Source: Chloroflexota bacterium (GTDB taxonomy: Bacteria > Chloroflexota > UBA11872 > VXNJ01). From it: 64,000 nt of DNA. Both the position numbers and the translations under genes were made by a program. Location: the NCBI GenBank assembly GCA_009840625.1, contig VXNJ01000001.1, positions 720,183 through 784,182 on the forward strand. The letters run 5' to 3'. Positions 1 through 64,000 of the stretch are shown piece by piece. Within the stretch, counting starts at the first letter, position 1, and each line of letters opens with the position of its first letter. The notes beneath the pieces were generated by a model that was not told the DNA's origin, ran no database searches, and was given only the letters and a program-made list of their open reading frames with translations.

Positions 1-926
1 GGATTCGATGTCGGCGGGTTGCGCCCGGCCTTCGGGACGGGCGGGGATTGAAACTTGGGCGGTGAGTCCACTCCATTCCGCCCAGAAGTTGCGCCCGGCC
101 TTCGGGACGGGCGGGGATTGAAACGTGTTTTGACCAGCCTGCCCGGATTCGATGTCGGCGGGTTGCGCCCGGCCTTCGGGACGGGCGGGGATTGAAACTC
201 CGAGAACGAGCGCTCCGAGATCGACCAGGAGTCGTTGCGCCCGGCCTTCGGGACGGGCGGGGATTGAAACAAGAGTGCCGAATACATCACCTGGGATGCG
301 CAGCAGTGTTGCGCCCGGCCTTCGGGACGGGCGGGGATTGAAACTTGGGCGGTGAGTCCACTCCATTCCGCCCAGAAGTTGCGCCCGGCCTTCGGGACGG
401 GCGGGGATTGAAACGTGTTTTGACCAGCCTGCCCGGATTCGATGTCGGCGGGTTGCGCCCGGCCTTCGGGACGGGCGGGGATTGAAACCAACGCGCCGGT
501 GACCCAGACGTCCTGCGAGAGAGTGTTGCGCCCGGCCTTCGGGACGGGCGGGGATTGAAACTTTTACAGCCGCGGGCGTCTAGTCGGAATACTACGAGTT
601 GCGCCCGGCCTTCGGGACGGGCGGGGATTGAAACTGGAAGAGTTCCCGCATCCGCGCCACAATGCCTCGTTGCGCCCGGCCTTCGGGACGGGCGGGGATT
701 GAAACGTTTCCCGGGAACCGCGCTGGTCGGCGGACGGCGCCAGGTTGCGCCCGGCCTTCGGGACGGGCGGGGATTGAAACTACGAGTCAGTGGAGCCCGA
801 TATCGGGTCCGACTTGTTGCGCTCGGCCTTCGGGCCGGGCGGGGATTGAAACTTAAATTTCCTTTTGGTAGTCGCATCCCTGGTTCGAGGTTGCGCCCGG
901 CCCGAAGGCCGGGCGGGGAATGAAAC
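1..926 (+). CRISPR. CRISPR array, 13 repeats, truncated at left edge
   Basis: Thirteen copies of a 37-bp repeat start at 18, 88, 162, 234, 308, 378, 452, 525, 598, 669, 744, 816 and 890, separated by spacers of 33 to 38 bp. The repeat begins GTTGCGCCCGG and ends GGGGATTGAAAC, the terminal ATTGAAAC being the classic 8-nt crRNA handle of many type I and III systems. This puts transcription on the + strand and the leader left of position 1. The last two repeats are degenerate (816-852 with two changes, 890-926 with a rewritten loop), which marks the right side as the trailer end. Bases 1-17 are the tail of a spacer that recurs in full at 125-161 and 415-451. Subtype cannot be assigned because no cas gene is in the window. 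Confidence 0.98.
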
Positions 927-1027
927 ACTAGACTGATCTGGATCTTCAGCCTCGGCCTATTCGGCGCGAGCGAGGGGGTATACGGGCTCAGGGAAGTCCC
1001 GGGCATGAGGCCAATGGAGGGTGCCAA

Positions 1028-1219
1028 TTGATCAACTACAAGCAGTACCGGGACCATGACCGGGCCCATTTCGCGAAAGTGCTGATATTCAGCATTTTGA
1101 CGCTCGGGGTTTACGCCTGGTGGCTACGCTACCGCCAAACCGAGGACATGCTGGACCTCCAGGCCAAAATGGTCGCGCTACTGTCCGAAGCAATGAGTCG
1201 AAGCATGGCCCGCCAATGA
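1028..1219 (+). CDS. Small single-pass membrane protein, unknown function
   Basis: A 63-residue protein starting at TTG with a good Shine-Dalgarno GGAGG at 1016-1020, seven bases upstream. Residues about 16 to 34 form one hydrophobic segment (VLIFSILTLGVYAWWL), preceded by a charged N-terminus and followed by an amphipathic helix. It is the first gene after the CRISPR trailer. Its stop overlaps the start of the next gene by four bases (ATGA at 1216-1219), so the two are probably translated together. I do not recognise the family. The overlap with an immunity-like membrane protein suggests a partner role, which is inference. Confidence 0.6.
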   Translation: MINYKQYRDHDRAHFAKVLIFSILTLGVYAWWLRYRQTEDMLDLQAKMVALLSEAMSRSMARQ

Positions 1220-1626
1220 AAATGAGCAAACGCGACATCGGAATCCTCGCCGCTTTGGTCGGGTTTTTGGCGTTGTTTTGGGCGGCCGTTTGGATCGGAG
1301 CCTGGGCTCCAGACTCCGAACTGATTGAGCTCGGCGGATCGCGGGTGGCCGGCGCGCTGCTGTTGACGGTCTTAATGGTGGTTTTGACCGCGATCTATCT
1401 GATCCCGACCGCTTTGGCCTTTTACCGAGAGCACCCGAATGCCGTCGCGATCGCCGTGGTGAACGTCATTTTGGGCCTGGCGTTCGGCGTCGGTTGGCTA
1501 GCGGCTTTGGTTTGGACGCTAGTCAGCCGCAACGTGCGCAAGGAGCGAATCACCGAGGAAAAACGGGCCGCTAGCGCGGCGCTGGCCAGGCCACAGGGCC
1601 GACAGCCGATCACCTTTCAGGAATGA
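1216..1626 (+). CDS. Superinfection immunity-like membrane protein
   Basis: A 136-residue membrane protein. The C-terminal half matches the pattern of the superinfection immunity family (Imm_superinfect, named after phage T4 Imm): a hydrophobic helix, a short loop with YREHPNAVAIAVVNVILG, then a second helix with GVGWLAALVWTL. T4 Imm blocks DNA entry of a second phage at the inner membrane, but many bacterial members are uncharacterised. An extra N-terminal hydrophobic helix (about residues 9-30) and a third one (about 45-62) precede that domain. The start is the ATG overlapping the upstream stop; a longer open frame exists upstream but runs inside the previous gene. Family call is fairly secure, defensive role is inferred. 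Confidence 0.75.
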   Translation: MKMSKRDIGILAALVGFLALFWAAVWIGAWAPDSELIELGGSRVAGALLLTVLMVVLTAIYLIPTALAFYREHPNAVAIAVVNVILGLAFGVGWLAALVWTLVSRNVRKERITEEKRAASAALARPQGRQPITFQE

Positions 1627-1629
1627 GCG

Positions 1630-1851
1630 ATGAGCGAAGAATTGCTTCCATTATTGAGCGCTGTACACCAAGAGCTGCGAGTATCCAACGCGTTCCGATT
1701 GCTAGGAATGATTGATGACCCGGGCCCAGCGAGGCAGGAGCTGCGTTTAGAGATCGGGCGCAAGTCCGGGTCGAGCAGGGCAGAATCGATCATCGCCCGA
1801 ATGAAGAGGTCGGCGAGCGACATGATCGTAGACAGTTGGCGGGAGTACTGA
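1630..1851 (+). CDS. Small hypothetical protein downstream of immunity-like gene
   Basis: A 73-residue soluble, charged protein starting at ATG three bases after the previous stop, so it is probably the third gene of the same operon. It is predicted mostly helical and has no membrane segment. The C-terminal half is basic (SRAESIIARMKRSASD). I do not recognise it. Its tight spacing to two membrane proteins suggests a cytosolic partner. Confidence 0.5.
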   Translation: MSEELLPLLSAVHQELRVSNAFRLLGMIDDPGPARQELRLEIGRKSGSSRAESIIARMKRSASDMIVDSWREY

Positions 1852-1891
1852 GGCTGTTCCGAGTGGCGGCGCGCCGATCACCGGATCCTAG

Positions 1892-2071
1892 GGTGCACCG
1901 TGGCGCAGGTGTCGACTGGAGGTCCTGGTCCGCGATCAGGGCCTGCGCCAGATCCGCGACCCAGACAACACCATCCGCCCAACCCGAATCGACCACATCA
2001 CCACCCCCCATCGCCTGCGCGGCAACAACGAAATCTTGGTAACGATGGGCCAATTGCCAGAATTTGAGTAA
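1892..2071 (+). pseudogene. Possible C-terminal gene remnant ahead of tnpB
   Basis: After an in-frame TAG at 1889-1891 a frame stays open to TAA at 2069-2071 without a convincing start codon. The peptide from about 1916 has coding-like composition (LEVLVRDQGLRQIRDPDN, later EILVTMGQLPEFE), unlike the opposite strand. It ends three bases before the tnpB start. It may be the tail of a gene whose front was lost when the TnpB element or the neighbouring cassette arrived. I do not recognise the family, and it could simply be a chance open frame. Confidence 0.3.
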
Positions 2072-2074
2072 ACG

Positions 2075-3307
2075 GTGAAACGTGGCCATCGAATAGCGCT
2101 GAAGCCAACGCAGCAGCAGGAAGCGGCATTCCGCCAACACGCAGGCTACGCGAGATTTGCTTACAACTGGGCAGTAAACGAGTTCAAAACCGGCCTGGAG
2201 TCAGGCGAGTGGTTGAGTGAAAAGACTCTGCGGCCGCGCTGGAATAAAGTCAAACGCCGAATTGCACCTTGGTCCCACCCCCTTTCGCAGAATGCAGCCA
2301 AGTACGCGATCATCAACTTTGGCCGAGCTGCCGATGGTTGGGGAACTTCGCGCATCGCAGTGAAATCCGGTAAATGTCGCGGCCGGCGAGTCGGGTTCCC
2401 TCGATTCAAGCGTCGGAAGCACGAGCAGGGTTTTAGAGCGGACAACGGACCCGGCACAGTCCGGGTGGATGGCAAGACCGTGCGGCTACCGAAAATCGGC
2501 ATGGTGCCCATGGTTGAAGAGCTACGCTTCACCGGCTCCATACGCGAGGTCACCATCAACCGGACCGCCGGCGTGTGGTTTGCCTGCTTTAGCGTCGAGG
2601 ACGGTCAGCCGATTCCGCCCGTGAAACCCGGCCAAGTTGTCGGTGTGGACGTGGGAGTAGGCGTGCTGGCAGTCTGCTCAAATGGTCTGCGGGTGCGAAA
2701 CCCGAAATCGTTGAACGCCAGGGTCGAACGCTTGCGCCGGATAGACAAAGCGCTGGCCCGCTCAAGGAACGTCCATGGAAAAACTAATCGCAGCAAGCGG
2801 CGCGACCGCATGCTCGCAAGGCGCCGGAGGATCCACGCCAAAATTGTCAGGGTCAGAAACGACAATCACCACAAGGCCACAACCGCGATAGCCAAGCGCG
2901 CCAGCCTTGTGGTGGTCGAGACACTAAACGTGTCTGGAATGACCCGCAACAGGCGATTGGCGCGGGCCGTTGCAGATGCCGGACTTTCCGGATTCTTGGC
3001 CATGTTGGAGTACAAGTGCGTCTGGTACGGCTCGGAGTTCGTTAAAGCGGACCGTTGGTTCCCCTCGTCACAGCTGTGCGCTCGCTGCGGCTGGCGCAAT
3101 GCGGAATTGACTCTGTCAGACCGGAGATGGCGGTGTGGAGGCTGCGGGGTGCTTAACGAACGAGACGAAAACGCCGCATTAAATTTAAAGAATTGGCCGA
3201 GTTCGAGCTTCTCGGTGTCAGGACGTGGAGACCGCGCAAGTCCGACTAAGTCGGCAGTGGCCTGTGAAGCGTCAACGGGCCCAGTCGCTGCCCCTGGCCT
3301 AAATTAG
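2075..3307 (+). CDS. tnpB: TnpB, RNA-guided endonuclease of IS200/IS605-type elements
   Basis: A 410-residue TnpB starting at GTG. It has the OrfB helix-turn-helix N-terminus (MKRGHRIALKPT... typical), then a split RuvC nuclease: D192 in VGVDVGVG, E282 in VVVETLNVSGM, and D364 in NERDENAALNL. A zinc ribbon sits between them with Cys335/Cys338 and Cys354/Cys357. All catalytic and zinc residues are intact, so the nuclease could be active. In this family the protein uses a guide RNA made from the 3' end of its own gene and flanking element end. No tnpA is adjacent, so this is an IS1341-like TnpB-only element or a domesticated copy. It lies about 1.1 kb from the CRISPR array. Confidence 0.95.
   Translation: MKRGHRIALKPTQQQEAAFRQHAGYARFAYNWAVNEFKTGLESGEWLSEKTLRPRWNKVKRRIAPWSHPLSQNAAKYAIINFGRAADGWGTSRIAVKSGKCRGRRVGFPRFKRRKHEQGFRADNGPGTVRVDGKTVRLPKIGMVPMVEELRFTGSIREVTINRTAGVWFACFSVEDGQPIPPVKPGQVVGVDVGVGVLAVCSNGLRVRNPKSLNARVERLRRIDKALARSRNVHGKTNRSKRRDRMLARRRRIHAKIVRVRNDNHHKATTAIAKRASLVVVETLNVSGMTRNRRLARAVADAGLSGFLAMLEYKCVWYGSEFVKADRWFPSSQLCARCGWRNAELTLSDRRWRCGGCGVLNERDENAALNLKNWPSSSFSVSGRGDRASPTKSAVACEASTGPVAAPGLN
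3242..3254 (+). other. Hairpin in the 3' end of tnpB, candidate omega-RNA element
   Basis: CCGAC, loop TAA, GTCGG forms a perfect 5-bp stem within the last 25 codons of tnpB. TnpB guide RNAs are known to cover this part of the gene and continue past the stop into the right end of the element, so this stem and the 3255-3361 flank are the place to look for the scaffold. The right-end boundary could not be fixed from one copy. Confidence 0.35.
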
Positions 3308-3361
3308 GCGAGGAAATGCAGCAATGGATCGGGCCTTGATAGCGGAGTTTGGTTCCACTTA

Positions 3362-4681
3362 ATGGAGCCTTCTAGTTGGATCGGGCTATTTGGATCGCTC
3401 GTTGTAACCCTGCTTGCCGCCTACGGATCCGCGGTCGAAGCCGCCACGCTGGCGATGCGGCCCTCACGTCTGCGTGAACTGGCTGACGACGGCAACGAAG
3501 CGGCGGCATCGATCCTCCGCCTGCTGGAGAACCAGAACCGCCGGGCCACCCTAACCGTCTCGCTGAGCCTGGCCTCAGCGATCCTAGCTGCGGTGCTGGT
3601 TACCGCGGTCCTGGCGCCGGAACTTGAACGCGCCGGGTTGCCATTCCCATTTGCCGCGATCGTTCTGACCCTGTTGGTGGTTTTTGTCCACGTTGTTTTT
3701 GTCGCCCGGCTGGCCAGGCGCATCGGGCGTCGCCTTAACGAGGACCGGACGCTGGCCCAGGCCCGGCCTTGGCGCTTGTTGCTGATGGCGGTGGCGCCGC
3801 TCGCGCTATTGGCGGATTTCGTTACTGACCGTGGATTAGCGGCTTTTGGGCGCGGCCGCGAGGCCGAGGAGATCGGCGAACTCGGCGAGCTGCGCGAAAT
3901 CATCGAAGCGTCCGAGCTCGAGGAAGCAATATCCGAAGAGGACGTCGACATGATTCAGGGAGTGCTGGAGATTTCGCGCGAGCAAATAAGGCACATCATG
4001 ACGCCCCGTCCGGACATGGTCATGGTTGCCGCCGAAACGCCGGCCGCTAATGCTCTCAAGATCGCCCTCGAGCACGGTCATTCGCGCCTGCCGGTGTACG
4101 CCGGCGACCACGACTCGATAGTGGGCATGGTCTCGGTTCGACAGATCGCGGCTTCGCTAATTGATCCGACCGCCGGCCAGCAACCGGTGGGCGAGCTTGC
4201 CCAACCGGCGTTCTTCGTTCCCGAAACCAAGATGGTTGACGATCTGCTGGGCGAGCTGCAGGCCGGACGCACCCACATGGCGATCGCGATCGACGAGTAC
4301 GGCGATACCGCCGGGCTGGTGACGATGGAGGACATCATCGAACGGATCGTCGGCGACATCCGCGACGAAACCGACCAGGAACCGATCGAAATCATTCCCG
4401 ACGGAGATGGCGCCTACCTGGTTGACGGTCGGGTCCGATTGGGCGAACTGGCCGAGCAGACCGGGATCGAGCTCGAGGCGGCCGACGCCGACACTTTGGC
4501 CGGGTTGGTCTTCCTGCGCCTGGGGCATGTCCCCGACGACGGCGAGATACTCGACATCGACGGAATCGCGATCGAGGTCGCCCTGGTGGAGAACAACCGC
4601 ATCCGACGGCTGCGCCTCACTCCCGACACCGATCAACCCAAGCCGGGCACGCCCAATCCGGACGGTCGGCAAGCCGCCTAG
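3362..4681 (+). CDS. Hemolysin C/CorC-family CNNM transporter-like protein
   Basis: A 439-residue integral membrane protein with the usual order: DUF21/CNNM transmembrane domain with hydrophobic segments in residues about 5 to 160, a tandem CBS pair beginning at HIMTPRPDMVMV and including MAIAIDEYGDTAGLVTMEDI, and a C-terminal CorC_HlyC (transporter-associated) domain from about residue 340. The family is linked to magnesium or other divalent cation export, with CBS domains sensing nucleotides. Start is ATG without a strong ribosome site. It stands alone, 48 bp before recO. Specific substrate is not shown by the sequence. Confidence 0.9.
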   Translation: MEPSSWIGLFGSLVVTLLAAYGSAVEAATLAMRPSRLRELADDGNEAAASILRLLENQNRRATLTVSLSLASAILAAVLVTAVLAPELERAGLPFPFAAIVLTLLVVFVHVVFVARLARRIGRRLNEDRTLAQARPWRLLLMAVAPLALLADFVTDRGLAAFGRGREAEEIGELGELREIIEASELEEAISEEDVDMIQGVLEISREQIRHIMTPRPDMVMVAAETPAANALKIALEHGHSRLPVYAGDHDSIVGMVSVRQIAASLIDPTAGQQPVGELAQPAFFVPETKMVDDLLGELQAGRTHMAIAIDEYGDTAGLVTMEDIIERIVGDIRDETDQEPIEIIPDGDGAYLVDGRVRLGELAEQTGIELEAADADTLAGLVFLRLGHVPDDGEILDIDGIAIEVALVENNRIRRLRLTPDTDQPKPGTPNPDGRQAA

Positions 4682-4729
4682 CGGACTGCCCTCCAGTCCG
4701 GGTTCGGTGCGCCGGATCGGCAGGATCAA

Positions 4730-5509
4730 ATGCGCCGGGTAGATCTGCAGCGGCTGGACGCGACGCTGGTACTGGGCCTGCGCGATCTTGGCGAGGCCGA
4801 TCGGCTGGTTTTTCTTTACGCCCGCGATCGGGGCAGGTTCTCGGCCGTCGCTCGTTCCGGTCGCCGACCGGTATCCCGCCTGGCAGGGCACCTGCAACTT
4901 TTCGCCAAGGTCGCGGTCGAGCTGGTGCCGACCCGGTCGCTGGACATCATCACGTCGGCCCGTAGCCTTGCCGATCGGCCCCGGCTCGCCGCCGGCCGGC
5001 GCTTTGCGGCAGCATCGCGGGTGATCGAATTCCTGCGCCGCGCTACCGCCGAAGAAGATCCCGATCCGGGGTTGTTCGACCTGGCCGACGCGACCCTGGA
5101 ACTGATCGACCGACGTGAGCGCGTTTACCGCCAACTCTGGCAGTTCGAGCTCGCCGCCCTGGACCGCCTCGGTCTGGCGCCGGTGTTGTTCGATTGCGCA
5201 CTTTGCAACCGGGCCCTGAACGCCCGTGACCTCTGGTTCGACCCGCAAGCCGGCGGTGCAATCTGCGAGCACTGTCCGCGCAGTCCCCTGGCGGCCCGGA
5301 TTTCGGAGCGCACCCTGAAAGCGCTGCGTTTTCTGCAGGAGGCCCGGCTTGGCGAAGCAGACAAGCTGGGCATCGACCCGGCGATCCGCGAGCAAATCAC
5401 GCTGCTGCTGGATCGGATCCTGCAAGTGGCGGTCGGGAGCATCCGGCCCGGACCGGGCGCCGATAATTCCTTGGGGCGCCCTGCGACCGGACCAGACAGC
5501 CAGCAATAG
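4730..5509 (+). CDS. recO: DNA repair protein RecO
   Basis: A 259-residue RecO with an N-terminal OB fold (ATLVLGLRDLGEADRLVFL, then GRFSAVARSGRR), a helical middle, and the zinc module CALCNR ... ICEHC of many bacterial RecO proteins. RecO helps load RecA onto SSB-coated single strands with RecR during gap repair. The gene ends seven bases before glyS, so the two are likely cotranscribed, a pairing seen in several bacteria. Length is normal and the C-terminus is slightly extended with a polar tail. Confidence 0.92.
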   Translation: MRRVDLQRLDATLVLGLRDLGEADRLVFLYARDRGRFSAVARSGRRPVSRLAGHLQLFAKVAVELVPTRSLDIITSARSLADRPRLAAGRRFAAASRVIEFLRRATAEEDPDPGLFDLADATLELIDRRERVYRQLWQFELAALDRLGLAPVLFDCALCNRALNARDLWFDPQAGGAICEHCPRSPLAARISERTLKALRFLQEARLGEADKLGIDPAIREQITLLLDRILQVAVGSIRPGPGADNSLGRPATGPDSQQ

Positions 5510-5516
5510 CGAGCCA

Positions 5517-6842
5517 ATGCCGAAGAGTATGGACGCCCTCGTGGCGTTGGCCAAGCGCCGCGGGTTCGTGTACCCCTCCTCCGAAATCTACGGAGGGTTT
5601 GAGAGTACCTGGGACTACGGACCGCTCGGCGCCGAACTGGTCCGGAACGTCAAAGAGGCCTGGTGGCGCGAGATTGTGACCGCCCGTTCGGAGGTCGTGG
5701 GCCTGAACGCGGCGGTGCTGATGTCGCCCTCGGTCTGGCAGGCGTCGGGCCACCTGGAGAATTTCTCCGACCCACTTGTCGAGTGCCTCAACTGCAATTC
5801 GCGCCTCCGCGAGGACCACTTGGCCGACGGGGTCTGCCCCAATTGCGGAGGCCCGGTGTCCGAAGCCCGCAACTTCAACACCATGTTCAAGACATTCGTC
5901 GGGCCGCTGGAGGACGATGCCGCGGTGGCCTATCTGCGCCCCGAAACGGCGCAGGCGATTTTTGTCAATTTCCGCAACGTCACTTCGACTTCACGCCTGC
6001 GGCTGCCGTTCGGGATCGCCCAAATCGGTAAGGCGTTCCGAAACGAAATAACCACCGGAAACTTCATTTTTCGAACTCGCGAATTCGAGCAGATGGAGCT
6101 CGAGTACTTCTGCCATCCCGGCGAGGACGAAAAGTGGTTTGATTACTGGGTGGACCGCCGTCGTCGCTGGTACCACGATCTGGGCATTGCCGACGCGGAT
6201 CTGCGCGTGCGACGCCACGGCGATGACGAGCTTTCACACTATTCGCACGGGACCTCGGACCTGGAATTCCGATTCCCCTTCGGCTGGGACGAACTCGAGG
6301 GCATCGCCCGCCGCTCGGACTTCGATCTCACCGCCCACCAGACCGCCTCGCGCACCAAGCTGACGGTGTTCGACGAAGCCCGCGGGGAGCACGTCACGCC
6401 CTGGGTCGTCGAGCCCTCGGCGGGAGTCGACCGCTGCGTGCTGGCGTTTCTCTCGACCGCCTATCGGGAGGACGAAGTGCCCAACACCAAGGGTGGTACC
6501 GATTCCCGCACGCTGCTGGCCCTCGATCCGCGGCTGGCCCCCTACAAGGCCGCCGTCCTGCCGCTGATAAAGCGCGAACCACTGCAGGAACTGGCAGCGC
6601 GCATTCACGATCAACTCCGGTACCAGTGGGCGGTCTACTACGACGAGTCAGGGGCGATCGGCCGGCGCTATCGACGTCAGGACGAGATTGGAACCCCCTA
6701 TTGCATCACGGTCGACTTCGAGTCCCTGGAAGACGACTGCGTCACCTTGCGCGACCGCGATACGTTGGCCCAGGACCGGATTCCGGTCACAGAGGTCTAC
6801 GCTTACCTGGGCGACCGCCTGGCCTGGCGACCGCCATCCTGA
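5517..6842 (+). CDS. glyS: Glycyl-tRNA synthetase, single-chain dimeric type
   Basis: A 441-residue class II synthetase of the alpha2 type, charging tRNA-Gly. Motif 1 region STWDYGPLGAELVRNVK, the segment AVAYLRPETAQAIFVNF, motif 2 FGIAQIGKAFRNEI, FRTREFEQMELEYF and motif 3 EPSAGVDRCVLAFL are all present. A zinc-binding insert with two CxxC pairs (CLNCNS, CPNCGG) lies near residue 90-110. The ATG at 5517 is chosen because the family begins with this helix; the frame is open further upstream inside recO but that part has no synthetase features. A matching tRNA-Gly(CCC) gene lies at 20317. Confidence 0.96.
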   Translation: MPKSMDALVALAKRRGFVYPSSEIYGGFESTWDYGPLGAELVRNVKEAWWREIVTARSEVVGLNAAVLMSPSVWQASGHLENFSDPLVECLNCNSRLREDHLADGVCPNCGGPVSEARNFNTMFKTFVGPLEDDAAVAYLRPETAQAIFVNFRNVTSTSRLRLPFGIAQIGKAFRNEITTGNFIFRTREFEQMELEYFCHPGEDEKWFDYWVDRRRRWYHDLGIADADLRVRRHGDDELSHYSHGTSDLEFRFPFGWDELEGIARRSDFDLTAHQTASRTKLTVFDEARGEHVTPWVVEPSAGVDRCVLAFLSTAYREDEVPNTKGGTDSRTLLALDPRLAPYKAAVLPLIKREPLQELAARIHDQLRYQWAVYYDESGAIGRRYRRQDEIGTPYCITVDFESLEDDCVTLRDRDTLAQDRIPVTEVYAYLGDRLAWRPPS

Positions 6843-6963
6843 ACGGGGGCCGATACGGTCTCGGTTCTTTGCGTACTATGAGTCAGCCCGGCGCAACCGG
6901 ACCCGGCGGTCCGGCGCAGCTGCGGCCTGAACCCGGCACGAATTGACATTGGTGGAGTAGCGA

Positions 6964-8166
6964 ATGAGCGAGGATTCGGGCGGATTTCATTCGCAGGCGG
7001 TTGTGACCGACGGCGGCGACGCCGCCGAAATCGGGATCGGGATGCTCGGTTACGCATTCATGGGCAAGGCCCATTCCAACGGCTACAAGAAGATCCCGTA
7101 CATGATGTATCCGCCGCCGGCGATTCCGGTGCTGCAGCGCATCGCGGGCCGCAGCGGCGACGCCGTAGCCGAGGCCGCCCGGCGCTACGGGTTCGCCGAG
7201 CACTCGACCGACTGGCGTGAGGTTATCGCCGATCCCAAAGTCGACGTGATCGACAATTCCGGCCCCAACGACCTCCATTACGACGCCAACATGGCCGCAG
7301 TCGAAGCCGGCAAACACGTAGTCTCGGAAAAGCCGCTCGGACGCAACGCGGCCGAATCGCGGGCGATGTGGCAGGCCGCCGAGGCAGCCGGCATAAAGCA
7401 CATGACCGCGTTCAATTACCGGTTCGTTCCAGCGGTTGTCCTGGCCCGCAAGTTGATCGAGGACGACGTCGTCGGCGAGGTCCGCCATTTCCGGGGTTTC
7501 TATCTCCAGGAGTGGCTGGTGGATCCGAGCGCGCCCCGCGTCTGGCGCCTGGACAAGGCGCAGGCCGGATCTGGATCGCTGGGCGACCTGGGCGCTCACT
7601 CAATCGACCTGGCCCGCTTCCTGGTGGGCGAACCGACCTCAGTCAACGGCAAGCTCAAGACCTTCGTGGAAGAGCGACCGGACCCGGACAACCCCGGGCA
7701 AACCGCACCGGTCACGGTCGACGACGCCTACCTTGCGCTGGTCGAATTCGAGGGAGGGGCGATCGGGACGCTGGAGGCCACCCGTTTTGCCCACGGCAAC
7801 AAGAACGGCAACATGTTCGAGATCAACGGATCCAAAGGCTCGATCGCATTCGACATTCAGCGAATGAACGAATTGCAAGTCTTTTCCGGATCTTCCGAGC
7901 CCGGCAATGCCAACGGATTCACGAACGTGATGGTCTCGGAGCAATACCACCCCTACTGGACCAACTGGTGGCCGCAGGGACACATGATCGGCTGGGAGCA
8001 CACCTTCGTGCACGAACTCTGCCATTTCCTCGATTGCGTGGCCAACGACAAACCGGTCGCCCCGTGGGGCGCGACGTTCGAAGACGGCTACCGCGCCGAC
8101 GTCGTCTGCGAGGCGATCGCCCGCTCGTCGGAAATGGACGGGGCCCGGGTCCGGATCGAATACTGA
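6964..8166 (+). CDS. Gfo/Idh/MocA family NAD(P)-dependent oxidoreductase
   Basis: A 400-residue sugar or cyclitol dehydrogenase. The N-terminal Rossmann fold starts at IGIGMLGYAFMGKAHSNG, the family lysine lies in VVSEKPLG (about residue 120), and the active-site block is GSLGDLGAHSIDLARFLVG with the conserved D and H. First of a probable four-gene operon with two TIM-barrel isomerases and a second Gfo/Idh/MocA enzyme. Members of this family oxidise hydroxyls of sugars and inositols at the expense of NAD(P). The size and the long C-terminal segment with a WTNWWPQGHMIGWEH stretch resemble enzymes acting on larger glycosides, but the substrate is not known. Confidence 0.88.
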   Translation: MSEDSGGFHSQAVVTDGGDAAEIGIGMLGYAFMGKAHSNGYKKIPYMMYPPPAIPVLQRIAGRSGDAVAEAARRYGFAEHSTDWREVIADPKVDVIDNSGPNDLHYDANMAAVEAGKHVVSEKPLGRNAAESRAMWQAAEAAGIKHMTAFNYRFVPAVVLARKLIEDDVVGEVRHFRGFYLQEWLVDPSAPRVWRLDKAQAGSGSLGDLGAHSIDLARFLVGEPTSVNGKLKTFVEERPDPDNPGQTAPVTVDDAYLALVEFEGGAIGTLEATRFAHGNKNGNMFEINGSKGSIAFDIQRMNELQVFSGSSEPGNANGFTNVMVSEQYHPYWTNWWPQGHMIGWEHTFVHELCHFLDCVANDKPVAPWGATFEDGYRADVVCEAIARSSEMDGARVRIEY

Positions 8167-8224
8167 ATCCAGGCAAGCGCCGCCGACATGCGGCGGTGCG
8201 CGCACTAAAAGGAGCAACTCCAAG

Positions 8225-9196
8225 GTGAAGATTGGTGTTTTTGCGGTCCTCTTCTCGGACCAACCCCTGCCCGAAGTGGCCGGCTACCTGCGCGACGTCG
8301 GCTGCGGGGCGATCGAACTGGGCTGCGGCGGCTACCCCGGCAACGCCCATTGCAATTCGGCCGAACTCCTGGCCAGCGAGGAAAAATTCGCCGAGTTTTC
8401 GCAGGTGCTGAGCGACTCCGGCCTCGAGCTGTCGGCGCTTTCGATGCACGGCAATCCGATCCATCCGGATCCGGAATTTGCCCAAGAGCACCTCAGCGAC
8501 CAGCGCAACGCGATTCTGCTGGCCGAAAAACTCGGGCTCGACACCGTCATAACGTTCTCGGGGTGTCCCGGCGACGCACCGGGCGCCAAATATCCCAACT
8601 GGGTCACGTGCGCCTGGCCGCCCGACTACCCGGAGATCCTGCGCTACCAGTGGGAAGAGGTGCTGATCCCCTTCTGGAGAGAAGAGGCCGCGTTCGCGGC
8701 CGATCACGGAGTGACCAAGATCGCACTGGAAATGCACCCGGGATTCAGTGTCTACAACATCGACACCCTGCTGCAGCTGCGCGAGGCCGTCGGCGACGTG
8801 ATCGGGGCCAACTTCGACCCCTCGCATCTGTGGTGGCAGGGCATGGACATTCCCACCGCGATCCGCGCGGTCGGACGGGCCGGAGCGATGCACCACTTCC
8901 ATGCCAAGGACGTGAAGGTCGATCCCCAGAACGCCGACCGGACCGGCGTCCTGGACACCAAGTCGTACACCCGTGAGATCGATCGATCCTGGATATTCCG
9001 CTCCATCGGCTACGGACACGGGGTCGAAGATTGGAAGGCGATCGTCTCCGAACTGCGTTTGATCGGCTACGACGGCGCGCTTTCGATCGAGCATGAGGAC
9101 AGCCTCATGTCCCCCAAGGAAGGTCTGGAAAAGGGCATCGACGTTCTGCGCCAGGCGACCGTCTTCGAACCGGCCGGGGAGGCCTATTGGGCCTAA
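8225..9196 (+). CDS. Sugar phosphate isomerase/epimerase-like TIM barrel
   Basis: A 323-residue xylose-isomerase-like TIM barrel of the IolE/IolI type, starting at GTG behind AAGGAGC. The four expected metal ligands are visible: Glu in IALEMHPGFSVYN, Asp and His in NFDPSHLWWQGMD, His in HHFHAKDVKV, and Glu near the end in LSIEHEDS. Such enzymes isomerise or dehydrate keto-sugars and inosose. It follows the dehydrogenase at 6964 by 58 bp and precedes another TIM barrel, which suggests that it acts on the oxidised product. Confidence 0.85.
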   Translation: MKIGVFAVLFSDQPLPEVAGYLRDVGCGAIELGCGGYPGNAHCNSAELLASEEKFAEFSQVLSDSGLELSALSMHGNPIHPDPEFAQEHLSDQRNAILLAEKLGLDTVITFSGCPGDAPGAKYPNWVTCAWPPDYPEILRYQWEEVLIPFWREEAAFAADHGVTKIALEMHPGFSVYNIDTLLQLREAVGDVIGANFDPSHLWWQGMDIPTAIRAVGRAGAMHHFHAKDVKVDPQNADRTGVLDTKSYTREIDRSWIFRSIGYGHGVEDWKAIVSELRLIGYDGALSIEHEDSLMSPKEGLEKGIDVLRQATVFEPAGEAYWA

Positions 9197-9260
9197 CCGG
9201 CGGCGCCCGCCAGGACGCCATCATCCGCAACCGCAATATCTAGTCAGGAACCAAACGACA

Positions 9261-10112
9261 ATGGCAAACTTCCGTCTCTCCGTGCACCAGATCACCTGGG
9301 GACAGAACCTGGATCTGGCCCTAAAGGAAATCTCCGAATTCGGCTACCGCGGAACGGAGACTTTCGCGGGCGTAGTCGACGAGTTCGCCGGACGCGAGGA
9401 TGACCTGCGGGCCAAGTTTTCCGACGCCGGGGTCCGACTGACCGCGCTCTACGGCGGCGGCCGTTTCTGGGCCGCCGGCGAAGAGGAAGAAACGATCGCC
9501 TGGAACATGCGGATCGCCGAATTCCTGCAGTCGATGGGCGCCGACCGACTTGTGCTCGGTCCGGCCGCACCCCATCTCGAAGGCGGCACCAGCGACCAGC
9601 AGTTCCAAACCATGGCGGCGGTGGCCAACGAGATCGGCAAGCGCTGCCGGGAAATGGGCGTGACCGCCGGGATCCATCCGCACTGGAACACGCCGGTTCA
9701 GGACGAGTCCGAGATTCACCGGATCTTTGACCTGGTCGACACCGACAAGGTGAAGATGGTGCTTGATCCGGCCCACATCGCCAAAGCCGGATCCGACCCG
9801 GTCGCGATCTGCGAACGGTACGCGCCGATCATCTGCTACGTCCACATCAAGGACTATTCCCCGGAACTAGACACCCCGGAGGCCAATATCCGCGAGGAGG
9901 GTCTGGCTCCAACGCTGGCATTCTTCTCCGAACTCGGGGACGGAATAGTCGACACCCCCGGGTTCGTGCAGGTGCTGCGCGACTCCGATTACGACGGCTG
10001 GCTCACCATCGAACTCGACCGCTCGCAGACGACCGCGCGCCAGAGCCTGGCCAACAACACCCGCTATCTGCGCAAGGTACTCGGATTCGACATCGGCGGA
10101 GACAACCCGTAG
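9261..10112 (+). CDS. Second sugar phosphate isomerase/epimerase-like TIM barrel
   Basis: A 283-residue IolE-like TIM barrel, diverged from the 8225 protein. Ligand positions seen are GIHPHWNTPVQDESEI, VLDPAHIAKAG (Asp, His), CYVHIKDYSP (His) and WLTIELDRSQ (Glu). At the first ligand position the usual Glu after HPHxxTxV is Gln followed by Asp-Glu, so metal coordination may differ. The open frame runs upstream into the previous gene, but the ATG at 9261 behind CAGGAACC gives the normal family start. It is part of the 6964-11160 cluster. Confidence 0.82.
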   Translation: MANFRLSVHQITWGQNLDLALKEISEFGYRGTETFAGVVDEFAGREDDLRAKFSDAGVRLTALYGGGRFWAAGEEEETIAWNMRIAEFLQSMGADRLVLGPAAPHLEGGTSDQQFQTMAAVANEIGKRCREMGVTAGIHPHWNTPVQDESEIHRIFDLVDTDKVKMVLDPAHIAKAGSDPVAICERYAPIICYVHIKDYSPELDTPEANIREEGLAPTLAFFSELGDGIVDTPGFVQVLRDSDYDGWLTIELDRSQTTARQSLANNTRYLRKVLGFDIGGDNP

Positions 10113-10155
10113 GAACCAGATCGCTTACGGCTCTGAGAGCGTCGGGGGAGGCCAA

Positions 10156-11160
10156 ATGATCAACGTGGGCATCGTCGGCTGCGGTCGAATCATCGAAGAG
10201 GGGCACGCGCCGGCGTTCGCAAAACTGAGCGACCGCTTTCGCGTCGTCGCCGTCGCCGACCCATCCGCGGTCCGGCGCGATCTGATCGCCGACCGCTTCG
10301 GGGTTCCGGCCGAGCATCGCTTCAACGACTGGCAGGACCTGCTGGCGCTCGAGGCGGTCGAGTTGGTCGACATGGCCCTGCCGCACTTCCTGCACCTGTC
10401 CTCGCTGCAGGCTGCGGCTGCCGCCGGCAAGGCGATCCTGATGGAGAAGCCGATGGCGACCAGCATGGACGAGGCCGACTCGATCATGGCGGCGCTCGCT
10501 GATTCGGGCCGCCCGGCCTGCCTGATACACAACTACCTCTGGCGCCCGGAGATTCGGCTTGGCCTGGAGCTGATAAGGTCGGGGGCGATCGGAAGCCCGC
10601 ACCTGTTCCGGAGCGAGGGGTTCTCGCCGGGTCACTACCCCGGCGCGGCCGGATACGATCCTGACTGGCGAATAAAGTCCGCGCGCGGCGGGGGCGGAGC
10701 GATCATCGACAACGCCTATCACTACTGCTACATGTCCGAAGCCCTGCTGGGCTCACCGGTCGAATCGGTCTACGCCGGATTCGGCACGTTCGTGCACGAT
10801 ATCGACGTCGAGGATTTGGGCCTGATCCAACTGAGCCACGCCAACGGATCGTTTTCGCTGATAGTCCAGGGCTGGACTGGATCCGGGCAGGCCGCATCGG
10901 AGGTGCATGGCGCCGAGGGCGTGCTCAGCTTCCCGCGGTTCGGACAGGGGCGGCTGACACTCCAACGCGGAGGAGAGTCCGAAACGGTCGACATTGAGGG
11001 TGAGTTGAATTTCGGATTCGAGGGGATCTTCGCCGACTACGCCGCGGCCCTCGAAGACGGCGGACCGCCACCGGTTGAGTTCTCCGCCGGGTATCGCAAC
11101 CTGCAAATCGTCATGGCGGCCTACGAGTCCGGACGCACCCGCGAGGTGGTGCGACTCTAG
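10156..11160 (+). CDS. Second Gfo/Idh/MocA family oxidoreductase
   Basis: A 334-residue NAD(P)-dependent dehydrogenase with Rossmann start INVGIVGCGRIIEEGHAP, family lysine in ILMEKPMATS and active-site region GGGGAIIDNAYHYCYMSEALLG. It is shorter than the 6964 paralogue and of normal family length. Start is ATG behind GGGGGAGG. It closes the four-gene cluster and meets uvrC tail to tail with 5 bp between. Two dehydrogenases flanking two isomerases suggest an oxidise, rearrange and re-reduce scheme on a sugar; the order of steps is inference. Confidence 0.86.
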   Translation: MINVGIVGCGRIIEEGHAPAFAKLSDRFRVVAVADPSAVRRDLIADRFGVPAEHRFNDWQDLLALEAVELVDMALPHFLHLSSLQAAAAAGKAILMEKPMATSMDEADSIMAALADSGRPACLIHNYLWRPEIRLGLELIRSGAIGSPHLFRSEGFSPGHYPGAAGYDPDWRIKSARGGGGAIIDNAYHYCYMSEALLGSPVESVYAGFGTFVHDIDVEDLGLIQLSHANGSFSLIVQGWTGSGQAASEVHGAEGVLSFPRFGQGRLTLQRGGESETVDIEGELNFGFEGIFADYAAALEDGGPPPVEFSAGYRNLQIVMAAYESGRTREVVRL

Positions 11161-11165
11161 CCGGC

Positions 11166-13016
11166 CTATTCGGCCAGGGCCTGATGAATCGCGGTCGCGG
11201 TGGCCGAGCCAATCCCGGGAACCTCGGCGATTTGGGCGGCCGAGGCGGCCCGCAGCCGGGCCAGCGATCCGAAGTGGCGCATCAATTGCCGACGCCGCGC
11301 CGGCCCGACGCCCGGCACCCGGTCCAACTCGGAGCGGCGACTGCTGCGGCTGCGCAGGCTGACGTGATAGCCGACCGCGAATCGGTGCGCCTCGTCACGA
11401 ATCCGCTGCAGCAAGTAAAACCCTTCCGAAGTCGGCGGGAGCCGTATCGGGCGCGGGGAGTTGGTGCTGTAGAGCTCTTCCTCGCGTTTGGCCAGCGCCG
11501 CCAGCGGGACTGATATCGCCCGCTCGCCTTCGAGCCCCTTGAGCGCCGCCCGCAGTTGACCGCGGCCGCCGTCGACGATGACCAGGTCGGGAGACTTTGC
11601 AAATCCACCCGGTCCGTTCGATTGCTTTTCCAGTCGCGCGAATCGCCGTGCGACGACCTCGCGCATGGAGGCGAAATCGTCGTTCCCCCAGTCACCCTTG
11701 ATCCGAAACCGGCGGTATTGGCTCTTCTGCGGCATTCCATCCTCAAAGACAACCATCGCCCCGACCACGTGGGCTCCCTGCAGGTGGGAGATGTCAAAGC
11801 ACTCGATCCTGCGCGGGAGGCGCCGCAGTCCCAGTGCTTCGCCGATCTGGTCCAGCGCGCGCCGCAACCGGCGCCGCGAGCCCATCAGCGAGCGATGTTC
11901 AATCGCGAGCGCTTCGCGGGCGTTGTTGGTCGCCATCTCGAGCAGCCGGCGGCGCGGCCCCCGCTGCGGGACCCGGACCACCACCTTGCGGCCCAGGCGC
12001 GCGCTTAACGATGCGGCCACCAACTCGGGCTCGGCGATGTCGGTCGCCAGCAGGACCACCGCCGGCAGGTCGACCGCACGGGCGTAGTACTCGCGAACGA
12101 ACTCGCCCGCCAGTTCGGCCTCGGTCTCCTGGCCCTGCAGGGCAAACGGGAACTCGTTGTGGCCCACGATGCGACCGGTACGCACGTTCAGCACGTAGCC
12201 GGCGCCCTGCCGGCCCTCGCGGGCGACCCCGATCGCGTCGATGTCACCGGCGCGGTCGTCGACCGCCTGCTGGCCGGCCATCACCTTGGAAATCGCCGCC
12301 AGGCGGTCCCGCGCCAGGGCGGCCGTCTCATAGGCCTGCTTTTCGGCGGCCCGCTTCATCTCCCTTTCGAGGTCGGCAACGATCGGGGCGCTGCGACCCC
12401 GCAAGAAATCGATCGTGGAATCGATCACACGCCGGTATTCGTCTGCTTCGACCGCCCTGATGCAGGGGCCGTTGCACAGGTCGATGTGGTACTTGAGGCA
12501 GGGCCGATCCCATTCGCGGTCCATGTCCAGGGCGCACGTCCGGAATGGAAAAAGCTTGTTCAGGAGCTTCAGCGTACGGCGCAGCGATTTGGCGTTGGCG
12601 TAGGGGCCGAAGTAGCGGGTGCCGTCGTCGAGGACGCGGCGCGTGGTGTAAACGCGGGGGTACGTTTCGTCGACCGAGATCTTGATGTAGAGGAACGACT
12701 TGTCGTCGCGCAGGCGGATGTTGAAGCGCGGTTTGTAGCGCTTGATCATGTTGTTCTCAAGCAGCAGCGCTTCGGCCTCGCCGTTGGCCACGATCACCTC
12801 GACGGCGCGGATCCGCTCGACCAGGGCCCGGTTCTTGGCCGTGAATTCGGGGTGCGACCCGAAATACGATCGCACCCGGGCGCGCAACGAGGCCGCTTTG
12901 CCGACGTAGATTACCTCGCCCGCCTGGTCGCGGAATAGATAGACCCCGGGTTTGGCGGGCAATGCGGCGATCCGTGCGGGATCGATCGCGGCGTCAATTG
13001 CTACCGGTTTTGCCAT
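11166..13016 (-). CDS. uvrC: Excinuclease ABC subunit C
   Basis: A 616-residue full-length UvrC. Domains in order are the GIY-YIG nuclease (GVYLFRDQAGEVIYVGKAAS, residues about 24-45), a cysteine-containing linker, a UVR domain for UvrB contact (about 200-240), the RNase H-like second nuclease (RIECFDISHLQGAHVVGAMV and VIVDGGRGQL), and C-terminal helix-hairpin-helix repeats (VPGVGPARRRQLMRHFGSL, VPGIGSATATAI). It makes both incisions in nucleotide excision repair. It is divergent from the ABC exporter at 13165 with about 150 bp between. Confidence 0.97.
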   Translation of the reverse strand: MAKPVAIDAAIDPARIAALPAKPGVYLFRDQAGEVIYVGKAASLRARVRSYFGSHPEFTAKNRALVERIRAVEVIVANGEAEALLLENNMIKRYKPRFNIRLRDDKSFLYIKISVDETYPRVYTTRRVLDDGTRYFGPYANAKSLRRTLKLLNKLFPFRTCALDMDREWDRPCLKYHIDLCNGPCIRAVEADEYRRVIDSTIDFLRGRSAPIVADLEREMKRAAEKQAYETAALARDRLAAISKVMAGQQAVDDRAGDIDAIGVAREGRQGAGYVLNVRTGRIVGHNEFPFALQGQETEAELAGEFVREYYARAVDLPAVVLLATDIAEPELVAASLSARLGRKVVVRVPQRGPRRRLLEMATNNAREALAIEHRSLMGSRRRLRRALDQIGEALGLRRLPRRIECFDISHLQGAHVVGAMVVFEDGMPQKSQYRRFRIKGDWGNDDFASMREVVARRFARLEKQSNGPGGFAKSPDLVIVDGGRGQLRAALKGLEGERAISVPLAALAKREEELYSTNSPRPIRLPPTSEGFYLLQRIRDEAHRFAVGYHVSLRSRSSRRSELDRVPGVGPARRRQLMRHFGSLARLRAASAAQIAEVPGIGSATATAIHQALAE

Positions 13017-13164
13017 GAGCCAAATTTAATTGGACGGGCCGCCGGGCGTCGGCCGCCAGCCTGCCACCGGATAATCGTTTTACTGCAAATCGGCCAGCCG
13101 CCATGCCGCCGCGCCCGGAGCCAGCAACGCCCTGAAATCAATCTCGAGACTCTTCGGTCTTGCC

Positions 13165-14871
13165 ATGCGCCACCGCTCGGTCTGGGCATTCGCGGGGCTT
13201 GGATTGATCCTTACGATCGTTGCCGAAGGTTTGGCCCCGCGGGCAATCGCCCGGGCCATCGACGACGGCATCGCCGCCGGCGACACCGCCACCCTGGCCG
13301 GATTCGCGGTCTTGGCGGCCGGACTCTGGCTGATGCGGGGGCTGTTCGGGGCAGCTTTCGGCTTCTGCAATCACTACGGAGCCCAGCTGGTCGGGCGCGA
13401 CCTGCGAAATCTGTACTTTGCGGCATTGAACCGGATGTCGTTCACCTATTTCGACCGCAACAACTCCGGCGACCTGATAACCCGCGGAATTTCCGACGTC
13501 CAATCGGCGAGCCACGGCGGAACGATGAGTTTCTTGCTGCTGACCGAAGCGGTCGGCAAATACGCGTTTTTCGCCACCCTGATGCTGACAACCAACTTCA
13601 AGCTCGCGCTGGCGACCATGGCAATGGTCCCGATCATGGTTTTCTGGACGCTCTATTTCGGCCGGATATTTCGGACCCAGTGGCGCGCGGTAATGCGGCA
13701 ACGTTCGGTCCTGACCGACGTGCTCACCGAGGTCCTCAACGGCATCCGGGTTGTGAAGGCTTTTGCCCAGGAGGACCGCGAGACCCAACGCTTCGAGGAC
13801 GAGGTCCATGAAATGGTGCGAGCTATCCTGCGCGCCATCCGCAGCTTTTCGATCTTCCTTCCGGCGCTGTTTTTCATGTCCTCGATCGGCACCGTGGTCC
13901 TGATCTGGTACGGGTTTTCGCTGGTCTCGGCCGGCGAGGCGCTCATCGGCGACGTGGTCTCATTCAACATCTACATGGGTGCGCTGATCCAGCCGACGCG
14001 CATGATGGGTGCTTTCGTGCAGCGGCTCATCAACGGGATCGTCGCAACCGACCGGGTATTCGAAATCATCGATTACAGTCCCCCGGAACCGGACGAGCTG
14101 CCGCCCCCGGAGCGCGTCCCCCACGGACTGGAGGTGGTTTTCGACGACGTCTGGTTCCGCTACAGCAGCGGCGCCGACTGGATCCTGCGTGGGGTTTCCT
14201 TCGTCGCGCCGGTCGGGTCAACCGTCGGGATCATCGGTCCGACCGGATCCGGCAAGACGTCCCTGCTAAACCTGCTGCTCCGACACTACCGGCCAGACCG
14301 CGGCCGTATCCTGATCGGCGGCCGTCCGCTTGACGAATTCGACGCCAAGGAGCTGCGCTGGCAGATTTCGGCAGTCCCCCAGGACCCATACCTTTTCACG
14401 AACACGGTGTCCAAAAACGTCAGTTTCGCCAGGCCCGACTCGGACATCCGGCGGATCGAGGCCGCCGCCGACAGCGCGCAGGTCGGGCGCTTTATCAACA
14501 CCCTGCCCGATCGTTACGAGACGGTGGTCGGCGAACGCGGGGTCGGGTTGTCCGGCGGGCAGCGCCAGCGCGTGACCATTGCCCGGGCGCTGGTGATGGA
14601 CGCCCCGATCCTGGTCATGGATGATTCGACCTCATCGGTCGATACCGAGACCGAGCGTCTCATCCAGCTGAGCATCGACCGGCAGCTCGCCGGTCGCACC
14701 GCTTTGCTGGTATCGCAGCGGGTCTCCTCGGTCAGCGCCGCCGACCAGATCCTGGTGCTCGAAAACGGCCAGATCACCGCCCGCGGCACCCACCGCGAGC
14801 TATTGGAAGACGGGGGGCTGTATGCCGAAATCTACCGCCTGCAATCTCCGCCGGCCGAGGTTTCCACGTGA
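13165..14871 (+). CDS. ABC exporter half, degenerate ATP site subunit
   Basis: A 568-residue fused permease-ATPase. The transmembrane part covers about residues 1-300 and the ATPase follows with Walker A GPTGSGKTS at 358, signature LSGGQRQ at 462, and Walker B ending ILVMDDSTSSVD. Position 487, where the catalytic glutamate belongs, is Asp, and the switch His is Gln518 (LLVSQRVSSV). This is the pattern of the degenerate partner in heterodimeric exporters such as TM287/288. Its stop overlaps the next gene by 4 bp. The first transmembrane helix begins unusually close to the ATG; coding-like sequence continues upstream in frame to 13075 but without an ATG, GTG or TTG. Confidence 0.92.
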   Translation: MRHRSVWAFAGLGLILTIVAEGLAPRAIARAIDDGIAAGDTATLAGFAVLAAGLWLMRGLFGAAFGFCNHYGAQLVGRDLRNLYFAALNRMSFTYFDRNNSGDLITRGISDVQSASHGGTMSFLLLTEAVGKYAFFATLMLTTNFKLALATMAMVPIMVFWTLYFGRIFRTQWRAVMRQRSVLTDVLTEVLNGIRVVKAFAQEDRETQRFEDEVHEMVRAILRAIRSFSIFLPALFFMSSIGTVVLIWYGFSLVSAGEALIGDVVSFNIYMGALIQPTRMMGAFVQRLINGIVATDRVFEIIDYSPPEPDELPPPERVPHGLEVVFDDVWFRYSSGADWILRGVSFVAPVGSTVGIIGPTGSGKTSLLNLLLRHYRPDRGRILIGGRPLDEFDAKELRWQISAVPQDPYLFTNTVSKNVSFARPDSDIRRIEAAADSAQVGRFINTLPDRYETVVGERGVGLSGGQRQRVTIARALVMDAPILVMDDSTSSVDTETERLIQLSIDRQLAGRTALLVSQRVSSVSAADQILVLENGQITARGTHRELLEDGGLYAEIYRLQSPPAEVST

Positions 14872-16679
14872 TCCACTACCGCCACGACATCGAGCGCGCC
14901 AGGGCGCCGTTCAACCTCGGCCTCTTCCGGCGCATGTTCGCCTACACGATGGCCCGCCCCCGGCGCGTTGCCTACGCCGGCGCCCTCGCGCTGGTGATAA
15001 CCGTCGCCAGCATGATCCAGCCGATAGTCGTCGGCGTCGCGATCGACCAGGGCATCGCCGCTGGCGACGTCACCCTGCTGGCCGCGATGTCGATCACCTA
15101 CCTCGTGCTCTCGCTGACCGCGTCCGGCGCCGCCGGAACGATGGTGTGGGTAACCGGCAACATCGGTCAGGGCATGATGTTCGACATCCGGATGGAGCTG
15201 TTCCGCAAGATCCAGCGGCTCAATTTGGGGTTTTTCGACCGCACCAATTCCGGGTCGATTCTGTCGCGGTTTCTGGGCGACGTATATACCCTCAACGAGG
15301 TGATGACCGAGGGCCTGGTCTGGACAGTAGTCGACCTGGTCATGATCGTTGGAATCTTCATCATCATGCTCACGCTTTCCTGGCAGCTGGCGCTGATCTC
15401 GTTCGCGGTCATGCCCCTCCTGGCCCTGTTCGCCGGAATATTCCGGGTTCACGCGGCGCGGGCCTACCGCTGGGTGCGGGCGCTGCTCTCGGAAACCAAC
15501 GCCAACCTGTCCGAGAGCATCCTCGGCATCCGCACCACCCAGACTTTCACCCGCGAGCGCGAGAACGAACGACTGTTCAACGAGGTGACCCAGCGGACGC
15601 TTAACGCCCACCGCCGCGCCCGGCTCATCGGCGTTTCGATCATCCCGGTCACCGACCTGCTGGCGGCGGTCGCGATCGCCGCGGTACTGCTTTACGGAGG
15701 ATCGCTGGTGCTGGGCGACGCCGGATTGCAGCTGGGCGTGGTTGTCACCTTCCTCCTCTACGTGCAGCGCCTCTTCGGGCCCATCCAGGAAATCGGCGTC
15801 CGCTACGACCTATTGCAGTCGGCCATGGCCTCGGCAGAGCGCATTTTCGGAATCATCGAGACCCCGGAGCAGGTCCAGGACGACCCGGCGGCCGGATCCA
15901 TGCCTCCCATCGAGGGCCGAATCGAATTCGACCACGTCGAATTCGAATACCTGCCCGATCAACCGGTGTTGCGCGACGTGTCGTTCGCGATCGAACCGGG
16001 CCAGACCTACGCCCTGGTCGGAGCGACCGGGGCCGGCAAAACCACCATCATCAACCTGCTCTACAGGTTCTACGACATCAATGCCGGATCGGTGTTGGTC
16101 GACGGCCATGACGTCCGCTCAGTGACCCAAAAATCGCTGCGCTCCCAGATGGGACTGGTCTTGCAGGACCCGTTCCTGTTCCAGGGCAGCATCCACCAGA
16201 ACATCGCCTACGGGCGGCCGGATGCCAGCCGCGCCGAAGTCGAGGCGGTGGCCCAGGCGGTCAACCTGCACGAATCGATAGTCGGCATGGACTACGGCTA
16301 CGACACGTTCGTAAGCGAACGCGGTCTGCAGCTATCGGTCGGGCAGCGCCAATTGCTCTCGTTCGCCCGGGCGCTGCTCATCGACCCCAAGATCCTGGTC
16401 CTGGACGAGGCCACCTCCTCGGTCGACACCAGAACCGAGGCGTTGGTTCAATCCGCGCTCGCCAAGCTGCTGGAGGGCCGGACCTCGATCGTGATCGCGC
16501 ATCGCCTCTCAACGATCCAGAAGGCAGATCAGATCCTGGTCATCGACGCCGGCCGGATCATCGAGCGCGGCACCCATGACGAATTGCTGGCCCTGGGCGG
16601 CCACTACCGCCAGATGTACGAGATCGGGTTCGACATTTCAGACGCCGACATGACCGAAGCGCTGGCCCGCACCAGCTGA
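14868..16679 (+). CDS. ABC exporter half, canonical ATP site subunit
   Basis: A 603-residue partner of the 13165 protein. Transmembrane segments fill about residues 20-320. The ATPase has Walker A GATGAGKTT at 385, Walker B ILVLDEATSSVD with Glu514, and the switch His545 (IVIAHRLSTI). Its signature is LSVGQRQ at 489, a departure from LSGGQ. In a heterodimer this altered signature would face the Asp/Gln site of the partner, so both defects fall in the same ATP site, as expected for a true heterodimer. GTG start overlapping the upstream TGA. Substrate unknown; multidrug or lipid export is typical. Confidence 0.93.
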   Translation: MIHYRHDIERARAPFNLGLFRRMFAYTMARPRRVAYAGALALVITVASMIQPIVVGVAIDQGIAAGDVTLLAAMSITYLVLSLTASGAAGTMVWVTGNIGQGMMFDIRMELFRKIQRLNLGFFDRTNSGSILSRFLGDVYTLNEVMTEGLVWTVVDLVMIVGIFIIMLTLSWQLALISFAVMPLLALFAGIFRVHAARAYRWVRALLSETNANLSESILGIRTTQTFTRERENERLFNEVTQRTLNAHRRARLIGVSIIPVTDLLAAVAIAAVLLYGGSLVLGDAGLQLGVVVTFLLYVQRLFGPIQEIGVRYDLLQSAMASAERIFGIIETPEQVQDDPAAGSMPPIEGRIEFDHVEFEYLPDQPVLRDVSFAIEPGQTYALVGATGAGKTTIINLLYRFYDINAGSVLVDGHDVRSVTQKSLRSQMGLVLQDPFLFQGSIHQNIAYGRPDASRAEVEAVAQAVNLHESIVGMDYGYDTFVSERGLQLSVGQRQLLSFARALLIDPKILVLDEATSSVDTRTEALVQSALAKLLEGRTSIVIAHRLSTIQKADQILVIDAGRIIERGTHDELLALGGHYRQMYEIGFDISDADMTEALARTS

Positions 16680-16693
16680 ATTCGCGGCGGGCC

Positions 16694-17482
16694 CTAGGTC
16701 CGCAGGTCCGCCCAGAGAACCGGATCGCCCAACGGTTTGTCAGACATCTTGGCCGCCGGCTCCACGGTGAGCACCAGATCGTGATAGCTGGTAATCGGCG
16801 CAGCCGTATGCAGGGCGACAACCGCTCGCCCGGACGTCGAAGCCGGACAGGATCCGCCGAATGCACGCCCCTCGCCCCGTCCGTCGCCCAGCCAAACCCT
16901 GAAGGAATGGCCGTGTGCGGCAACCCCGTCCAGCCCGGAGACGAACAGCATCCCTTGGCGCGGATTGGCGGTAAACACCAGACAGCCGGTTGCGGTTGCG
17001 GCCGGACCCTGGCCGTGCAGGAGGATTCCCACGCCTTCGGAACTGGCCAGGGCAGAGCATTCCTGCTCCAGCGCTTCCCAGCTTCCGACCACCGAACTCA
17101 CCTGGTTTTCCAGGGTGTCTATCTCGGAATTGAAGACGTTCGACGTCGTGAAGACCGCCAGCAGCACCGACGCGGTCACCGCCGACGTGGTGGCCAGCGC
17201 CGGAAACCAGCGCAAATTGGCCAGACGGTTCCACCAGGCTTCAGCCTGGCAGCCACAGGTCGCCAGCACCCGGCGGCGAACCGCCGGATTGGGATCGGAA
17301 GGGGCGAGCGTGAAGCTGAGCAGGCTGGCGGTCTCTTCCAGTTCGCTGAGTTGCCGCGCGATTTCGGGCCGGGCGTCGAGGACCTGCTCCAGGTGCCGTT
17401 CGTCCTCCGGCTCGATGCAGCCGAGCGCGCGGGCGGCCAACAACTCCTCGATCCGTTGCATTTCACGGTCGCCGGCGTTCAT
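16694..17482 (-). CDS. RskA-like anti-sigma factor
   Basis: A 262-residue single-pass membrane protein. The N-terminal cytosolic part (about 1-95) resembles anti-sigma RskA/zinc-finger-type helices (LLAARALGCIEPEDERHLEQ), residues about 100-122 form the membrane helix (ATTSAVTASVLLAVF), and the outside domain (about 140-262) matches the RskA C-terminal fold with GMLFVSGLDG and FRVWLGDGR. It lies 13 bp behind the sigma factor gene in the same direction, the normal arrangement for a sigma/anti-sigma pair. The release signal is unknown. The external part has two cysteines that could form a disulfide. Confidence 0.85.
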   Translation of the reverse strand: MNAGDREMQRIEELLAARALGCIEPEDERHLEQVLDARPEIARQLSELEETASLLSFTLAPSDPNPAVRRRVLATCGCQAEAWWNRLANLRWFPALATTSAVTASVLLAVFTTSNVFNSEIDTLENQVSSVVGSWEALEQECSALASSEGVGILLHGQGPAATATGCLVFTANPRQGMLFVSGLDGVAAHGHSFRVWLGDGRGEGRAFGGSCPASTSGRAVVALHTAAPITSYHDLVLTVEPAAKMSDKPLGDPVLWADLRT

Positions 17483-17495
17483 CGCTGCACCGGAC

Positions 17496-18173
17496 CTAGT
17501 AGCGGGCCACGTCTGAGAGCATTTCGCGCAGGCGCAGCATCCCGGCGCGCGTGCGCGATTTGACGGTGCCGAGCGGGATGCCGGCGGTGGCGGCGATTTC
17601 CGACTGGGTCAGTCCGTGGAAGTAGGCGAGTTCGATCACCTGGGCCTGCTCGGCGGGCAATTGTTCGCAAGCCTCGCGCACACGATCGCGCATCTGGGCG
17701 CCTATGACCGCCTTCTCGGGGTCGATTGCGTTCTGGTCGATTTCGGCTTCACGCTGCAGCCATTCGCCGGGAATGGTGCGCGGCCGGCTGCGCATCCGGC
17801 GCAGTTCGTCAAAGGTCAGGTTGCGACCGATGCGGAGCACCCAGGAGTCGAGTCGGCCGCGATCGGGATCGTAGGTGGAGATCCGCCGCCAAACCCGCAC
17901 GAAGGTGTCCTGGACAATCTCGTCGGCGACCTCCGGGCCGACCCGCTGACGCGCCATTGCGTGCAGGAGGCCGGCCAGGCGGTCGTAGAGTTCGGCCAGG
18001 GCGGCGCCGTCGCGGTCCAGGATTCGCGCCGCCAGTTCGGCGTCGGCGCGCTTGCGGCAACTGGCCTCGTCACGGCAATCATTCTTGGCCGCGGACTGGT
18101 CAGTCCGGTGCGGGGAGGCGATTTTCGCCAGGTTGATCATGCGCCGATTCCGCCCTGCAGCCGACCCTTCCAT
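17496..18173 (-). CDS. ECF RNA polymerase sigma factor, SigK-like
   Basis: A 225-residue extracytoplasmic-function sigma factor. Region 2 is present (DEIVQDTFVRVWRRISTYDP, then DSWVLRIGRNLTFDELRR) and region 4 with its helix-turn-helix (ACEQLPAEQAQVIELAYFHG, then TQSEIAATAGIPLGTVKS). The N-terminal 35 residues precede the sigma domain and hold two cysteines; an internal ATG at 18140 would shorten the protein by 11 residues. It is cotranscribed with the RskA-like gene that follows and likely autoregulated from the upstream 18174-18479 gap. Confidence 0.92.
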   Translation of the reverse strand: MEGSAAGRNRRMINLAKIASPHRTDQSAAKNDCRDEASCRKRADAELAARILDRDGAALAELYDRLAGLLHAMARQRVGPEVADEIVQDTFVRVWRRISTYDPDRGRLDSWVLRIGRNLTFDELRRMRSRPRTIPGEWLQREAEIDQNAIDPEKAVIGAQMRDRVREACEQLPAEQAQVIELAYFHGLTQSEIAATAGIPLGTVKSRTRAGMLRLREMLSDVARY

Positions 18174-18479
18174 GGTCGCCGAGACTAATCCCTACGTAAG
18201 GCTATACGCAATCCCGGCCGGGTCGGATCGAGCGGCCGCGCCACCCCCAAATCAAGACAGGACCCCCCACTGCCGCCGGTGTGCGCCCCTACAGTCCCCG
18301 GAATACCAGGTGGGTGCCCGCGGCCGACGGCGACGACTGCGAAAAGCCGTCCCCGCCACCAGCTAAGCTCCCTTCATAGAGCTGTTGGAACCAGCCAAGG
18401 GCTACAGATTGCCTTGCGGCGTCGGGAGTCCTGTCGCGCAAATTATGGCCAACCCGGTTCCCAGTCAGGGGCCACCGGC
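18174..18479. other. Gene-free stretch, sigma factor upstream region
   Basis: About 306 bp between the sigma factor start and the aspS stop, both genes on the minus strand. It should hold the sigma operon promoter. I found no tRNA, repeat or convincing protein. Short GC-rich inverted matches near 18445-18475 could help aspS termination, but there is no U tract. Confidence 0.4.
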
Positions 18480-20237
18480 TCAGTCCTTGAGGCGCAGCCC
18501 CAGTTCCGCAAGTTGCCCGGCGGCTATCGCGCCGGGCGCCGACTGGGCCAGATCGACTCCGTCCTGAGTCTTGGGGAAAGCGACCACGTCACGGATCGAA
18601 TCGTTGTCGGAAAGCAGCATCACCAGCCGATCGATTCCGGTAGCGATGCCGCCGTGGGGCGGAGCCCCGAAATCAAATGCGCGCAGCATCGGCCCGAAAT
18701 TGGCCTCGATCTGTTCGGACGAATAACCGAGCAATTCGAAGACTCTGCGCTGCAGGTCCGCGTCGTGGATACGGATCGATCCGCCGCCCATCTCCCAGCC
18801 GTTGCAGACCAAGTCGTACTGCAGCGAAGGCGCCGATGCCGGATCTGATTCAAGCGTGTGCTCGGTCCCGGCCGGCATGCCGCAGAAGGGGTTGTGCGAG
18901 AAGGTGAAACCGTCGGCCGTGGCTTCAAGCAGCGGAAACCCGGTTACCCAGCAGAACTCGAGACGGCCTTGGTCGAGCATGCCCAGATGTTTGCCCGCAG
19001 CCACCCGCAGCCCGTCCAGGGCGGCATTGGTGACCGAATCCTGGTCGGCGACAATGCCGGCCAAATCGCCCCGTCCGAGATCGAGCCGCTGGGCGATGCG
19101 GGCAAGCAGTTCGGCGGGGACGGTCTTGGCCAGCGGGCCCCAGTAACCGGCCTCGCGATCGGCCAACCAGACGACTCCGCGTGCGCCGCGGCCGCGAGCC
19201 AACTCGGTCCAATCGTCGAGCTGGCGGCGGGTGAGGGAGGCGCAACCAGGAATTGACAGCGCCCGGACCCGTCCGCCTTCGGCCAGCGCGGTTGCAAACG
19301 CGCGGAATCCCGAGTCGGCGGCCAGGTCGGAGATGTCGCGGATTTCGAGGTCGACGCGCAGATCGGGGGCGTCGGTGCCGTACCGGTCGAGGCAGTCGAA
19401 GTAGTCGAGCCGCGGGAATGGCTCGGCGAACGACTTTTCCGGCGCCAGGGCGGCGGCGATCTTGCAATAGAGCGATTCAACGAGGCCGATGACGTCTTCG
19501 CGGTCGACGAAAGCCATTTCAATGTCCAGCTGGGTAAATTCCACGCTCCGGTCGGCTCGCGGGTCCTCGTCGCGGAAGCACTTGGCGATCTGGAAGTACT
19601 TGTCCAATCCGGCAATCATCAACAGCTGTTTCATCTGCTGCGGCGACTGCGGCAAAGCGTAGAACTGTCCTGGGTGCAAGCGTGACGGAACCACGAAATC
19701 ACGGGCGCCCTCGGGCGTCGACTTGATCAGCAGCGGAGTTTCGATCTCGAGGAAGCCGCGCTCGTCGAGGAAATCGCGCATCAGTTTGACAATCCGATGG
19801 CGCAGTTCGAGCACCGCCCGCTGGCCGGGGCGGCGCAGGTCCAGATAGCGGTGCCGCATGCGCAGCGCCGCCCCCGCCGACACCTGGTCGTCGATCGCAA
19901 AGGGAGGAGTTTCTGAAGCGTTGACCACTTCCAATTGCTGGGCCAGGACCTCGATCGCGCCGGTGTCCAGGCCCGGGTTGGCGGTGCCCGGCGGGCGCAG
20001 CCGGACCTCGCCGCGGACCAGGATCACCCACTCGGCGCGCAGGTCGCCGGCAAGGTCGTGGGCCTTCGGTCCGGTGCTGGGATCGAAAACGATCTGGGTG
20101 ATCCCGTAGCGGTCGCGCAGGTCGACGAAGGCCAACCCGCCGTGGTCGCGGCGCCGGTGGACCCATCCGCCCAACGTAACTTGCTGGCCAACGTGCTCGG
20201 GGCGCAGTCGGCCGCAGTCGAATTCGCGCTTCAGCAA
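18480..20237 (-). CDS. aspS: Aspartyl-tRNA synthetase
   Basis: A 585-residue bacterial-type AspRS: anticodon-binding OB fold (VTLGGWVHRRRDHGGLAFVDLRD), class II core (GFLEIETPLLIKSTPEGARDFV, FRDEDPRADRSVEFTQLDIEM), an inserted GAD domain in the middle, and motif 3 GAPPHGGIATGIDRLVML near the C-terminus. The family usually has GIAFGLDR there, a mild change. The TTG at 20237 is chosen because it gives the usual LKREFDCG start and has AAGGCGG nine bases upstream. A longer frame from ATG 20324 would overlap the tRNA gene on the other strand and adds only low-complexity residues. Confidence 0.94.
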   Translation of the reverse strand: MLKREFDCGRLRPEHVGQQVTLGGWVHRRRDHGGLAFVDLRDRYGITQIVFDPSTGPKAHDLAGDLRAEWVILVRGEVRLRPPGTANPGLDTGAIEVLAQQLEVVNASETPPFAIDDQVSAGAALRMRHRYLDLRRPGQRAVLELRHRIVKLMRDFLDERGFLEIETPLLIKSTPEGARDFVVPSRLHPGQFYALPQSPQQMKQLLMIAGLDKYFQIAKCFRDEDPRADRSVEFTQLDIEMAFVDREDVIGLVESLYCKIAAALAPEKSFAEPFPRLDYFDCLDRYGTDAPDLRVDLEIRDISDLAADSGFRAFATALAEGGRVRALSIPGCASLTRRQLDDWTELARGRGARGVVWLADREAGYWGPLAKTVPAELLARIAQRLDLGRGDLAGIVADQDSVTNAALDGLRVAAGKHLGMLDQGRLEFCWVTGFPLLEATADGFTFSHNPFCGMPAGTEHTLESDPASAPSLQYDLVCNGWEMGGGSIRIHDADLQRRVFELLGYSSEQIEANFGPMLRAFDFGAPPHGGIATGIDRLVMLLSDNDSIRDVVAFPKTQDGVDLAQSAPGAIAAGQLAELGLRLKD

Positions 20238-20316
20238 GCCGTCAGTCCGCCTTGCCGGGCGCTGCCGCCGAGGCGGTCGCCGGGCGCGGCCAATAGAATT
20301 CCACCCAGCCGTGCCT

Positions 20317-20390
20317 GCAGGCATAGTTCATCGGTAGAACGCGACCTTCCCAAGGTTGAGAGGCGGGTTCGATTCCCGCTGCCTGCTCCA
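20317..20390 (+). tRNA. tRNA-Gly (anticodon CCC), CCA encoded
   Basis: The sequence folds as a full cloverleaf: acceptor GCAGGCA with TGCCTGC, D stem GTTC/GAAC, anticodon stem CGACC/GGTTG with loop TTCCCAA, a 4-base variable loop, and T stem GCGGG/CCCGC around TTCGATT. The discriminator is T and the 3' CCA is encoded at 20388-20390. The anticodon CCC reads GGG. Confidence 0.97.
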
Positions 20391-20400
20391 AAGCCGGGGA

Positions 20401-22689
20401 TCACCCGTCGCCCGCGCGCAACGCCGGAAGCACGAATTCACGCAGCGAATCCGCGCCCAGCACCACCATCGTGCCGGCCGCCTCGTCGACCCACAAACCG
20501 CGCACGTCGGAGAAAAAGTCGTCCGACCCGGTGTACAGGAATTGGCGGATGAACCCGCCTTCGCGGCCGGGGCGCTTGTCCAGTTCGACGATGCGCGCGA
20601 ACGCCGCGTCGACGACGTACAGACTTTCAAGTCGTTGGTCGGTGTATATCAATGTCGGGTCGGTCAGGGGTTTGTCCAGGTCGGAAACATCGAACAGGAC
20701 CTGCTGCCCGACCCGATAGCGCTGGATCTGATTGTCGCCGAGCAGCAGGTAGACGTCGCCGTCGATAGCCATGTCCACCGCACCGCCGATGTCGACTTCC
20801 TGCTCCAGGAACGGAACCGGCGCCAGCTCGTATCCCAGCGTGGTGGGCGTGTACTTGTAGATCTGGTTGGCGTCCGGTTGCAGACGGTACAGGTTGTTCT
20901 GGAAGTTGTCGGCGTCGGCCAGATTGCCCCAGGCGGGCGGATCGACCAGGATCAGGCTGGCGCGGTTGTCGTCGTCATCGACGCTCAGAATCACGCCGTC
21001 GCGCGAAATGACCTGCAGACCCAGCGGTCTGTCCACCAGCGCGCTGATGGGCAGCCCGGCAAGCGGCGTGCCGTCCAACTGGGTGGCCTGCGGCTGGCCC
21101 GCCTCGGAGATTTCGATCAGGCGATTCCCGGTGGCGTCGAGGACGTAGTAGGTCCCCTCGACCACCTCCAGCTGGTTACCGGTCGCGAACCCGACATCGG
21201 CGCCGAACTCGCCCAGGACGCGGCTGGTGGCCACCCGATAGACGTGGTTGCGGCGATCTTGCTCGGATTCGATCTGCGCCAGCAGCGCGTCCACGTCCGG
21301 CGCGGCGGCTCCCAGCTCCAACGCCAACCGGGCCTGGTTTTCGGCTTCCAGGGCCAGCACCAGCGCCTGGCCGTCATCACTCTGGGCGACCGCATCGCCC
21401 AGGATCTGCTGGGCCCGCCCGAACGCCTGGGCGGCCGCCGCAGTCTGCACCGGCGCGGCGGTCGTGGTGGTTAAGGGGACGAAAGGCCCCGGGTCGGGGG
21501 TTTCGGCCGCCGGCGGTCGCAGACCGATCAACGCCAGCACCAGCAGCAACAGCGCGACCGCGACGACCAGGATCGCGGCGCCCAGGCCGACCCGGCGCGG
21601 TTGCGGGCGCGAGGCCGATACCCCGTTACCGCCCAGGTCGCCGAAACGGCGGCGCGGGGACTCGGGTTGGGCCCCCTCGAGCGGTCGCGGCGGGGATCCC
21701 GGCTCGCTCGGGTGCGGGCTTTCCTCGACGTATGATCCGTCGATGGCGATCGGGTCCGGTTCGCCGAAAAGCACTCGCCGCGCTTTCGACCAGACCGTCC
21801 GGATGGCCCCGCTTCCGGCCAGCCGGTTCGGGCCGGTGCCCGGCAATCGGACATTCGGCTGGACCGCTGACCGGCGGGCGGCGCGGGCATCGATCAGGGC
21901 GCCGCGCTCCTCGTCCTGCAGCAGCGCCTCGACCGGATCCTCAGAGCCCTCCGAGACCGGGCTGCGCTCGGCGATCGGCGGCCGGCGCCAGACGGGAACC
22001 TCGATCCGCGACGGTCCTTCGTCGGTGCCGGGAAACGCGGCTAGGGTCGGATCCTGGAGAACCAGAGCGTCACAATCCAGAACCCCGCGCCGGGTCAGCA
22101 ACAGCACCAGCTGCTGGGCGGTCGCGGACGGGCTGCGGCCGCGCAACAACGTCGAGATTTCAGTGCGAGTGAGCGACCCGCCGGCATGCGAATTGAGCAG
22201 GACCAATATGTCGGCGGGTTCGAATGCGGTCGAGTAGTGCTCCACGCCCCGGTCCAGTCGGCCAATGGCCGGGTCAAGTCCGCCGGCGGGCAGCTTGAGA
22301 ACTTCCTCGTTGCGGTAGAAGCAGGCAAGCGTCGGTGCCAGTTGGAACAAGTGCAGGGAATCTTCGGCGGCCACCGCGACCGTAAAGCCCAGGCGCCGGT
22401 CGCCGCTGAAGCGGGCCCGGTCTTCGGCGACGGCCAGTGCCGCGCGGATCGCCAGGGTCATGTTGGCCGCCACCGTATCGCCGGTCTGCCGGTAGTAGCT
22501 GGAGACCAGAGCATTGCCGAACTGTTGCCGGACTTCTGAGGAGGCGCCCTCCACCAGCAGATGCATCGACCCGAATCGGCTACGCCGCAATGGCGGATTG
22601 ATGCTTACGGCGTTGGTCGACGAATTGCTGGGAATGCCGCCGCGCAGCGAGGCTTGCAGGGACTTCACGGCGCGATCGCGTCTCGGCAT
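20401..22689 (-). CDS. Membrane protein, degenerate PP2C-like domain plus outer beta-propeller-like domain
   Basis: A 762-residue protein in three parts. Residues about 40-215 follow the strand order of PP2C phosphatases (LAVAEDRARFSG, FEPADILVLLNSHAGG, then a helix with TAQQLVLLLTRRG), but the metal-binding GD and DG motifs are replaced (NSHAGG where TDGL is expected), so it should be catalytically dead. A proline- and glycine-rich linker leads to one membrane helix (about 372-392, AAILVVAVALLLLVLALIGL). The outer part (about 430-762) has repeated strands of beta-propeller type (GTYYVLDATGNRLIEIS, ESLYVVDAAFARIVELDK). It lies 11 bp past tRNA-Gly. Role unknown; signal sensing across the membrane is inference. 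Confidence 0.7.
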   Translation of the reverse strand: MPRRDRAVKSLQASLRGGIPSNSSTNAVSINPPLRRSRFGSMHLLVEGASSEVRQQFGNALVSSYYRQTGDTVAANMTLAIRAALAVAEDRARFSGDRRLGFTVAVAAEDSLHLFQLAPTLACFYRNEEVLKLPAGGLDPAIGRLDRGVEHYSTAFEPADILVLLNSHAGGSLTRTEISTLLRGRSPSATAQQLVLLLTRRGVLDCDALVLQDPTLAAFPGTDEGPSRIEVPVWRRPPIAERSPVSEGSEDPVEALLQDEERGALIDARAARRSAVQPNVRLPGTGPNRLAGSGAIRTVWSKARRVLFGEPDPIAIDGSYVEESPHPSEPGSPPRPLEGAQPESPRRRFGDLGGNGVSASRPQPRRVGLGAAILVVAVALLLLVLALIGLRPPAAETPDPGPFVPLTTTTAAPVQTAAAAQAFGRAQQILGDAVAQSDDGQALVLALEAENQARLALELGAAAPDVDALLAQIESEQDRRNHVYRVATSRVLGEFGADVGFATGNQLEVVEGTYYVLDATGNRLIEISEAGQPQATQLDGTPLAGLPISALVDRPLGLQVISRDGVILSVDDDDNRASLILVDPPAWGNLADADNFQNNLYRLQPDANQIYKYTPTTLGYELAPVPFLEQEVDIGGAVDMAIDGDVYLLLGDNQIQRYRVGQQVLFDVSDLDKPLTDPTLIYTDQRLESLYVVDAAFARIVELDKRPGREGGFIRQFLYTGSDDFFSDVRGLWVDEAAGTMVVLGADSLREFVLPALRAGDG

Positions 22690-22915
22690 CGCCCCCTTGG
22701 AGCAGACGCGCTAACCCGCTGCAATTGCGCCAAGTCGGTCGCCTCCGACTTCAATTTGCCAGTTGCCGGACCGGTCAGAACGGGGCTCGACCGCGCGGCC
22801 AATCGCCTTTTTGGGAGTATTAGTTGGCAATCGTCTGCTATTTTCGCCAATATGGAGTAACAGATAAAGTGCGCCATCATTGGAGCACATTCAACACCAG
22901 GAGCGGCCCGACAGC

Positions 22916-23458
22916 ATGAGCACGAAAGAACTTCGCACCAACGATGGCATCAGCCCTCGCGAGGTTCTGTTGATCGACGATCAGAACGAGAAGCTGGGCG
23001 TCATGCCCACCGTCAACGCGCTCGCGTTGGCGCGCCAGAAGGGGCTTGATCTGGTCGAAGTGGCACCCAACGCCGTCCCGCCGGTGGCCAAGTTGCTCGA
23101 TTACGGCAAGTACCGCTACCGGCAGGAGCGCAAGGACCGGAACAGCCGCAAGAACCAGCGATCCGGTGACGTAAAGGAGGTTCGCTTCCGGCCGGTCACC
23201 TCCGATCAAGACATCGACACCAAGCTGAAATTGATGTCCAAGTTCCTGGCCAACGGATCAAAGGTCAAGGCCACCGTGCGCATGCGCGGCCGCGAACGCG
23301 TCTATCCCGAACTGGCGGCTGAACTCCTCAACAAGGTGGTCACTCGGCTCGACGGCATCGGCCACGTGGAGAACCCGATCTCGTCCGAGAGCAACGGGTC
23401 GTTCGCGGTGATCCTGGTGCCCGGTCCCGACCGCGGCTCAGTAGCGCGGAGGCGCTAG
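22916..23458 (+). CDS. infC: Translation initiation factor IF-3
   Basis: A 180-residue IF-3. The N-domain ELRTNDGISPREVLLIDDQN and GVMPTVNALALARQKGLDLV is followed by the linker PPVAKLLDYGKYRYRQERK and the C-domain with KEVRFRPVTSDQDIDTKLKL and NGSKVKATVRMRGRE. IF-3 binds the 30S subunit and checks the start codon. The ATG at 22916 is preferred over an in-frame TTG at 22880 because the family starts at this point; AGGAG lies about 12 bases upstream. The usual partners rpmI and rplT are not downstream, which is uncommon. Confidence 0.95.
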   Translation: MSTKELRTNDGISPREVLLIDDQNEKLGVMPTVNALALARQKGLDLVEVAPNAVPPVAKLLDYGKYRYRQERKDRNSRKNQRSGDVKEVRFRPVTSDQDIDTKLKLMSKFLANGSKVKATVRMRGRERVYPELAAELLNKVVTRLDGIGHVENPISSESNGSFAVILVPGPDRGSVARRR

Positions 23459-23489
23459 CCGGCCGCAACCGCGGTCGTGGCAAGAGCAG

Positions 23490-24131
23490 GTGCAAGCGCG
23501 GCTGGTCTGGTACCGGGAGCAGCGCACTCTGCCCAACGGGCGCGAGCGCATGGTTCGCGTCGCCTGGATAGTCGCCGACGATCCGGAACAGCCGGAAGCC
23601 GCGCCGCGGCACCTAGCCTACCTCGGGGCCGACCCGACGATCACCGACCGCCTGCGCGAGGAATTTGCGGCCCTTTACCCGGAGGTCGACGCCGACTGGG
23701 ACGACCTGGCGCGATCGGCCGAAATCGCACCGACCGACGTGGCCAAGCTCACCTTGGACGAATTGGCCTTCCGGCTCCGGATGATCCTTGGCGAATACGG
23801 GTACCTGCTCGACCAGATCGATTTCCGCCTGGGCAAGGGCTGGCGGAGACCGCTGCGCCAGGTCGAGCTGTTTGCGCGCGACGCGGTTGCGGTCGGGCGG
23901 TTCGAGCGCACCGCCGGGTCTTTCTACGCCTACCTGTGCCAGAAGCACCCGGAAACCGCTTATGCGCTGCTGAAGATCCGCACCCTGCTGATCGACGGCG
24001 AGGAAGCGCTCAAGGCCATGGAGGCGGCGGAACCCGAATTCAAACCGGGTTCGCGTTTCGCGCGTTACCGGGCGCACTGTCGCGAAGTGCTCTCCAAAAC
24101 CCCTCCCCCTGAACCCGACCTGGAAATCTAG
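23490..24131 (+). CDS. Conserved-looking hypothetical protein
   Basis: A 213-residue protein starting at GTG, 31 bp after infC on the same strand. The N-terminal 50 residues (QARLVWYREQRTLPNGRERM, AWIVADDPEQPE, HLAYLGADPTITDRLREEFA) look like a small strand-rich fold; the rest is helical with many charged residues (DFRLGKGWRRPLRQVELFAR). No signal peptide and no membrane helix. I do not recognise a family or active site. Base composition matches its neighbours, so it is a resident gene. Confidence 0.7.
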   Translation: MQARLVWYREQRTLPNGRERMVRVAWIVADDPEQPEAAPRHLAYLGADPTITDRLREEFAALYPEVDADWDDLARSAEIAPTDVAKLTLDELAFRLRMILGEYGYLLDQIDFRLGKGWRRPLRQVELFARDAVAVGRFERTAGSFYAYLCQKHPETAYALLKIRTLLIDGEEALKAMEAAEPEFKPGSRFARYRAHCREVLSKTPPPEPDLEI

Positions 24132-24237
24132 ACCGAGTCGCCTGGCCCGCAGCTACGGCACGTCATCGCGGATTGGGCGGATCGGCAAGGAGGCTGACGC
24201 ACGCTTTGCCCGCCGGGGCCGACACCGGTGGTCCCGG

Positions 24238-25506
24238 TCAGGCCGTAAGCAGTGCCGCCGGAATCACGCAGACCCCGTCACGCCGACGGTAAGCTTCCGG
24301 TCCGGTCGTCACCACGACTGCGTTTGTCAATTCTTCTCCAATCCGATCCTTGAGCCAACGCAGGTGCCTTACATCGCGGTCCGTAACGCTGGCGGACAGC
24401 TTTACTTCAATCGCTGTCAACCGGCCGTCCAGGCCTTGCACGATCAGGTCGACTTCGTGTTCCCCGCTATGCGTCCGAAGGTGAAACACTTTCGCCTCGC
24501 AAGCTTGCGCGTACACCCGAACTGACAACGTCACCAGCGATTGAAAAAGAGCGCCGAGCAGGCTGCCTTCGCGGGCAACCGAGGGAATTCCGGCGCGACC
24601 CGCGAGCAGCCCGTCAGCCGTTATATCCAGCAGGCGCGCCGCCAGCGCCGGGTCGACCATCTGGTGAACGGGAGCTGACGCAAGTCGCCGCAGCCGGTTG
24701 CGCGTCGGCGACCAAGCCGGGACCGGTTCGATCAACCACATCCCCGCCAGCGCGGCCCGGTACACCTGGGTGGTCGCTTTGGTCGGCTTTGCGATTTCGC
24801 CCGGTGACGCCGCGTCGCGGATCCGCTCGAACGCGGCGGTGGTTGACGTTGCGGCCGCATAGGCGGCCATCCACCGGCGAAGGAGTTCCCGGTCCCTGAT
24901 TGTGCGGCCTTGCTCGTGGACATGGTGATCGGTAATTCGTTCCAGATACCCGTCCAGGTATGCGCGCGCCGCGCGGCCGGACCGCCCGCGAATGGCCGGG
25001 AATCCCGAGGCGGTGATTTGCTCCGCGTAATCTGCTAGCCGAAGTCGAGAGGTGCCGCCGATTGGCGATTCGCGTCCGCTCAGAAGATCGCCCAACCGGA
25101 TGGTAGGGGTGCACAAACCCCGTTCGGCGAGTGACAACGGTCGCATCCGCACCGTCACTATCCTGCCCGCCCCGGTGTGGGTAGGCGCCTTGGCGGGAGT
25201 CGCCGATCCGGTCAACAAGAACTTGGGCGAAAAAGGATCGGCGTCAACCGCGCGGCGCACGATGTCCCAGGAAACCGGAAGCCGCTGCCACTCGTCGATC
25301 AAGATCGGAGGGGCACCGGCAGCCAGTCGCGTCGGATCGGCCGACAAAACGTCAAATTGCGCGGGGTCGTCCAGCCGGTGTACGGTTCGGGAGCGCCGCA
25401 GTGCGGATTCGGTCTTGCCGACGGCGCGCGCGCCCTCGATAGCAATAGCCGGTAGTTCGGCGCAAAGGGTGTCGAGCTCGCCGTCTACTATTCGCGGTAA
25501 GTACAT
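24238..25506 (-). CDS. AAA ATPase with DUF4143 domain
   Basis: A 422-residue protein of the AAA_14/DUF4143 type. Walker A is IEGARAVGKTES (about residue 24-33), Walker B lies in PILIDEWQRLP, and sensor 1 is FLLTGSATP. The C-terminal DUF4143 region has an Asp and ExK pattern (HEVDLIVQ then LTAIEVKLS) like PD-(D/E)xK nucleases. These genes are common, sporadic and often mobile, with unclear function; roles in defence or toxin-antitoxin-like systems have been proposed. A strong palindrome sits 12 bp before its start. The upstream gap is AT-richer than the surrounding DNA, a hint of transfer. Confidence 0.88.
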   Translation of the reverse strand: MYLPRIVDGELDTLCAELPAIAIEGARAVGKTESALRRSRTVHRLDDPAQFDVLSADPTRLAAGAPPILIDEWQRLPVSWDIVRRAVDADPFSPKFLLTGSATPAKAPTHTGAGRIVTVRMRPLSLAERGLCTPTIRLGDLLSGRESPIGGTSRLRLADYAEQITASGFPAIRGRSGRAARAYLDGYLERITDHHVHEQGRTIRDRELLRRWMAAYAAATSTTAAFERIRDAASPGEIAKPTKATTQVYRAALAGMWLIEPVPAWSPTRNRLRRLASAPVHQMVDPALAARLLDITADGLLAGRAGIPSVAREGSLLGALFQSLVTLSVRVYAQACEAKVFHLRTHSGEHEVDLIVQGLDGRLTAIEVKLSASVTDRDVRHLRWLKDRIGEELTNAVVVTTGPEAYRRRDGVCVIPAALLTA

Positions 25507-25517
25507 TTCGTTGGCGA

Positions 25518-25541
25518 TTGGGAGCCAGCTTGCGCTCCCAA
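25518..25541 (-). promoter_or_regulatory. Palindrome at the 5' end of the DUF4143 ATPase gene
   Basis: TTGGGAGC and GCTCCCAA are perfect inverted copies separated by 8 bp. The site lies 12-35 bp upstream of the start codon at 25506, inside the predicted leader or promoter, and overlaps any -10 region for this gene. On the minus strand TTCAAA and TATAAA occur 17 bp apart further upstream, in AT-rich sequence between the palindrome and about 25590. An operator for autoregulation or an mRNA hairpin that hides the ribosome site are both possible. Confidence 0.5.
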
Positions 25542-25761
25542 AATAGTACCATAACGACGGCTTTTATATTACTTAATCGACGGGCCTTTGAATACCTAAG
25601 CGACGTATCAAACGGGCAATCCGAATGGCGGATCGAGGCTTTCAATCACCCGGCGATCATGATCCGGGCCAGATAGCCGCCCGTTCCGGATCGTGCTGCG
25701 CGCCCTGGGCGGCCCGCAACCAATAAAATCGCCCGGCGCGATTCCCTGACAACTGGATAGC

Positions 25762-26709
25762 ATGGCGTCCCAAACTGACCTTGCCCGCCGCGTGATCGAA
25801 AACGTTGAGCGGGTCATCCTCGGCAAGCGAGCCGAGGTCGAACTCGTCCTGGTGGCCCTGATCAGCCAGGGTCACGTCCTTATCGAGGACGTTCCGGGGG
25901 TCGGGAAGACGACGCTGGCCAAAGCATTCGCGCAATCGATCGGCAGCACTTTTTCCCGAATTCAATTCACACCCGACATGCTGCCCTCGGATATCGCCGG
26001 GGTGTCGATTTACAACCAAAAGACCCAGGAATTCGAGTTCCGGGCCGGCCCCATCCAAGCGCAAATAGTGCTGGCCGACGAGGTCAATCGCGCCACGCCC
26101 AAGACCCAATCCGCGCTGCTCGAAGCCATGGACGAACGGCAAGTCACGGTGGACGGGGCCTCCTACCCGCTTCCGAGTCCGTTCCTGGTAATGGCCACCG
26201 AAAACCCGATCGAATACGAAGGCACGTTCCCGTTGCCGGAATCGCAGCTGGATCGGTTCTTCATGCGAATCACCCTTGGATACGCCGACCGCGAAGCCGA
26301 GCTCGCAATAATCGACTCGCAGCTCCATTCCCATCCGATCGACGAGGTCGGACAGGTGATCAGCGCCGCCGAACTCGAAGCTGCTCAGGCCGCAGTCCGC
26401 AACGTCTACGTGGACGCGCGGGTTCGGGAGTACCTGGTCGACGTGGTCCGAAACACTCGCTCGCACCCCGACCTTTATCTGGGCGGAAGCACGCGGGCGG
26501 CCCTGGCCCTGTTCCGCGGAGCGCAGGCCCTGGCTGAATTGCGCGGCCGCGACTACGTGGTCCCCGACGATGTCAAGTACCTGGCCGAGCCGGTTCTGGC
26601 ACATCGCCTAATCACGTCACCGGCAGCGCGGATCCGCAACCTCGACACCCGCACCACCGTCGCCGAAATCCTCGATACGGTGGCCGTCCCGGGAGCATCG
26701 GCAGCCTGA
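25762..26709 (+). CDS. MoxR-family AAA+ ATPase
   Basis: A 315-residue MoxR ATPase: Walker [14 protein letters not shown] (about residue 40), [16 protein letters not shown], Walker [16 protein letters not shown], sensor [20 protein letters not shown] and the C-terminal lid. MoxR proteins act as chaperones that insert cofactors or metals, usually with VWA or DUF58 partners encoded next door. Here no partner follows; the next gene is a DNA methyltransferase-like repair protein. It is a paralogue of the protein at 29807 and may share its partners. Confidence 0.92.
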
Positions 26710-26774
26710 CCGCGACAAACGCTGCTGCGCGGCGACCGGCCGCCGACGTTGCGTCAACGATTGACTCAGCCGGC

Positions 26775-27269
26775 GTGGCCGCTGTCCGGGTGCGCGATTG
26801 GGGTTGGTGCGCGGTCTCGGCCAGCACCGCCGGGGTATGTGGCGCGGTCATCGGGGCCGATGACAAGCGTGCGGCCGTGAGCAGCGTCGAAATGGCCCTC
26901 GCGAGTCGGATTCCGAGTCCCGCCAACGCGCGCCGCGGGCTTGCAGCGCTCGAGTCCCGGCTGCGCGGGAGTCGGGACGAGCCAGTAAAGCTGGATTTGG
27001 CAGGCACCGAGTTTCAACGCGAAGTGTGGCGCGCCCTCGCCAAGATCGAATCGGGCGAAACGGTAACTTACGGGGGCTTGGCGGACCGGATTGGAAGGAC
27101 CCGTACTAGCGCCCGCGCGGTGGGATCTGCGGTCGGGGCTAACCCGGTTCCGGTGCTCGTCCCCTGCCACCGGGTGCTGCCGGCCGGCGGCGGCACCGGC
27201 AATTACCGCCTCGGGCCGGCCCTCAAGCACAAGCTGCTGGCCGCCGAACGCGGCGGGCGGGCTCCCTGA
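26775..27269 (+). CDS. ogt: Methylated-DNA-protein-cysteine methyltransferase
   Basis: A 164-residue alkyltransferase that moves methyl groups from O6-methylguanine to its own cysteine. The acceptor is Cys131 in VLVPCHRVL; the DNA-binding helix-turn-helix TVTYGGLADRIGRTRTSARAVGSA and the arginine finger are intact. Start is GTG at 26775. It follows the MoxR gene by 65 bp. The N-terminal domain is shorter and less conserved than in E. coli Ogt. Confidence 0.93.
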   Translation: MAAVRVRDWGWCAVSASTAGVCGAVIGADDKRAAVSSVEMALASRIPSPANARRGLAALESRLRGSRDEPVKLDLAGTEFQREVWRALAKIESGETVTYGGLADRIGRTRTSARAVGSAVGANPVPVLVPCHRVLPAGGGTGNYRLGPALKHKLLAAERGGRAP

Positions 27270-27294
27270 TACATGGCAGCGAACGCCGTGGCCG

Positions 27295-28170
27295 TCAGTC
27301 GCCGGTGCCCAGGCTGACGTCCAGTGCCGGCGCCGAATGGGTTATCGCGCCGACCGAGACGTAATCGACGCCGCTGGCGGCAACCGCGGCGACGTTTTCC
27401 AGGGTCACCCCGCCGGATGCTTCGAGTTCGCAGCGGCCAGCGACCAAATCCACCATCTCCGCCAGGCGATCGGGGGTCATGTTGTCGAGCAGTACCATGC
27501 CGACGCCGCATTCGAGACATTCCCGGACCTGAGTCGGTGTATCGCATTCGATCTCGATCTGGCCGGGCGACCAGCCGGTTCGCGCCAGGGCATCGACCGC
27601 GGCCCTGATCGAACCGGCGGCGGCGATGTGGTTGTCCTTCACCAGCACCGCGTCGAAAAGTCCGATGCGGTGATTGTGCCCGCCGCCGCAACGGACCGCG
27701 TACTTGTCCAGGTAGCGGGTGCCCAACCCTGTCTTGCGGGTGTCGAGCAACTTGGCATTGCTGCCCGCGATCGCCGCAACGAACCGCGACGTCAGCGTCG
27801 CGATGCCACTTAGCCGTCCCAGCAGATTCAATGCCACCCGCTCGCCTTCGAGGATCGAACGAACCGAACCTGAGACCTCGAGCAGGACATCGCCGGTCCG
27901 CAGTCGCGATCCCTCGGGAGTCGGCAGCCCAATCTCGAGATCCGGGTCGTGGGTCAGCAGCAGTGCCGCCGCCAACGGCGCGCCGGCCAGAACCCCGCCG
28001 CGCTTGGCGCGGACCTTGAAGGAGTCCCTCTGGTCGCGCCGGAACACCGCTGCCGAAGTCACGTCGCCGGAGCCTATGTCCTCGGCCAGGACGAGTTCAA
28101 GGAATGAAATGACCGGGCCCGGGTCCAGCCCGCAGGCGCGGACATGAGCAGCTGCGTCCGGCACGGTCAC
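27295..28170 (-). CDS. nadC: Nicotinate-nucleotide pyrophosphorylase (carboxylating)
   Basis: A 291-residue quinolinate phosphoribosyltransferase, third enzyme of de novo NAD synthesis. Recognisable blocks are EDIGSGDVTSAAVF, GERVALNLLGRLSGIATLT, LLDTRKTGLGTRYLDKYAVRCGG (catalytic Arg and Lys), IEIECDTPTQVRECL, and the phosphate-binding ASGGVTLENVAAVAASGVDYVSVGAIT. It overlaps nadB by 4 bp. nadA is not next to it, unlike many nadA-nadB-nadC operons. Confidence 0.96.
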   Translation of the reverse strand: MTVPDAAAHVRACGLDPGPVISFLELVLAEDIGSGDVTSAAVFRRDQRDSFKVRAKRGGVLAGAPLAAALLLTHDPDLEIGLPTPEGSRLRTGDVLLEVSGSVRSILEGERVALNLLGRLSGIATLTSRFVAAIAGSNAKLLDTRKTGLGTRYLDKYAVRCGGGHNHRIGLFDAVLVKDNHIAAAGSIRAAVDALARTGWSPGQIEIECDTPTQVRECLECGVGMVLLDNMTPDRLAEMVDLVAGRCELEASGGVTLENVAAVAASGVDYVSVGAITHSAPALDVSLGTGD

Positions 28171-29741
28171 CCGGCCTTCCGGGCAAGGCGGTAGGAGTTG
28201 GCGACCGCCTGTCCCGGGTCGGTACCCGGGTGGTCGCTGCGGAAGTGGGTTCCGCGGCTCTCGGTGCGGTCCAGGGCGGCGCGGGCGGACATCATGCCGA
28301 CAACGGCAAGGTTGGCCGATTCCTGGTCGGCCCGGTCCGTTGCCGCCGGGCGGGCGGCCATGCGGGCCAATTCGGCCGAGGCCCTGGCCAGGCCGTCGCC
28401 GCTCCGGAATATCCCGACATCACGCCACATCACCTCCTGCAAGCGGGGACGCTCAAAGTCCATCGGGCGGGCATCGACCGCGATCGGCCGGGCCGGTGTG
28501 AACTCCCAGCCCCGCCAGTCGGCGTCGCTGGTCACCAGTTCGGCAACGCGACGGGCGAACACCACCGCCTCAAGCAGCGAATTCGACGCAAGGCGGTTCG
28601 CGCCGTGGGCGCCGGTCGAGGCGGTTTCGCCGGCCGCGTAGAGACCGGGCAGACTGCTGCGACCAAAGTCGTCGGTACGTATCCCCCCAATCAGATAGTG
28701 GGCGACCGGCGACACCGGGACCGGCTCCCGGTCCATGTCGAGCCCGAATTCGTCTAGCGTCCGCCACAGCGCCGCGAACTGAACCGACGGCGGTCCGCCG
28801 GAAATTCCGCGGGCGTCGAGGAGGACGCCGCCGGGACCTGTTTGCAGCAATCGGCGGGCAATCGCGCGCGCCACCACGTCGCGGGGAGCCAGTTCGGCCC
28901 GCTCGTCGGCGCCGGCCAGGAATCTCCGTCCGGAGCGGTCGACGACCGTGGCCCCGGATCCGCGAAGGGCCTCCGAGAGGAGGTGCGCCGGACGGCCCGG
29001 CATGTCGAGCGCGGTCGGATGGAACTGCATGAATTCGAGATTGGTTACGACCGCGCCGGCGCGGAGCGCGGCCGCGATTCCGTCGCCGGTGGCGATCGAT
29101 GGGTTCGAGGTCCGCGCGTACAACCGGCCGGCGCCGCCGGTGGCCAGCACCGTTACCGGCGCCCGGCATTCGAATTGCTCGCCGCTTTCGGTAGCCAGCA
29201 CGCGCGCGCCGCGGCAGCGCCCGCCTTCGACCAGCAGATCCAGCATCTGGGCGTTTTCGATGATCTCGATAGCGCTGGAACGCGCGGCCGCCGATAGCGC
29301 GGTCTGGATGGCGAGCCCGGTGGCGGCGCCGCCGGAATGCAGGATGCGCGGCACCGAATGGGCCGCTTCCAAGCCTCGCGCCAGCTGGTCGCCGTGGGTA
29401 TCGAAAGAGACTCCGTGCGCGATTAGCTCGGTTATGGCGTCACGAGCGCTGTTGACCAGGGCGCGGACCGCAGAGCGATTTGAGATTGCGGCCCCGACGC
29501 TGATCGTGTCCTGGAAGTGTCGGTCGGGCGAATCGTCGGTGCCGAGCGCGGCCGCGATTCCCCCCTGGGCGTAATAAGTGTTGGATTCGTCAATCGTGGC
29601 CTTGGTGATAATCAAGACACGCAGGTGGGGTGCCGAGGCCAGCGCCGCCACCAACCCGGCCAGGCCAGTGCCTACGATCAGCAGATCGCATTCGCGCATT
29701 TGCTGGACAGGTCGATTGGTCTGTGAATCTTCGGCTGGCAT
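28167..29741 (-). CDS. nadB: L-aspartate oxidase
   Basis: A 524-residue flavoprotein that oxidises L-aspartate to iminoaspartate for quinolinate synthase. The FAD fingerprint is CDLLIVGTGLAGLVAALASA (about residue 18-37); the active-site region includes NTYYAQGGIAAALG, HFQDTISVGA, and THGDQLARGLEAAHSVPRIL; the late FAD motif is GLYAAGETASTGAHGANRLA. An internal ATG at 29699 would drop 14 residues and also fits the family start. It is translationally coupled to nadC and divergent from the MoxR operon at 29807. Confidence 0.95.
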   Translation of the reverse strand: MPAEDSQTNRPVQQMRECDLLIVGTGLAGLVAALASAPHLRVLIITKATIDESNTYYAQGGIAAALGTDDSPDRHFQDTISVGAAISNRSAVRALVNSARDAITELIAHGVSFDTHGDQLARGLEAAHSVPRILHSGGAATGLAIQTALSAAARSSAIEIIENAQMLDLLVEGGRCRGARVLATESGEQFECRAPVTVLATGGAGRLYARTSNPSIATGDGIAAALRAGAVVTNLEFMQFHPTALDMPGRPAHLLSEALRGSGATVVDRSGRRFLAGADERAELAPRDVVARAIARRLLQTGPGGVLLDARGISGGPPSVQFAALWRTLDEFGLDMDREPVPVSPVAHYLIGGIRTDDFGRSSLPGLYAAGETASTGAHGANRLASNSLLEAVVFARRVAELVTSDADWRGWEFTPARPIAVDARPMDFERPRLQEVMWRDVGIFRSGDGLARASAELARMAARPAATDRADQESANLAVVGMMSARAALDRTESRGTHFRSDHPGTDPGQAVANSYRLARKAG

Positions 29742-29767
29742 CGCTCAGGCATCGCGCGCAGTTCGAC

Positions 29768-29782
29768 CCCCAACCATTGGGG
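29768..29782. promoter_or_regulatory. Short palindrome between nadB and moxR operon
   Basis: CCCCAA, CCA, TTGGGG is a perfect 6-bp inverted repeat with a 3-bp centre in the 65-bp gap between the divergent nadB and MoxR genes. It could be an operator shared by both directions or a small leader hairpin. It does not look like the known NrtR or NiaR sites. Confidence 0.3.
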
Positions 29783-29806
29783 TTTCCCGCACACGAGAGT
29801 GCAACA

Positions 29807-30766
29807 TTGAATCCGCAACATTTTCAGCTTTTCGCTGAACGCGTCACCGACAACGTTTCCAAGGTGGTGATCGGCAAGCGCGCAGAAATCGAGCGCGTGC
29901 TGATCGCGCTGCTCTGCCGCGGCCACGTCCTGCTGGAGGACGTTCCCGGGACCGGCAAGACGATGTTTGCGCGCGCGCTGGCGGTATCGCTCGGCGGGAA
30001 CTTCGCCCGCATCCAATTCACCCCGGACCTGCTGCCCAACGACATCACCGGAGTGGCGGTGTTTGACTCGGCGAACCTGCGGTTCGACTATCGGCCCGGT
30101 CCAGTGTTTACCAACGTCCTGCTGGCCGATGAAATCAACCGGGCAACGCCGCGAACCCAGGCGGCGATGCTCGAGTGCATGGGCGAGCGACAGATTTCGA
30201 TCGAGGGCCAGACCCGACCACTGCCCGACCCGTTCATGGTGCTGGCCACCCAGAATCCGGTCGAGTTCGAGGGGACGTTCCCCCTCCCCGAAGCCCAGCT
30301 GGACCGTTTCTTCATGCGCACCGCGCTCGGCTATCCGCAGCCTTCCGAAGAGGTTTCGATCCTCTACAGCCAGCGCTCCGGCCACCCGATCGAATCGCTG
30401 TCGGCGGTCGCCGAGCTGGACGAGCTCAAATCACTTCAGGACCAGGTGGGTCAGGTCCATGTCGAGGATTCGGTGGCCGACTACCTCGTCGGGCTAATCA
30501 ACATGGTGCGCGCCCACCCGGCGGTATCGATCGGCGCCAGCACCCGCGCTGCGCTGGCCCTGTTCCAGGCCGCCCAGGCCAAGGCGGTCCTCTCCGGCGA
30601 GAACTTCGCTACCCCGGACGACGTCAAGGAAATCGCGCCGTTCATCCTCACTCACCGACTGTTGCTCGAACCGGATTCGGTCGTGCGCGGGGTCACCCCG
30701 GCCCAGGTAGTCGACCAGGTCCTGGGGACCGCGGAAGTCGAACTGGCGCCGGCCGCCGCCTCGTGA
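29807..30766 (+). CDS. MoxR-family AAA+ ATPase, first gene of MoxR-DUF58-DUF4129 operon
   Basis: A 319-residue MoxR ATPase with Walker A LLEDVPGTGKTMFAR, RIQFTPDLLPNDITGV, Walker B VLLADEINRATPRTQ and sensor [20 protein letters not shown]. The TTG at 29807 is chosen because GAGAG lies seven bases upstream and the protein then begins like other MoxR proteins; the frame is open farther upstream but overlaps nadB. Its stop overlaps the DUF58 start by 4 bp. It acts with the DUF58 protein at the membrane face. Confidence 0.92.
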   Translation: MNPQHFQLFAERVTDNVSKVVIGKRAEIERVLIALLCRGHVLLEDVPGTGKTMFARALAVSLGGNFARIQFTPDLLPNDITGVAVFDSANLRFDYRPGPVFTNVLLADEINRATPRTQAAMLECMGERQISIEGQTRPLPDPFMVLATQNPVEFEGTFPLPEAQLDRFFMRTALGYPQPSEEVSILYSQRSGHPIESLSAVAELDELKSLQDQVGQVHVEDSVADYLVGLINMVRAHPAVSIGASTRAALALFQAAQAKAVLSGENFATPDDVKEIAPFILTHRLLLEPDSVVRGVTPAQVVDQVLGTAEVELAPAAAS

Positions 30767-31998
30767 TCACCGCGGTCTTCGTGGCCCTGGCCCTCGCGGT
30801 CGTGGCCCTGGCCTCGCGGCTGTCGGATTTCTTCCTGCTGGCCTACCTTTTCATCGGCCTGTACCTGGCCAATCTGGCCTGGATTCGGCTGGCCGGGCCC
30901 GGTCTGCGGGTTCGACGCGAATTCCAGAAGCGTTCATTCCTGGGAGAGAGCTCAACCGTCGAACTGGTGGTCGAAAACCGCAACTGGCTGCCGGTCCCAT
31001 GGCTGAACCTGAACGAGCAGATCCCGGTGGAACTGGGGCACCGCGACGCCTTGAACCTGGCCGTGGCGCTGCCGCCGCGGGCGGAACGGCGCTACCGCTA
31101 CGAAATCACCGGCGGGCAGCGCGGCGTCTATCTGCTCGGTCCGCTGGAAATCTCCTACGGCGACGTGTTCGGAATCCACCGCCGCGAAGCCAGAATCCGC
31201 GAAGGCGAACGCAAGTACGTTTACCCGCGAATCATCCCGATTCCCGATCTGGGCCTGCCGTCGACGACGCCAATGGGGACCGAACGGTCGGCGGTGCGCA
31301 TTTACGAAGACCCGAGCCGGGTGGCGGGGGTACGCGAGTACACACCCTCCGACAGCCCGAGGCTGATCAACTGGAAGGCGTCGGCGGCGCGCGGGCAACT
31401 CCTTGTCCGGCAGCTGCAACCCGCCGTCAGCCATGAGGTCCTTATTGTCGTGGACCTAAATCCGAACGAGTATTCCAGCGGTTGGGCGCCGTACGCCAGC
31501 GAGCTTTCGATTACCGGGGCGGCGTCGTTTGCCAACAATCTGATCGAGCGCCGCCAGGCGGTCGGCCTGATCGTAAACGGACTAGACCGGAACGAAGAGA
31601 TCTCAAGACCGGCCGCCCAGCTGGCCATGCGCACCCGCCAGTTGCGCAACCCCAGCGTCCCCATCGGGCGCGGACGGCGCCACCTGATGGGAATCCTGGA
31701 GATGCTGGCGAGGTCGGCGATGCTGCCGCGCGCTGATTTTTCAGCCCAAGTCCGCAACCACCTGGCGCGGCTGAGTTTCGGCTCCACGATAGTCATGTTT
31801 GCCGGGGGCCGAACCAACCATTTGCCGATGCTTAAGCGCATGCAGCGCCAGGGTCACAAGGTGATGGTCATCTATTCCGACCCCGAACACGCCGCTGCGG
31901 CCCAGGCCAAGGCCAGCAGCGTCGCAATCAACGCGTTTGTGGCCACCGACCGGGAGGACTATGCAAATTGGGGCCGCCGGCTCCGGCCGGCTTCTTGA
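30763..31998 (+). CDS. DUF58 domain protein (VWA-like partner of MoxR)
   Basis: A 411-residue membrane-anchored protein. Two hydrophobic helices fill about residues 2-40, a beta-rich domain follows, and the DUF58 block is seen at RVAGVREYTPSDSPRLINWKA with the conserved aspartate in VLIVVDLNPNE, characteristic of VWA-like folds. Start is GTG overlapping the MoxR TGA. DUF58 proteins pair with MoxR ATPases in many bacteria, possibly in envelope stress or protein assembly. The end overlaps the next gene by 38 bp. Confidence 0.9.
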   Translation: MITAVFVALALAVVALASRLSDFFLLAYLFIGLYLANLAWIRLAGPGLRVRREFQKRSFLGESSTVELVVENRNWLPVPWLNLNEQIPVELGHRDALNLAVALPPRAERRYRYEITGGQRGVYLLGPLEISYGDVFGIHRREARIREGERKYVYPRIIPIPDLGLPSTTPMGTERSAVRIYEDPSRVAGVREYTPSDSPRLINWKASAARGQLLVRQLQPAVSHEVLIVVDLNPNEYSSGWAPYASELSITGAASFANNLIERRQAVGLIVNGLDRNEEISRPAAQLAMRTRQLRNPSVPIGRGRRHLMGILEMLARSAMLPRADFSAQVRNHLARLSFGSTIVMFAGGRTNHLPMLKRMQRQGHKVMVIYSDPEHAAAAQAKASSVAINAFVATDREDYANWGRRLRPAS

Positions 31999-33577
31999 AC
32001 GTTACGCCCTAAGCGCGCTGCTGGTGGCCCTAGTCGCCACCTTCATGATCAACTTCGCGTTCTTGAGTTGGCAGTTCACCAGCGAACCGGTTTTCGCTTT
32101 CACCACCGCCATTACGACGGTGGCTATTTTTGGCCTGCGCCTGCACATGACCGCCATTGCCGACCGCGACGTGCGAGCGCCGGTCACCTGGCGGGACTGG
32201 ATGGGTTTCACTCTGCCGGCGATGGCGGTAATTCGGATCCTGACCGGCGCATTCGTGGGCCTGGATCCCGGCGCCGGATTCGATCCATTGTTCGCCGGAT
32301 TGCGGGACATCCTCTTTTCGCTCGAGTCGCTGGTGCTCTTCGGCGCCCTCTCGGCGGCATGGTTCACCGCCGCGGCCATGGCCGATTCGGTCAATTCACT
32401 CTGCTACGTGGAAGACAAGAGCCCGCCGCCGCGCGATACCGCCGATTTCTACACCTGGCAGGCGATGCGCGCGCTCGTCATTCCACGTAACCAGGCGGTC
32501 GAACGAATACGCGTCGGAGCGCTGATCGGGGCGATCCTGGTCGCGACGATTGCCGCCATATTGATTCTTCTGCCGACCGCGCTGCGCGGCGAGGGTGCGG
32601 CGGTCATACAACGGGCCGTGCAGCTCCCGGTTGTATTCGCCTATTTCCTATTCATGTTCGCGACTCTGAGCTTTGCCAATTACGCCCGCAACAGGGCCGG
32701 CTGGAGCGAGGCCGGCACCCACGTGTCGGACGCGGTCGCCCCGGTTTGGCTGCGGACGAGCGCGTTGGTAATCGGCCTCGGCCTGCTGGTCGCCAGCTTG
32801 CTGCCGGCGTTCTTCATTCCCAACATGGAATATTTCGGCGGTTACCTGCTCAAGGGCGTGGTGATCGCCTGGCAGATCGTCACCCTCCCGGTATTCCTGG
32901 TGATGGCCGTGCTAAGTTTCCTGGCATCGCTGATATTCGGACAAATCGACGATGCCCTGGTCACCGACACCGCGCGCGGCGAGGTGCAGATGTTCGGCCA
33001 GACCGTCGATTCGATCACGTACACCTACATGCAGGGACTTTTCGTGTTTACCCTGCTGACCGTCGCGCTTTATTTCATCTATCGTCGCGCGTTTGCCACC
33101 GGTCGGCCCGGCCGCGGGTCCCGCTACATGGATTTCTTCCAAATGCTGCTGGGTTTCCTGTGGTCCCTGCTGCGTTCGCTGGCGGTCGCGCCCTATGCGC
33201 TTGGTAAGGCCGGCGCGAAGGTAGTGGCCGAAAAGATTGCGGCGGCCCAGTCGCGGAACGTCCCCAGCGCCGCGCCGCTGCCGGCGACCAACCTTGACCG
33301 GCTCTGGGAAGCGTTCGCCGAAGTCATCGCCGCCGCCGAGCGGGTGCAGGTGTTCCGGCCGCCAAGCCTGACGGCGCGGGAATTCGGGCAGCGGCTGATC
33401 GATCAGTTGGGGATCGAACCCGAACCGGTGGCCGCGGCGGCGGACGCGTTCAATAGGGCACGCTACGACCCGCTGCAAGTGTCCGCCGCCGCGGTCGAGG
33501 ACATGCGGGTCTTGCGCGACCAAATCTGCGGCGCGATCGAAACGCGCCGCGGGGAATCGGCGGGGCCGGAAGACTAG
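31961..33577 (+). CDS. Multi-pass membrane protein with C-terminal DUF4129-like domain
   Basis: A 538-residue membrane protein starting at ATG behind GGGAGG, inside the end of the DUF58 gene. Many hydrophobic segments occupy about residues 12-410; the soluble tail (about 440-530) has a DUF4129-like pattern (RVQVFRPPSLTAREFGQRL, then RARYDPLQVSAAAVEDM). DUF4129 domains normally accompany MoxR-DUF58-transglutaminase clusters. Here the transglutaminase domain itself is missing, so the cluster is reduced or the enzyme is encoded elsewhere. It overlaps the next gene tail to tail by 4 bp. Confidence 0.75.
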   Translation: MQIGAAGSGRLLERYALSALLVALVATFMINFAFLSWQFTSEPVFAFTTAITTVAIFGLRLHMTAIADRDVRAPVTWRDWMGFTLPAMAVIRILTGAFVGLDPGAGFDPLFAGLRDILFSLESLVLFGALSAAWFTAAAMADSVNSLCYVEDKSPPPRDTADFYTWQAMRALVIPRNQAVERIRVGALIGAILVATIAAILILLPTALRGEGAAVIQRAVQLPVVFAYFLFMFATLSFANYARNRAGWSEAGTHVSDAVAPVWLRTSALVIGLGLLVASLLPAFFIPNMEYFGGYLLKGVVIAWQIVTLPVFLVMAVLSFLASLIFGQIDDALVTDTARGEVQMFGQTVDSITYTYMQGLFVFTLLTVALYFIYRRAFATGRPGRGSRYMDFFQMLLGFLWSLLRSLAVAPYALGKAGAKVVAEKIAAAQSRNVPSAAPLPATNLDRLWEAFAEVIAAAERVQVFRPPSLTAREFGQRLIDQLGIEPEPVAAAADAFNRARYDPLQVSAAAVEDMRVLRDQICGAIETRRGESAGPED

Positions 33578-34104
33578 CGCTCGCCGCGCGGGCGGGCTCC
33601 GGTACGCCCCCGCTGGCCGCCCAGGTATCGCTCCAGGGTCGGATGCAGCGCACGGCGCTGGACGTCGGTCAGGTACAGCATCAGGCCGCGGCCGCTTCCG
33701 GACGGGTTCAGCCGGGCCCCGGCGGCGGTGTAGTGGTAGGAGGAGAATTCGCCCCACTCGCGCAGGCCGCCGGACCCGACCGCTACCCCCTCCTCGAAGA
33801 AGTGATAGCGCATCGGAAGCATGATCATCACCACCGTTCCCAGCAGGATCAGGAACGAATAGAGACCGTATTGGCTGGAATTGAGCGCATCCAGGCCCGG
33901 CAATGCCGCCACGCTGTTGATCGCCAGGATCCCGAGTACGTGCCAGCGCAGCACGAGAACGCGCTGCATGAATCCCAGGCGGATGTAGAAGACCTGGACG
34001 CCGCGGGCACGGGCCGCAAACGGATTGGCCAGGGTGACGAACGTGAACACGAGCAAGCCGCCGGCCGGCACGATGATCAATAGCGGTTGCACCGAATCGT
34101 CCAC
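33574..34104 (-). CDS. Small membrane protein, hypothetical
   Basis: About 176 residues from GTG 34104. Three hydrophobic helices (PLLIIVPAGGLLVFTFV, VLVLRWHVLGILAINSV, LYSFLILLGTVVMIML) are followed by a compact soluble domain with EEGVAVGSGGLREWGEFSSY, a pattern seen in small DUF5673-like proteins. An upstream ATG at 34188 would add 28 residues of unlikely composition (many Trp, Cys, Asn), so the shorter form is preferred. Function unknown. Confidence 0.65.
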   Translation of the reverse strand: MDDSVQPLLIIVPAGGLLVFTFVTLANPFAARARGVQVFYIRLGFMQRVLVLRWHVLGILAINSVAALPGLDALNSSQYGLYSFLILLGTVVMIMLPMRYHFFEEGVAVGSGGLREWGEFSSYHYTAAGARLNPSGSGRGLMLYLTDVQRRALHPTLERYLGGQRGRTGARPRGER

Positions 34105-34220
34105 GCAGGTCACCCGTCTGAAATTGGCGCGATTACCCCACCAATTGTGGCAACCTGACGCACCAATAGACTTGACGGGTAACCGCATGTCATTGAGTCT
34201 TCCGGGAGTTGATCGCCGCC

Positions 34221-34973
34221 ATGTCAGGACACTCCAAATGGTCGACGATCAAGCGCAAAAAGGGCGCCAATGACGCCAAGCGCGGCCAGATTTTCTCCAA
34301 GCTGGCGCGCGAGATCATGGTCGCCGCGCGCAGCGGCGGCGAGGTGATCGAAAACAACAACCGCCTGGCGATGGTGGTGCAGCGGGCCAGGGCCGTGAAC
34401 ATGCCCAACGCCAACATAGAGCGAGCGATCGCACGCGGTGCCGGAGGGGGCGACGCGGCCAACATGGAGGAGATTACGTACGCCGGTTACGCCTCCGGCG
34501 GCATCGCCCTGTTGATCGACGTGATCACCGACAACCGCAACCGCTCCGTGGCCCAAATCCGCAATACGCTGGAGGGCGCCGGCGGCCGGATGGCCGACAC
34601 CGCGTCAGTGGCGTGGCTGTTTGAAAACCAGGGGCAGATTCTGGTCGAGGCGGCCGGCCGGGACTTCGACGATGTCTTCGAGGCGGCGGTCGAGGCCGGC
34701 GCCGATGACGTTGAAGCGGCCGATGGCCAAATATCGATCCTGACCGGTCCCTCCGATCTGGATTCGGTGCGGCGTTCGCTGGTCGCGGGCGGACTCGAAG
34801 TCAAGCAGTCCGAACTGATCCGGGTCGCCACCAATCCGGTCGCGGCCTCGGACCGAGATTCCACCGCCCTGCTAAAGCTGATCGATGCCCTGGAAGAACT
34901 TGACGACGTGCGCCAGGTCGAATCAAACCTCGAGCTCTCCGACGAGCTGGTAGCTGATTTCGCCGCCGGCTGA
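34221..34973 (+). CDS. yebC: YebC/PmpR family protein
   Basis: A 250-residue YebC with the hallmark start MSGHSKWSTIKRKKGANDAK, then GKxFxKxxREI-like RGQIFSKLAREIMVAAR, and ITYAGYASGGIALLIDVITD. Long described as a transcription regulator, the family is now linked to translation of proline-rich stretches by the ribosome. The ATG at 34221 gives the standard N-terminus. It heads the yebC-ruvC-ruvA-ruvB series, an arrangement widely conserved in bacteria. Confidence 0.96.
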   Translation: MSGHSKWSTIKRKKGANDAKRGQIFSKLAREIMVAARSGGEVIENNNRLAMVVQRARAVNMPNANIERAIARGAGGGDAANMEEITYAGYASGGIALLIDVITDNRNRSVAQIRNTLEGAGGRMADTASVAWLFENQGQILVEAAGRDFDDVFEAAVEAGADDVEAADGQISILTGPSDLDSVRRSLVAGGLEVKQSELIRVATNPVAASDRDSTALLKLIDALEELDDVRQVESNLELSDELVADFAAG

Positions 34974-34977
34974 TGAC

Positions 34978-35472
34978 CTGACCCTGGGCATCGATCCGGG
35001 GACCGCCAACCTCGGCTGGGCGCTCGTCAGCGGCGACGCGCAGCCGAACCTAGTGGAGTGGGGAGTGATCCATTCACCACGGCGCAGCAGCCTGGGCGAA
35101 CGACTCGAAGCGATCGATAAGGGTCTGCGCCAGATCCTCGCCAGCCACCCGGTGACCGATCTGGCGATCGAACGGCAGGTGTTCGTCAAGAACGTGACCA
35201 ATGCCGCGTCGGTCTTCTGCGCTTGCGGGGTGATCATGCTGGCCGCCCACCAGAACGGGTTGCGGGTTGCCGAATACACGCCCACCCAGATCAAAGCGGC
35301 GGTGACCGGTTCGGGCAACGCCGGGAAGCGAGACGTTCAGGACTGGCTGACCAGGATCCTTGAGTGCAAGACTCCGATAACGCCCGATCACGCCGCCGAC
35401 GCGGCAGCGGCCGCTATCTGCCACATCCATAACCGCGACATTGAGCGCGGGCTCGGCCGCCGAATAGCGTGA
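34978..35472 (+). CDS. ruvC: Holliday junction resolvase RuvC, non-standard start
   Basis: The RuvC frame begins in the sequence with LTLGIDPGTANLGWALV; counted from CTG 34978 as Met the catalytic residues are D6, E65 (LAIERQVF), H138 and D141 (PDHAADAAAAA), the Thermus-like set. No ATG, GTG or TTG lies in frame before the first aspartate. The first conventional start, GTG 35053, would remove D6 and kill the enzyme. An ATG at 34973 overlaps the yebC stop in a typical TGATG coupling but is out of frame by one base. So either CTG is used, or one base was lost by mutation or assembly error. RuvC cuts Holliday junctions with RuvAB. Confidence 0.85.
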   Translation: MTLGIDPGTANLGWALVSGDAQPNLVEWGVIHSPRRSSLGERLEAIDKGLRQILASHPVTDLAIERQVFVKNVTNAASVFCACGVIMLAAHQNGLRVAEYTPTQIKAAVTGSGNAGKRDVQDWLTRILECKTPITPDHAADAAAAAICHIHNRDIERGLGRRIA

Positions 35473-36056
35473 TCGCCCGCATCCGCGGCACGATCTGCGC
35501 CGCCGACCCGGAACGGGCGCTGGTCGAGTTGCAACCCGAAGGCATCGGCGTCGTCCTGCGCGTTTCGGTCAGCCAGAGTCTGCTGAACCGGGTCCAGGTC
35601 GACGACTTCGTCGACTTTCCGACCCACCTGCATGCCGGCGACTCCGGCCCGGAGCTTTTCGGGTTTGACGACAGCGCCGAGCTAAAAGTGTTCGCCCTGT
35701 TGCTGACCGTGCCGCGGATCGGGCCCAAACTGGCCCAGCGGATCGTCTCCGAACTTTCGCCGCGACGGATCGCGGTCGCAGTCAACGGCGAGGATGAGAA
35801 GACCCTCCGGTCGGTAAGCGGTGTCGGCGCCCGGGCCGCTTCGCGCATAGTCGTCGACCTAAAAGGCAAGCTCTCGGAGGCCGAGTTTGGTGCCCTGCAA
35901 CCGGGCGGGACGACCGACGACACCGAGGAGGCGCTGGCGGTTCTGGAGGGTCTTGGATATCCGCGCGCGGTGGCGGTCGACGCTCTGGCGGCAGGCGCCC
36001 GGCCCGGCATGTCCGTCGAACAGCAGATAAGCGCCGCGCTTGGAACCCTGGCCTAG
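35469..36056 (+). CDS. ruvA: Holliday junction branch migration protein RuvA
   Basis: A 195-residue RuvA: OB fold (MIARIRGTICAADPERALV), two helix-hairpin-helix motifs (LLTVPRIGPKLAQRIV, LRSVSGVGARAASRIVVDLK) and the C-terminal domain III that contacts RuvB (EEALAVLEGLGYPRAVA). GTG start overlapping the ruvC TGA by 4 bp. Length and domain order are normal. Confidence 0.95.
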   Translation: MIARIRGTICAADPERALVELQPEGIGVVLRVSVSQSLLNRVQVDDFVDFPTHLHAGDSGPELFGFDDSAELKVFALLLTVPRIGPKLAQRIVSELSPRRIAVAVNGEDEKTLRSVSGVGARAASRIVVDLKGKLSEAEFGALQPGGTTDDTEEALAVLEGLGYPRAVAVDALAAGARPGMSVEQQISAALGTLA

Positions 36057-36194
36057 ACGGCCGGGCGCTTGGGGGTAAGAATCGTAAAAAGCTCCCGCCG
36101 TTCGATTCCGGACGCAAGAATTCCCGCCGGCAGGAGACGTCGGGTCGGGTTCGAACGGGTGGGAGCGGGCAAGAAGGAGCGGGATTAGGGCGAT

Positions 36195-37247
36195 ATGGCC
36201 GAATCGATCATGGCGCCGGAACAGAGCACGCCCGACAAGCAGTTCGAACAGGCGCTGCGGCCGCGTTCGCTGGCCGACGACGAATTCATCGGCCAGTCGC
36301 GCGTAAAGACGCGCCTCAAGATCCTCATCGAAGCAGCGCTGGGACGGGGTGAGCCGACCGACCACGTGCTGCTGGCCGGTCCACCCGGACTTGGCAAGAC
36401 TTCGCTGGCGCACATCATCGCCTCCGAAACCGGATCCAGCATCCGGATCAGCTCGGGGCCGGCCCGGGGGCGGCCCGGCGATCTGGCGGCGCTGCTGAAC
36501 AGCCTGCGCGCCGGCGACGTCTTGTTCATCGACGAGATTCACCGCCTCAGCAAGGTGGTCGAGGAGATCCTCTACCCGGCCATGGAGGACCGCCAACTCG
36601 ACCTGGTGACCGGACGCGGTTCAGGCGCTGCCCAGCGGACCTACCGGATCGCGATCGAGCCGTTCACCCTCGTGGGAGCAACCACCCGGCTTGGGTTGTT
36701 GTCGGCGCCGTTGCGCGACCGCTTCGGGGAAATCTACCGATTGGACTACTATTCGGACCCGGAATGCGCCGCGATCATCAATCGGTCGGCGGGCCTACTC
36801 GAGGTCCAGATCCGGCCCGAGGCCGCCGAAATGATCGCCACCCGCGCACGCGGGACGGCGCGAGTCTGCAACCGGCTGCTGCGTCGCGTCCGCGACTACT
36901 GCCAGGTCAAAGGCGACGGATCGATCACGACAGAGCTGGCCGACGATGCCCTGGAGATGCTGGACATAGACCGCCAAGGGCTCGACGACATGGACCGCCG
37001 GATCCTGGCCACGATCGTGCGCAAGTACGACGGCGGACCGGTCGGGATCAACACGATCGCGGCTTCGCTTTCGGAGGACCCTGCCACCATCGAGGACTAC
37101 CACGAGCCCTATCTGTTGCAGATCGGTTACCTTGCCCGCACGCCGCGCGGGCGGCAAGCGACCCGCCGGGCGTTCGAACACCTGGGCCTGACGGCCCCCA
37201 AGCGGGTTGATGACCCCGGCCAGCTCGCATTCGGGATCGACCCCTAG
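36195..37247 (+). CDS. ruvB: Holliday junction branch migration helicase RuvB
   Basis: A 350-residue AAA+ motor: Walker [17 protein letters not shown], Walker [13 protein letters not shown], sensor 1 [19 protein letters not shown], and the C-terminal winged helix ([20 protein letters not shown], then [20 protein letters not shown]). It drives branch migration with RuvA. A 138-bp gap separates it from ruvA, so it may have its own promoter. Confidence 0.97.
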
Positions 37248-37258
37248 GAGGGCCAGGG

Positions 37259-37528
37259 TTGGCTACCCGTCGATTGCTGGTGCTCGGTAGGGTCCAGCAA
37301 GTGGGATATCGCGCCTTCGTTTTGCGGCGGGCCGGCGAGCTGGGGCTTTCGGGGCACGTCCGAAACACTGCGGACGGAAGGGTTGAGGTGATCGCCAGCG
37401 GGCCTGCAAGCGACCTTGACCGCCTGGAAGAATTCCTCCGCGACGGCCCGCCGCTGGCGGTTGTGGCCGGAGTCGAATCGACCTCCCTGCCAGAACGAAA
37501 CTTCCAGGGATTCCAGGTACTTGCCTGA
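37259..37528 (+). CDS. acyP: Acylphosphatase
   Basis: An 89-residue acylphosphatase hydrolysing acyl phosphates. The loop GRVQQVGYRAF holds the catalytic Arg (usual GVGFR) and SGHVRNTADGRVEV the catalytic Asn. The first loop reads RVQQVGYR with Gln where Gly is common. Start is TTG behind AGGAGGG at 37246-37252. It follows ruvB by 11 bp and overlaps acpS by 8 bp. Confidence 0.9.
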   Translation: MATRRLLVLGRVQQVGYRAFVLRRAGELGLSGHVRNTADGRVEVIASGPASDLDRLEEFLRDGPPLAVVAGVESTSLPERNFQGFQVLA

Positions 37529-37916
37529 AGCGTTGCTGCGCCCGGTGGCGGGCGTCGACCTGATCGAAATCGCGCGCATCGCGGCGGTCCTGAAACGGCA
37601 CCCGCAGCGGTTCCTGGACAAGGTATTCACCCCGGCCGAAGTCGGCTATTGCCGCGGCCGGGTACCAGAACTGGCGGTTCGCTTCGCGGCCAAGGAAGCC
37701 ATCTCAAAGGCTTTGGGCACGGGGCTCAAGGGAATCTATTTCAGGGAGATGGAAATCTACAACGACCGCCGCGGCAAGCCGCTGGTGCGGCTGCACGGGG
37801 CGGCGGCCCGCCGGGCCGGCGAACTCGGCATCGCAACCCTTGAGGTGAGCCTGAGTCACACCGACGAGCTCGCAATTGCCCAGGTGGTCGGCCTGGCGAC
37901 GGGGGAAGGTTCATGA
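37521..37916 (+). CDS. acpS: Holo-[acyl-carrier-protein] synthase
   Basis: About 131 residues from TTG 37521; other in-frame candidates are TTG 37533 and GTG 37545. AcpS moves 4'-phosphopantetheine from CoA to acyl carrier protein. Key blocks are AGVDLIEIARI (metal-binding Asp), RFAAKEAISKALGTG (Glu and Lys) and EVSLSHTDELAIAQV. It overlaps acylphosphatase before it and nnrD after it (ATGA), so the three genes are translationally linked. Confidence 0.92.
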   Translation: MPEALLRPVAGVDLIEIARIAAVLKRHPQRFLDKVFTPAEVGYCRGRVPELAVRFAAKEAISKALGTGLKGIYFREMEIYNDRRGKPLVRLHGAAARRAGELGIATLEVSLSHTDELAIAQVVGLATGEGS

Positions 37917-39448
37917 TCCGGGTTTGCACGGTCGACCAGATGAGGTCCGCCGAGAATGCCGCGATCGATGCCGGCACCGGAGTCGATGAACTGATGCTGC
38001 GGGCCGGCTCGGCGATGTTCGCCGTCATCGCCGGCCAGTTTGACGAACTAACCGGCAAGTCCGCGACGGTGCTCGTCGGGCCCGGCTCGAACGGGGGCGA
38101 CGGGGTCATAGTCGCCGCGCGCCTGGCCGAGGCCGGCTGCCGCGTGCGGCTCATCTGCTCGCGTCCGCGGGACGACGCGGCTGCTGCCGCCGCCGGCAAT
38201 CCGGCGATCGAATTGATCCACCACTCCGAGGGCTCCGCAAATCGATCAGCGGAGGATTCGGATCTGGTAGTCGATGCCCTGCTGGGGATCGGTTCGGCTC
38301 CCCCGCTGCGCGGGTCGGTGGCCCAGATGCTCAGCGAGATAGGAGCTCCGGGGGCGCTCAAGGTTGCGCTGGACATGCCGTCGGGGATTGACGCCCAGAC
38401 CGGCGCCGCAGACGCTGCAGCATTCGCGGCCGACCTAACGATTTGCGCCGGGCCCTGCAAGCTGGGCGTGTTGCAGTTCCCGGCCCGGCCCTTCGCCGGC
38501 CGCATCCTTACAACCGACATCGGCCTGGGAGACCCGGGTTCGGGTCACGCCCTGGACGCCGACGTTGCCGCCGGTCTCCTTCCCCGGCGCCCGGTAGACG
38601 CCCACAAGGGGACGTTCGGGCGAGTACTGGCAGTCGCCGGCTCGGCCCGTTACCGTGGCGCCGCCGGCTTAGTCTGCGGCGGGGCATTGCGCGGCGGCGC
38701 CGGTTATGTCGAGCTGGCGGCCATCGAACCAGTAGCGGCGACGGTGTCGGCGCACCTGCTGGGACCCATCTACACGGTCTTGGAGGAAACGGCGGGCGAG
38801 CTGCGGCCGAATGCGATAGGGGTACTGAAGGCGGCCGCCACCCGGGCGGCCGCTATCGCGGCCGGGCCGGGACTGGGGACCGGCGCCGGACCGGAGCGGG
38901 TCATCGACTGGCTTACGGGCCCGGACGGACCCGATCGACCGATCGTCCTGGACGCAGACGCGCTGAACCTGATTTCTCCGCTGCGATGTGAATCAGCCCC
39001 GAACTCCGCTGGCGAGGTGGTCCTAACGCCCCATCCCGGGGAAATGGCGCGCCTGCTGGGAGTCGGTCGCGATCGCGTGCAGGCCGACCGCCTGTCGTCG
39101 GCCCAGTCCGCCGCCGCGCGCAGCGGCGCGGTGGTAGTGCACAAGGGCGCCGGCACGATCGTGGCCCGTCCCGATGGCCAGTACTGCATCTGTCCGCTGA
39201 TAGCGCCGGGATTGGCCAGCGCCGGAACCGGGGACGTGCTAACCGGCCTGGTCGCAGCTCTGTTGGGGAGCGGCCTGGCGGCCTGGGACGCGGCGCGCCT
39301 GGGCGTATACCTGCACGCGCGCAGCGGACAACTGGCGGCCGCGGTCCTGGGCGCGCCGGGGGTGCTGGCGGCGGATCTGCCGCGCTATATCCCCGAAGCC
39401 TGGAGCGAACTCTCGGACCGGAATCGGGCCAGCCCGGGCAACCCCTAA
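37913..39448 (+). CDS. nnrD: Bifunctional NAD(P)H-hydrate epimerase/dehydratase
   Basis: A 511-residue fusion that repairs hydrated NADH and NADPH. The N-terminal YjeF epimerase (about 1-215) has VLVGPGSNGGDGVIVAARLA and ALDMPSGIDAQTG; the C-terminal ribokinase-like dehydratase (about 225-500) has HKGTFGRVLAVAGSARYRGA, VLTPHPGEMARLLG and the closing GLASAGTGDVLTG. The neighbourhood with acpS is common for this enzyme. It ends tail to tail with the UxaA gene, overlapping by 4 bp. Confidence 0.95.
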   Translation: MIRVCTVDQMRSAENAAIDAGTGVDELMLRAGSAMFAVIAGQFDELTGKSATVLVGPGSNGGDGVIVAARLAEAGCRVRLICSRPRDDAAAAAAGNPAIELIHHSEGSANRSAEDSDLVVDALLGIGSAPPLRGSVAQMLSEIGAPGALKVALDMPSGIDAQTGAADAAAFAADLTICAGPCKLGVLQFPARPFAGRILTTDIGLGDPGSGHALDADVAAGLLPRRPVDAHKGTFGRVLAVAGSARYRGAAGLVCGGALRGGAGYVELAAIEPVAATVSAHLLGPIYTVLEETAGELRPNAIGVLKAAATRAAAIAAGPGLGTGAGPERVIDWLTGPDGPDRPIVLDADALNLISPLRCESAPNSAGEVVLTPHPGEMARLLGVGRDRVQADRLSSAQSAAARSGAVVVHKGAGTIVARPDGQYCICPLIAPGLASAGTGDVLTGLVAALLGSGLAAWDAARLGVYLHARSGQLAAAVLGAPGVLAADLPRYIPEAWSELSDRNRASPGNP

Positions 39449-40620
39449 AAGCTGGGTCCGGGCAGATAGTACTGGACCGGATCGAAGAACCGCAGCATCT
39501 CGGTTCGGGCCAACCGCCCCGAGGCCACCTCAAGCACCAGATCGAAGAGCTCGTCGCCCATTTCTTCGATCGATCGTCCGTCGGAAATGACCGGACCGGA
39601 GGAGAAATCGACGCCGGCAACCCGGGCCGCGGTCGTTGGATTGCCGGTCACCCACATCTGCGGCGCGACTATCCCCTGCCCTCCGGTCAGGGTCCGGCGC
39701 GACCACCCACCGCCGCCGAGCTGGAAAAAGACGATGTTGCAGCCGGCCCCGGCCATCCCGGGCAGGACCACCACGTGCGAAACCGAGCTGTCCATGAAGT
39801 AGAGTCCGGGCGCTGCGGGGCGTTCCGCGTACTCGAGAACGCCGACGATCGGCGCGGTGCCGCCCTTGTGAACCGCGCCCAGGCTCTTTTCTTCCAGCGT
39901 GCTGATGCCGGCCGCGATATTGGCCGGAACGGGATTTATCGTGCGGATGTCCTGGCCGACGCCGCGCGCCACTTCCTCGTGGTTCTCGATCAGCTCCAGG
40001 AATTGCCGCCGGACCTGCGGATTGACGCAGCGGTCGGCAAGCTCGTGCTCGGCCCCGATCACCTCGGTCGTTTCGGAGAAAATCGCGGTCCCGCCGGCGT
40101 CGACCACGCGGTCGAACATCCGTCCGAGTGAGGGGTTGCCGACCAGACCCGAGGTCGGATCGGAGGCGCCGCACTTGACACCCACCTGCAGATTGGATGC
40201 ATCAACTTCCCGGCGGCGCTGGGCCGATGCGTCGTGGACCAAGCGCGCCGCCGCCCGGCTGCCCTTGGCGATAGCATCCCATCCGTCGCAGTCGATGATT
40301 TCGACCGGCTTGCCGGCCGCGCGGCACGGTTCCTCGGCATGCAAACCGTTGAGCATCCCCTCGTTGATCTTGCCGCCGGCGGTGACGATCACCACCGCGT
40401 ACACGTTCGGGTTCAACGCCAGACCAACGTGCATGCGGGCGATGGTCTCGCGATCGGAACGCGTCCGGGCGACCCCCAGATCGGCCGAAGTGGGTGTGAC
40501 CGTGCCGTCGACCATGCTCACGATCTGCTGGCATTCCCAGCCGCCGGGCAGGATCAGGACGTGGTTGCGGGTTCCGGCGCTGCCGTCGGGCCGCGGGTAG
40601 CCGAGGAATGTCGCGCTCAT
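39445..40620 (-). CDS. UxaA-family dehydratase, large subunit
   Basis: A 391-residue altronate/galactarate-dehydratase-type protein without the N-terminal SAF domain, which is encoded by the next upstream gene (40617-40919). Family blocks are FLGYPRPDGSAGTRNHVLIL, VGVKCGASDPTSGLVGNP, TAIFSETTEVIGAEHEL and IVGVLEYAERPAAPGLYFMD. The group dehydrates sugar acids using a metal. The conserved Cys in KCGASD and Glu in SETTE are present. Exact sugar acid unknown. ATGA overlap with the small subunit shows coupling. Confidence 0.9.
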   Translation of the reverse strand: MSATFLGYPRPDGSAGTRNHVLILPGGWECQQIVSMVDGTVTPTSADLGVARTRSDRETIARMHVGLALNPNVYAVVIVTAGGKINEGMLNGLHAEEPCRAAGKPVEIIDCDGWDAIAKGSRAAARLVHDASAQRRREVDASNLQVGVKCGASDPTSGLVGNPSLGRMFDRVVDAGGTAIFSETTEVIGAEHELADRCVNPQVRRQFLELIENHEEVARGVGQDIRTINPVPANIAAGISTLEEKSLGAVHKGGTAPIVGVLEYAERPAAPGLYFMDSSVSHVVVLPGMAGAGCNIVFFQLGGGGWSRRTLTGGQGIVAPQMWVTGNPTTAARVAGVDFSSGPVISDGRSIEEMGDELFDLVLEVASGRLARTEMLRFFDPVQYYLPGPSF

Positions 40621-40919
40621 CCGGTTCTCCCGGTGTCCCCGCCGGCACGCAATCCGGCCAGGTTGTGTACGTGGACGAGCGTTCCGACCGCGATATCGGC
40701 CGTAGCCTGCCCAATCGACGCGCCGTACTTGTAGATCTGTTCGCCGGCCGAAATCTCAGCGATCGCGATCTTGAACCCAAAGGGAATCTTCTCGGCGGCG
40801 TTGATCAGCAGCCGGTCCGTTCCCGTATTGATGGTCACCGCCTGGCCGTCCTCGGCCGCGCTGACCATGGTTGCGACGTTATCCTTCGCGGCCAATCTGA
40901 TGGCGCTGGCGGCGGTCAT
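40617..40919 (-). CDS. UxaA-family dehydratase, small SAF-domain subunit
   Basis: A 100-residue SAF domain protein starting at ATG 40919. It has AIRLAAKDNVATMV, INAAEKIPFGFKIAIAEI and the end GTLVHVHNLAG, all typical of the UxaA N-terminal domain. In E. coli the two parts are one chain; in many bacteria they are two genes, as here. A longer frame to 41012 overlaps the divergent gene start and is rejected. Confidence 0.88.
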   Translation of the reverse strand: MTAASAIRLAAKDNVATMVSAAEDGQAVTINTGTDRLLINAAEKIPFGFKIAIAEISAGEQIYKYGASIGQATADIAVGTLVHVHNLAGLRAGGDTGRTG

Positions 40920-40974
40920 TCGGCCCCTCGTTCCTACAATTTCGGGTTGCAGCCGAACCCGATCCGGATCATTT

Positions 40975-41772
40975 GTGGACGACGACCTAGAGTCTAGGCG
41001 CCCCGACGCCATCCCCTGGGGGTTTTGGTCATTCGCGCGGGTCGCCTACCTGGTTTTTTCCGACAACCCGATCCTGGCGGTCTGGCTGGGCATAGGGACG
41101 ATCGCATCTTTCCTGGCCGGCCGCTTCCTGCTGCCCGCTACGCCCGCGTTCGACGCGGCGACCGACTTTGCCGAACTGGGCGACTTCTTCCTGGCCACGG
41201 CGGCGATATTCGCGGTCCTGTTCCTGATCGGACTCCTGCTGGAGGTCGGGGTCACCTTCAACGGACTTGCTGCCTACCGCCAGTTCGGGGTCGACCTGCG
41301 GGCGGGTTGGCGGGTGATCCAGGGATGTCTGCCGGGAATCTTCCTGTTCGCGCTGTCCTGGTTGGCGTTGGCCCTGGCAATCGGCGCAGTGGTCGGTTTC
41401 CTGGCCTTTGTCAATCCCGCGCTGGCGGTGATCGGAGCCCTGCTGGGAGCCGGTGCCGTGGTCGGATATCTGTTCGTCTCGTTCTATTTCGTACCGCTGC
41501 TGGTAGACACCGGCGCCAGCGTGCCCAACCTGCTGCGCGAATCATTGCGCCTGGCGCGCCTGACCGGATCCGAAATCGTGCTCTACTGGATCGTTTCCGT
41601 CGCCGCCGCGATCCTGACCTCGCTGATTACCTCCGAAAGCGGGATTTTGAGCGTCGTGGCCCTGGTGGTCGCCAATCTGGCCAACATGCTGCTGCTGACT
41701 TTCCTGGCGGTCCTGCGCTGCATCATCTACGAGAACTCGGTCGAGCGGTTCGCGCCCGAATCCGAGCCCTAG
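40975..41772 (+). CDS. Multi-pass membrane protein, unknown
   Basis: A 265-residue protein from GTG 40975 with about six hydrophobic segments (NPILAVWLGIGTIASFL, ATAAIFAVLFLIGLLL, GIFLFALSWLALALAIGAVV, AVIGALLGAGAVVGYLFVSF, IVLYWIVSVAAAILTSLI, VALVVANLANMLLL). The layout with VDTGASVPNLLRESLRLAR between helices resembles bacterial YciC/DUF-type glycerophosphodiesterase-like membrane domains. It is divergent from the UxaA genes. Substrate unknown. Confidence 0.72.
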   Translation: MDDDLESRRPDAIPWGFWSFARVAYLVFSDNPILAVWLGIGTIASFLAGRFLLPATPAFDAATDFAELGDFFLATAAIFAVLFLIGLLLEVGVTFNGLAAYRQFGVDLRAGWRVIQGCLPGIFLFALSWLALALAIGAVVGFLAFVNPALAVIGALLGAGAVVGYLFVSFYFVPLLVDTGASVPNLLRESLRLARLTGSEIVLYWIVSVAAAILTSLITSESGILSVVALVVANLANMLLLTFLAVLRCIIYENSVERFAPESEP

Positions 41773-41781
41773 CCGAGCGCT

Positions 41782-42543
41782 TCAGCCGGTCCGGGACACG
41801 CGGTAACGCAGGAACAGTTCCTGGCCTTCGCGCCGGACGTCGGCCAGTTCCAATCGCGGCACGTTTTCCGGGGAGAACGGCGAGCGGCCTCCGATCAGAC
41901 GCAGGCCGTCGGGATCGCCCAGCAGGCGTGGCGCAACGGTGAGCAGCAATTCATCTACCAGTCCGGCTTCCAGCAGCGAACGAAGCAGGGTCGGACCGCC
42001 CTCGCAGAGGACCCGCCGCACTCCGCGACACTCCCCCAGGCGGGCCAGCACCGCCGCCAGATCCATCGGCCGCTCCGGGAATTCCCAGACATCACAGACT
42101 GCCGCGACCGCCGGGTCGAGGAGTTCCGGGGAGGGCGTGCAGATCAGCGGGCGGTGGTGCCCGTCGGCACCGGCCACCATGGCCGCGGCGGGATCGATGT
42201 TTCCGCGATTGGTAACCGCCACCACCAACGGTGGCGAACGGCCCAGTTCGGCCAGCGCGGCCAGCAACGTGGGGTTGCCGAGATCGCGGCGCGGGTTGAT
42301 TTCGAGGGTCCTGGATCCGCGCAGGATGGCATCGAAGTGAATACGCAGCCGGCGCATGCTGCGACGGTCGGCCGGGCCGGAAAAATGCCGGTAGCCCGGC
42401 CCCGGTTTGCGCGCCGAGCCATCCGCGGTGATGATGAAATTGGCGGCCACGAACGGGCGTTGCGCGGTCCCGGCCGGGAAACTCGCCCGGTCGTACACAC
42501 CGGGCGGATCGAAATCGTCCATCGCTGGCTGCCAGCTTCCCAT
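41782..42543 (-). CDS. RibD C-terminal/dihydrofolate reductase-like protein
   Basis: A 253-residue NADPH-dependent reductase-like protein from ATG 42543. RibD_C blocks are [76 protein letters not shown]. Proteins of this family reduce pteridine-type or riboflavin precursors; single-domain versions often have other roles. No deaminase domain is attached. It is divergent from the YyaL gene with only 40 bp between. Confidence 0.88.
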
Positions 42544-42583
42544 AGGCCCAAAACTGCCCCATGCTAATCGTCCGGACTCCCTA

Positions 42584-44611
42584 GTGCCCAACCGCCTGGC
42601 CAAAGCAACCAGCCTGTACCTTCGCCAACACGCCGACAACCCGGTCGACTGGTACGAGTGGGGGGAGGAGGCGTTCGCCGCCGCTCGCTCCCAGAACAAG
42701 CCGATCTTCCTTAGCGTGGGTTACTCGGCCTGCCACTGGTGCCACGTGATGGCCCACGAGTCGTTCGAGGACCCGGCCCTGGCCAGTCAGCTCAACGCCG
42801 ATTTCATTTCGATCAAGGTGGACCGCGAAGAGCGGCCCGACGTGGATTCGATATACATGAACGCGGTCGTCGCCCTCTCCGGCCAGGGCGGCTGGCCGAT
42901 GAGCGTTTTCCTAAAACCCGGCGGCGAGCCCTTCTACGGGGGCACCTACTTTCCGCCGCAATCGCGCTACGGAATGCCTTCGTTCTCGCACCTGCTCGAA
43001 CAGATCGCGGACGCCTGGCGCGAGCGGCGCGAGGACGTGGACAGTTCGGCCGGGCAGCTGGTGGAACGCCTCAACCAGTTCGAGAGCCTGGGCGGCGTCG
43101 AGCTGCCCGAAGACCTGGCCATGCGCGCGGCTACCGCCATCTGCGCCGGATTCGACTACGAGAACGGCGGCTGGGGCGACCAGCCCAAGTTCCCTATGGC
43201 CATGACGATCGATTTCCTGCTGGGACGGTTCGCCCAGGCCGGCGACCGGCCGGCCCTGGAGACCGCGCTGCGATCGCTTGACCGGATGGCCCTGGGCGGG
43301 ATATTCGATCACCTCGGCGGCGGCTTTCACCGCTACTCGGTCGACGCCGTCTGGCTTGTCCCGCATTTCGAAAAAATGCTCTACGACAACGCCCAGCTAT
43401 CCGGCTGCTACCTGCACGCCTGGCAGCTGACCGGCAACCAGCGCTACCTGGACGTGGCCCGGCGCACGTTCGACTACGTGCTCTCGGAAATGCGCGGCCC
43501 GCAAGGCTGGTTCTACGCCGCCCAGGACGCCGACTCGGAAGGCGTGGAGGGCAAGTACTACCTCTGGGATCTGGACGAGGTCCAGCAGCTCCTGGGTGAT
43601 GACGCCAAGGCCGTCTGCAGCTACTTCGACGTGACCCTGGGCGGGAATTTCGAGGGTCGCAACATACTGCACGAACCGTCCGACCCTGCGCCGCTGGCCA
43701 GCCGCCTGGGAATCTCCACCGGGCAGCTGCTGGCCAAGGTGGCAGCCGCCCGCGAGACGCTGCTCGGCGCCCGCCGGTCCCGCATCGCGCCGGCGACCGA
43801 CCGCAAGGCGGTCGCTTCCTGGAACGCGCTCATGCTCTCGAGCCTGGCCCAGGCCGGGGCGGCGCTCGATGAGCCCACCTATCTCGAGGCGGCGCGGGCG
43901 AACGCCGAATTTCTGCTCGATCAGATGTCCCCTGACGGGAAACTGGTCCACTCCTGGGCGGAAGGTCGGGCCGGGAAGGTCGGATTCCTGGAGGACTACG
44001 CTGCGCTCGGGGATGCGCTGCTGACCCTGTACGAGGCCGATTTCGAACCGCGCTGGTTCGGGTTGGCCCAGGACCTGGCCGAGGCGATCCTGGAGCGATT
44101 CGTGGACGCCGACGGCAACCTGTGCGACACCGCTACCGGGCAGGACGACCTGATCGTGCGACCGCGCCGCCGCGAAGACAACGCCACTCCCGCGGGGGCG
44201 TCCCTGGCCGCCAGGCTCATGCTGCGCCTCTGGGCGCTTACCGGCCGTGAGGAGTGGCGCGAGCGGGCCGAGGCGGCGATTCCGGGACTGGGCGAGACTT
44301 TCATCCGCCACGGAACCGCGTTTTCAATGTGGCTGCAATCGGTCCTCTGGCTCGATGGGCGGGCCCAGCAGGTGGCCATCGCCGGTGAGAAGGACTCGGC
44401 CGAGGTCCGCGCGCTGGTGGAGCAGGTGCGCGCCAACTGGCGCGCCGACCGCGTGCTGGCGGTCGGCGGGGAGGACGGACCGCCGCTACTGGACGGCCGC
44501 GAGCCGATCAACGGCCGGGCAACCGCCCATGTCTGCCGGCGGTTCGTCTGCCAGCAGCCGGTGACCGATCCCGGGGAACTGCGCTCCCAACTCCGGGACG
44601 AGACCGGCTGA
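42584..44611 (+). CDS. Thioredoxin-domain protein of the YyaL/DUF255 family
   Basis: A 675-residue homologue of SSP411/YyaL. The N-terminal thioredoxin-like domain has [17 protein letters not shown] and the CxxC-type site [18 protein letters not shown]; the rest is an (alpha/alpha)6 barrel as in AGE-type enzymes ([39 protein letters not shown]). GTG 42584 gives the usual start [19 protein letters not shown]. Function in bacteria is unclear; the barrel suggests a carbohydrate substrate. Confidence 0.93.
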
Positions 44612-44616
44612 CCAAG

Positions 44617-44634
44617 GCGCCGGAATCACGGCGC
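44617..44634. terminator. Hairpin between converging genes
   Basis: GCGCCG, loop GAATCA, CGGCGC is a perfect 6-bp GC stem in the 33-bp gap between the YyaL gene and the mandelate racemase gene. Its place suits a shared terminator for both strands, though a U tract is missing. Confidence 0.5.
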
Positions 44635-44644
44635 AATCAGGCGT

Positions 44645-45826
44645 TCAGCCCCCGGCCAGCATGGCGTGCTCGGTCTGGTGGGCCCGCACCCAGTCCCAGT
44701 CGATCGTCACCCCGAGCCCGGGACCGTCGGGGGCGTACACGTTGCCGTTGGAATCGATCGAGTCCAGGTTGTCGGCAAAGTCCGCGTACACGGGATGGTG
44801 CGGTGCGTTGGTCTTGACGTTGGGATGGACCAGGCCCAATTCGTAGTAATTGGTGTTGCGGATCGCCGACATCAGATGGCGGTGCACCGGGCCGGGCGTG
44901 TGCAGCTCCACGTCCAGCCCGAGTCCCTCGGCGGCGTGCGCGATCTTCATTACTCCGGTCACCCCGCCATCCTGGTAGGCGCCGGCACGGACGAAGTCGG
45001 TCGCGTCGGCGATGGCGAAGTTGATCGTCTGCTCCGGCAGCCGGATATGTTCGGTCTGCAGTAGCGGGGTCTTTATCAACTGGCGCAGCTTGCGATGGGC
45101 CAGCGTCGCAACGCCGCCGTCCTGGTAGGCGTCCTCGAGCCAGAAGAAGTTGGCCTCGTCGCAGGCCCGCCCCACTGCCAGCGCCTGGCCGAAAGTGGCC
45201 AGCTCGCAGGCCGGGTCCAGCATCAGGTCCATCCGGGCGCCGACCGCCGCCCGCACCGCCAGGATGTTGTCGATTTCCCGCTGCACGTTCGATCCGGCCA
45301 GGCCCCAGCCGTGAATTTTGAAGGCCGGATAACCCATATCGCGGCAGCGGACCGCGAACTCGGCGAACTGGTCCGGGGTGGTGAGCCCGCCGTTTTCGTC
45401 GCCGTGGACAGTCGACGCGTAAGCGGCCAGCGGTCGGCGGGTGCCGCCGAGCAGGCGGTAGAGCGGTTCGTCGTACATCTTGCCGGCGATGTCCCAGAGG
45501 ATGATGTCGATCACTCCCACGCCGGTCATGTCGAACTGGCGCAGGGCGCGCTTGGTCTCGTTGTAGATCTGCTCGCGCGCGGTCACGTCCTTGCCGATCA
45601 GGTAACCGGCGCACATTGCCACCTGGGTCCGCGCCGGAGGGGCGTGGATGGGGAATTCGCCAGTGATGCCGGCGTCGGTGTGGATCTGGATGATGGCTCC
45701 GACCTGCTTGAGCTTGTCGCCCGGCGCGTAGACCAGATTGAAGCCGTGGCGGTCGGTACCCATGTCGTCGGTTAAGAACTCGTATGTCGTCATTTCGACG
45801 CCGGTGATGACGGGTCCGCTTCTCAT
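44645..45826 (-). CDS. Mandelate racemase/muconate lactonizing enzyme family protein
   Basis: A 393-residue enolase-superfamily enzyme. The N-terminal cap domain (about 1-125) is followed by the barrel: KIHGWGLAG, metal ligands Asp in MDLMLDPAC and Glu in FFWLEDAYQD and LLQTEHIRLP, then AGAYQDGGVTGVMKIAHAA, and a His in VELHTPGP. The KxH rather than KxK pattern after the cap suggests a sugar-acid dehydratase of the mandelate racemase or related subgroup. ATG 45826 has AAAGGA eight bases upstream. Substrate is unknown; UxaA and RraA homologues in the window point to sugar-acid use. Confidence 0.88.
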   Translation of the reverse strand: MRSGPVITGVEMTTYEFLTDDMGTDRHGFNLVYAPGDKLKQVGAIIQIHTDAGITGEFPIHAPPARTQVAMCAGYLIGKDVTAREQIYNETKRALRQFDMTGVGVIDIILWDIAGKMYDEPLYRLLGGTRRPLAAYASTVHGDENGGLTTPDQFAEFAVRCRDMGYPAFKIHGWGLAGSNVQREIDNILAVRAAVGARMDLMLDPACELATFGQALAVGRACDEANFFWLEDAYQDGGVATLAHRKLRQLIKTPLLQTEHIRLPEQTINFAIADATDFVRAGAYQDGGVTGVMKIAHAAEGLGLDVELHTPGPVHRHLMSAIRNTNYYELGLVHPNVKTNAPHHPVYADFADNLDSIDSNGNVYAPDGPGLGVTIDWDWVRAHQTEHAMLAGG

Positions 45827-45892
45827 GGCCGGTTCCTTTGCATTTGGTCCGCCGACGGCGAATCCCTCGGTGGTTTCAGCGCCAGACCATTT

Positions 45893-46663
45893 TCAAGTGC
45901 CGGTTCCCTGATCTGCGCCGCCCGCGACTCGCTTGAGTTCGGCGATTTCGGCTCGCGTGAGATCACGCTGCTGGCCCGGTCGCAGGGAGTCGATCCGCAG
46001 GCCGGCGAATTCGGTCCGCACCAGGCGCCTGACCCGCTTCCCGCAGGCGGCGAGCATGCGCCTAATCTGGCGGTTGCGCCCCTCCCGCAGGGTCATCGCC
46101 AGGACGGTGCGGTCGCCGTTCTGGGATCGCACTCGGACTTCGGCCGGGCGAGTTCGGCGGTCGCCGATCACCATCCCTTTCCGCAGTCGCAGCAGGTCGC
46201 CGCCGGCCAACTGACCATCGACCGTGACCAGGTAGCGGCGCCGGTGACCAAAGCGCGGGTGGGTGAGTCGATTGGCCAGTTCACCGTCGTTGGTCAGCAG
46301 CACCAGCCCTTCCGACAAGCGGTCAAGGCGCCCGACCGGAAATACCCGCACCTTGGGATCGACAAGGTCGAGAACGGTTTTGCGGCCGCGGTCGTCGGCG
46401 GCGGTCGTTAACACCCCGCGCGGTTTGTTCAGCAGGATGTACTCCAGCGCTGGTGCGCGATCTTGCAGCAACCGGCCGTCGAATTCGATCCGGTCCGATC
46501 GCGCATCGACGATCTGGCCGACGTGGCCGGGTTCCCCGTTTACTAGCACCCGGCCGGAGGCGATCGCATCCTCCATCGCTCGCCGCGACCCCAGCCCATT
46601 GCGGGCCAGAACGACGTGCAAACGGAGGCTAGAGTCCTTTTGCGGACGATCGTTGGATTTCAC
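45893..46663 (-). CDS. rluB: 23S rRNA pseudouridine synthase, RluB/RsuA type
   Basis: A 256-residue enzyme from GTG 46663: S4 RNA-binding domain (LHVVLARNGLGSRRAMEDAI), then the catalytic block FPVGRLDRLSEGLVLLTNDG with the nucleophile Asp, and the late motif LREGRNRQIRRMLAACGK. It converts a uridine of rRNA to pseudouridine. RluB, RluE and RsuA are close relatives; overall length and S4 domain favour RluB/RsuA, precise target not certain. Confidence 0.9.
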   Translation of the reverse strand: MKSNDRPQKDSSLRLHVVLARNGLGSRRAMEDAIASGRVLVNGEPGHVGQIVDARSDRIEFDGRLLQDRAPALEYILLNKPRGVLTTAADDRGRKTVLDLVDPKVRVFPVGRLDRLSEGLVLLTNDGELANRLTHPRFGHRRRYLVTVDGQLAGGDLLRLRKGMVIGDRRTRPAEVRVRSQNGDRTVLAMTLREGRNRQIRRMLAACGKRVRRLVRTEFAGLRIDSLRPGQQRDLTRAEIAELKRVAGGADQGTGT

Positions 46664-47042
46664 CAGGGCTAATCCGCTCCCGGCCTACCGTGCTCATTCC
46701 GAGAAACCACTCGCTTCGGCTGCCGGGTCCAATTCCCCGGATCTCGGGGAGAAGCCGCGCCTCGCCCTGAATTCGAGGGAGTCATCCGGCCGGTCAACAG
46801 GCCGGTCAACTTCCGGGCTGGTTCATACTCCCGCCATTGGCTCCTGGACAGTGGCACGCCGGTTTGATCTGAAATGCTCGACTCCGGCGCAGTCGCTCCG
46901 CCGGTCGCGCACGAGGGTGCGACCGCACGGACGGGGAACCGGAGACCTTGCTGATCGAATTTGAAATCCGGCCCGGGACTCGCAGACCGATGTGCCTTCG
47001 GCGCCTGGTCGCCCCACCCATCCAAGCGTGGCTTGGAATCCA
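46664..47042. other. Gene-free stretch between vapC and rluB
   Basis: About 380 bp with no protein I can support. It holds a perfect 6-bp hairpin TCCCCG/CGGGGA at 46734-46750 that may end transcripts from the toxin gene, and two direct copies of GGCCGGTCAAC at 46788 and 46800. Short open frames on the minus strand here have no family features. Confidence 0.4.
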
Positions 47043-47414
47043 TCAAGCAAACAGCATCTTGGCATCGTAGCTCGCCAGTCGCCGATCGGATGTCACCAGG
47101 ACTAGCCCCCTCGCCAGCGCTTGAGCGACCAGCATCCGGTCGAAAGGGTCTCGGTGGTGCCGGGGCAGCTCGCCGGCCAAGCGGGCGTCAGCTGCATCGA
47201 TGGCGAGCCCTTCGAAACCGTCGTTGTCGATGTCGAATACCTCGTTTCCGACCCGGAGTTTTCCAAGCGATCGCTTCACGCTGATTTCCCAAATGGTGGC
47301 CGCGCTCACAAACACTGCGTTTTCCGGGTCGGCGATTGCGCCGACGGCCGAATCGGACAGCGACTGCCCCGCTACCCACCGCAGCAGCACGCTCGTGTCC
47401 AACAAGACGTTCAC
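47043..47414 (-). CDS. vapC: PIN-domain toxin, VapC type
   Basis: A 123-residue PIN RNase. The four acidic residues are visible: Asp6 in NVLLDTSVLL, Glu43 in ATIWEISVKR, Asp92 in RDPFDRMLVAQ and Asp110 in LVTSDRRL. Toxins of this type cut tRNA or rRNA and are held by the antitoxin encoded just upstream. It overlaps the antitoxin gene by 4 bp (ATGA). All catalytic residues are intact, so it is probably functional. Confidence 0.93.
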   Translation of the reverse strand: MNVLLDTSVLLRWVAGQSLSDSAVGAIADPENAVFVSAATIWEISVKRSLGKLRVGNEVFDIDNDGFEGLAIDAADARLAGELPRHHRDPFDRMLVAQALARGLVLVTSDRRLASYDAKMLFA

Positions 47415-47656
47415 GATGAACCCGAATCCGCGCCTTCGAAATCCGCGACGACCCCCGCGGGCGTCTCGTCAAAGTCCGGAGCTACCCACACCGTGCCGCC
47501 TAACCTGCCTGGTCGGCGAGGAGTCTGCGGAAACGTGTATGGCACCAGACGCGCAATTGGCCGCCCGGCCCTTCCTAGCACCAACTCTTCGCCGTCGGCA
47601 ACTCGGTCCAGGAGCTTCGACAAATTCGTCTTGGCCTCATAGACGTTGATAACCAT
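47411..47656 (-). CDS. Phd/YefM-type antitoxin
   Basis: An 81-residue antitoxin: the Phd/YefM DNA-binding fold VINVYEAKTNLSKLLDRVADGEELVLGRAGRPIARL, cut here to VYEAKTNLSKLLDRVADGEE, is followed by a polar tail that would wrap the PIN toxin. Start ATG has GAGAGG upstream. Pairing of a Phd-type antitoxin with a PIN toxin is common. It should repress its own promoter from the repeats at 47682-47702. Confidence 0.9.
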   Translation of the reverse strand: MVINVYEAKTNLSKLLDRVADGEELVLGRAGRPIARLVPYTFPQTPRRPGRLGGTVWVAPDFDETPAGVVADFEGADSGSS

Positions 47657-48049
47657 CTGAACCTCTCGGTCACAGTCTTATTGGTCTGGTCTAGTCTAGT
47701 CCTTCCAAAAGAATTGATTTTCGATGAGCAATATCGAATCCGCCCGCCAGGTGGTGAGCCGGTTCTGCGAGCGCCGTCCGCGTTTCCGCCAGATTCCTTG
47801 ACCAAGGTCGGCGACTCACCGGCCGGTTGCGTTTCCGGCAGCTTTATCGACCCCGGGTCGTGGCACACCGAGGCCCTGATTCCAAGTCTGGGAAAAGGCG
47901 GTCCAGTAGTCGGACAACAGACTGGAATTGCGCGGGGAGGTCCCAGTTCCACATCCGAGGCGGGCCGGTTGCAGGCCGATGATTCGGCGCGTAAGGCCGA
48001 CTGGCGGAGACCCACTAAAATGCGGCCACTTCGCCGCATCTGCCGGGTA
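47657..48049. other. Gene-free stretch between antitoxin and amidase
   Basis: About 393 bp between two divergent genes. It contains the toxin-antitoxin operator candidate at its left end and an AT-richer patch around 47700-47740 that may hold promoters. The amidase frame is open through part of it, but the residues there look non-coding. Nothing else recognised. Confidence 0.4.
47682..47702. promoter_or_regulatory. Direct repeats upstream of toxin-antitoxin operon
   Basis: The stretch has GGTCT, GGTCTA, GTCTA and GTC in close tandem, 26-46 bp before the antitoxin start. Phd/YefM antitoxins bind such short repeats to repress their own operon, so this is the likely operator. Confidence 0.4.
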
Positions 48050-49447
48050 ATGGCCATCTCCGACAACGACTCAATTCTGTTCGCCGAGGTCTCCGAGCAA
48101 ATCGCCGCGCTGCGCGGCGGGCATATCTCGCCGGTTGAATTGGTCGAGGCGCACCTTGGCCGGATCGAGAGCCAGCCGGCATTCTCCGATGCCTGGATGG
48201 AGGTGTTCGCCGAATCGGCGCTGGAGCAGGCCGCCGCCCTGGGTTCGTCCGACCTTGAGAAGCCTCTGGGCGGCATTCCGGTCGCCTCCAAGGATCTATT
48301 CGACATCGCCGGGATGGTGACCACCGCGGCCTCGCCCACCCGCCTGGGGGCGGCGTCTGCGCCGGAGGACTCCCACGTAATAGCCCGCCTGCGCCAAGCC
48401 GGCGCAATCATCCTCGGCAAGACCGTGCTGCACGAATTCGCTTTCGGCGTGACCGGAGTGAACCCGCATTTCGGGACGCCCCCCAACCCGTGGCGGCGCG
48501 ACCGGGTGCCGGGTGGGTCTTCCTCCGGGTCGGCGGTCGCGGTTGCGATCGGTGCCGCGCCGCTGGCGCTGGGCTCGGACACCGGCGGATCGATCCGCCT
48601 GCCGGCCGCCTTGTGCGGTATCAGCGGCCACAAACCCACCTACGGATTCGTCTCTAAACGTGGCGTTTTTCCGCTGTCGCTGAACCTGGACCACGCGGGC
48701 CCGATGGCCCGGTCCGCGCAGGACTGCGCGATCATGCTCGATGCCATCGCCGGCTACGACCCGCGCGACCCGTACTGCCCGCCGGGCGAGCGCATCAAGA
48801 CTGAGGAACGAATTGGCCGGTCGATCGCCGGCTGGAGGATCGCCATTCCCGACGATGAACACTTCGCCGACCTTCAATCCGAAGTCGGGTCCGCGATCGA
48901 GCGCGCCATCGCGACCCTGGGGGAACTTGGGGCGGTGCTGGTGGAAGTGCCGATGCCCTGGGCCGGTCCGGCTTTTGCCAACAATTCCGCAATGGTGCCG
49001 GCCGAGGCCGCCTACATCCATCGCGAGCTGCTGGGGGACTCGGACCTCGGCCGGGTCTCGCCCGACACCCAGGCCCGGCTGCGGGCGGCTTTTGCGACCT
49101 CGGCAGTCGACTACCAGGAACGCGTTGACCGCCGCGCCGAGATCGTCCGGGCCGCCGAGCTGCTCCTGACCGAATACGATCTTCTGCTGACCCCGAGCTG
49201 CTACCGCACGGCGGGACTGCTCGAAGGCGCCGACACCCGGCGCTACCTGCGCGACGTGGCTTTTACCGGAATTTTTGACCAGACCGGCCAGCCTTCAATC
49301 TCGGTGCCGTGCGGGTTCGACTCCGAGGGCCTGCCCATCGGTCTCATGCTCACCGCCCGGCGCTGGCGCGACGACCTGCCGCTCACCGCCGCCCACGCTT
49401 TCCAGCAGGCCACCAGCTGGCACCGCGCCCGGCCCCGGTTGGACTAG
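48050..49447 (+). CDS. Amidase signature family enzyme, first of tandem pair
   Basis: A 465-residue amidase with the Ser-cisSer-Lys triad: Lys in GGIPVASKDLFDIAG, the cis-Ser in LGSDTGGSIRLPAALCG and the nucleophile region VPGGSSSGSAVAVAIG. It hydrolyses amide bonds; substrates in this family vary from glutaminyl-tRNA to small amides. Start is ATG 48050; a longer open frame to 47681 has no amidase features. Lack of gatB or gatC nearby argues against a GatA role. Its neighbour at 49455 is the same length. Confidence 0.9.
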   Translation: MAISDNDSILFAEVSEQIAALRGGHISPVELVEAHLGRIESQPAFSDAWMEVFAESALEQAAALGSSDLEKPLGGIPVASKDLFDIAGMVTTAASPTRLGAASAPEDSHVIARLRQAGAIILGKTVLHEFAFGVTGVNPHFGTPPNPWRRDRVPGGSSSGSAVAVAIGAAPLALGSDTGGSIRLPAALCGISGHKPTYGFVSKRGVFPLSLNLDHAGPMARSAQDCAIMLDAIAGYDPRDPYCPPGERIKTEERIGRSIAGWRIAIPDDEHFADLQSEVGSAIERAIATLGELGAVLVEVPMPWAGPAFANNSAMVPAEAAYIHRELLGDSDLGRVSPDTQARLRAAFATSAVDYQERVDRRAEIVRAAELLLTEYDLLLTPSCYRTAGLLEGADTRRYLRDVAFTGIFDQTGQPSISVPCGFDSEGLPIGLMLTARRWRDDLPLTAAHAFQQATSWHRARPRLD

Positions 49448-49454
49448 CCGGGCG

Positions 49455-50852
49455 GTGGCCGACCAACTCTGCTACCTGGGGCTGGCCGAGGCGGCCCGCC
49501 TGATCCGCGATCGCCGCCTCGGATCGCGCGAGCTCGTCCAGGCCTGCATTGACCGCTACAACGCCCTGCCGCCGCACCAAAGCGCTTTCATAGACCACCA
49601 GGCCGAGGCCGCGCTTGCCGCCGCCGACGATTGCGACCGCAACGACTCGGCGGCAACCGGCGTACTGGCCGGGATCCCGCTGGTCCTGAAAGACAACCAC
49701 GACGTTGTCGGCCGCGCCTACAGCGGCGGATCGTTGGTCCTATCGAGCGATCCGGCCCCGGCTGACTCGAGCCCGGTGCGGCAGCTCAAGTCGGCCGGCG
49801 CGATCATCGTCGGATTCGCCAACATGCATGAACTGGGGTTCGGCGCGTCCAACATCAACCGGCACTTCGGCACTCCGGCCAACCCCTGGGACCGGGAGCG
49901 GGTGCCGGGCGGATCTTCGGGCGGGACCGCGGCGGCGGTCGCGGCCGGCATGGCGGCCGGCGGGACAGGTACCGACGCCGGCGGTTCGATCCGCACCCCG
50001 GCCGCGCACTGCGGAATATGCGGCCACAAGCCGACCTTCGGTCTGGTCGCAAAGTACGGGGTTCTTTCGCTCACCCCGAGCCAGGGCGTAGTCGGGCCGC
50101 TGGCTCGCTCGGCCGAAGACCTGGCGCTGCTGCTGACCGCCTTGACCGGGCATGATCGGCGCGATCCCTATAGCGTCGACGTCGGCCAGATCGATCACCG
50201 CGCCGTCCTGAAACTGGGCGTGGGCGGCAGACGTCTGGCAGTCCCCACCGAGCATTTCTTCGACGATCTGCCGCCCGAGATAGTTGCCAACGTCGAGGCC
50301 GCGATCTCGGTCTGGGAGTCGCTGGGGGCCGAAATCCACCGCGTCCCGACGCCCTGGGCCGCGCCGGCGGTCGAACCGAACCGCCAACTTACCGCGATCG
50401 AAGCCGCGCACCAGTTGCGCCATCTAATGGCGGACGATGCGCGTTTCTCGCAGCTGGCCGCCGACGTGCAGCACCGACTGCTCGAATCGGCCACCGCTAC
50501 CTCGGGGCGCTACCTGGAACTCATGGATCGAATGAGAGCGCTCACCCGCGCCGCCGAGGATTTCTTCGACGACTACGACGCCCTGATCACGCCCACCAAC
50601 TACACCACCGCCGGACGGGCCGACAACCCTGACCTGATTACCGAGTACCTGCGTATGGACGCTATTCCCGGGGTATTCAATCTCACCCGGCAACCCTCGG
50701 TGGCGATCCCCAGCGGTTTCGATTCGCAGGGCCTGCCCACCAGCGTCTTGATCTCGACCCGCCAGTTCGGCGATGCGATGGCGCTGCGGATCGCCCATGC
50801 GTTTCAGCAGGTCACCGATTTCCACGTCCGCGTGCCGACCGCCGTTGGCTGA
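49455..50852 (+). CDS. Amidase signature family enzyme, second of tandem pair
   Basis: A 465-residue amidase, GTG start 7 bp after the first. Triad regions are GIPLVLKDNHDVVG (Lys), GTGTDAGGSIRTPAAHCG (cis-Ser) and VPGGSSGGTAAAVAAG (Ser). It is clearly a paralogue of the 48050 gene but well diverged, so the duplication is old and the two may act on different amides. Confidence 0.9.
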   Translation: MADQLCYLGLAEAARLIRDRRLGSRELVQACIDRYNALPPHQSAFIDHQAEAALAAADDCDRNDSAATGVLAGIPLVLKDNHDVVGRAYSGGSLVLSSDPAPADSSPVRQLKSAGAIIVGFANMHELGFGASNINRHFGTPANPWDRERVPGGSSGGTAAAVAAGMAAGGTGTDAGGSIRTPAAHCGICGHKPTFGLVAKYGVLSLTPSQGVVGPLARSAEDLALLLTALTGHDRRDPYSVDVGQIDHRAVLKLGVGGRRLAVPTEHFFDDLPPEIVANVEAAISVWESLGAEIHRVPTPWAAPAVEPNRQLTAIEAAHQLRHLMADDARFSQLAADVQHRLLESATATSGRYLELMDRMRALTRAAEDFFDDYDALITPTNYTTAGRADNPDLITEYLRMDAIPGVFNLTRQPSVAIPSGFDSQGLPTSVLISTRQFGDAMALRIAHAFQQVTDFHVRVPTAVG

Positions 50853-50946
50853 ATTCGGGTGGCAGCCGTGCCAGAATTTTTTGGAGCGATGCGACCCGTA
50901 GATTCCAAGCTACCCGGTCGATAGCCGCCGCGGGGGCGCAGCTGAG

Positions 50947-51336
50947 ATGAGTTCGAATCAGAACTGGGAAGACGAAATCCGCGAGATACTGCGGCGCAAG
51001 CAGTTCGAGGATCCGCCGCCCACCGGGCCCCGGCCGCTGGACCGCATAGGCGATTTCGTCAAGTCGCGTTTCGCCACGCCGGGTCAGATGGCCACAACCG
51101 GGGCGGTCCTGCTGTGCGTCTCGCTGCTGCTGGCCATCTTCCCGGTCATGCGCCTGGTGGTCCCGCTGACGGCCACCGCCGGAGTGATCATGCTTTTTGT
51201 CGCCTATCTGTCAGTCGTCGGATTTGGGAAACGGGGCCGACCGCGAGGCAAAAAAATGTGGCGTGGACGGCTGGTCAATGACCGGCCCCAGCCGGGCCGC
51301 CTGGGAAGGTTCCTCGATCGCTGGCGGCGCGGTTAG
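50947..51336 (+). CDS. Small two-helix membrane protein
   Basis: A 129-residue protein with an acidic N-terminus (NWEDEIREILRRKQFEDPPP), two hydrophobic helices (AVLLCVSLLLAIFPVM, LTATAGVIMLFVAYLSVV) and a basic tail (GKRGRPRGKKMWRGR, ending RFLDRWRRG). Its stop abuts the next ATG, so it is probably cotranscribed with the HD protein. Family not recognised. Confidence 0.7.
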   Translation: MSSNQNWEDEIREILRRKQFEDPPPTGPRPLDRIGDFVKSRFATPGQMATTGAVLLCVSLLLAIFPVMRLVVPLTATAGVIMLFVAYLSVVGFGKRGRPRGKKMWRGRLVNDRPQPGRLGRFLDRWRRG

Positions 51337-52317
51337 ATGAGCAACGCGCTAAAGGTCGCTGAAATCCAATCCGGTACCCGTATCGACGGCGTGATGTTGC
51401 TGAGCACGTCCGAACGCCGGCAGGACCGCAACGGAAACGATTACTGGCAGGGCGAACTCAAGGGGGCAGATCGCCAGAGTGTGGTGGCCCGGTTCTTCCG
51501 CCCGCCGGAATCGGCATTCGAGCTCGAACCCGGCAGCGTGGTTGAGGTGCGCGCGCAGGCCGACACGTTCCGCGATCAGCTGAACCTGAAGATCGAGTCG
51601 ATTGCGGCGGTTCCCGACGCCGCCGCGGTCGAAGACTTCAGCCCGTCCTCGGCGCGCGACCCGCAGGCGATGTTTGCCGAGTTAGACGCCTATCTGGACA
51701 AGTTGCAGGAGTCGTCACCGACTATCGCGGCGGTGTGCGCCGGCGTTCTGGCGCGTGAGGAAGTCGCGAGTGGGATTACCCACTGGTGGGCGGCCCAGCG
51801 GCGCCATCACGCCTTCCGCGGTGGATTGCTCGAACACATCCTGGAGATGCTGGCCCTGGCCGAAACCCTTTGCGATCTTTACCGGGAACTGGACCGCGAC
51901 CTGGTGCTCGCCGGTTGCATCCTGCACGACCTGGGCAAGCTGGTCGAACTCGCCCCGCGCGGCGCCGAATACGGTTATTCGGCCGCCGGGTCGTTGGTCG
52001 GACACATCGCAATTTGCGACAGCTGGGTGGCCGAAGCGTGCGCCGAGGCAAGTGCCGACGAGGAGTTGACCATGCGACTGCGCCATCTGGTGCTGTCCCA
52101 CCACGGCGAGCGGACCATGGGCGCGGTGGTCGAGCCGGCCACGCCGGAGGCGATGGCGCTGCACCTGCTCGACTACCTTTCCTCGCAACTGCGCCAGGCA
52201 GTCGACGCGGTCGAAGAACTGGGTTCACCGGGCGCGGTCAACGCGGAGGGAATGGCCAACCGCCGCGACTGGCGTTTCCAACGCTTCTGGTACGGGGGCT
52301 CGGGCGAGGCCGAATAG
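51337..52317 (+). CDS. YhaM-like OB-fold/HD-domain phosphohydrolase
   Basis: A 326-residue protein resembling the 3'-5' exoribonuclease YhaM. The N-terminal OB-like domain (about 8-95: GVMLLSTSERRQDRNGNDYW) is followed by an HD domain with His in RGGLLEHILEMLALAE, the HD pair in LAGCILHDLGKLVEL, and LRHLVLSHHGERTMGAVVEP. The motif order matches YhaM. It starts right at the stop of the small membrane protein, which might tether or regulate it. Confidence 0.85.
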   Translation: MSNALKVAEIQSGTRIDGVMLLSTSERRQDRNGNDYWQGELKGADRQSVVARFFRPPESAFELEPGSVVEVRAQADTFRDQLNLKIESIAAVPDAAAVEDFSPSSARDPQAMFAELDAYLDKLQESSPTIAAVCAGVLAREEVASGITHWWAAQRRHHAFRGGLLEHILEMLALAETLCDLYRELDRDLVLAGCILHDLGKLVELAPRGAEYGYSAAGSLVGHIAICDSWVAEACAEASADEELTMRLRHLVLSHHGERTMGAVVEPATPEAMALHLLDYLSSQLRQAVDAVEELGSPGAVNAEGMANRRDWRFQRFWYGGSGEAE

Positions 52318-52323
52318 TTCGCA

Positions 52324-53580
52324 CTAGCCGCGCGCCGCCAGGACGTTGATCTCGCTGCGCCGGAGCAGTAGCAGCAGCGCCGGGACCAAGCAGGCGGCCA
52401 TGAGCCCGATCGCCGGACCAACTCCCAGCCAGGGTGTAAACAGCGAACCGAAGACCAGCGGACCCATCGCGGCCCCGGTCCCCATGAACAGCCCCGAAAT
52501 CCCGTATACCGTACCCCGATCGGCGGGGTCGGACGCGAACGCGATCAGGGTCCGGCCGAGGGGATTGATCAAACCGGCGCAAAACCCCTGCAAGGCGCGA
52601 GTCCACATGAACAGCGACAGGTCGCCGGTGAACCCCTGCGGCAGAAACAGGACCACCATGCCCAGGATTCCGGCGAACAGTACCTGCCGGTAACCCCAGC
52701 GGTCGGCGAGACGCGAGGCCAGCAGCACTCCGGCAAACATCGTCGCCGCGAAGATGCTGGCCGCCAGACCGGTGAAAAGGGGTACCCGCTCGGGGGCGGC
52801 CATCTCCTGAATCCGCAACGGAATGATGTAGTTGATGCCCAGGTTGGTCATCCAGAATCCGCCGCTCAGCAGGAACGCGAAAAGCACGGTCGGGTTGACC
52901 GTCGAGCGCGCCCGGCCAAAGCTCCCGGCCATCCGGCGCAGCGGGCTCAGACGGGTCGGGGCCGCCAGCGCTGGCGGGCGCAGGAAGCGCTCGCGCGCAA
53001 AAAGCAGCACGAGCAGGGCGCCTAGCAGCCCGAACCCGCCGCCGACCACGAATGTCTCGCGGATGCCGATCGCGGCCGCCAGCAGGCCGCCCGCCGCCAG
53101 TCCGACGACGCTGCCCAGCACCTGGGCGGCATCGATCCAGCCCACAACCATCGCCAGGCGGCGCCGCGGAGTCACCGAGGACACCAACGCCAGGGCCGCC
53201 GATCCCGGGCCGGCCAGAAGACCGCGGCCCATGATGATCAGGAAGACCACCGGAGCCGAATTCGCAAACGGCACCAGCAGCGTTCCCAGCGCCGAAAGCG
53301 CGATCCCGCGCACCGCCATCGGCTTGCGACCGACGCGGTCGCCGAGCATCCCCCAAAACGGCGCCCCGGCCGCGAATGCCAGACCCTGGATGAATCCGAT
53401 GTAACCGGCCCAGATCGCCGATTCTCCGGGCGAGAGGCCAATCTCCTGCAGGTACAGGACCAGGAACGGCATGAAGAACGAGAGGTTGGCGTAGGTGGCG
53501 AACATCCCCCCGACCACCGCCAGCGCGGTCCGCATCCAGGCGGTTCCGAGATCGGAAAGCACGGGCCGCAGCACCGTCAT
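52324..53580 (-). CDS. MFS transporter, first of tandem pair
   Basis: A 418-residue transporter with 12 predicted helices. The loop after helix 2 reads WGMLGDRVGRKPMAVRG, the MFS signature. Helices and ends match the next gene (LLLRRSEINVLAARG at the end of both, with one change). The type is the DHA1-like multidrug or metabolite efflux group. It ends six bases from the stop of the HD gene. Confidence 0.9.
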   Translation of the reverse strand: MTVLRPVLSDLGTAWMRTALAVVGGMFATYANLSFFMPFLVLYLQEIGLSPGESAIWAGYIGFIQGLAFAAGAPFWGMLGDRVGRKPMAVRGIALSALGTLLVPFANSAPVVFLIIMGRGLLAGPGSAALALVSSVTPRRRLAMVVGWIDAAQVLGSVVGLAAGGLLAAAIGIRETFVVGGGFGLLGALLVLLFARERFLRPPALAAPTRLSPLRRMAGSFGRARSTVNPTVLFAFLLSGGFWMTNLGINYIIPLRIQEMAAPERVPLFTGLAASIFAATMFAGVLLASRLADRWGYRQVLFAGILGMVVLFLPQGFTGDLSLFMWTRALQGFCAGLINPLGRTLIAFASDPADRGTVYGISGLFMGTGAAMGPLVFGSLFTPWLGVGPAIGLMAACLVPALLLLLRRSEINVLAARG

Positions 53581-53696
53581 CGCACTGGCCGCCCGTTCGG
53601 GGGCGAACCCGGAACCGGAATCCTGACGATCAACTCTTCAATCCGGATCCGGCGCAGCCCGGCAACCGGCCACTGCCCAACGGGGTCCGCAAGCCG

Positions 53697-54956
53697 CTAG
53701 CCGCGCGCCGCCAGGGCGTTGATTTCGCTGCGCCGGAGCAGCGACAGCAGGGCCGGCAGAAAACACAGCGCCCCGAGCATGAACGCCGGTCCGACTCCGA
53801 TGGTCGCCGTCAGCAACGTGCCGTACAGCAGCGGCCCGGTGGCCGTTCCGACCCCGCCGAACACCCCGGAGAGTCCGTAAACCGTACCGCGATCGGCGCG
53901 GTCGGAGGCAAACGCGATCAGGGCGCGTCCCAACGGCATGACCAGGCCGGTGCAAAAACCCTGCAGCGCGCGGGCCAGCATGAACGGCCACAACTCGCCG
54001 ACAAGTCCCTGAGGCAGGAACAGGACGGTTGTGCCGATGAGGCCCGCAAACAGTACCTGTCGGTAACCCCAGCGGCCGGCCAGTCGCGCCGCCAGTAGGA
54101 CTCCGCCGAACATTGCCGCGGCGAACACGCTGGCGGCCAGGCCGGTGAACAAAGCCACTTGGCCGGGCTGCGCAATCTCCTGCACCCGCAGTGGCATGAT
54201 GTAGCCGGTGCCCTGCTGCGACATCCACACTCCCGAACTGAGCAGGAATGCGAAGACGATGGTCGGGTTCAGCGTCGAGCGCGCCTGGGTCAGCGCGCCG
54301 CCAAAGCGTCGCATCAGGTTCCGGCCGGACGGCCCGCGGAACTTTTCCGGCCGGACGAAATCTTCGCGCGCCATCAGCAACACCAGCAACGAACCCAGCA
54401 GGCCGAAGCACCCTCCGGCGACAAACGTTTTCTGGATTCCGATCGTTGCCGCCAAGATTCCACCGGCGGCGAGGCCCAGGCTGATCCCGAGCACCTGGGA
54501 GGCATCGATCCAGCCCAGGACCATCGCCAAACGGTCGCGCGGGGTCACCGCCGACACCAGCGCGACCGCGGCGGTCCCCGGGCCGGCCAGGAACCCGCGT
54601 ACCAGGATGACCAGCAAGACCGCTAGGGCCGAGTCGAATAACGGCAGCAGCAGCATTCCGATCGACGATGCGGCCATCGCCCGCACGACCATCGGCTTGC
54701 GGCCGACGCGGTCGGCCAGCATGCCCCACAGCGGCGCCGAGGTCGCGAACCCGACTCCCTGGACGAAACCGATGTAACCGACCCAGGCCGCCGATTCGGT
54801 AGGGCTCAGCCCCAGGTCCTGGAGGTGCAGCGCCAGGAATGGGACAAAGAACGAGTAGCCACAGAACGTGGCAAACATTCCCCCGACCACCGCGATCGCG
54901 TTGCGAACCCACGGGGTGCCCAGGTCGGCGCGTTCGATCGGTCGCGTTGGCGCCAA
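53697..54956 (-). CDS. MFS transporter, second of tandem pair
   Basis: A 419-residue paralogue of the 52324 protein, starting at TTG 54956 behind GGAGAG. Twelve helices and the loop WGMLADRVGRKPMVVRA are present. N-terminal lines (AIAVVGGMFATFCGYSFF) and C-terminal end are close to those of its neighbour, so the pair arose by tandem duplication. Direction and substrate of transport cannot be read from the sequence. Confidence 0.9.
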   Translation of the reverse strand: MAPTRPIERADLGTPWVRNAIAVVGGMFATFCGYSFFVPFLALHLQDLGLSPTESAAWVGYIGFVQGVGFATSAPLWGMLADRVGRKPMVVRAMAASSIGMLLLPLFDSALAVLLVILVRGFLAGPGTAAVALVSAVTPRDRLAMVLGWIDASQVLGISLGLAAGGILAATIGIQKTFVAGGCFGLLGSLLVLLMAREDFVRPEKFRGPSGRNLMRRFGGALTQARSTLNPTIVFAFLLSSGVWMSQQGTGYIMPLRVQEIAQPGQVALFTGLAASVFAAAMFGGVLLAARLAGRWGYRQVLFAGLIGTTVLFLPQGLVGELWPFMLARALQGFCTGLVMPLGRALIAFASDRADRGTVYGLSGVFGGVGTATGPLLYGTLLTATIGVGPAFMLGALCFLPALLSLLRRSEINALAARG

Positions 54957-55198
54957 ATTAACTCTCCGCCCCGGGGCGCGAAGATGGCGCGGCGAAGGCG
55001 CTGCGCTTGCTGGCGGCGGGTCGGCGGGTGGGCAATTGCCCCGGTCGCATTGGCCTGACTGGTGGCCTTCGATACGGCTGCTGGCGGCCCGTCGCCGGGC
55101 CGGTTTCCAGTCTATGGCCCGGGCCCTCGCGGGGGCAATTCCGGCCTGCGCGGCTAGAATCGCGGCGCCTCGGAAAACCCTGAGCGGAGACCCCCAAA

Positions 55199-56605
55199 CT
55201 GGCCTTTGATTTCATCGTGATCGGCGGCGGGTCAGCCGGTTATCACGCCGCCAGCACCGCCTCCTCGGCTGGACTGCGGGTGGGGTTGATCGAGTCCGCC
55301 GAGCGCTTCGGCGGACTGTGCATCCTGCGAGGATGCATGCCGACCAAAACCCTGCTGCGCTCGGCCGAAATCGCCCAATTGGTGCGGGAATCCGACCAAC
55401 TCGGGATACGCAGTTCCAGTCCGAGAGTCGATTGGCCGGCGGTCCGGCAGCGCAAGGACGAGCTGGTCGAGGAATTTGCCAGCTACCGCCAGGTTTCGGC
55501 CGAAAAGCTGGCCAACGTCGAAATAATCCGCGGCCGCGCCGAATTCCTTGGTCCAGACTCAATCGAGGTCGGCGGACAGGTGCTGAACGCGCCCAAATTT
55601 GCCGTCACCACCGGTTCGGAAATCGCCATACCGCCGCTGCCGGGACTTGAAGATGTCGGTTACATCGATTCCGACGAGGCCCAGACGTTGGACCGCCTGC
55701 CCGAATCACTGCTGGTCATCGGCGGTGGCGCGGTAGCGCTCGAATTTGCCCAGCTGTTCCTGCGGCTGGGCGTCGCGGTAACCGTCGTCCAGCGCTCGGC
55801 CCACGTGCTTTCAGGAATGGACTCGGCAATAGGAATCGCCCTGGCCGGATACCTTGAGCGCGAGGGCATGACGGTCGTCACCGAGACCGACATCCTGGGG
55901 TTTGAACGCGCGCCCGACGGCCGCAAACAGGTCAGGGTCAACACCCCGTCCGGAGAACGCACATTCGCGGCCCAGGAGATCCTGGTCGCGCTGGGCAGAC
56001 GCCCGGCCACCCGCGGGCTCGGATTGGACCGCGCCGGGGTAGACACCGATCGCGGCTGGATCCTGGTCAATACCCGGATGCAGACTTCAAACCCCAACAT
56101 CTACGCCGCCGGCGATTGCATCGGGCCCGAGGTCGGGCCACTGCAGGTGGTGCACACGGCGGTCCAGCAGGGCCAGATCATCGGCAACAACGTGGCCGAG
56201 AGAAAGCCCCAGGAATTTGATCTGCGGGTGGTCCCGCAGGCGGTCTTTACCGATCCGTCGGTCGGCGTAGTCGGACTTTCCGAAGTCGAAGCCCGGGACC
56301 GGCACTCCTCGGTGATAGTGGCCCAGGAGACTTTCGAGGATCAGGGCAAAGCCCTGACGATGGGCCAGAACAAGGGCCTGGTGAAGATGGTCGCAGACGG
56401 GGTCACCGGGGAGCTTCTGGGGGTTCACGTCCTGGGACCCGAAGCCGCCGACCTGATCCACGAAGCGGTCGTGGCGATGCACTATCGGGCCACAGTGGAC
56501 GATTTCGCCCGCATCCCGCACCTGCATCCGACCCTGGCCGAAATCATGGTGGACCCGGCCGAAGAACTGGCCGAAATGCTGGCGATGCCAGCGCCCGCGC
56601 GGTAG
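55199..56605 (+). CDS. Dihydrolipoamide dehydrogenase-like flavoprotein
   Basis: A 468-residue disulfide oxidoreductase. FAD site FIVIGGGSAGYHAA, redox pair in GGLCILRGCMPTKTLL (CxxxxC), NAD site SLLVIGGGAVALEFAQLFL, second FAD motif NIYAAGDCIG, and the C-terminal HLHPTLAEIM (His-Glu base). The first residues of the FAD fold lie before the first GTG (55217), in codons from CTG 55199 (CTG GCC TTT GAT TTC). GGAGA sits nine bases before that CTG, so a CTG start is likely. Members include lipoamide and mercuric reductases; no 2-oxoacid dehydrogenase genes are near. Confidence 0.88.
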   Translation: MAFDFIVIGGGSAGYHAASTASSAGLRVGLIESAERFGGLCILRGCMPTKTLLRSAEIAQLVRESDQLGIRSSSPRVDWPAVRQRKDELVEEFASYRQVSAEKLANVEIIRGRAEFLGPDSIEVGGQVLNAPKFAVTTGSEIAIPPLPGLEDVGYIDSDEAQTLDRLPESLLVIGGGAVALEFAQLFLRLGVAVTVVQRSAHVLSGMDSAIGIALAGYLEREGMTVVTETDILGFERAPDGRKQVRVNTPSGERTFAAQEILVALGRRPATRGLGLDRAGVDTDRGWILVNTRMQTSNPNIYAAGDCIGPEVGPLQVVHTAVQQGQIIGNNVAERKPQEFDLRVVPQAVFTDPSVGVVGLSEVEARDRHSSVIVAQETFEDQGKALTMGQNKGLVKMVADGVTGELLGVHVLGPEAADLIHEAVVAMHYRATVDDFARIPHLHPTLAEIMVDPAEELAEMLAMPAPAR

Positions 56606-56614
56606 CGGGCCGAG

Positions 56615-57499
56615 ATGGCTGCACGCGCCCGCCGCGACCTGCGCGAACGCATGCAGGAAGCCGCCCTGACCAGCTGGGAGGAAGTAGGCAACGAGGACCT
56701 GGCGATATTCCGAATCGCCCGAACCGACGGAGAACCCTTCTTTCAGTTCCGGGCCGGCCAGTACGCGCAACTGGCATTCTGGGACCAGCCGGACGGCGAT
56801 CCGCGCCCGCGCCAGCTGTCTATTGCCTCGGCCCCGTACGACCGCTCGGAACTCGAGTTCTACGTCGTGCTGGTACGCGACGGCGGACCCGACGGCGAGA
56901 GCCTGGGCTATTTCACCGGCACCCTCTGGCAGCACCGCAATGTCGGCGACACCCTGCTATTCATGGGCCCGGCCGGCCGCTTTGACCTGGGGCGAACCAG
57001 CGAGCCGGAGGTGATCTGCGTGGCCACCGGAACCGGGCTGGCCCCCTATGTGGCGATGGCGCGCCAAGCCCGCTCGGAACTGGAGGAAGGCGTTCTCCCG
57101 GAGCGCCGCCTGACCGTGATACACGGCGTCAGCTACGCCCGCGAACTGGGCTACCGGGCCGAACTCGAGGCGTTGGCGGCCATCCCCGAATTGGGCCTGA
57201 CCTACATCCCGACCGTTTCGCGGCCCGATTCAGACCCGGATTTCGAGCCGTCGCTGGCGCGCGGGCGGGCCAACGACGTCCTGCGCCTGCTCCTGGACTG
57301 TCCGCCCAGCGGGCGGGTCGAACCTCAGCTGCCCGACGGCCATGGCGAAGTCATCAAGGACCGGCTGGGCCCGGGCCGCAGCGCCTTCTACCTCTGCGGC
57401 AACCCGGACATGATCAGCGACCTCAAGGAGGCCCTGGGTCCACTCGGCTATCAGCTCTCGGGCCGCGGCGCGCAGGTAATCACCGAGGACTATTGGTAG
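56615..57499 (+). CDS. Ferredoxin-NADP reductase-like FAD/NAD(P) oxidoreductase
   Basis: A 294-residue FNR-type protein: FAD-binding RPRQLSIASAP (usual RxYS), GYFTGTLWQHRNVGDTLLF, NAD(P) site VATGTGLAPYVAMA, and the end SAFYLCGNPDMISDLKEAL. It carries no iron-sulfur domain of its own. It lies nine bases after the disulfide oxidoreductase gene, so the two may form one redox unit, perhaps reducing a ferredoxin or flavodoxin. Confidence 0.88.
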   Translation: MAARARRDLRERMQEAALTSWEEVGNEDLAIFRIARTDGEPFFQFRAGQYAQLAFWDQPDGDPRPRQLSIASAPYDRSELEFYVVLVRDGGPDGESLGYFTGTLWQHRNVGDTLLFMGPAGRFDLGRTSEPEVICVATGTGLAPYVAMARQARSELEEGVLPERRLTVIHGVSYARELGYRAELEALAAIPELGLTYIPTVSRPDSDPDFEPSLARGRANDVLRLLLDCPPSGRVEPQLPDGHGEVIKDRLGPGRSAFYLCGNPDMISDLKEALGPLGYQLSGRGAQVITEDYW

Positions 57500-57622
57500 G
57501 CGATTCCAGCCCCGGCCAGGGTTTCGCGGCCGGTTGTCCGGCGACGGTAAACGCAAAATAGTTCTGGCGCGATCGGCGGACCGTTGCTGTAGACCGCAAG
57601 AACGTGAAAAATCGGAGCGAAC

Positions 57623-58309
57623 ATGACCCAGGAACTGCCGGCCGGACTGATTGAGAAACTGGCCGCTATCGACAGTCCGACGATCTGCAACGCGATCGAG
57701 CCCTTCAAAGTGCGCGGTCGCCACGACGGCTACCTGGGCCCCGAAATCGGCTGCTATTTCCCGGAAATGGACCCGGTCTGCGGTTACGCCGTCACCTGCA
57801 CCGTTCGCAGCATCGCCGATGACGGCGACCAACGGATCGAAATGCGGCTCAAGTTCTTCGAAGCGCTCGAGGCCGCGCCCAAGCCGGCGATTTGCGTATT
57901 CAAGGACGTGTCCGACAGCCCGGGACGCGCCTCGCAATGGGGCGAGGTTTACACGACGGCGGTCAAATCTTTCGGGGCCATAGGGGTCGTCACCGACGGC
58001 GTGATCCGCGATCTGGCCGAAATCGCCGAGATCGGTGGAGTGCAGTTTTTCGCCGCCGGCACCTGTGTCTCGCACGGCCAAATGGCAACCGTGGCGGTGA
58101 ACGAACCGGTCCAGATCTCAGGCTGCTGGATCAATCCCGGCGACATCCTGCACGGCGACCGCAATGGGGTGACCAAGATTCCCCACGAGATCGCCGACCA
58201 GTTGCCCGGCGCGGTCGAAGACGTGCGCAAGCGCGAGGGGGAAATGCTGGCCAAGTTCAAGCCCGGCATGACCACTGAAGACCTGCGCAAAATCTGGGCC
58301 TACCGCTAG
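57623..58309 (+). CDS. RraA-family protein (HMG/CHA aldolase-like)
   Basis: A 228-residue RraA-like protein. The family core GAIGVVTDGVIRDLAEIAEIG holds the Asp-Arg pair that binds metal and substrate, and the later PGDILHGDRNGV the closing Asp. Many members are 4-hydroxy-4-methyl-2-oxoglutarate aldolases or act in aromatic or sugar-acid breakdown; the name RNase E inhibitor applies only to a subgroup. An upstream loop with WGEVYTTAVKSFG is intact. It is followed by birA after 7 bp. Confidence 0.87.
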   Translation: MTQELPAGLIEKLAAIDSPTICNAIEPFKVRGRHDGYLGPEIGCYFPEMDPVCGYAVTCTVRSIADDGDQRIEMRLKFFEALEAAPKPAICVFKDVSDSPGRASQWGEVYTTAVKSFGAIGVVTDGVIRDLAEIAEIGGVQFFAAGTCVSHGQMATVAVNEPVQISGCWINPGDILHGDRNGVTKIPHEIADQLPGAVEDVRKREGEMLAKFKPGMTTEDLRKIWAYR

Positions 58310-58316
58310 ATAACAG

Positions 58317-59096
58317 TTGGCGGCGAGGGACCGGGCCCGGACCGACCCTGAACAGCTCGCAGCGCTCCTGGCCGGATTGCCGATCGGGGTTGAATTCCAC
58401 GACCGGATAGATTCCACCAACACCCGCGCCCGCAACCTGCTGGTGGAAGGATTGGTGGTTCCGCGCGCCATATTCGCGGACGGGCAGAGCGCGGGGCGCG
58501 GCCGGGCCGGAACCCGCTGGCACTCCCCGTACGCCGAGGGCCTGGCGCTAAGTTACGCCCTGCCCGGAGCGCGGCGCGAGCCGGCCGACCTCGTCCGCAG
58601 CGCCTGCCTGGCGCTTTGCCGGGCGCTGTGCCGCTGCGGATGCACCGCTATCGGAATCAAGTGGCCCAACGACGTGATGCTGGCTGGCCGCAAGACCGGC
58701 GGGATCCTGATCGAATCGGCCGGGGGCGGCTGGATTGTCGGGATCGGGGCGAACCTGAATAACGATCCCCGCGAACTGCCCGGGCTTACCTACCCGGCGG
58801 CGTCGGCGCGCGGGCAGCTAGGACGCCCGGTCGACCGCACCGCGGTGGCGGCCGACGTGATGGTCGGTCTTCACGCCAACCTAGCCGACCTGCCGGCGGG
58901 GTCGGGGCGGCAGCACCGCCGCTGGGTGGAGCTTTCAGTCCTGCTAGGGCGCAGGATCCGCCTGCTCGACGCCGGTCGGTCTTTCACCGGGGTTGTGACC
59001 GATCTCGGGACCGACGGCTCCCTGGAACTTGAGGACGGCGGTGTGCGCCGCCGGCACCGCACCGGCAGCGTCGACGAGGTGTTTGCCAACCGCTGA
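58317..59096 (+). CDS. birA: Biotin-[acetyl-CoA-carboxylase] ligase, no DNA-binding domain
   Basis: A 259-residue group I biotin ligase starting at TTG. Substrate motifs are FHDRIDSTNTRAR, GQSAGRGRAGTRWHSP (biotinoyl-AMP loop) and IGIKWPNDVMLAGRKTGGIL; a C-terminal SH3-like domain closes the protein. The helix-turn-helix of E. coli BirA is missing, so it should not repress biotin genes. It joins biotin to the carrier protein of acetyl-CoA carboxylase. Confidence 0.94.
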   Translation: MAARDRARTDPEQLAALLAGLPIGVEFHDRIDSTNTRARNLLVEGLVVPRAIFADGQSAGRGRAGTRWHSPYAEGLALSYALPGARREPADLVRSACLALCRALCRCGCTAIGIKWPNDVMLAGRKTGGILIESAGGGWIVGIGANLNNDPRELPGLTYPAASARGQLGRPVDRTAVAADVMVGLHANLADLPAGSGRQHRRWVELSVLLGRRIRLLDAGRSFTGVVTDLGTDGSLELEDGGVRRRHRTGSVDEVFANR

Positions 59097-59182
59097 GCGA
59101 ACTGCCATGACGCGCACGCCCGGACGGGCCGCTCACCAAATAAAATCGGAACCAACCGCCAAAATCTCATAAATCCCGAGCA

Positions 59183-60268
59183 GTGACCGTGCCCGCCGAC
59201 GCCAATCAAGACCGAATAGACCAGGTGATTGACGCCATGCGCGGGGTGTACGACCCTGAAATCCACAAGGATCTGGTCACCCTGAACATGGTCCGCGACG
59301 TGAAGGTCACCGGCGACGATGTTTCACTCACGGTGGTCCTGACGACCCCCGCGTGCCCCCTGCGCGGCGAGATTGACAGCCGCGTCCGCGCCGGATTGGC
59401 CACGCTGGGCTGGGTGGCCAACGCCGAGATTGAAATGACCGCCGAGGTTGGCTCGCGCAGTTCCTCGCCATCGGCTTCGCTCCCCGGCGTCAAGAACGCC
59501 ATCGCCGTCGCCTCCGGCAAGGGCGGGGTCGGCAAAAGCACGACCGCGGTGAACCTCGCGGTCGCCTTGCGCCGCCAGGGAGCAACGGTGGGGCTTCTGG
59601 ACGCCGACGTCTACGGACCGAACATCCCGCTGATGATGGGCAGCAGTGCTTCCCCCACCGCCTCCGGCGGCAAGATCCAGGCCATCGAGTCCTACGGCGT
59701 CAAGTTGATGTCGCTGGGGTTCATGCTCGACGAAGATACCCCGGTAATCTGGCGAGGGCCGATGATCGCGGGCGCCCTCAAACAGTTGATCGGCGACGTC
59801 GACTGGGGCGAACTCGACTACATGATCGTCGATCTTCCGCCGGGCACCGGCGACGCGTCGCTCTCGCTGGCGCAATTGATCCCGCTCACCGGCGCGGTCA
59901 TCGTGTCCACCCCGCAGGCCGTCGCCCTGCAGGATGTTCGGCGCGCAATCTCAATGTTCGAACGTCTCAGCGTGGACGTCCTGGGGCTTATCGAGAACAT
60001 GTCCTGGTTCGAAAACCCGATCGATGGTTCGCGGCTCGAGATCTTCGGTCACGGGGGCGCGCGGAGCGCGGCCGAGCACCTCGAAATTCCCTTCTTCGGC
60101 GAATTGCCTTTGGACGAAGCCGTCCGCCGGGGCGGCGACGAAGGCCGGCCGGCGGCGCTTTTTGGAAGCGACCAGCTGATCGACACCTACAAGGCGATCA
60201 GCTCCAAGGTGGCGGCTGCGATCTCGGTCAAGAATCTCGAACGGGTAGAACCGCTGCCGATGCTCTGA
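59183..60268 (+). CDS. Mrp/ApbC-type iron-sulfur carrier ATPase, CxxC absent
   Basis: A 361-residue protein from GTG 59183. Residues about 8-85 are a MIP18/DUF59 domain (VYDPEIHKDLVTLNMVRDVK, TTPACPL). The deviant Walker A SGKGGVGKSTT is at 111-121, followed by LLDADVYGPNIPLMMG and VDLPPGTGDASLSLAQ. The usual C-terminal FVCPHCGE is MSWFENPIDGSRLEIFGHGG, with Asn278 and Asp281 in place of both cysteines. The protein therefore lacks the bridging iron-sulfur site of ApbC, so a carrier role is uncertain, though its ATPase is intact. Confidence 0.9.
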   Translation: MTVPADANQDRIDQVIDAMRGVYDPEIHKDLVTLNMVRDVKVTGDDVSLTVVLTTPACPLRGEIDSRVRAGLATLGWVANAEIEMTAEVGSRSSSPSASLPGVKNAIAVASGKGGVGKSTTAVNLAVALRRQGATVGLLDADVYGPNIPLMMGSSASPTASGGKIQAIESYGVKLMSLGFMLDEDTPVIWRGPMIAGALKQLIGDVDWGELDYMIVDLPPGTGDASLSLAQLIPLTGAVIVSTPQAVALQDVRRAISMFERLSVDVLGLIENMSWFENPIDGSRLEIFGHGGARSAAEHLEIPFFGELPLDEAVRRGGDEGRPAALFGSDQLIDTYKAISSKVAAAISVKNLERVEPLPML

Positions 60269-60301
60269 TCGGCGGCAGCGCCTGTTTCTGCCTGCGTCCG
60301 G

Positions 60302-60913
60302 TCAGCTTTCTCGCCCGGCGACCCTGGCGTTGTACCAGCCCAGCGCAAAGATGGCCACCGCCACTACCGCCACGAAACCGACCGCCACCGGTCCGGTGTA
60401 ATCCTCGACCAGTCCGCGCACGCGCTCGCCGAGAAACATCAAGGCCAGCGCCACCGCCAGGAACCGGCCGGCGCGGCCCACCAACGAAATCAGCATGAAC
60501 CGCTTGAAGTTGATCTGACAGACTCCGGCGCCGATCGCGAAAGCCTTGTAGGGCAACGGCGTGAAGCAGGCCAGCAGCAGCGCGAGGGTGTCGTTTTCGC
60601 GGTACTTGCGCTCCACGTAACGAATCTGGGGCTCAGGGACGATCCGGTAAACGAGCGGCCGCCCGCCGACCAGGCCTATCCAGTAGCCCAGCCAGGCCCC
60701 CAGCAGCGACCCGACTGTCGCCAGGGCCGCCAGGGGAATCGCGAAGAGGGGATTGGACAGGATGAGTACCATCATCAGCCCGTCGGGCGGGACCGGCAAG
60801 ATGCTCGAGTCCCAAAACGCGACCAGGAACAACGCCACCCATCCGAACGGCGATTGCCCCCAGCTCAGAATCCAGTCGGTCAACTGGCCGAGTAGCCCAG
60901 CGATTTCGTTCAT
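60302..60913 (-). CDS. VTT-domain (DedA/YqaA-like) membrane protein
   Basis: A 203-residue membrane protein from ATG 60913, which overlaps the rnhB stop by 4 bp. Its VTT motif FWDSSILPVPPDGLMMVL with a re-entrant loop, then GSLLGAWLGYWIGLVGGR and CFTPLPYKAFAIGAGV, fits the YqaA branch of the DedA superfamily, thought to move lipids such as undecaprenyl phosphate across the membrane. Four or five hydrophobic helices. A longer start at TTG 60919 is possible. Confidence 0.86.
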   Translation of the reverse strand: MNEIAGLLGQLTDWILSWGQSPFGWVALFLVAFWDSSILPVPPDGLMMVLILSNPLFAIPLAALATVGSLLGAWLGYWIGLVGGRPLVYRIVPEPQIRYVERKYRENDTLALLLACFTPLPYKAFAIGAGVCQINFKRFMLISLVGRAGRFLAVALALMFLGERVRGLVEDYTGPVAVGFVAVVAVAIFALGWYNARVAGRES

Positions 60914-61575
60914 GCCCAATCCTGCCTACCCAACTCCAACTGGCGCTGGCAAGGCGCGAACGAGAGGCGGTGCTCGGCGCTCGGGCCGTGAGCGGTAAGC
61001 GCCTGCAGGTGGTGGCGGGTTCCGTAGCCGACGTTTGACGCGAACCCGTATGCTTCGTAACTTCCGGCCAGGCGTCGCATGTGGGCGTCGCGCGCAACTT
61101 TGGCGCAGATGGATGCGGCCGCCACGCTGAGGCACGAGCTGTCGGCGCGGGGGATGGCGATGAATCTCTCCGGGACGGTGGGTCCGCTCAGGGCCACCGC
61201 ATCGCTGATCAGCGCCTGCGGGCGGGGGCGCAATTGGGCAAGCGCGGAAATCATCGCCTTGCGGGTTGCCGCAACCACCCCCAGGCGATCAATTTCGGCA
61301 GCTTCAGCCCAACCCAACGCCACCACCGGCGCCAGCCGCCAAACCCGGGCGCTCAGGTCCTGGCGCCGGCCGGCCGGCACCTGTTTGGAGTCGTTCACTC
61401 CGGCCAGTTTCTCCCGGTCGCCGAGCAGTCGTCGGTCCAGCAGCACGGCGGCGGCGCAGATCGGTCCGGCCAAGGCGCCGCGTCCGACCTCGTCGACGCC
61501 GGCCACCAAGTCGATCCCGGAGGAAAGCAGATCGAGTTCCAGCGCCGGATGCAGTTGGACGCCGGTCAGTTTCAA
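60910..61575 (-). CDS. rnhB: Ribonuclease HII
   Basis: A 221-residue RNase HII that removes ribonucleotides from DNA. The catalytic acids are in VAGVDEVGRGALAGP (Asp, Glu), in LISDAVAL and near the basic C-terminus. HMRRLAGSYEAYGFASNVGYGT is the usual late motif. GGAGG lies one base before the TTG at 61575 but seven bases before an in-frame CTG at 61569, so the CTG may be the real start. Confidence 0.94.
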   Translation of the reverse strand: MKLTGVQLHPALELDLLSSGIDLVAGVDEVGRGALAGPICAAAVLLDRRLLGDREKLAGVNDSKQVPAGRRQDLSARVWRLAPVVALGWAEAAEIDRLGVVAATRKAMISALAQLRPRPQALISDAVALSGPTVPERFIAIPRADSSCLSVAAASICAKVARDAHMRRLAGSYEAYGFASNVGYGTRHHLQALTAHGPSAEHRLSFAPCQRQLELGRQDWA

Positions 61576-61651
61576 ACCTCCGGTTGGAGCCGGACCGGCT
61601 TATTTTGCTTAGCCGGCGCCGCTCGGGAGGCCCGAGTGGCCGCCCCGGGCG

Positions 61652-62005
61652 TCAGCGCCGCGAGGGCTCGCGAACGCGGGCAGCCCGGCCCTTGCGTTCG
61701 CGCAGGTAGTAGAGCTTGGCCCGACGGACCCGCCCGCGGCGGACCAAGTCGATGCGGTCGATTACCGGCGAATGCACGTGGAAGCAGCGCTCGACTCCGA
61801 CCCCGGCATGGGAGATTCGGCGAACCGTAAAAGTCTCCTGCAGGCCGCCGCCACGCCGCTTGATGACGACCCCTTCGAACGCCTGGATGCGTTCGCGCTG
61901 TCCTTCGCGTACCCGGCTGTGTACCCGGACCGTGTCGCCGACCCCGAAATCCGGGAGGTCGTCGCGCAGGAACTGGCGGTCAATTTCAGCGATGATCGTG
62001 GACAT
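61652..62005 (-). CDS. rplS: 50S ribosomal protein L19
   Basis: A 117-residue L19 with the family blocks [56 protein letters not shown] and the C-terminal [18 protein letters not shown]. It sits at the bridge between the ribosomal subunits. ATG start. Neither rpsP nor trmD is next to it, but rnhB follows, a partial version of the common rpsP-rimM-trmD-rplS-rnhB order. Confidence 0.97.
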
Positions 62006-62087
62006 GGCGCTCGCAGGCGTACGCTGGGGCGTCGGGGGTGGAAATTGGGCGACGCAAAGCGGATTTTAATTGATTTGCCGACCCGAT

Positions 62088-62768
62088 TCAGTCCCAGTCA
62101 AAATCGGCCGCGGTGCGCTCGCGGGGGTTTTCCAGTCGGGCCGCCCCGCAGGCGAATACGGCCCCGATAAGTTCCGCAAGATTTGCTGTCCAAGCGGGTC
62201 CGAGGTCGGAAACCGGGTGTTCGCCGGCACCGGTCCCGGCGGCGCGCGGGATTTGCAACCGGACGTCGCCGGCGTCAAATCGAAGCGTTTTGACCTGCTG
62301 CTGCAATAGCGCCGCGGCGGTCAACCGGACGGCGGCAACCCAACCTGCCAAGGCCACGACGCGCTCGGCCGCGACGGGATCCAGCAATCGCAAGCGCGCA
62401 TTGAATTTGCTGGAGCCGACCGGCTCGTTGCGATGCCGCCCGGAACGCTCAAGCACCAGGGCAGCCCAGCCGCCGAGATCGTCAAAGCACTGCTCGATCA
62501 GCACCAAGCCTCCGGTGATCCGGCCCCTGACAACCTCGGGGTCGGCGGGAGCGGCAATATCGCCGAGCAGTCGGTCTGCCGCCAGGAAGGCGTTCGCTAT
62601 CCCGGCCGCCCGTCGATGCTGCGCCGCGGCCGGCGGCGCCGTCCGCACGGCATCCGGAACGACATCGCTCCAACCGCGGGCCGCCAGACGTTCGCAGGCG
62701 GCAAGCAATTCGGGGTCGGCTTCTCCGCCGGCCCGGCTTGATCGAGCGAATGCGTCGCTAAAGGCCAT
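62088..62768 (-). CDS. Hypothetical alanine-rich helical protein
   Basis: A 226-residue alanine- and arginine-rich protein, probably all helical, with RRAAGIANAFLAADRLLGDI and VVALAGWVAAVRLTAAALLQ as strongest helices. No membrane helix of normal length and no known motif. It is divergent from the lipoprotein gene at 62861 and lies upstream of rplS on the same strand. Base use matches neighbours. Could be a diverged housekeeping accessory protein. Confidence 0.6.
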   Translation of the reverse strand: MAFSDAFARSSRAGGEADPELLAACERLAARGWSDVVPDAVRTAPPAAAQHRRAAGIANAFLAADRLLGDIAAPADPEVVRGRITGGLVLIEQCFDDLGGWAALVLERSGRHRNEPVGSSKFNARLRLLDPVAAERVVALAGWVAAVRLTAAALLQQQVKTLRFDAGDVRLQIPRAAGTGAGEHPVSDLGPAWTANLAELIGAVFACGAARLENPRERTAADFDWD

Positions 62769-62860
62769 GTTCTCAAAGTTCCCGGGTTAAGGACCGGCCG
62801 CCCACGGTCGATTGGATCGCGCGGGGCAAGACCTCCGCCCAATTACGATAATGCCGACCA

Positions 62861-64000
62861 ATGCCAACCATCTTCCCATGCAATGGGCCGCGTCCGTCCG
62901 CCGGTTTCCGGACCGCTTTCCTGGCCCTGGTGCTGGTCGCCGGCTTTGCCATCGGCGCGTGCGAACGGGAGTCGGCCTCCCAAGCCGTCGCCACCCCGCC
63001 ATCTCCGGTTCCGGCCGCACCGCTGCCCGAAAGCCCGGGCCGGGAATCGGCAACCGCACCGGTCGGCTCCCCCGCACCGCTATCGGAGTCTTCGCGCCAG
63101 GCCGCCACCGCAAGTCCGGTCAATGCCGATCCGGCGCCGGGCCAATCGGGATTTGATCAATTCGTAAGGGAAAACGCCCGGCGGGCGGCGGCGGCGGCGG
63201 AGAGGGTCCGCGGCCTAGACCGCCCGTTTCTCGAGCCCCGGATAGTAAGCCCCGATGAAGCCGCCGCCGAGATCGCGGCCGCGCTTAAAGATCAGGACGC
63301 CGAAGAGGTTTGGCGGCGCGACCGGGCGCTGCAACTACTCGGCGTCCTGCCCTCCGGGCAGGGCCTTGACGAAATCTACCTGGGGCTCGTTCCGGATCAG
63401 GTCATCGGGTTTTACCTGGCCAAGGAAGACGAACTCTACGTCGTCGAGCCCGCCGAAATTGGACGAAGCGCGTCCGATCAAGCCCTCATTACCCTGGCCC
63501 ACGAGTACATCCACGCGCTTCAGCAGACCAATTTCGATATCGAGTCGCTCAGCGCGGCGGTCCCCATACTGGACTTTGACCGCCAACTGGCTCTAAGCGC
63601 CCTAATTGAAGGCGATGCCAGCGTTTTCGGATTTACAGCGGTCGCCGAGCAGGTCGATCTGCAGGCGCTGCGGGCGGAGGAACCGGCTCCCCCGCCCGAT
63701 ATGGGACGCTCCGGCGAGTTCGTGCTGCAGCTGCTTGCCTATCCGTACGTGGCCGGTGCCGAGTACGTCCTCGGGGTCCTGCTGGCTTCGGGATTGACCG
63801 GGCTCGACGGGCTCTATGATCCTTCGGCGCTGCCGCAGGCGACCGCCCAGATAACTCCGCTCGGTCTCCGGTCGCAATGGCAGCGAAGTTCGGCCGCGGA
63901 ATTTGCAACGCCCGAACTGCCCTGCTGGAATTCATTGGGCTCCGGCAGCCTTGGCCAATTCGTTCTGGGGGTGCTGCTGGGCGGGCAGATCGAGAAGGGC
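62861..64000 (+). CDS. Lipoprotein with HExxH zinc-metallopeptidase motif, partial at right edge
   Basis: An open frame of 380 codons with no stop before the window ends. ATG 62861 starts a lipoprotein signal (FLALVLVAGFAIGAC with lipobox IGAC, Cys34). A proline-, serine- and alanine-rich linker runs to about residue 95. The folded part has LDEIYLGLVPDQVIGFYLAK and YVVEPAEIGR, then TLAHEYIHALQQTNFD with the zinc motif HEYIH at 214-218. Related bacterial proteins carry LAHELxHALQ at the same place. It is probably a surface-anchored zinc protease-like protein. The downstream third ligand may lie in or beyond the visible part. Confidence 0.85.
   Translation, partial: MPTIFPCNGPRPSAGFRTAFLALVLVAGFAIGACERESASQAVATPPSPVPAAPLPESPGRESATAPVGSPAPLSESSRQAATASPVNADPAPGQSGFDQFVRENARRAAAAAERVRGLDRPFLEPRIVSPDEAAAEIAAALKDQDAEEVWRRDRALQLLGVLPSGQGLDEIYLGLVPDQVIGFYLAKEDELYVVEPAEIGRSASDQALITLAHEYIHALQQTNFDIESLSAAVPILDFDRQLALSALIEGDASVFGFTAVAEQVDLQALRAEEPAPPPDMGRSGEFVLQLLAYPYVAGAEYVLGVLLASGLTGLDGLYDPSALPQATAQITPLGLRSQWQRSSAAEFATPELPCWNSLGSGSLGQFVLGVLLGGQIEKG

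What the first reader, a model, noticed from the sequence alone, without database searches (positions are those of the whole stretch)
1028..1851. Three-gene immunity-like cassette between CRISPR array and TnpB
A 63-residue membrane protein, a superinfection-immunity-like membrane protein and a small basic soluble protein are packed with 4-bp overlap and 3-bp spacing. Only the middle gene has a recognised family. Position beside a CRISPR array and a TnpB nuclease suggests a defence spot, so the flanking small genes are candidates for partners of a membrane-level phage exclusion system.
Basis: partly seen in the sequence, partly recalled or inferred. Interest (0 to 1): 0.6.

Follow-up and report, generated by a model that had tools for sequence, protein, structure and literature searches.

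The report
Imm-family membrane gene beside CRISPR array
Three tiny genes next to a bacterial CRISPR system do exist, and the middle one belongs to the same protein family as a phage protein that blocks rival phages, but the trio was found together nowhere else searched, so it looks like local cargo of one genomic island rather than a new defence system.

Summary
The observation largely holds. ORF1 (1028-1219), ORF2 (1216-1626) and ORF3 (1630-1851) form a tight operon-like row between a CRISPR array and a TnpB gene. Corrections: ORF1 has a family (half of a DUF4234 domain, marginal), and ORF3 is neutral, not basic. ORF2 is a true PF14373 (Imm_superinfect) member; T4 Imm hits the same model. Upstream of the window lies a complete type I-C locus feeding the array. 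In four genomes of the same family prs and corC are neighbours (81-92 bp); here 13.5 kb separates them, holding the I-C locus, array, cassette and TnpB. So the defence-type context is real.

The three-partner exclusion system is not supported. PF14373 and DUF4234 genes are side by side in none of 300 other Chloroflexota genomes; 59 PF14373 loci from across bacteria have no convincing DUF4234 neighbour, no ORF3 relative, no relative of our TnpB or Cas proteins and no array; eight related I-C loci do not show the cassette (some contigs end early). ORF3 has no detectable relative. Best reading: lineage-specific cargo operon of a CRISPR/TnpB island, with one Imm-family membrane protein that may act on phage DNA entry (untested).

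The parts
1..923 (+). Leader-distal (trailer) part of the type I-C CRISPR array: 13 repeats of 37 nt in the window, the last one (887-923) degenerate
   Evidence: the repeat finder; array continues upstream in L002 17.75-19.99 kb
1028..1219 (+). ORF1, 63 aa, one TM helix, N-terminal half of a DUF4234 domain
   Evidence: PF14018 E=1e-5, 26.0 bits against cut-off 25.3, model positions 3-35 of 70; hydropathy; codon score
1216..1626 (+). ORF2, 136 aa, three-TM protein of the superinfection immunity family (PF14373)
   Evidence: PF14373 E=2.4e-11; PHROG 1039 'immunity to superinfection' E=3.5e-15; T4 Imm hits the same two models; best viral fold matches are phage superinfection immunity proteins, probability 0.98 though E=0.01
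1630..1851 (+). ORF3, 73 aa, neutral, all-helical in a single-sequence model, no known relative
   Evidence: no Pfam/NCBIfam/PADLOC hit; no relative in 380 phylum genomes, GTDB contigs, plasmids or viral contigs; model pLDDT 81, no significant fold match
2075..3307 (+). TnpB RNA-guided nuclease gene, single copy of its type in the genome, no TnpA beside it
   Evidence: NF040570 E=4e-72; IS607-type TnpB is the best model but below its cut-off; own-genome search finds only two distant TnpB
3362..4681 (+). corC/hlyC-type gene, right border of the inserted stretch (adjacent to prs in relatives)
   Evidence: PF01595, PF00571 and PF03471; synteny in G001-G004

Best explanation
The three ORFs are a small accessory operon carried as cargo in a 13.5-kb stretch inserted between prs and corC, together with a complete type I-C CRISPR-Cas locus, its array and a TnpB gene. 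ORF2 is a chromosomal member of the Imm/PF14373 family: three TM helices, with the conserved core (Y..P, N, G, GW) that the family shares. If it acts on phages, the likeliest way is T4-Imm-like: sitting in the inner membrane and disturbing transfer of incoming phage DNA (inferred, not shown). ORF1 (one TM plus a short helix) and ORF3 (small helical soluble protein) are probably locally recruited, translationally coupled genes, not obligate parts of a conserved three-component system. Shown: gene layout, family of ORF2, island context, lack of co-occurrence. Inferred: membrane action, anti-phage role, any interaction of the products.
For: Family. Layout and coding signal. Island: complete I-C locus upstream; prs and corC are 81-92 bp apart in G001-G004 and 13,503 bp apart here; cassette (58.5% GC) and tnpB (59.1%) are poorer in GC than the right flank (64.7%). 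No co-occurrence: PF14373 in 43 and PF14018 in 15 of 301 Chloroflexota genomes, both in only G000, G029 and G097, adjacent only in G000; 59 GTDB loci without partners; ORF3 without relatives.
Against: The island could be several separate insertions, since the relatives compared are other genera (CorC 38-45% identical). The tight coupling (4-bp overlap, 3-bp gap) would also fit a functional unit. No experiment known to me links PF14373 proteins of bacterial chromosomes to phage exclusion; in relatives they sit among ordinary genes, so a housekeeping membrane role is possible.
Confidence: 0.55

Rival explanations
1. A genuine, very rare three-component membrane exclusion system: ORF2 blocks phage DNA entry, ORF1 anchors or positions it in the membrane, ORF3 is a cytosolic regulator or effector.
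For: Overlapping, tightly spaced genes; Imm family core; shares an inserted stretch with CRISPR-Cas and TnpB.
Against: No second example of the trio in the phylum samples, 59 bacterial PF14373 loci, plasmids or viral contigs; ORF3 has no relative at all; no PADLOC model fits (PADLOC seems to hold no Imm model, so this counts little).
Confidence: 0.1
2. The cassette is passenger cargo of a TnpB-bearing or other insertion element, with no defence role.
For: TnpB lies 223 bp downstream; in the same class, G029 carries a 1.6-kb IS1595-type element in three copies with a short DUF4234-like protein plus a 73-77 aa ORF, so short DUF4234 proteins do ride on insertion sequences.
Against: The cassette and this tnpB are single-copy in the genome; no terminal repeats above chance around them; the only class relative of this TnpB (G037) shows no such cargo.
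Confidence: 0.15
3. Ordinary membrane genes: ORF2 is a small chromosomal membrane protein whose family name comes from T4 Imm but whose bacterial role is unrelated to phages; its place by the CRISPR array is coincidence.
For: PF14373 genes of relatives sit beside aminotransferase, phosphoesterase, methyltransferase and other ordinary genes; among 109 proteins flanking 59 loci no defence family recurs in more than 3.
Against: Here the gene is absent from all four family relatives and lies in an inserted stretch with CRISPR-Cas, so it is accessory, not housekeeping, in this genome.
Confidence: 0.2

Closest known systems
Phage T4 Imm (PF14373, PHROG 1039)
   Same: Same Pfam and PHROG families; 22% identity over the core, BLASTP E=2e-5 in a single comparison
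   Different: T4 Imm is 83 aa and encoded by a phage; ORF2 is 136 aa with an additional N-terminal TM helix, one extra residue before the GW motif and a charged C-terminal tail, and is chromosomal
Chromosomal PF14373 proteins of Chloroflexota and other bacteria
   Same: Same domain, up to 56% identity over the core in 59 GTDB loci
   Different: Neighbours differ; none has a convincing DUF4234 neighbour or an ORF3 relative
DUF4234 (PF14018)
   Same: ORF1 carries the first half of the domain including the TLGVY motif
   Different: Only model positions 3-35 of 70; many Chloroflexota members are parts of longer proteins
Short DUF4234 passenger of the IS1595-type element in G029
   Same: Short one-TM DUF4234-like protein followed by a small ORF
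   Different: Sits inside a three-copy insertion sequence; no PF14373 gene beside it
Type I-C CRISPR-Cas locus
   Same: Complete cas3-5c-8c-7-4-1-2 upstream of the array that ends beside the cassette
   Different: The cassette is not a part of I-C: none of eight related loci shows it, though several contigs end early

Membership tests
PF14373 Imm_superinfect (ORF2) | Match above the curated Pfam cut-off over the whole 42-residue domain | tested here: met
   43.7 bits against 27.9, model 1-41 of 42
PF14373 Imm_superinfect (ORF2) | Conserved Y..P, N, G and GW core residues | tested here: met
   P64, G87 and W94 invariant, Y61, N83 and G93 at 90% or more in 68 sequences; one-residue insertion before GW in ORF2
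T4 Imm-like superinfection exclusion | Expression blocks DNA entry of superinfecting phage | not testable with these tools
   Needs an experiment; T4 Imm is listed as DNA injection inhibition in PMC11436027
PF14018 DUF4234 (ORF1) | Match above the curated cut-off over most of the domain | tested here: inconclusive
   26.0 against 25.3 bits but half the domain only; 24.8 bits, below cut-off, in the six-frame search
Conserved three-gene defence system | Same gene set recurs in unrelated genomes | tested here: not met
   No second instance
Conserved three-gene defence system | Recurrent association of its core gene with defence genes | tested here: not met
   109 proteins flanking PF14373 genes: no PADLOC family matches more than 3; no Cas, TnpB or array near 59 loci
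Defence or genomic island | Inserted stretch absent at the syntenic site of relatives, with several defence or mobile genes | tested here: met
   prs and corC adjacent in G001-G004, 13.5 kb apart here with I-C locus, array and TnpB
Insertion-sequence cargo | Terminal repeats or multiple copies enclosing the cassette | tested here: not met
   Single copy; no end repeats above shuffles

The most novel reading that the evidence does not exclude
A cell-encoded, Imm-based membrane barrier against phage DNA entry, with two dedicated small partners, layered in one island with type I-C CRISPR-Cas and a TnpB nuclease.
Probability: 0.08. Interest if true: 0.6.

Novelty: new member of a known kind. Interest (0 to 1): 0.22.

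Why it matters
If ORF2 blocks DNA entry, it would show that an Imm-type exclusion protein, known from phages, has been taken up as a cell's own defence and packaged with adaptive immunity. As it stands, the main value is a clean case of a CRISPR-Cas island inserted at a conserved site with an Imm-family gene among its cargo, and a caution that gene packing plus a suggestive family name do not make a system.

Tried and rejected
Looked for the trio through ORF3 and ORF1 as the most specific probes: nothing above chance in the class, the phylum, plasmids, viral contigs or, for ORF3, GTDB contigs. The weak phylum hits to ORF3 (E about 0.006 per genome) are about what 380 genomes give by chance, and their translations on either strand do not look like small-gene relatives. 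ORF2 against phages and plasmids by tblastn: none; one viral contig carries a relative at 36%. A first nine-sequence alignment was too diverse for a genome scan. Insertion-element ends around the cassette: none above shuffles. The stretch between ORF3 and tnpB (1852-2074) has an open frame ending ...HITTPHRLRGNNEILVTMGQLPEFE* but no family match. The fold search for ORF3 gave nothing significant. The ORF2 model is moderate (pLDDT 75, pTM 0.37), so its matches to phage immunity proteins are only supportive. The T4 imm and HK97 gp15 papers were not held.

Full report
What is there. ORF1 starts with TTG behind GGAGGG. ORF2 has no clear Shine-Dalgarno sequence of its own and is presumably translationally coupled (inference from the sequence). 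A codon model trained on the window's long ORFs prefers the claimed frame for all three; ORF1 and ORF2 look like normal genes, ORF3 is weak but scores like the neighbouring TnpB gene.

What the genes are. ORF2 matches PF14373, Imm_superinfect (2.4e-11), and PHROG 1039 'immunity to superinfection' (3.5e-15). Phage T4 Imm, fetched from its genome record, matches the same two models (7e-16 and 7e-32), and the two proteins align over the core at 22% identity. ORF2 differs by an extra N-terminal TM helix, one extra residue before the conserved GW and a charged tail. Its model (pLDDT 75) finds phage superinfection immunity proteins as the best viral matches, with probability 0.95-0.98 but E values of only 0.01-0.09. 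ORF1 carries the first half of a DUF4234 domain, just above the cut-off. ORF3 matches no family, has net charge 0, and is predicted all-helical from its sequence alone.

Where it sits. Upstream of the window is a complete type I-C locus, cas3-cas5c-cas8c-cas7-cas4-cas1-cas2, whose array of about 43 repeats runs into the window and ends at 923 with degenerate repeats. The cassette is therefore at the old, leader-distal end of the array. In the four genomes of the same family, prs is followed directly by corC at 81-92 bp; here 13,503 bp separate them, filled by the I-C locus, the array, the cassette and TnpB. The simplest reading is an inserted island; several successive insertions cannot be excluded because the relatives are distant (CorC 38-45% identical).

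Do the genes belong together? In 301 Chloroflexota genomes (phylum inferred from the named relatives) PF14373 is found in 43 and DUF4234 in 15; three genomes have both, and only the window's own genome has them side by side. A GTDB scan returned 59 PF14373 loci from many phyla. Within about 6 kb, none had a relative of ORF3, of our TnpB or of our Cas proteins, or a CRISPR array; the only DUF4234-like signal was one insignificant hit 3.8 kb away. Scanning 109 flanking proteins, no defence family matches more than three of them, and the commonest neighbours are of many unrelated kinds. Of eight type I-C relatives fetched, none shows the cassette, although several contigs end before the far side of their array. 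ORF3 has no relative in the class, the phylum sample, plasmids, viral contigs or the GTDB scan. The pattern scans reach close relatives only, so a rare trio in unsampled lineages remains possible.

How it most likely works. T4 Imm, together with Spackle, gives superinfection exclusion and is listed as acting by inhibiting DNA injection (PMC7677548, PMC11436027). By family, ORF2 could act likewise from the inner membrane; this is inference. There is no comparative evidence that ORF1 or ORF3 are needed. An insertion-sequence passenger reading was tested: there is a single copy and there are no end repeats, yet a related genome shows a short DUF4234 protein riding in a three-copy IS1595-type element, so the idea is kept as a rival.

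Verdict. Interest is low to moderate.

Noticed in passing
L072, L079, L080 (genome G029), about 1277-2890 in each: A 1.6-kb IS1595-type element in three copies (two identical, one 92%) carries a short DUF4234-like protein and a 73-77 aa ORF as passengers.
   Followed up: partly
window 18-198 and 308-488, and L002 19872-19993: An exact 181-nt duplication of repeats and spacers inside the CRISPR array, beside a run of N just before the window; real duplication or assembly artefact.
   Followed up: no
window 887-923: The last CRISPR repeat has a rewritten stem (CCCGGCCCGAAGGCCGGG instead of CCCGGCCTTCGGGACGGG) that stays self-complementary.
   Followed up: no
window 1852-2074: Stretch without an assigned gene but with an open frame ending ...RPTRIDHITTPHRLRGNNEILVTMGQLPEFE*, perhaps the remnant of a lost gene; no family match.
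   Followed up: partly
L002 9852-19993 to window 3361: A 13.5-kb inserted stretch between prs and corC holds a whole type I-C CRISPR-Cas locus; absent in four relatives of the same family.
   Followed up: yes

Follow-up and report, generated by a model that had tools for sequence, protein, structure and literature searches.

The window analysed here, a stretch of 64,000 nucleotides (C1:720183-784182), belongs to a genome that is presumably a metagenome-assembled one of Chloroflexota, since the nearest named records by RuvC come from uncultured Chloroflexota. It carries a gene of the yebC/pmpR family followed on the same strand by ruvC, ruvA and ruvB (Table 1). The open ruvC frame runs from 34954, directly after a TAG at 34951-34953, to the TGA at 35470-35472, and no ATG, GTG or TTG occurs in it from 34954 up to the conserved GIDPG motif, which begins with GGC 34987-34989. 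The codons of this frame 5' of the motif are CTG ATT TCG CCG CCG GCT GAT GAC CTG ACC CTG, and the near-cognate ones among them are CTG 34954, ATT 34957, CTG 34978 and CTG 34984. This codon reading bears out the original prediction that ruvC lacks a usual start before its first catalytic aspartate; the additional claim that only CTG codons are available in frame holds for the three CTG codons and has to be widened to include the ATT. An ATG sharing one base with the yebC stop (TGATG) and lying one base out of the ruvC frame had also been described and is indeed found at 34973-34975, and the sequence confirms that one added base after it would give M-T-L-T-L-G-I-D-P-G in frame. Counted from the G of GIDPG, CTG 34978 lies at -3, GAC at -4 and the out-of-frame ATG at -5, and no Shine-Dalgarno sequence was seen before CTG 34978. 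The mechanical open reading frame list begins ruvC at GTG 35053, 3' of the catalytic Asp, so that the first standard start drops this residue, as had been anticipated.

Table 1. Features of the ruvC locus and genes supported as having a conserved N-terminus before their first standard start.
Feature	Position	Strand	Basis or remark
yebC/pmpR-family gene	34221..34973	+	NF001030, 297.4 bits (cut-off 243); stop TGA 34971-34973; 5' of ruvC
ruvC from the proposed CTG start (M-TLGIDPG...)	34978..35472	+	PF02075; alignment with nine relatives of the order
CTG, proposed start codon, 4 bases past the yebC stop	34978..34980	+	putative, from homology and other genes of the genome
Out-of-frame ATG ACC TGA; TGA overlaps CTG 34978 as CTGA	34973..34981	+	sequence
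Further in-frame candidates CTG 34954 and ATT 34957	34954..34959	+	sequence
Third in-frame CTG, adjoining the 5' side of GIDPG	34984..34986	+	sequence
GTG, first standard start in the ruvC frame; first catalytic Asp lost	35053..35055	+	open reading frame list
ruvA; GTG start overlaps the ruvC stop (GTGA)	35469..36056	+	TIGR00084, 128.6 bits (cut-off 85)
ruvB	36195..37247	+	NF000868, 462.2 bits (cut-off 282)
FAD disulfide reductase	55199..56605 (frame 55184-56605)	+	CTG 55199, GGAG upstream
panC			TIGR00018 reaches upstream of first standard start
thrC			TIGR00260 reaches upstream of first standard start
murJ			TIGR01695 reaches upstream of first standard start
yggS			TIGR00044; both in-frame and out-of-frame start candidates
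Amidohydro_2 protein			HxH motif lost if read from first standard start
Alpha/beta hydrolase			Shine-Dalgarno AGGAG before ATT
Zinc-finger membrane protein			supported by family model or homolog
SpoIID-like protein			only out-of-frame start candidates
SBD_N kinase	C9:95358-96659		out-of-frame ATG 5 bases before conserved WLVVADD, geometry as in ruvC
Esterase (twelfth supported gene)	C1:137219-138094		PF20434 from residue 42, first standard start at 59; outside the set of 11 compared in the text

With 120.2 bits (cut-off 22.2) against PF02075, the product of the ruvC frame is this family's sole match in the genome; two NCBIfam equivalog models also match it, below their cut-offs (140.9 against 163 and 80.4 against 100.65). 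D6, E65, H138 and D141, which we take to be the four catalytic acidic/His residues of RuvC, are invariant in the 10 sequences of an alignment with nine relatives of the order, and D6, the D of GIDPG, lies 5' of the first standard start. The 25 codons preceding GTG 35053 align with the RuvC of the relatives and encode the invariant G, D, P and G, and their coding signal is positive (4.9). The family match together with the conserved catalytic residues indicates that these N-terminal codons belong to the protein. The gene is thus like known RuvC from yebC-ruvC-ruvA-ruvB clusters in its family match, its D/E/H/D residues and its neighbours, and differs from them in having no standard start and in scoring under the equivalog cut-offs.

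Among 23 other genomes of the order, a RuvC match was obtained in 22, and all 22 have an ATG or GTG just 5' of the conserved (L/V)TLG(I/V)DPG, where the window has GAC CTG. The start is at -4 in 16 of them, and the other six have an ATG at -7, to which five add a GTG at -3. A standard start at this junction is thus the rule in the relatives. The mended form described in the original prediction fits their positions less well, since the Met restored by one extra base would stand at -5, compared with -4 in the 16 and -3 or -7 in the rest. In five of the 133 ruvC loci (108 distinct) of a wider tblastn survey, the 12 codons ahead of GIDPG contain no standard start; four of these have one farther upstream, and the window ruvC is the only one of the 108 distinct loci without any upstream in-frame standard start. 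The ruvC of a Treponema MAG likewise lacks a standard start over this distance, its nearest being a TTG 30 codons upstream.

All these data make it probable that ribosomes reinitiating after yebC begin ruvC at CTG 34978; that CTG is used at all, which of the CTG codons it is and that it is coupled to yebC are all inferred from sequence. Ribosomes finishing yebC would restart within a few bases of its stop without a Shine-Dalgarno sequence, and the predicted Holliday-junction resolvase gene would be intact and working, with a product beginning fMet-Thr-Leu-Gly-Ile-Asp-Pro-Gly. The out-of-frame ATG 34973 could be a relic of a former standard start or, alternatively, a stepping stone of two codons (ATG ACC TGA), with a stop that overlaps the CTG. 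Counted in favour of the CTG start were the conserved frame, the standard start in relatives and the fact that further genes of this genome also lack a standard start; in view of these, ruvC looks less like a broken gene than like one instance of a habit that annotation under-records.

These other genes come from a scan of 1.2 Mb (contig C1 and parts of C10 and C9) of the 2.27 Mb genome, which is in 20 contigs. A codon model was used to look for genes whose in-frame coding signal extends upstream of the first standard start, and genes with a score of at least 3 were flagged, a procedure that detects about a quarter of genes with a hidden first start (0.253 in this genome). It flagged 22 of 879 genes, which were sorted by eye after the scan using family models and BLAST into 12 supported cases, three uncertain ones (a TadE-like gene, folC and a glycosidase-like gene) and seven with ordinary starts. 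Hence 12 of the 879 genes have a conserved N-terminus before the first standard start, shown by a family model or a homolog reaching upstream. One of them is a second gene of the window, the FAD disulfide reductase, in which TIGR02053 and PF07992 begin two residues past CTG 55199, so that no ATG, GTG or TTG precedes the conserved N-terminus with its FAD motif. In the relatives, the same scan flagged 2/325 genes (G002), 2/142 (G001) and 3/313 (G007); genome G023 was left out of the counts because its coding model seems to have learned wrong frames (seven implausible hits). The excess of 22/879 over the 7/780 of the three relatives is only suggestive (Fisher test, 0.014; 0.09 against E. coli). 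By judgement, the supported cases of the relatives are nuoG (G001) and pdxA (G007), with one more in G007 likely. At the point where pdxA of G007 (C11:314735-315784) should begin there is an ATC with an AAGGAG, and its conserved N-terminus is not preceded by any standard start.

infC and pcnB of E. coli start at ATT, and the window ruvC would be like them in that a conserved gene begins at a codon differing by one base from ATG, GTG or TTG. In a control scan of 400 kb of E. coli K-12 (284 genes), two genes were flagged, infC and one false call, and pcnB was missed. Furthermore, among 215 gene pairs in which the relative's gene has a standard start, a pairwise check yielded seven genes of this genome without one up to ten codons into the alignment, three of which, including ruvC, looked real on inspection. 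In the reverse direction the check yielded 5/215, one being infC of G002 with a Shine-Dalgarno sequence and ATA. An AttH-like gene, whose own CTG aligns to the TTG of a relative, was dropped, as it has an ordinary start downstream.

The surroundings of the start were tabulated for 11 of the 12 supported genes. Seven of them (panC, thrC, murJ, the Amidohydro_2 protein, the alpha/beta hydrolase, the zinc-finger protein and the FAD reductase) combine an in-frame CTG or ATA/ATC/ATT with the absence of any out-of-frame ATG, GTG or TTG within 36 bases, leaving no standard start nearby that an indel could restore. ruvC does have such a start, its ATG at -5, and like yggS it has both in-frame near-cognate and out-of-frame standard candidates. 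In panC and thrC the CTG overlaps the stop of the preceding gene as CTGA. Within 36 bases, the SBD_N kinase and the SpoIID-like gene offer an out-of-frame start but neither CTG nor ATA/ATC/ATT in frame, which suggests that frame slips near starts may exist in this genome.

In this regard, the alternative that deserves most weight, although we consider it unlikely, is a one-base assembly or consensus error just past ATG 34973, the real ruvC start being an ordinary ATG that overlaps the yebC stop. The placing of that ATG in TGATG, one base out of frame, is what such an error would leave, and the same geometry, an ATG at -5, recurs in the SBD_N kinase, a gene without any CTG or ATA/ATC/ATT in frame close by. 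We compared proteins of the relatives with contig C1 of this genome and found no frameshift-like split among 167 queries, while the same test gave 2/158 in G001 and 0/196 in G002. Of 240 aligned genes that each had one randomly chosen base deleted, the test detected 127, with low sensitivity near gene starts (1/28 in the first tenth of the alignment). Over the 240,753 aligned bases, this bounds the error rate at about one per 42 kb (3/(0.53 x 240,753)), and the roughly 0.2 cases that the bound allows for about 900 genes and 10 bases each are exceeded by the four genes that have an out-of-frame start close to the expected one. With 0/167 splits at this sensitivity, the assembly is not rich in indels; a single indel at the ruvC start is possible. 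Of the options left by the original prediction (a deletion, a CTG start or an assembly error), the CTG start is thus favoured by the genes with in-frame CTG or ATA/ATC/ATT and no out-of-frame start nearby and by the lack of internal frameshifts in the 167 comparisons; ruvC itself may nonetheless carry a one-base error or a real deletion.

It is improbable that translation begins instead at ATT 34957, inside the end of yebC, to give M-S-P-P-A-D-D-L-T-L-G-I-D-P-G. The frame is open there, ATT is known as a rare start from infC of E. coli, which our scan flagged, and another gene of the same genome has a Shine-Dalgarno sequence and ATT; however, no such sequence precedes ATT 34957, and the added residues are absent from all relatives of the same family. 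A start at GTG 35053, which would yield an N-terminally cut and inactive RuvC, has in its favour that it is the first standard start in the frame, but it is very improbable given the alignment and coding signal of the 25 preceding codons, the intact ruvA and ruvB and the lack of a second RuvC match in the genome. Recoding, with initiation at ATG 34973 and a -1 shift to the CTG at the stop that follows two codons later and one base ahead of which the CTG begins, is hardly credible, since there is no slippery heptamer, the relatives have ordinary starts and, by reasoning rather than computation, re-pairing of the tRNA on GAC would be poor.

Returning to the CTG start, several reports count against it. 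Neither initiator tRNA tested uses CTG efficiently (PMC11497404), CTG was not enriched in a mycobacterial selection (PMC4633059) and only four switches to CUG were found among 68,906 reconstructed starts (PMC5622118). The missing Shine-Dalgarno sequence, the lack of a CTGA excess, the usual G-C pairs of the initiator tRNA (see below) and the two genes with only out-of-frame starts (SBD_N kinase and SpoIID) also count against it. Coupling has been shown to drop strongly with distance in E. coli and Haloferax (PMC10666635). Salmonella proteoforms with CUG and AUU starts have been reported (PMC11005335), and a frame-shifted lambda cI was rescued in E. coli by the non-natural start codon ACA (PMC6397469). 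ruvC could resemble this last case in a single-base loss just past the ATG with function kept through a nearby in-frame codon; it differs from it in that lambda cI was on a laboratory plasmid and started at ACA, whereas the codon here would be CTG. Compared with the bacterial genes known to use near-cognate starts, the start of the window ruvC is deduced from sequence alone, has no Shine-Dalgarno sequence and belongs to a genome with several such genes. Our search of the literature on CTG or non-canonical start codons in Chloroflexi found no relevant report.

A conserved gene with a near-cognate start is a known kind of thing, and the wider lead is the other start-less genes. Start lists restricted to ATG, GTG and TTG give a RuvC without its first catalytic Asp, and panC, thrC, murJ, yggS and others would be cut in the same way. 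If these starts are real, conserved genes of uncultured bacteria would use CTG and ATA/ATC/ATT as starts more often than their annotation shows, and the genes listed here would provide a ready set of junctions to test start selection.

Lastly, we considered whether this lineage, through loosened start selection, tolerates near-cognate starts (CTG first, also ATT, ATA and ATC) in at least about 1% of its genes, housekeeping genes among them, and above its relatives, which we regard as rather doubtful. The infC gene of the window (22916-23458) starts at ATG, and that of two family relatives, G001 and G002, read outside the scan, has ATA at the matching place, preceded by AAGGAGGT in G002; an ATG here against the rare ATA in those relatives is in keeping with such tolerance. 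The CTGA overlap was rejected as a general signature of CTG starts, with 14/263 in this genome against 23/420 controls, a class that includes ATAA and ATAG and is thereby somewhat impure, ATA being a possible start as well. A loosened initiator tRNA was likewise rejected, as the stretch CTCGTCGGGCTCATAACCC has the usual three G-C pairs intact; it was found in this genome and in 16 others of the 24 searched, the remaining seven having no exact match to the pattern. Base 1 of the initiator tRNA, located on contig C17, is T, which makes a U1-A72 pairing possible, and this position varies among the relatives.
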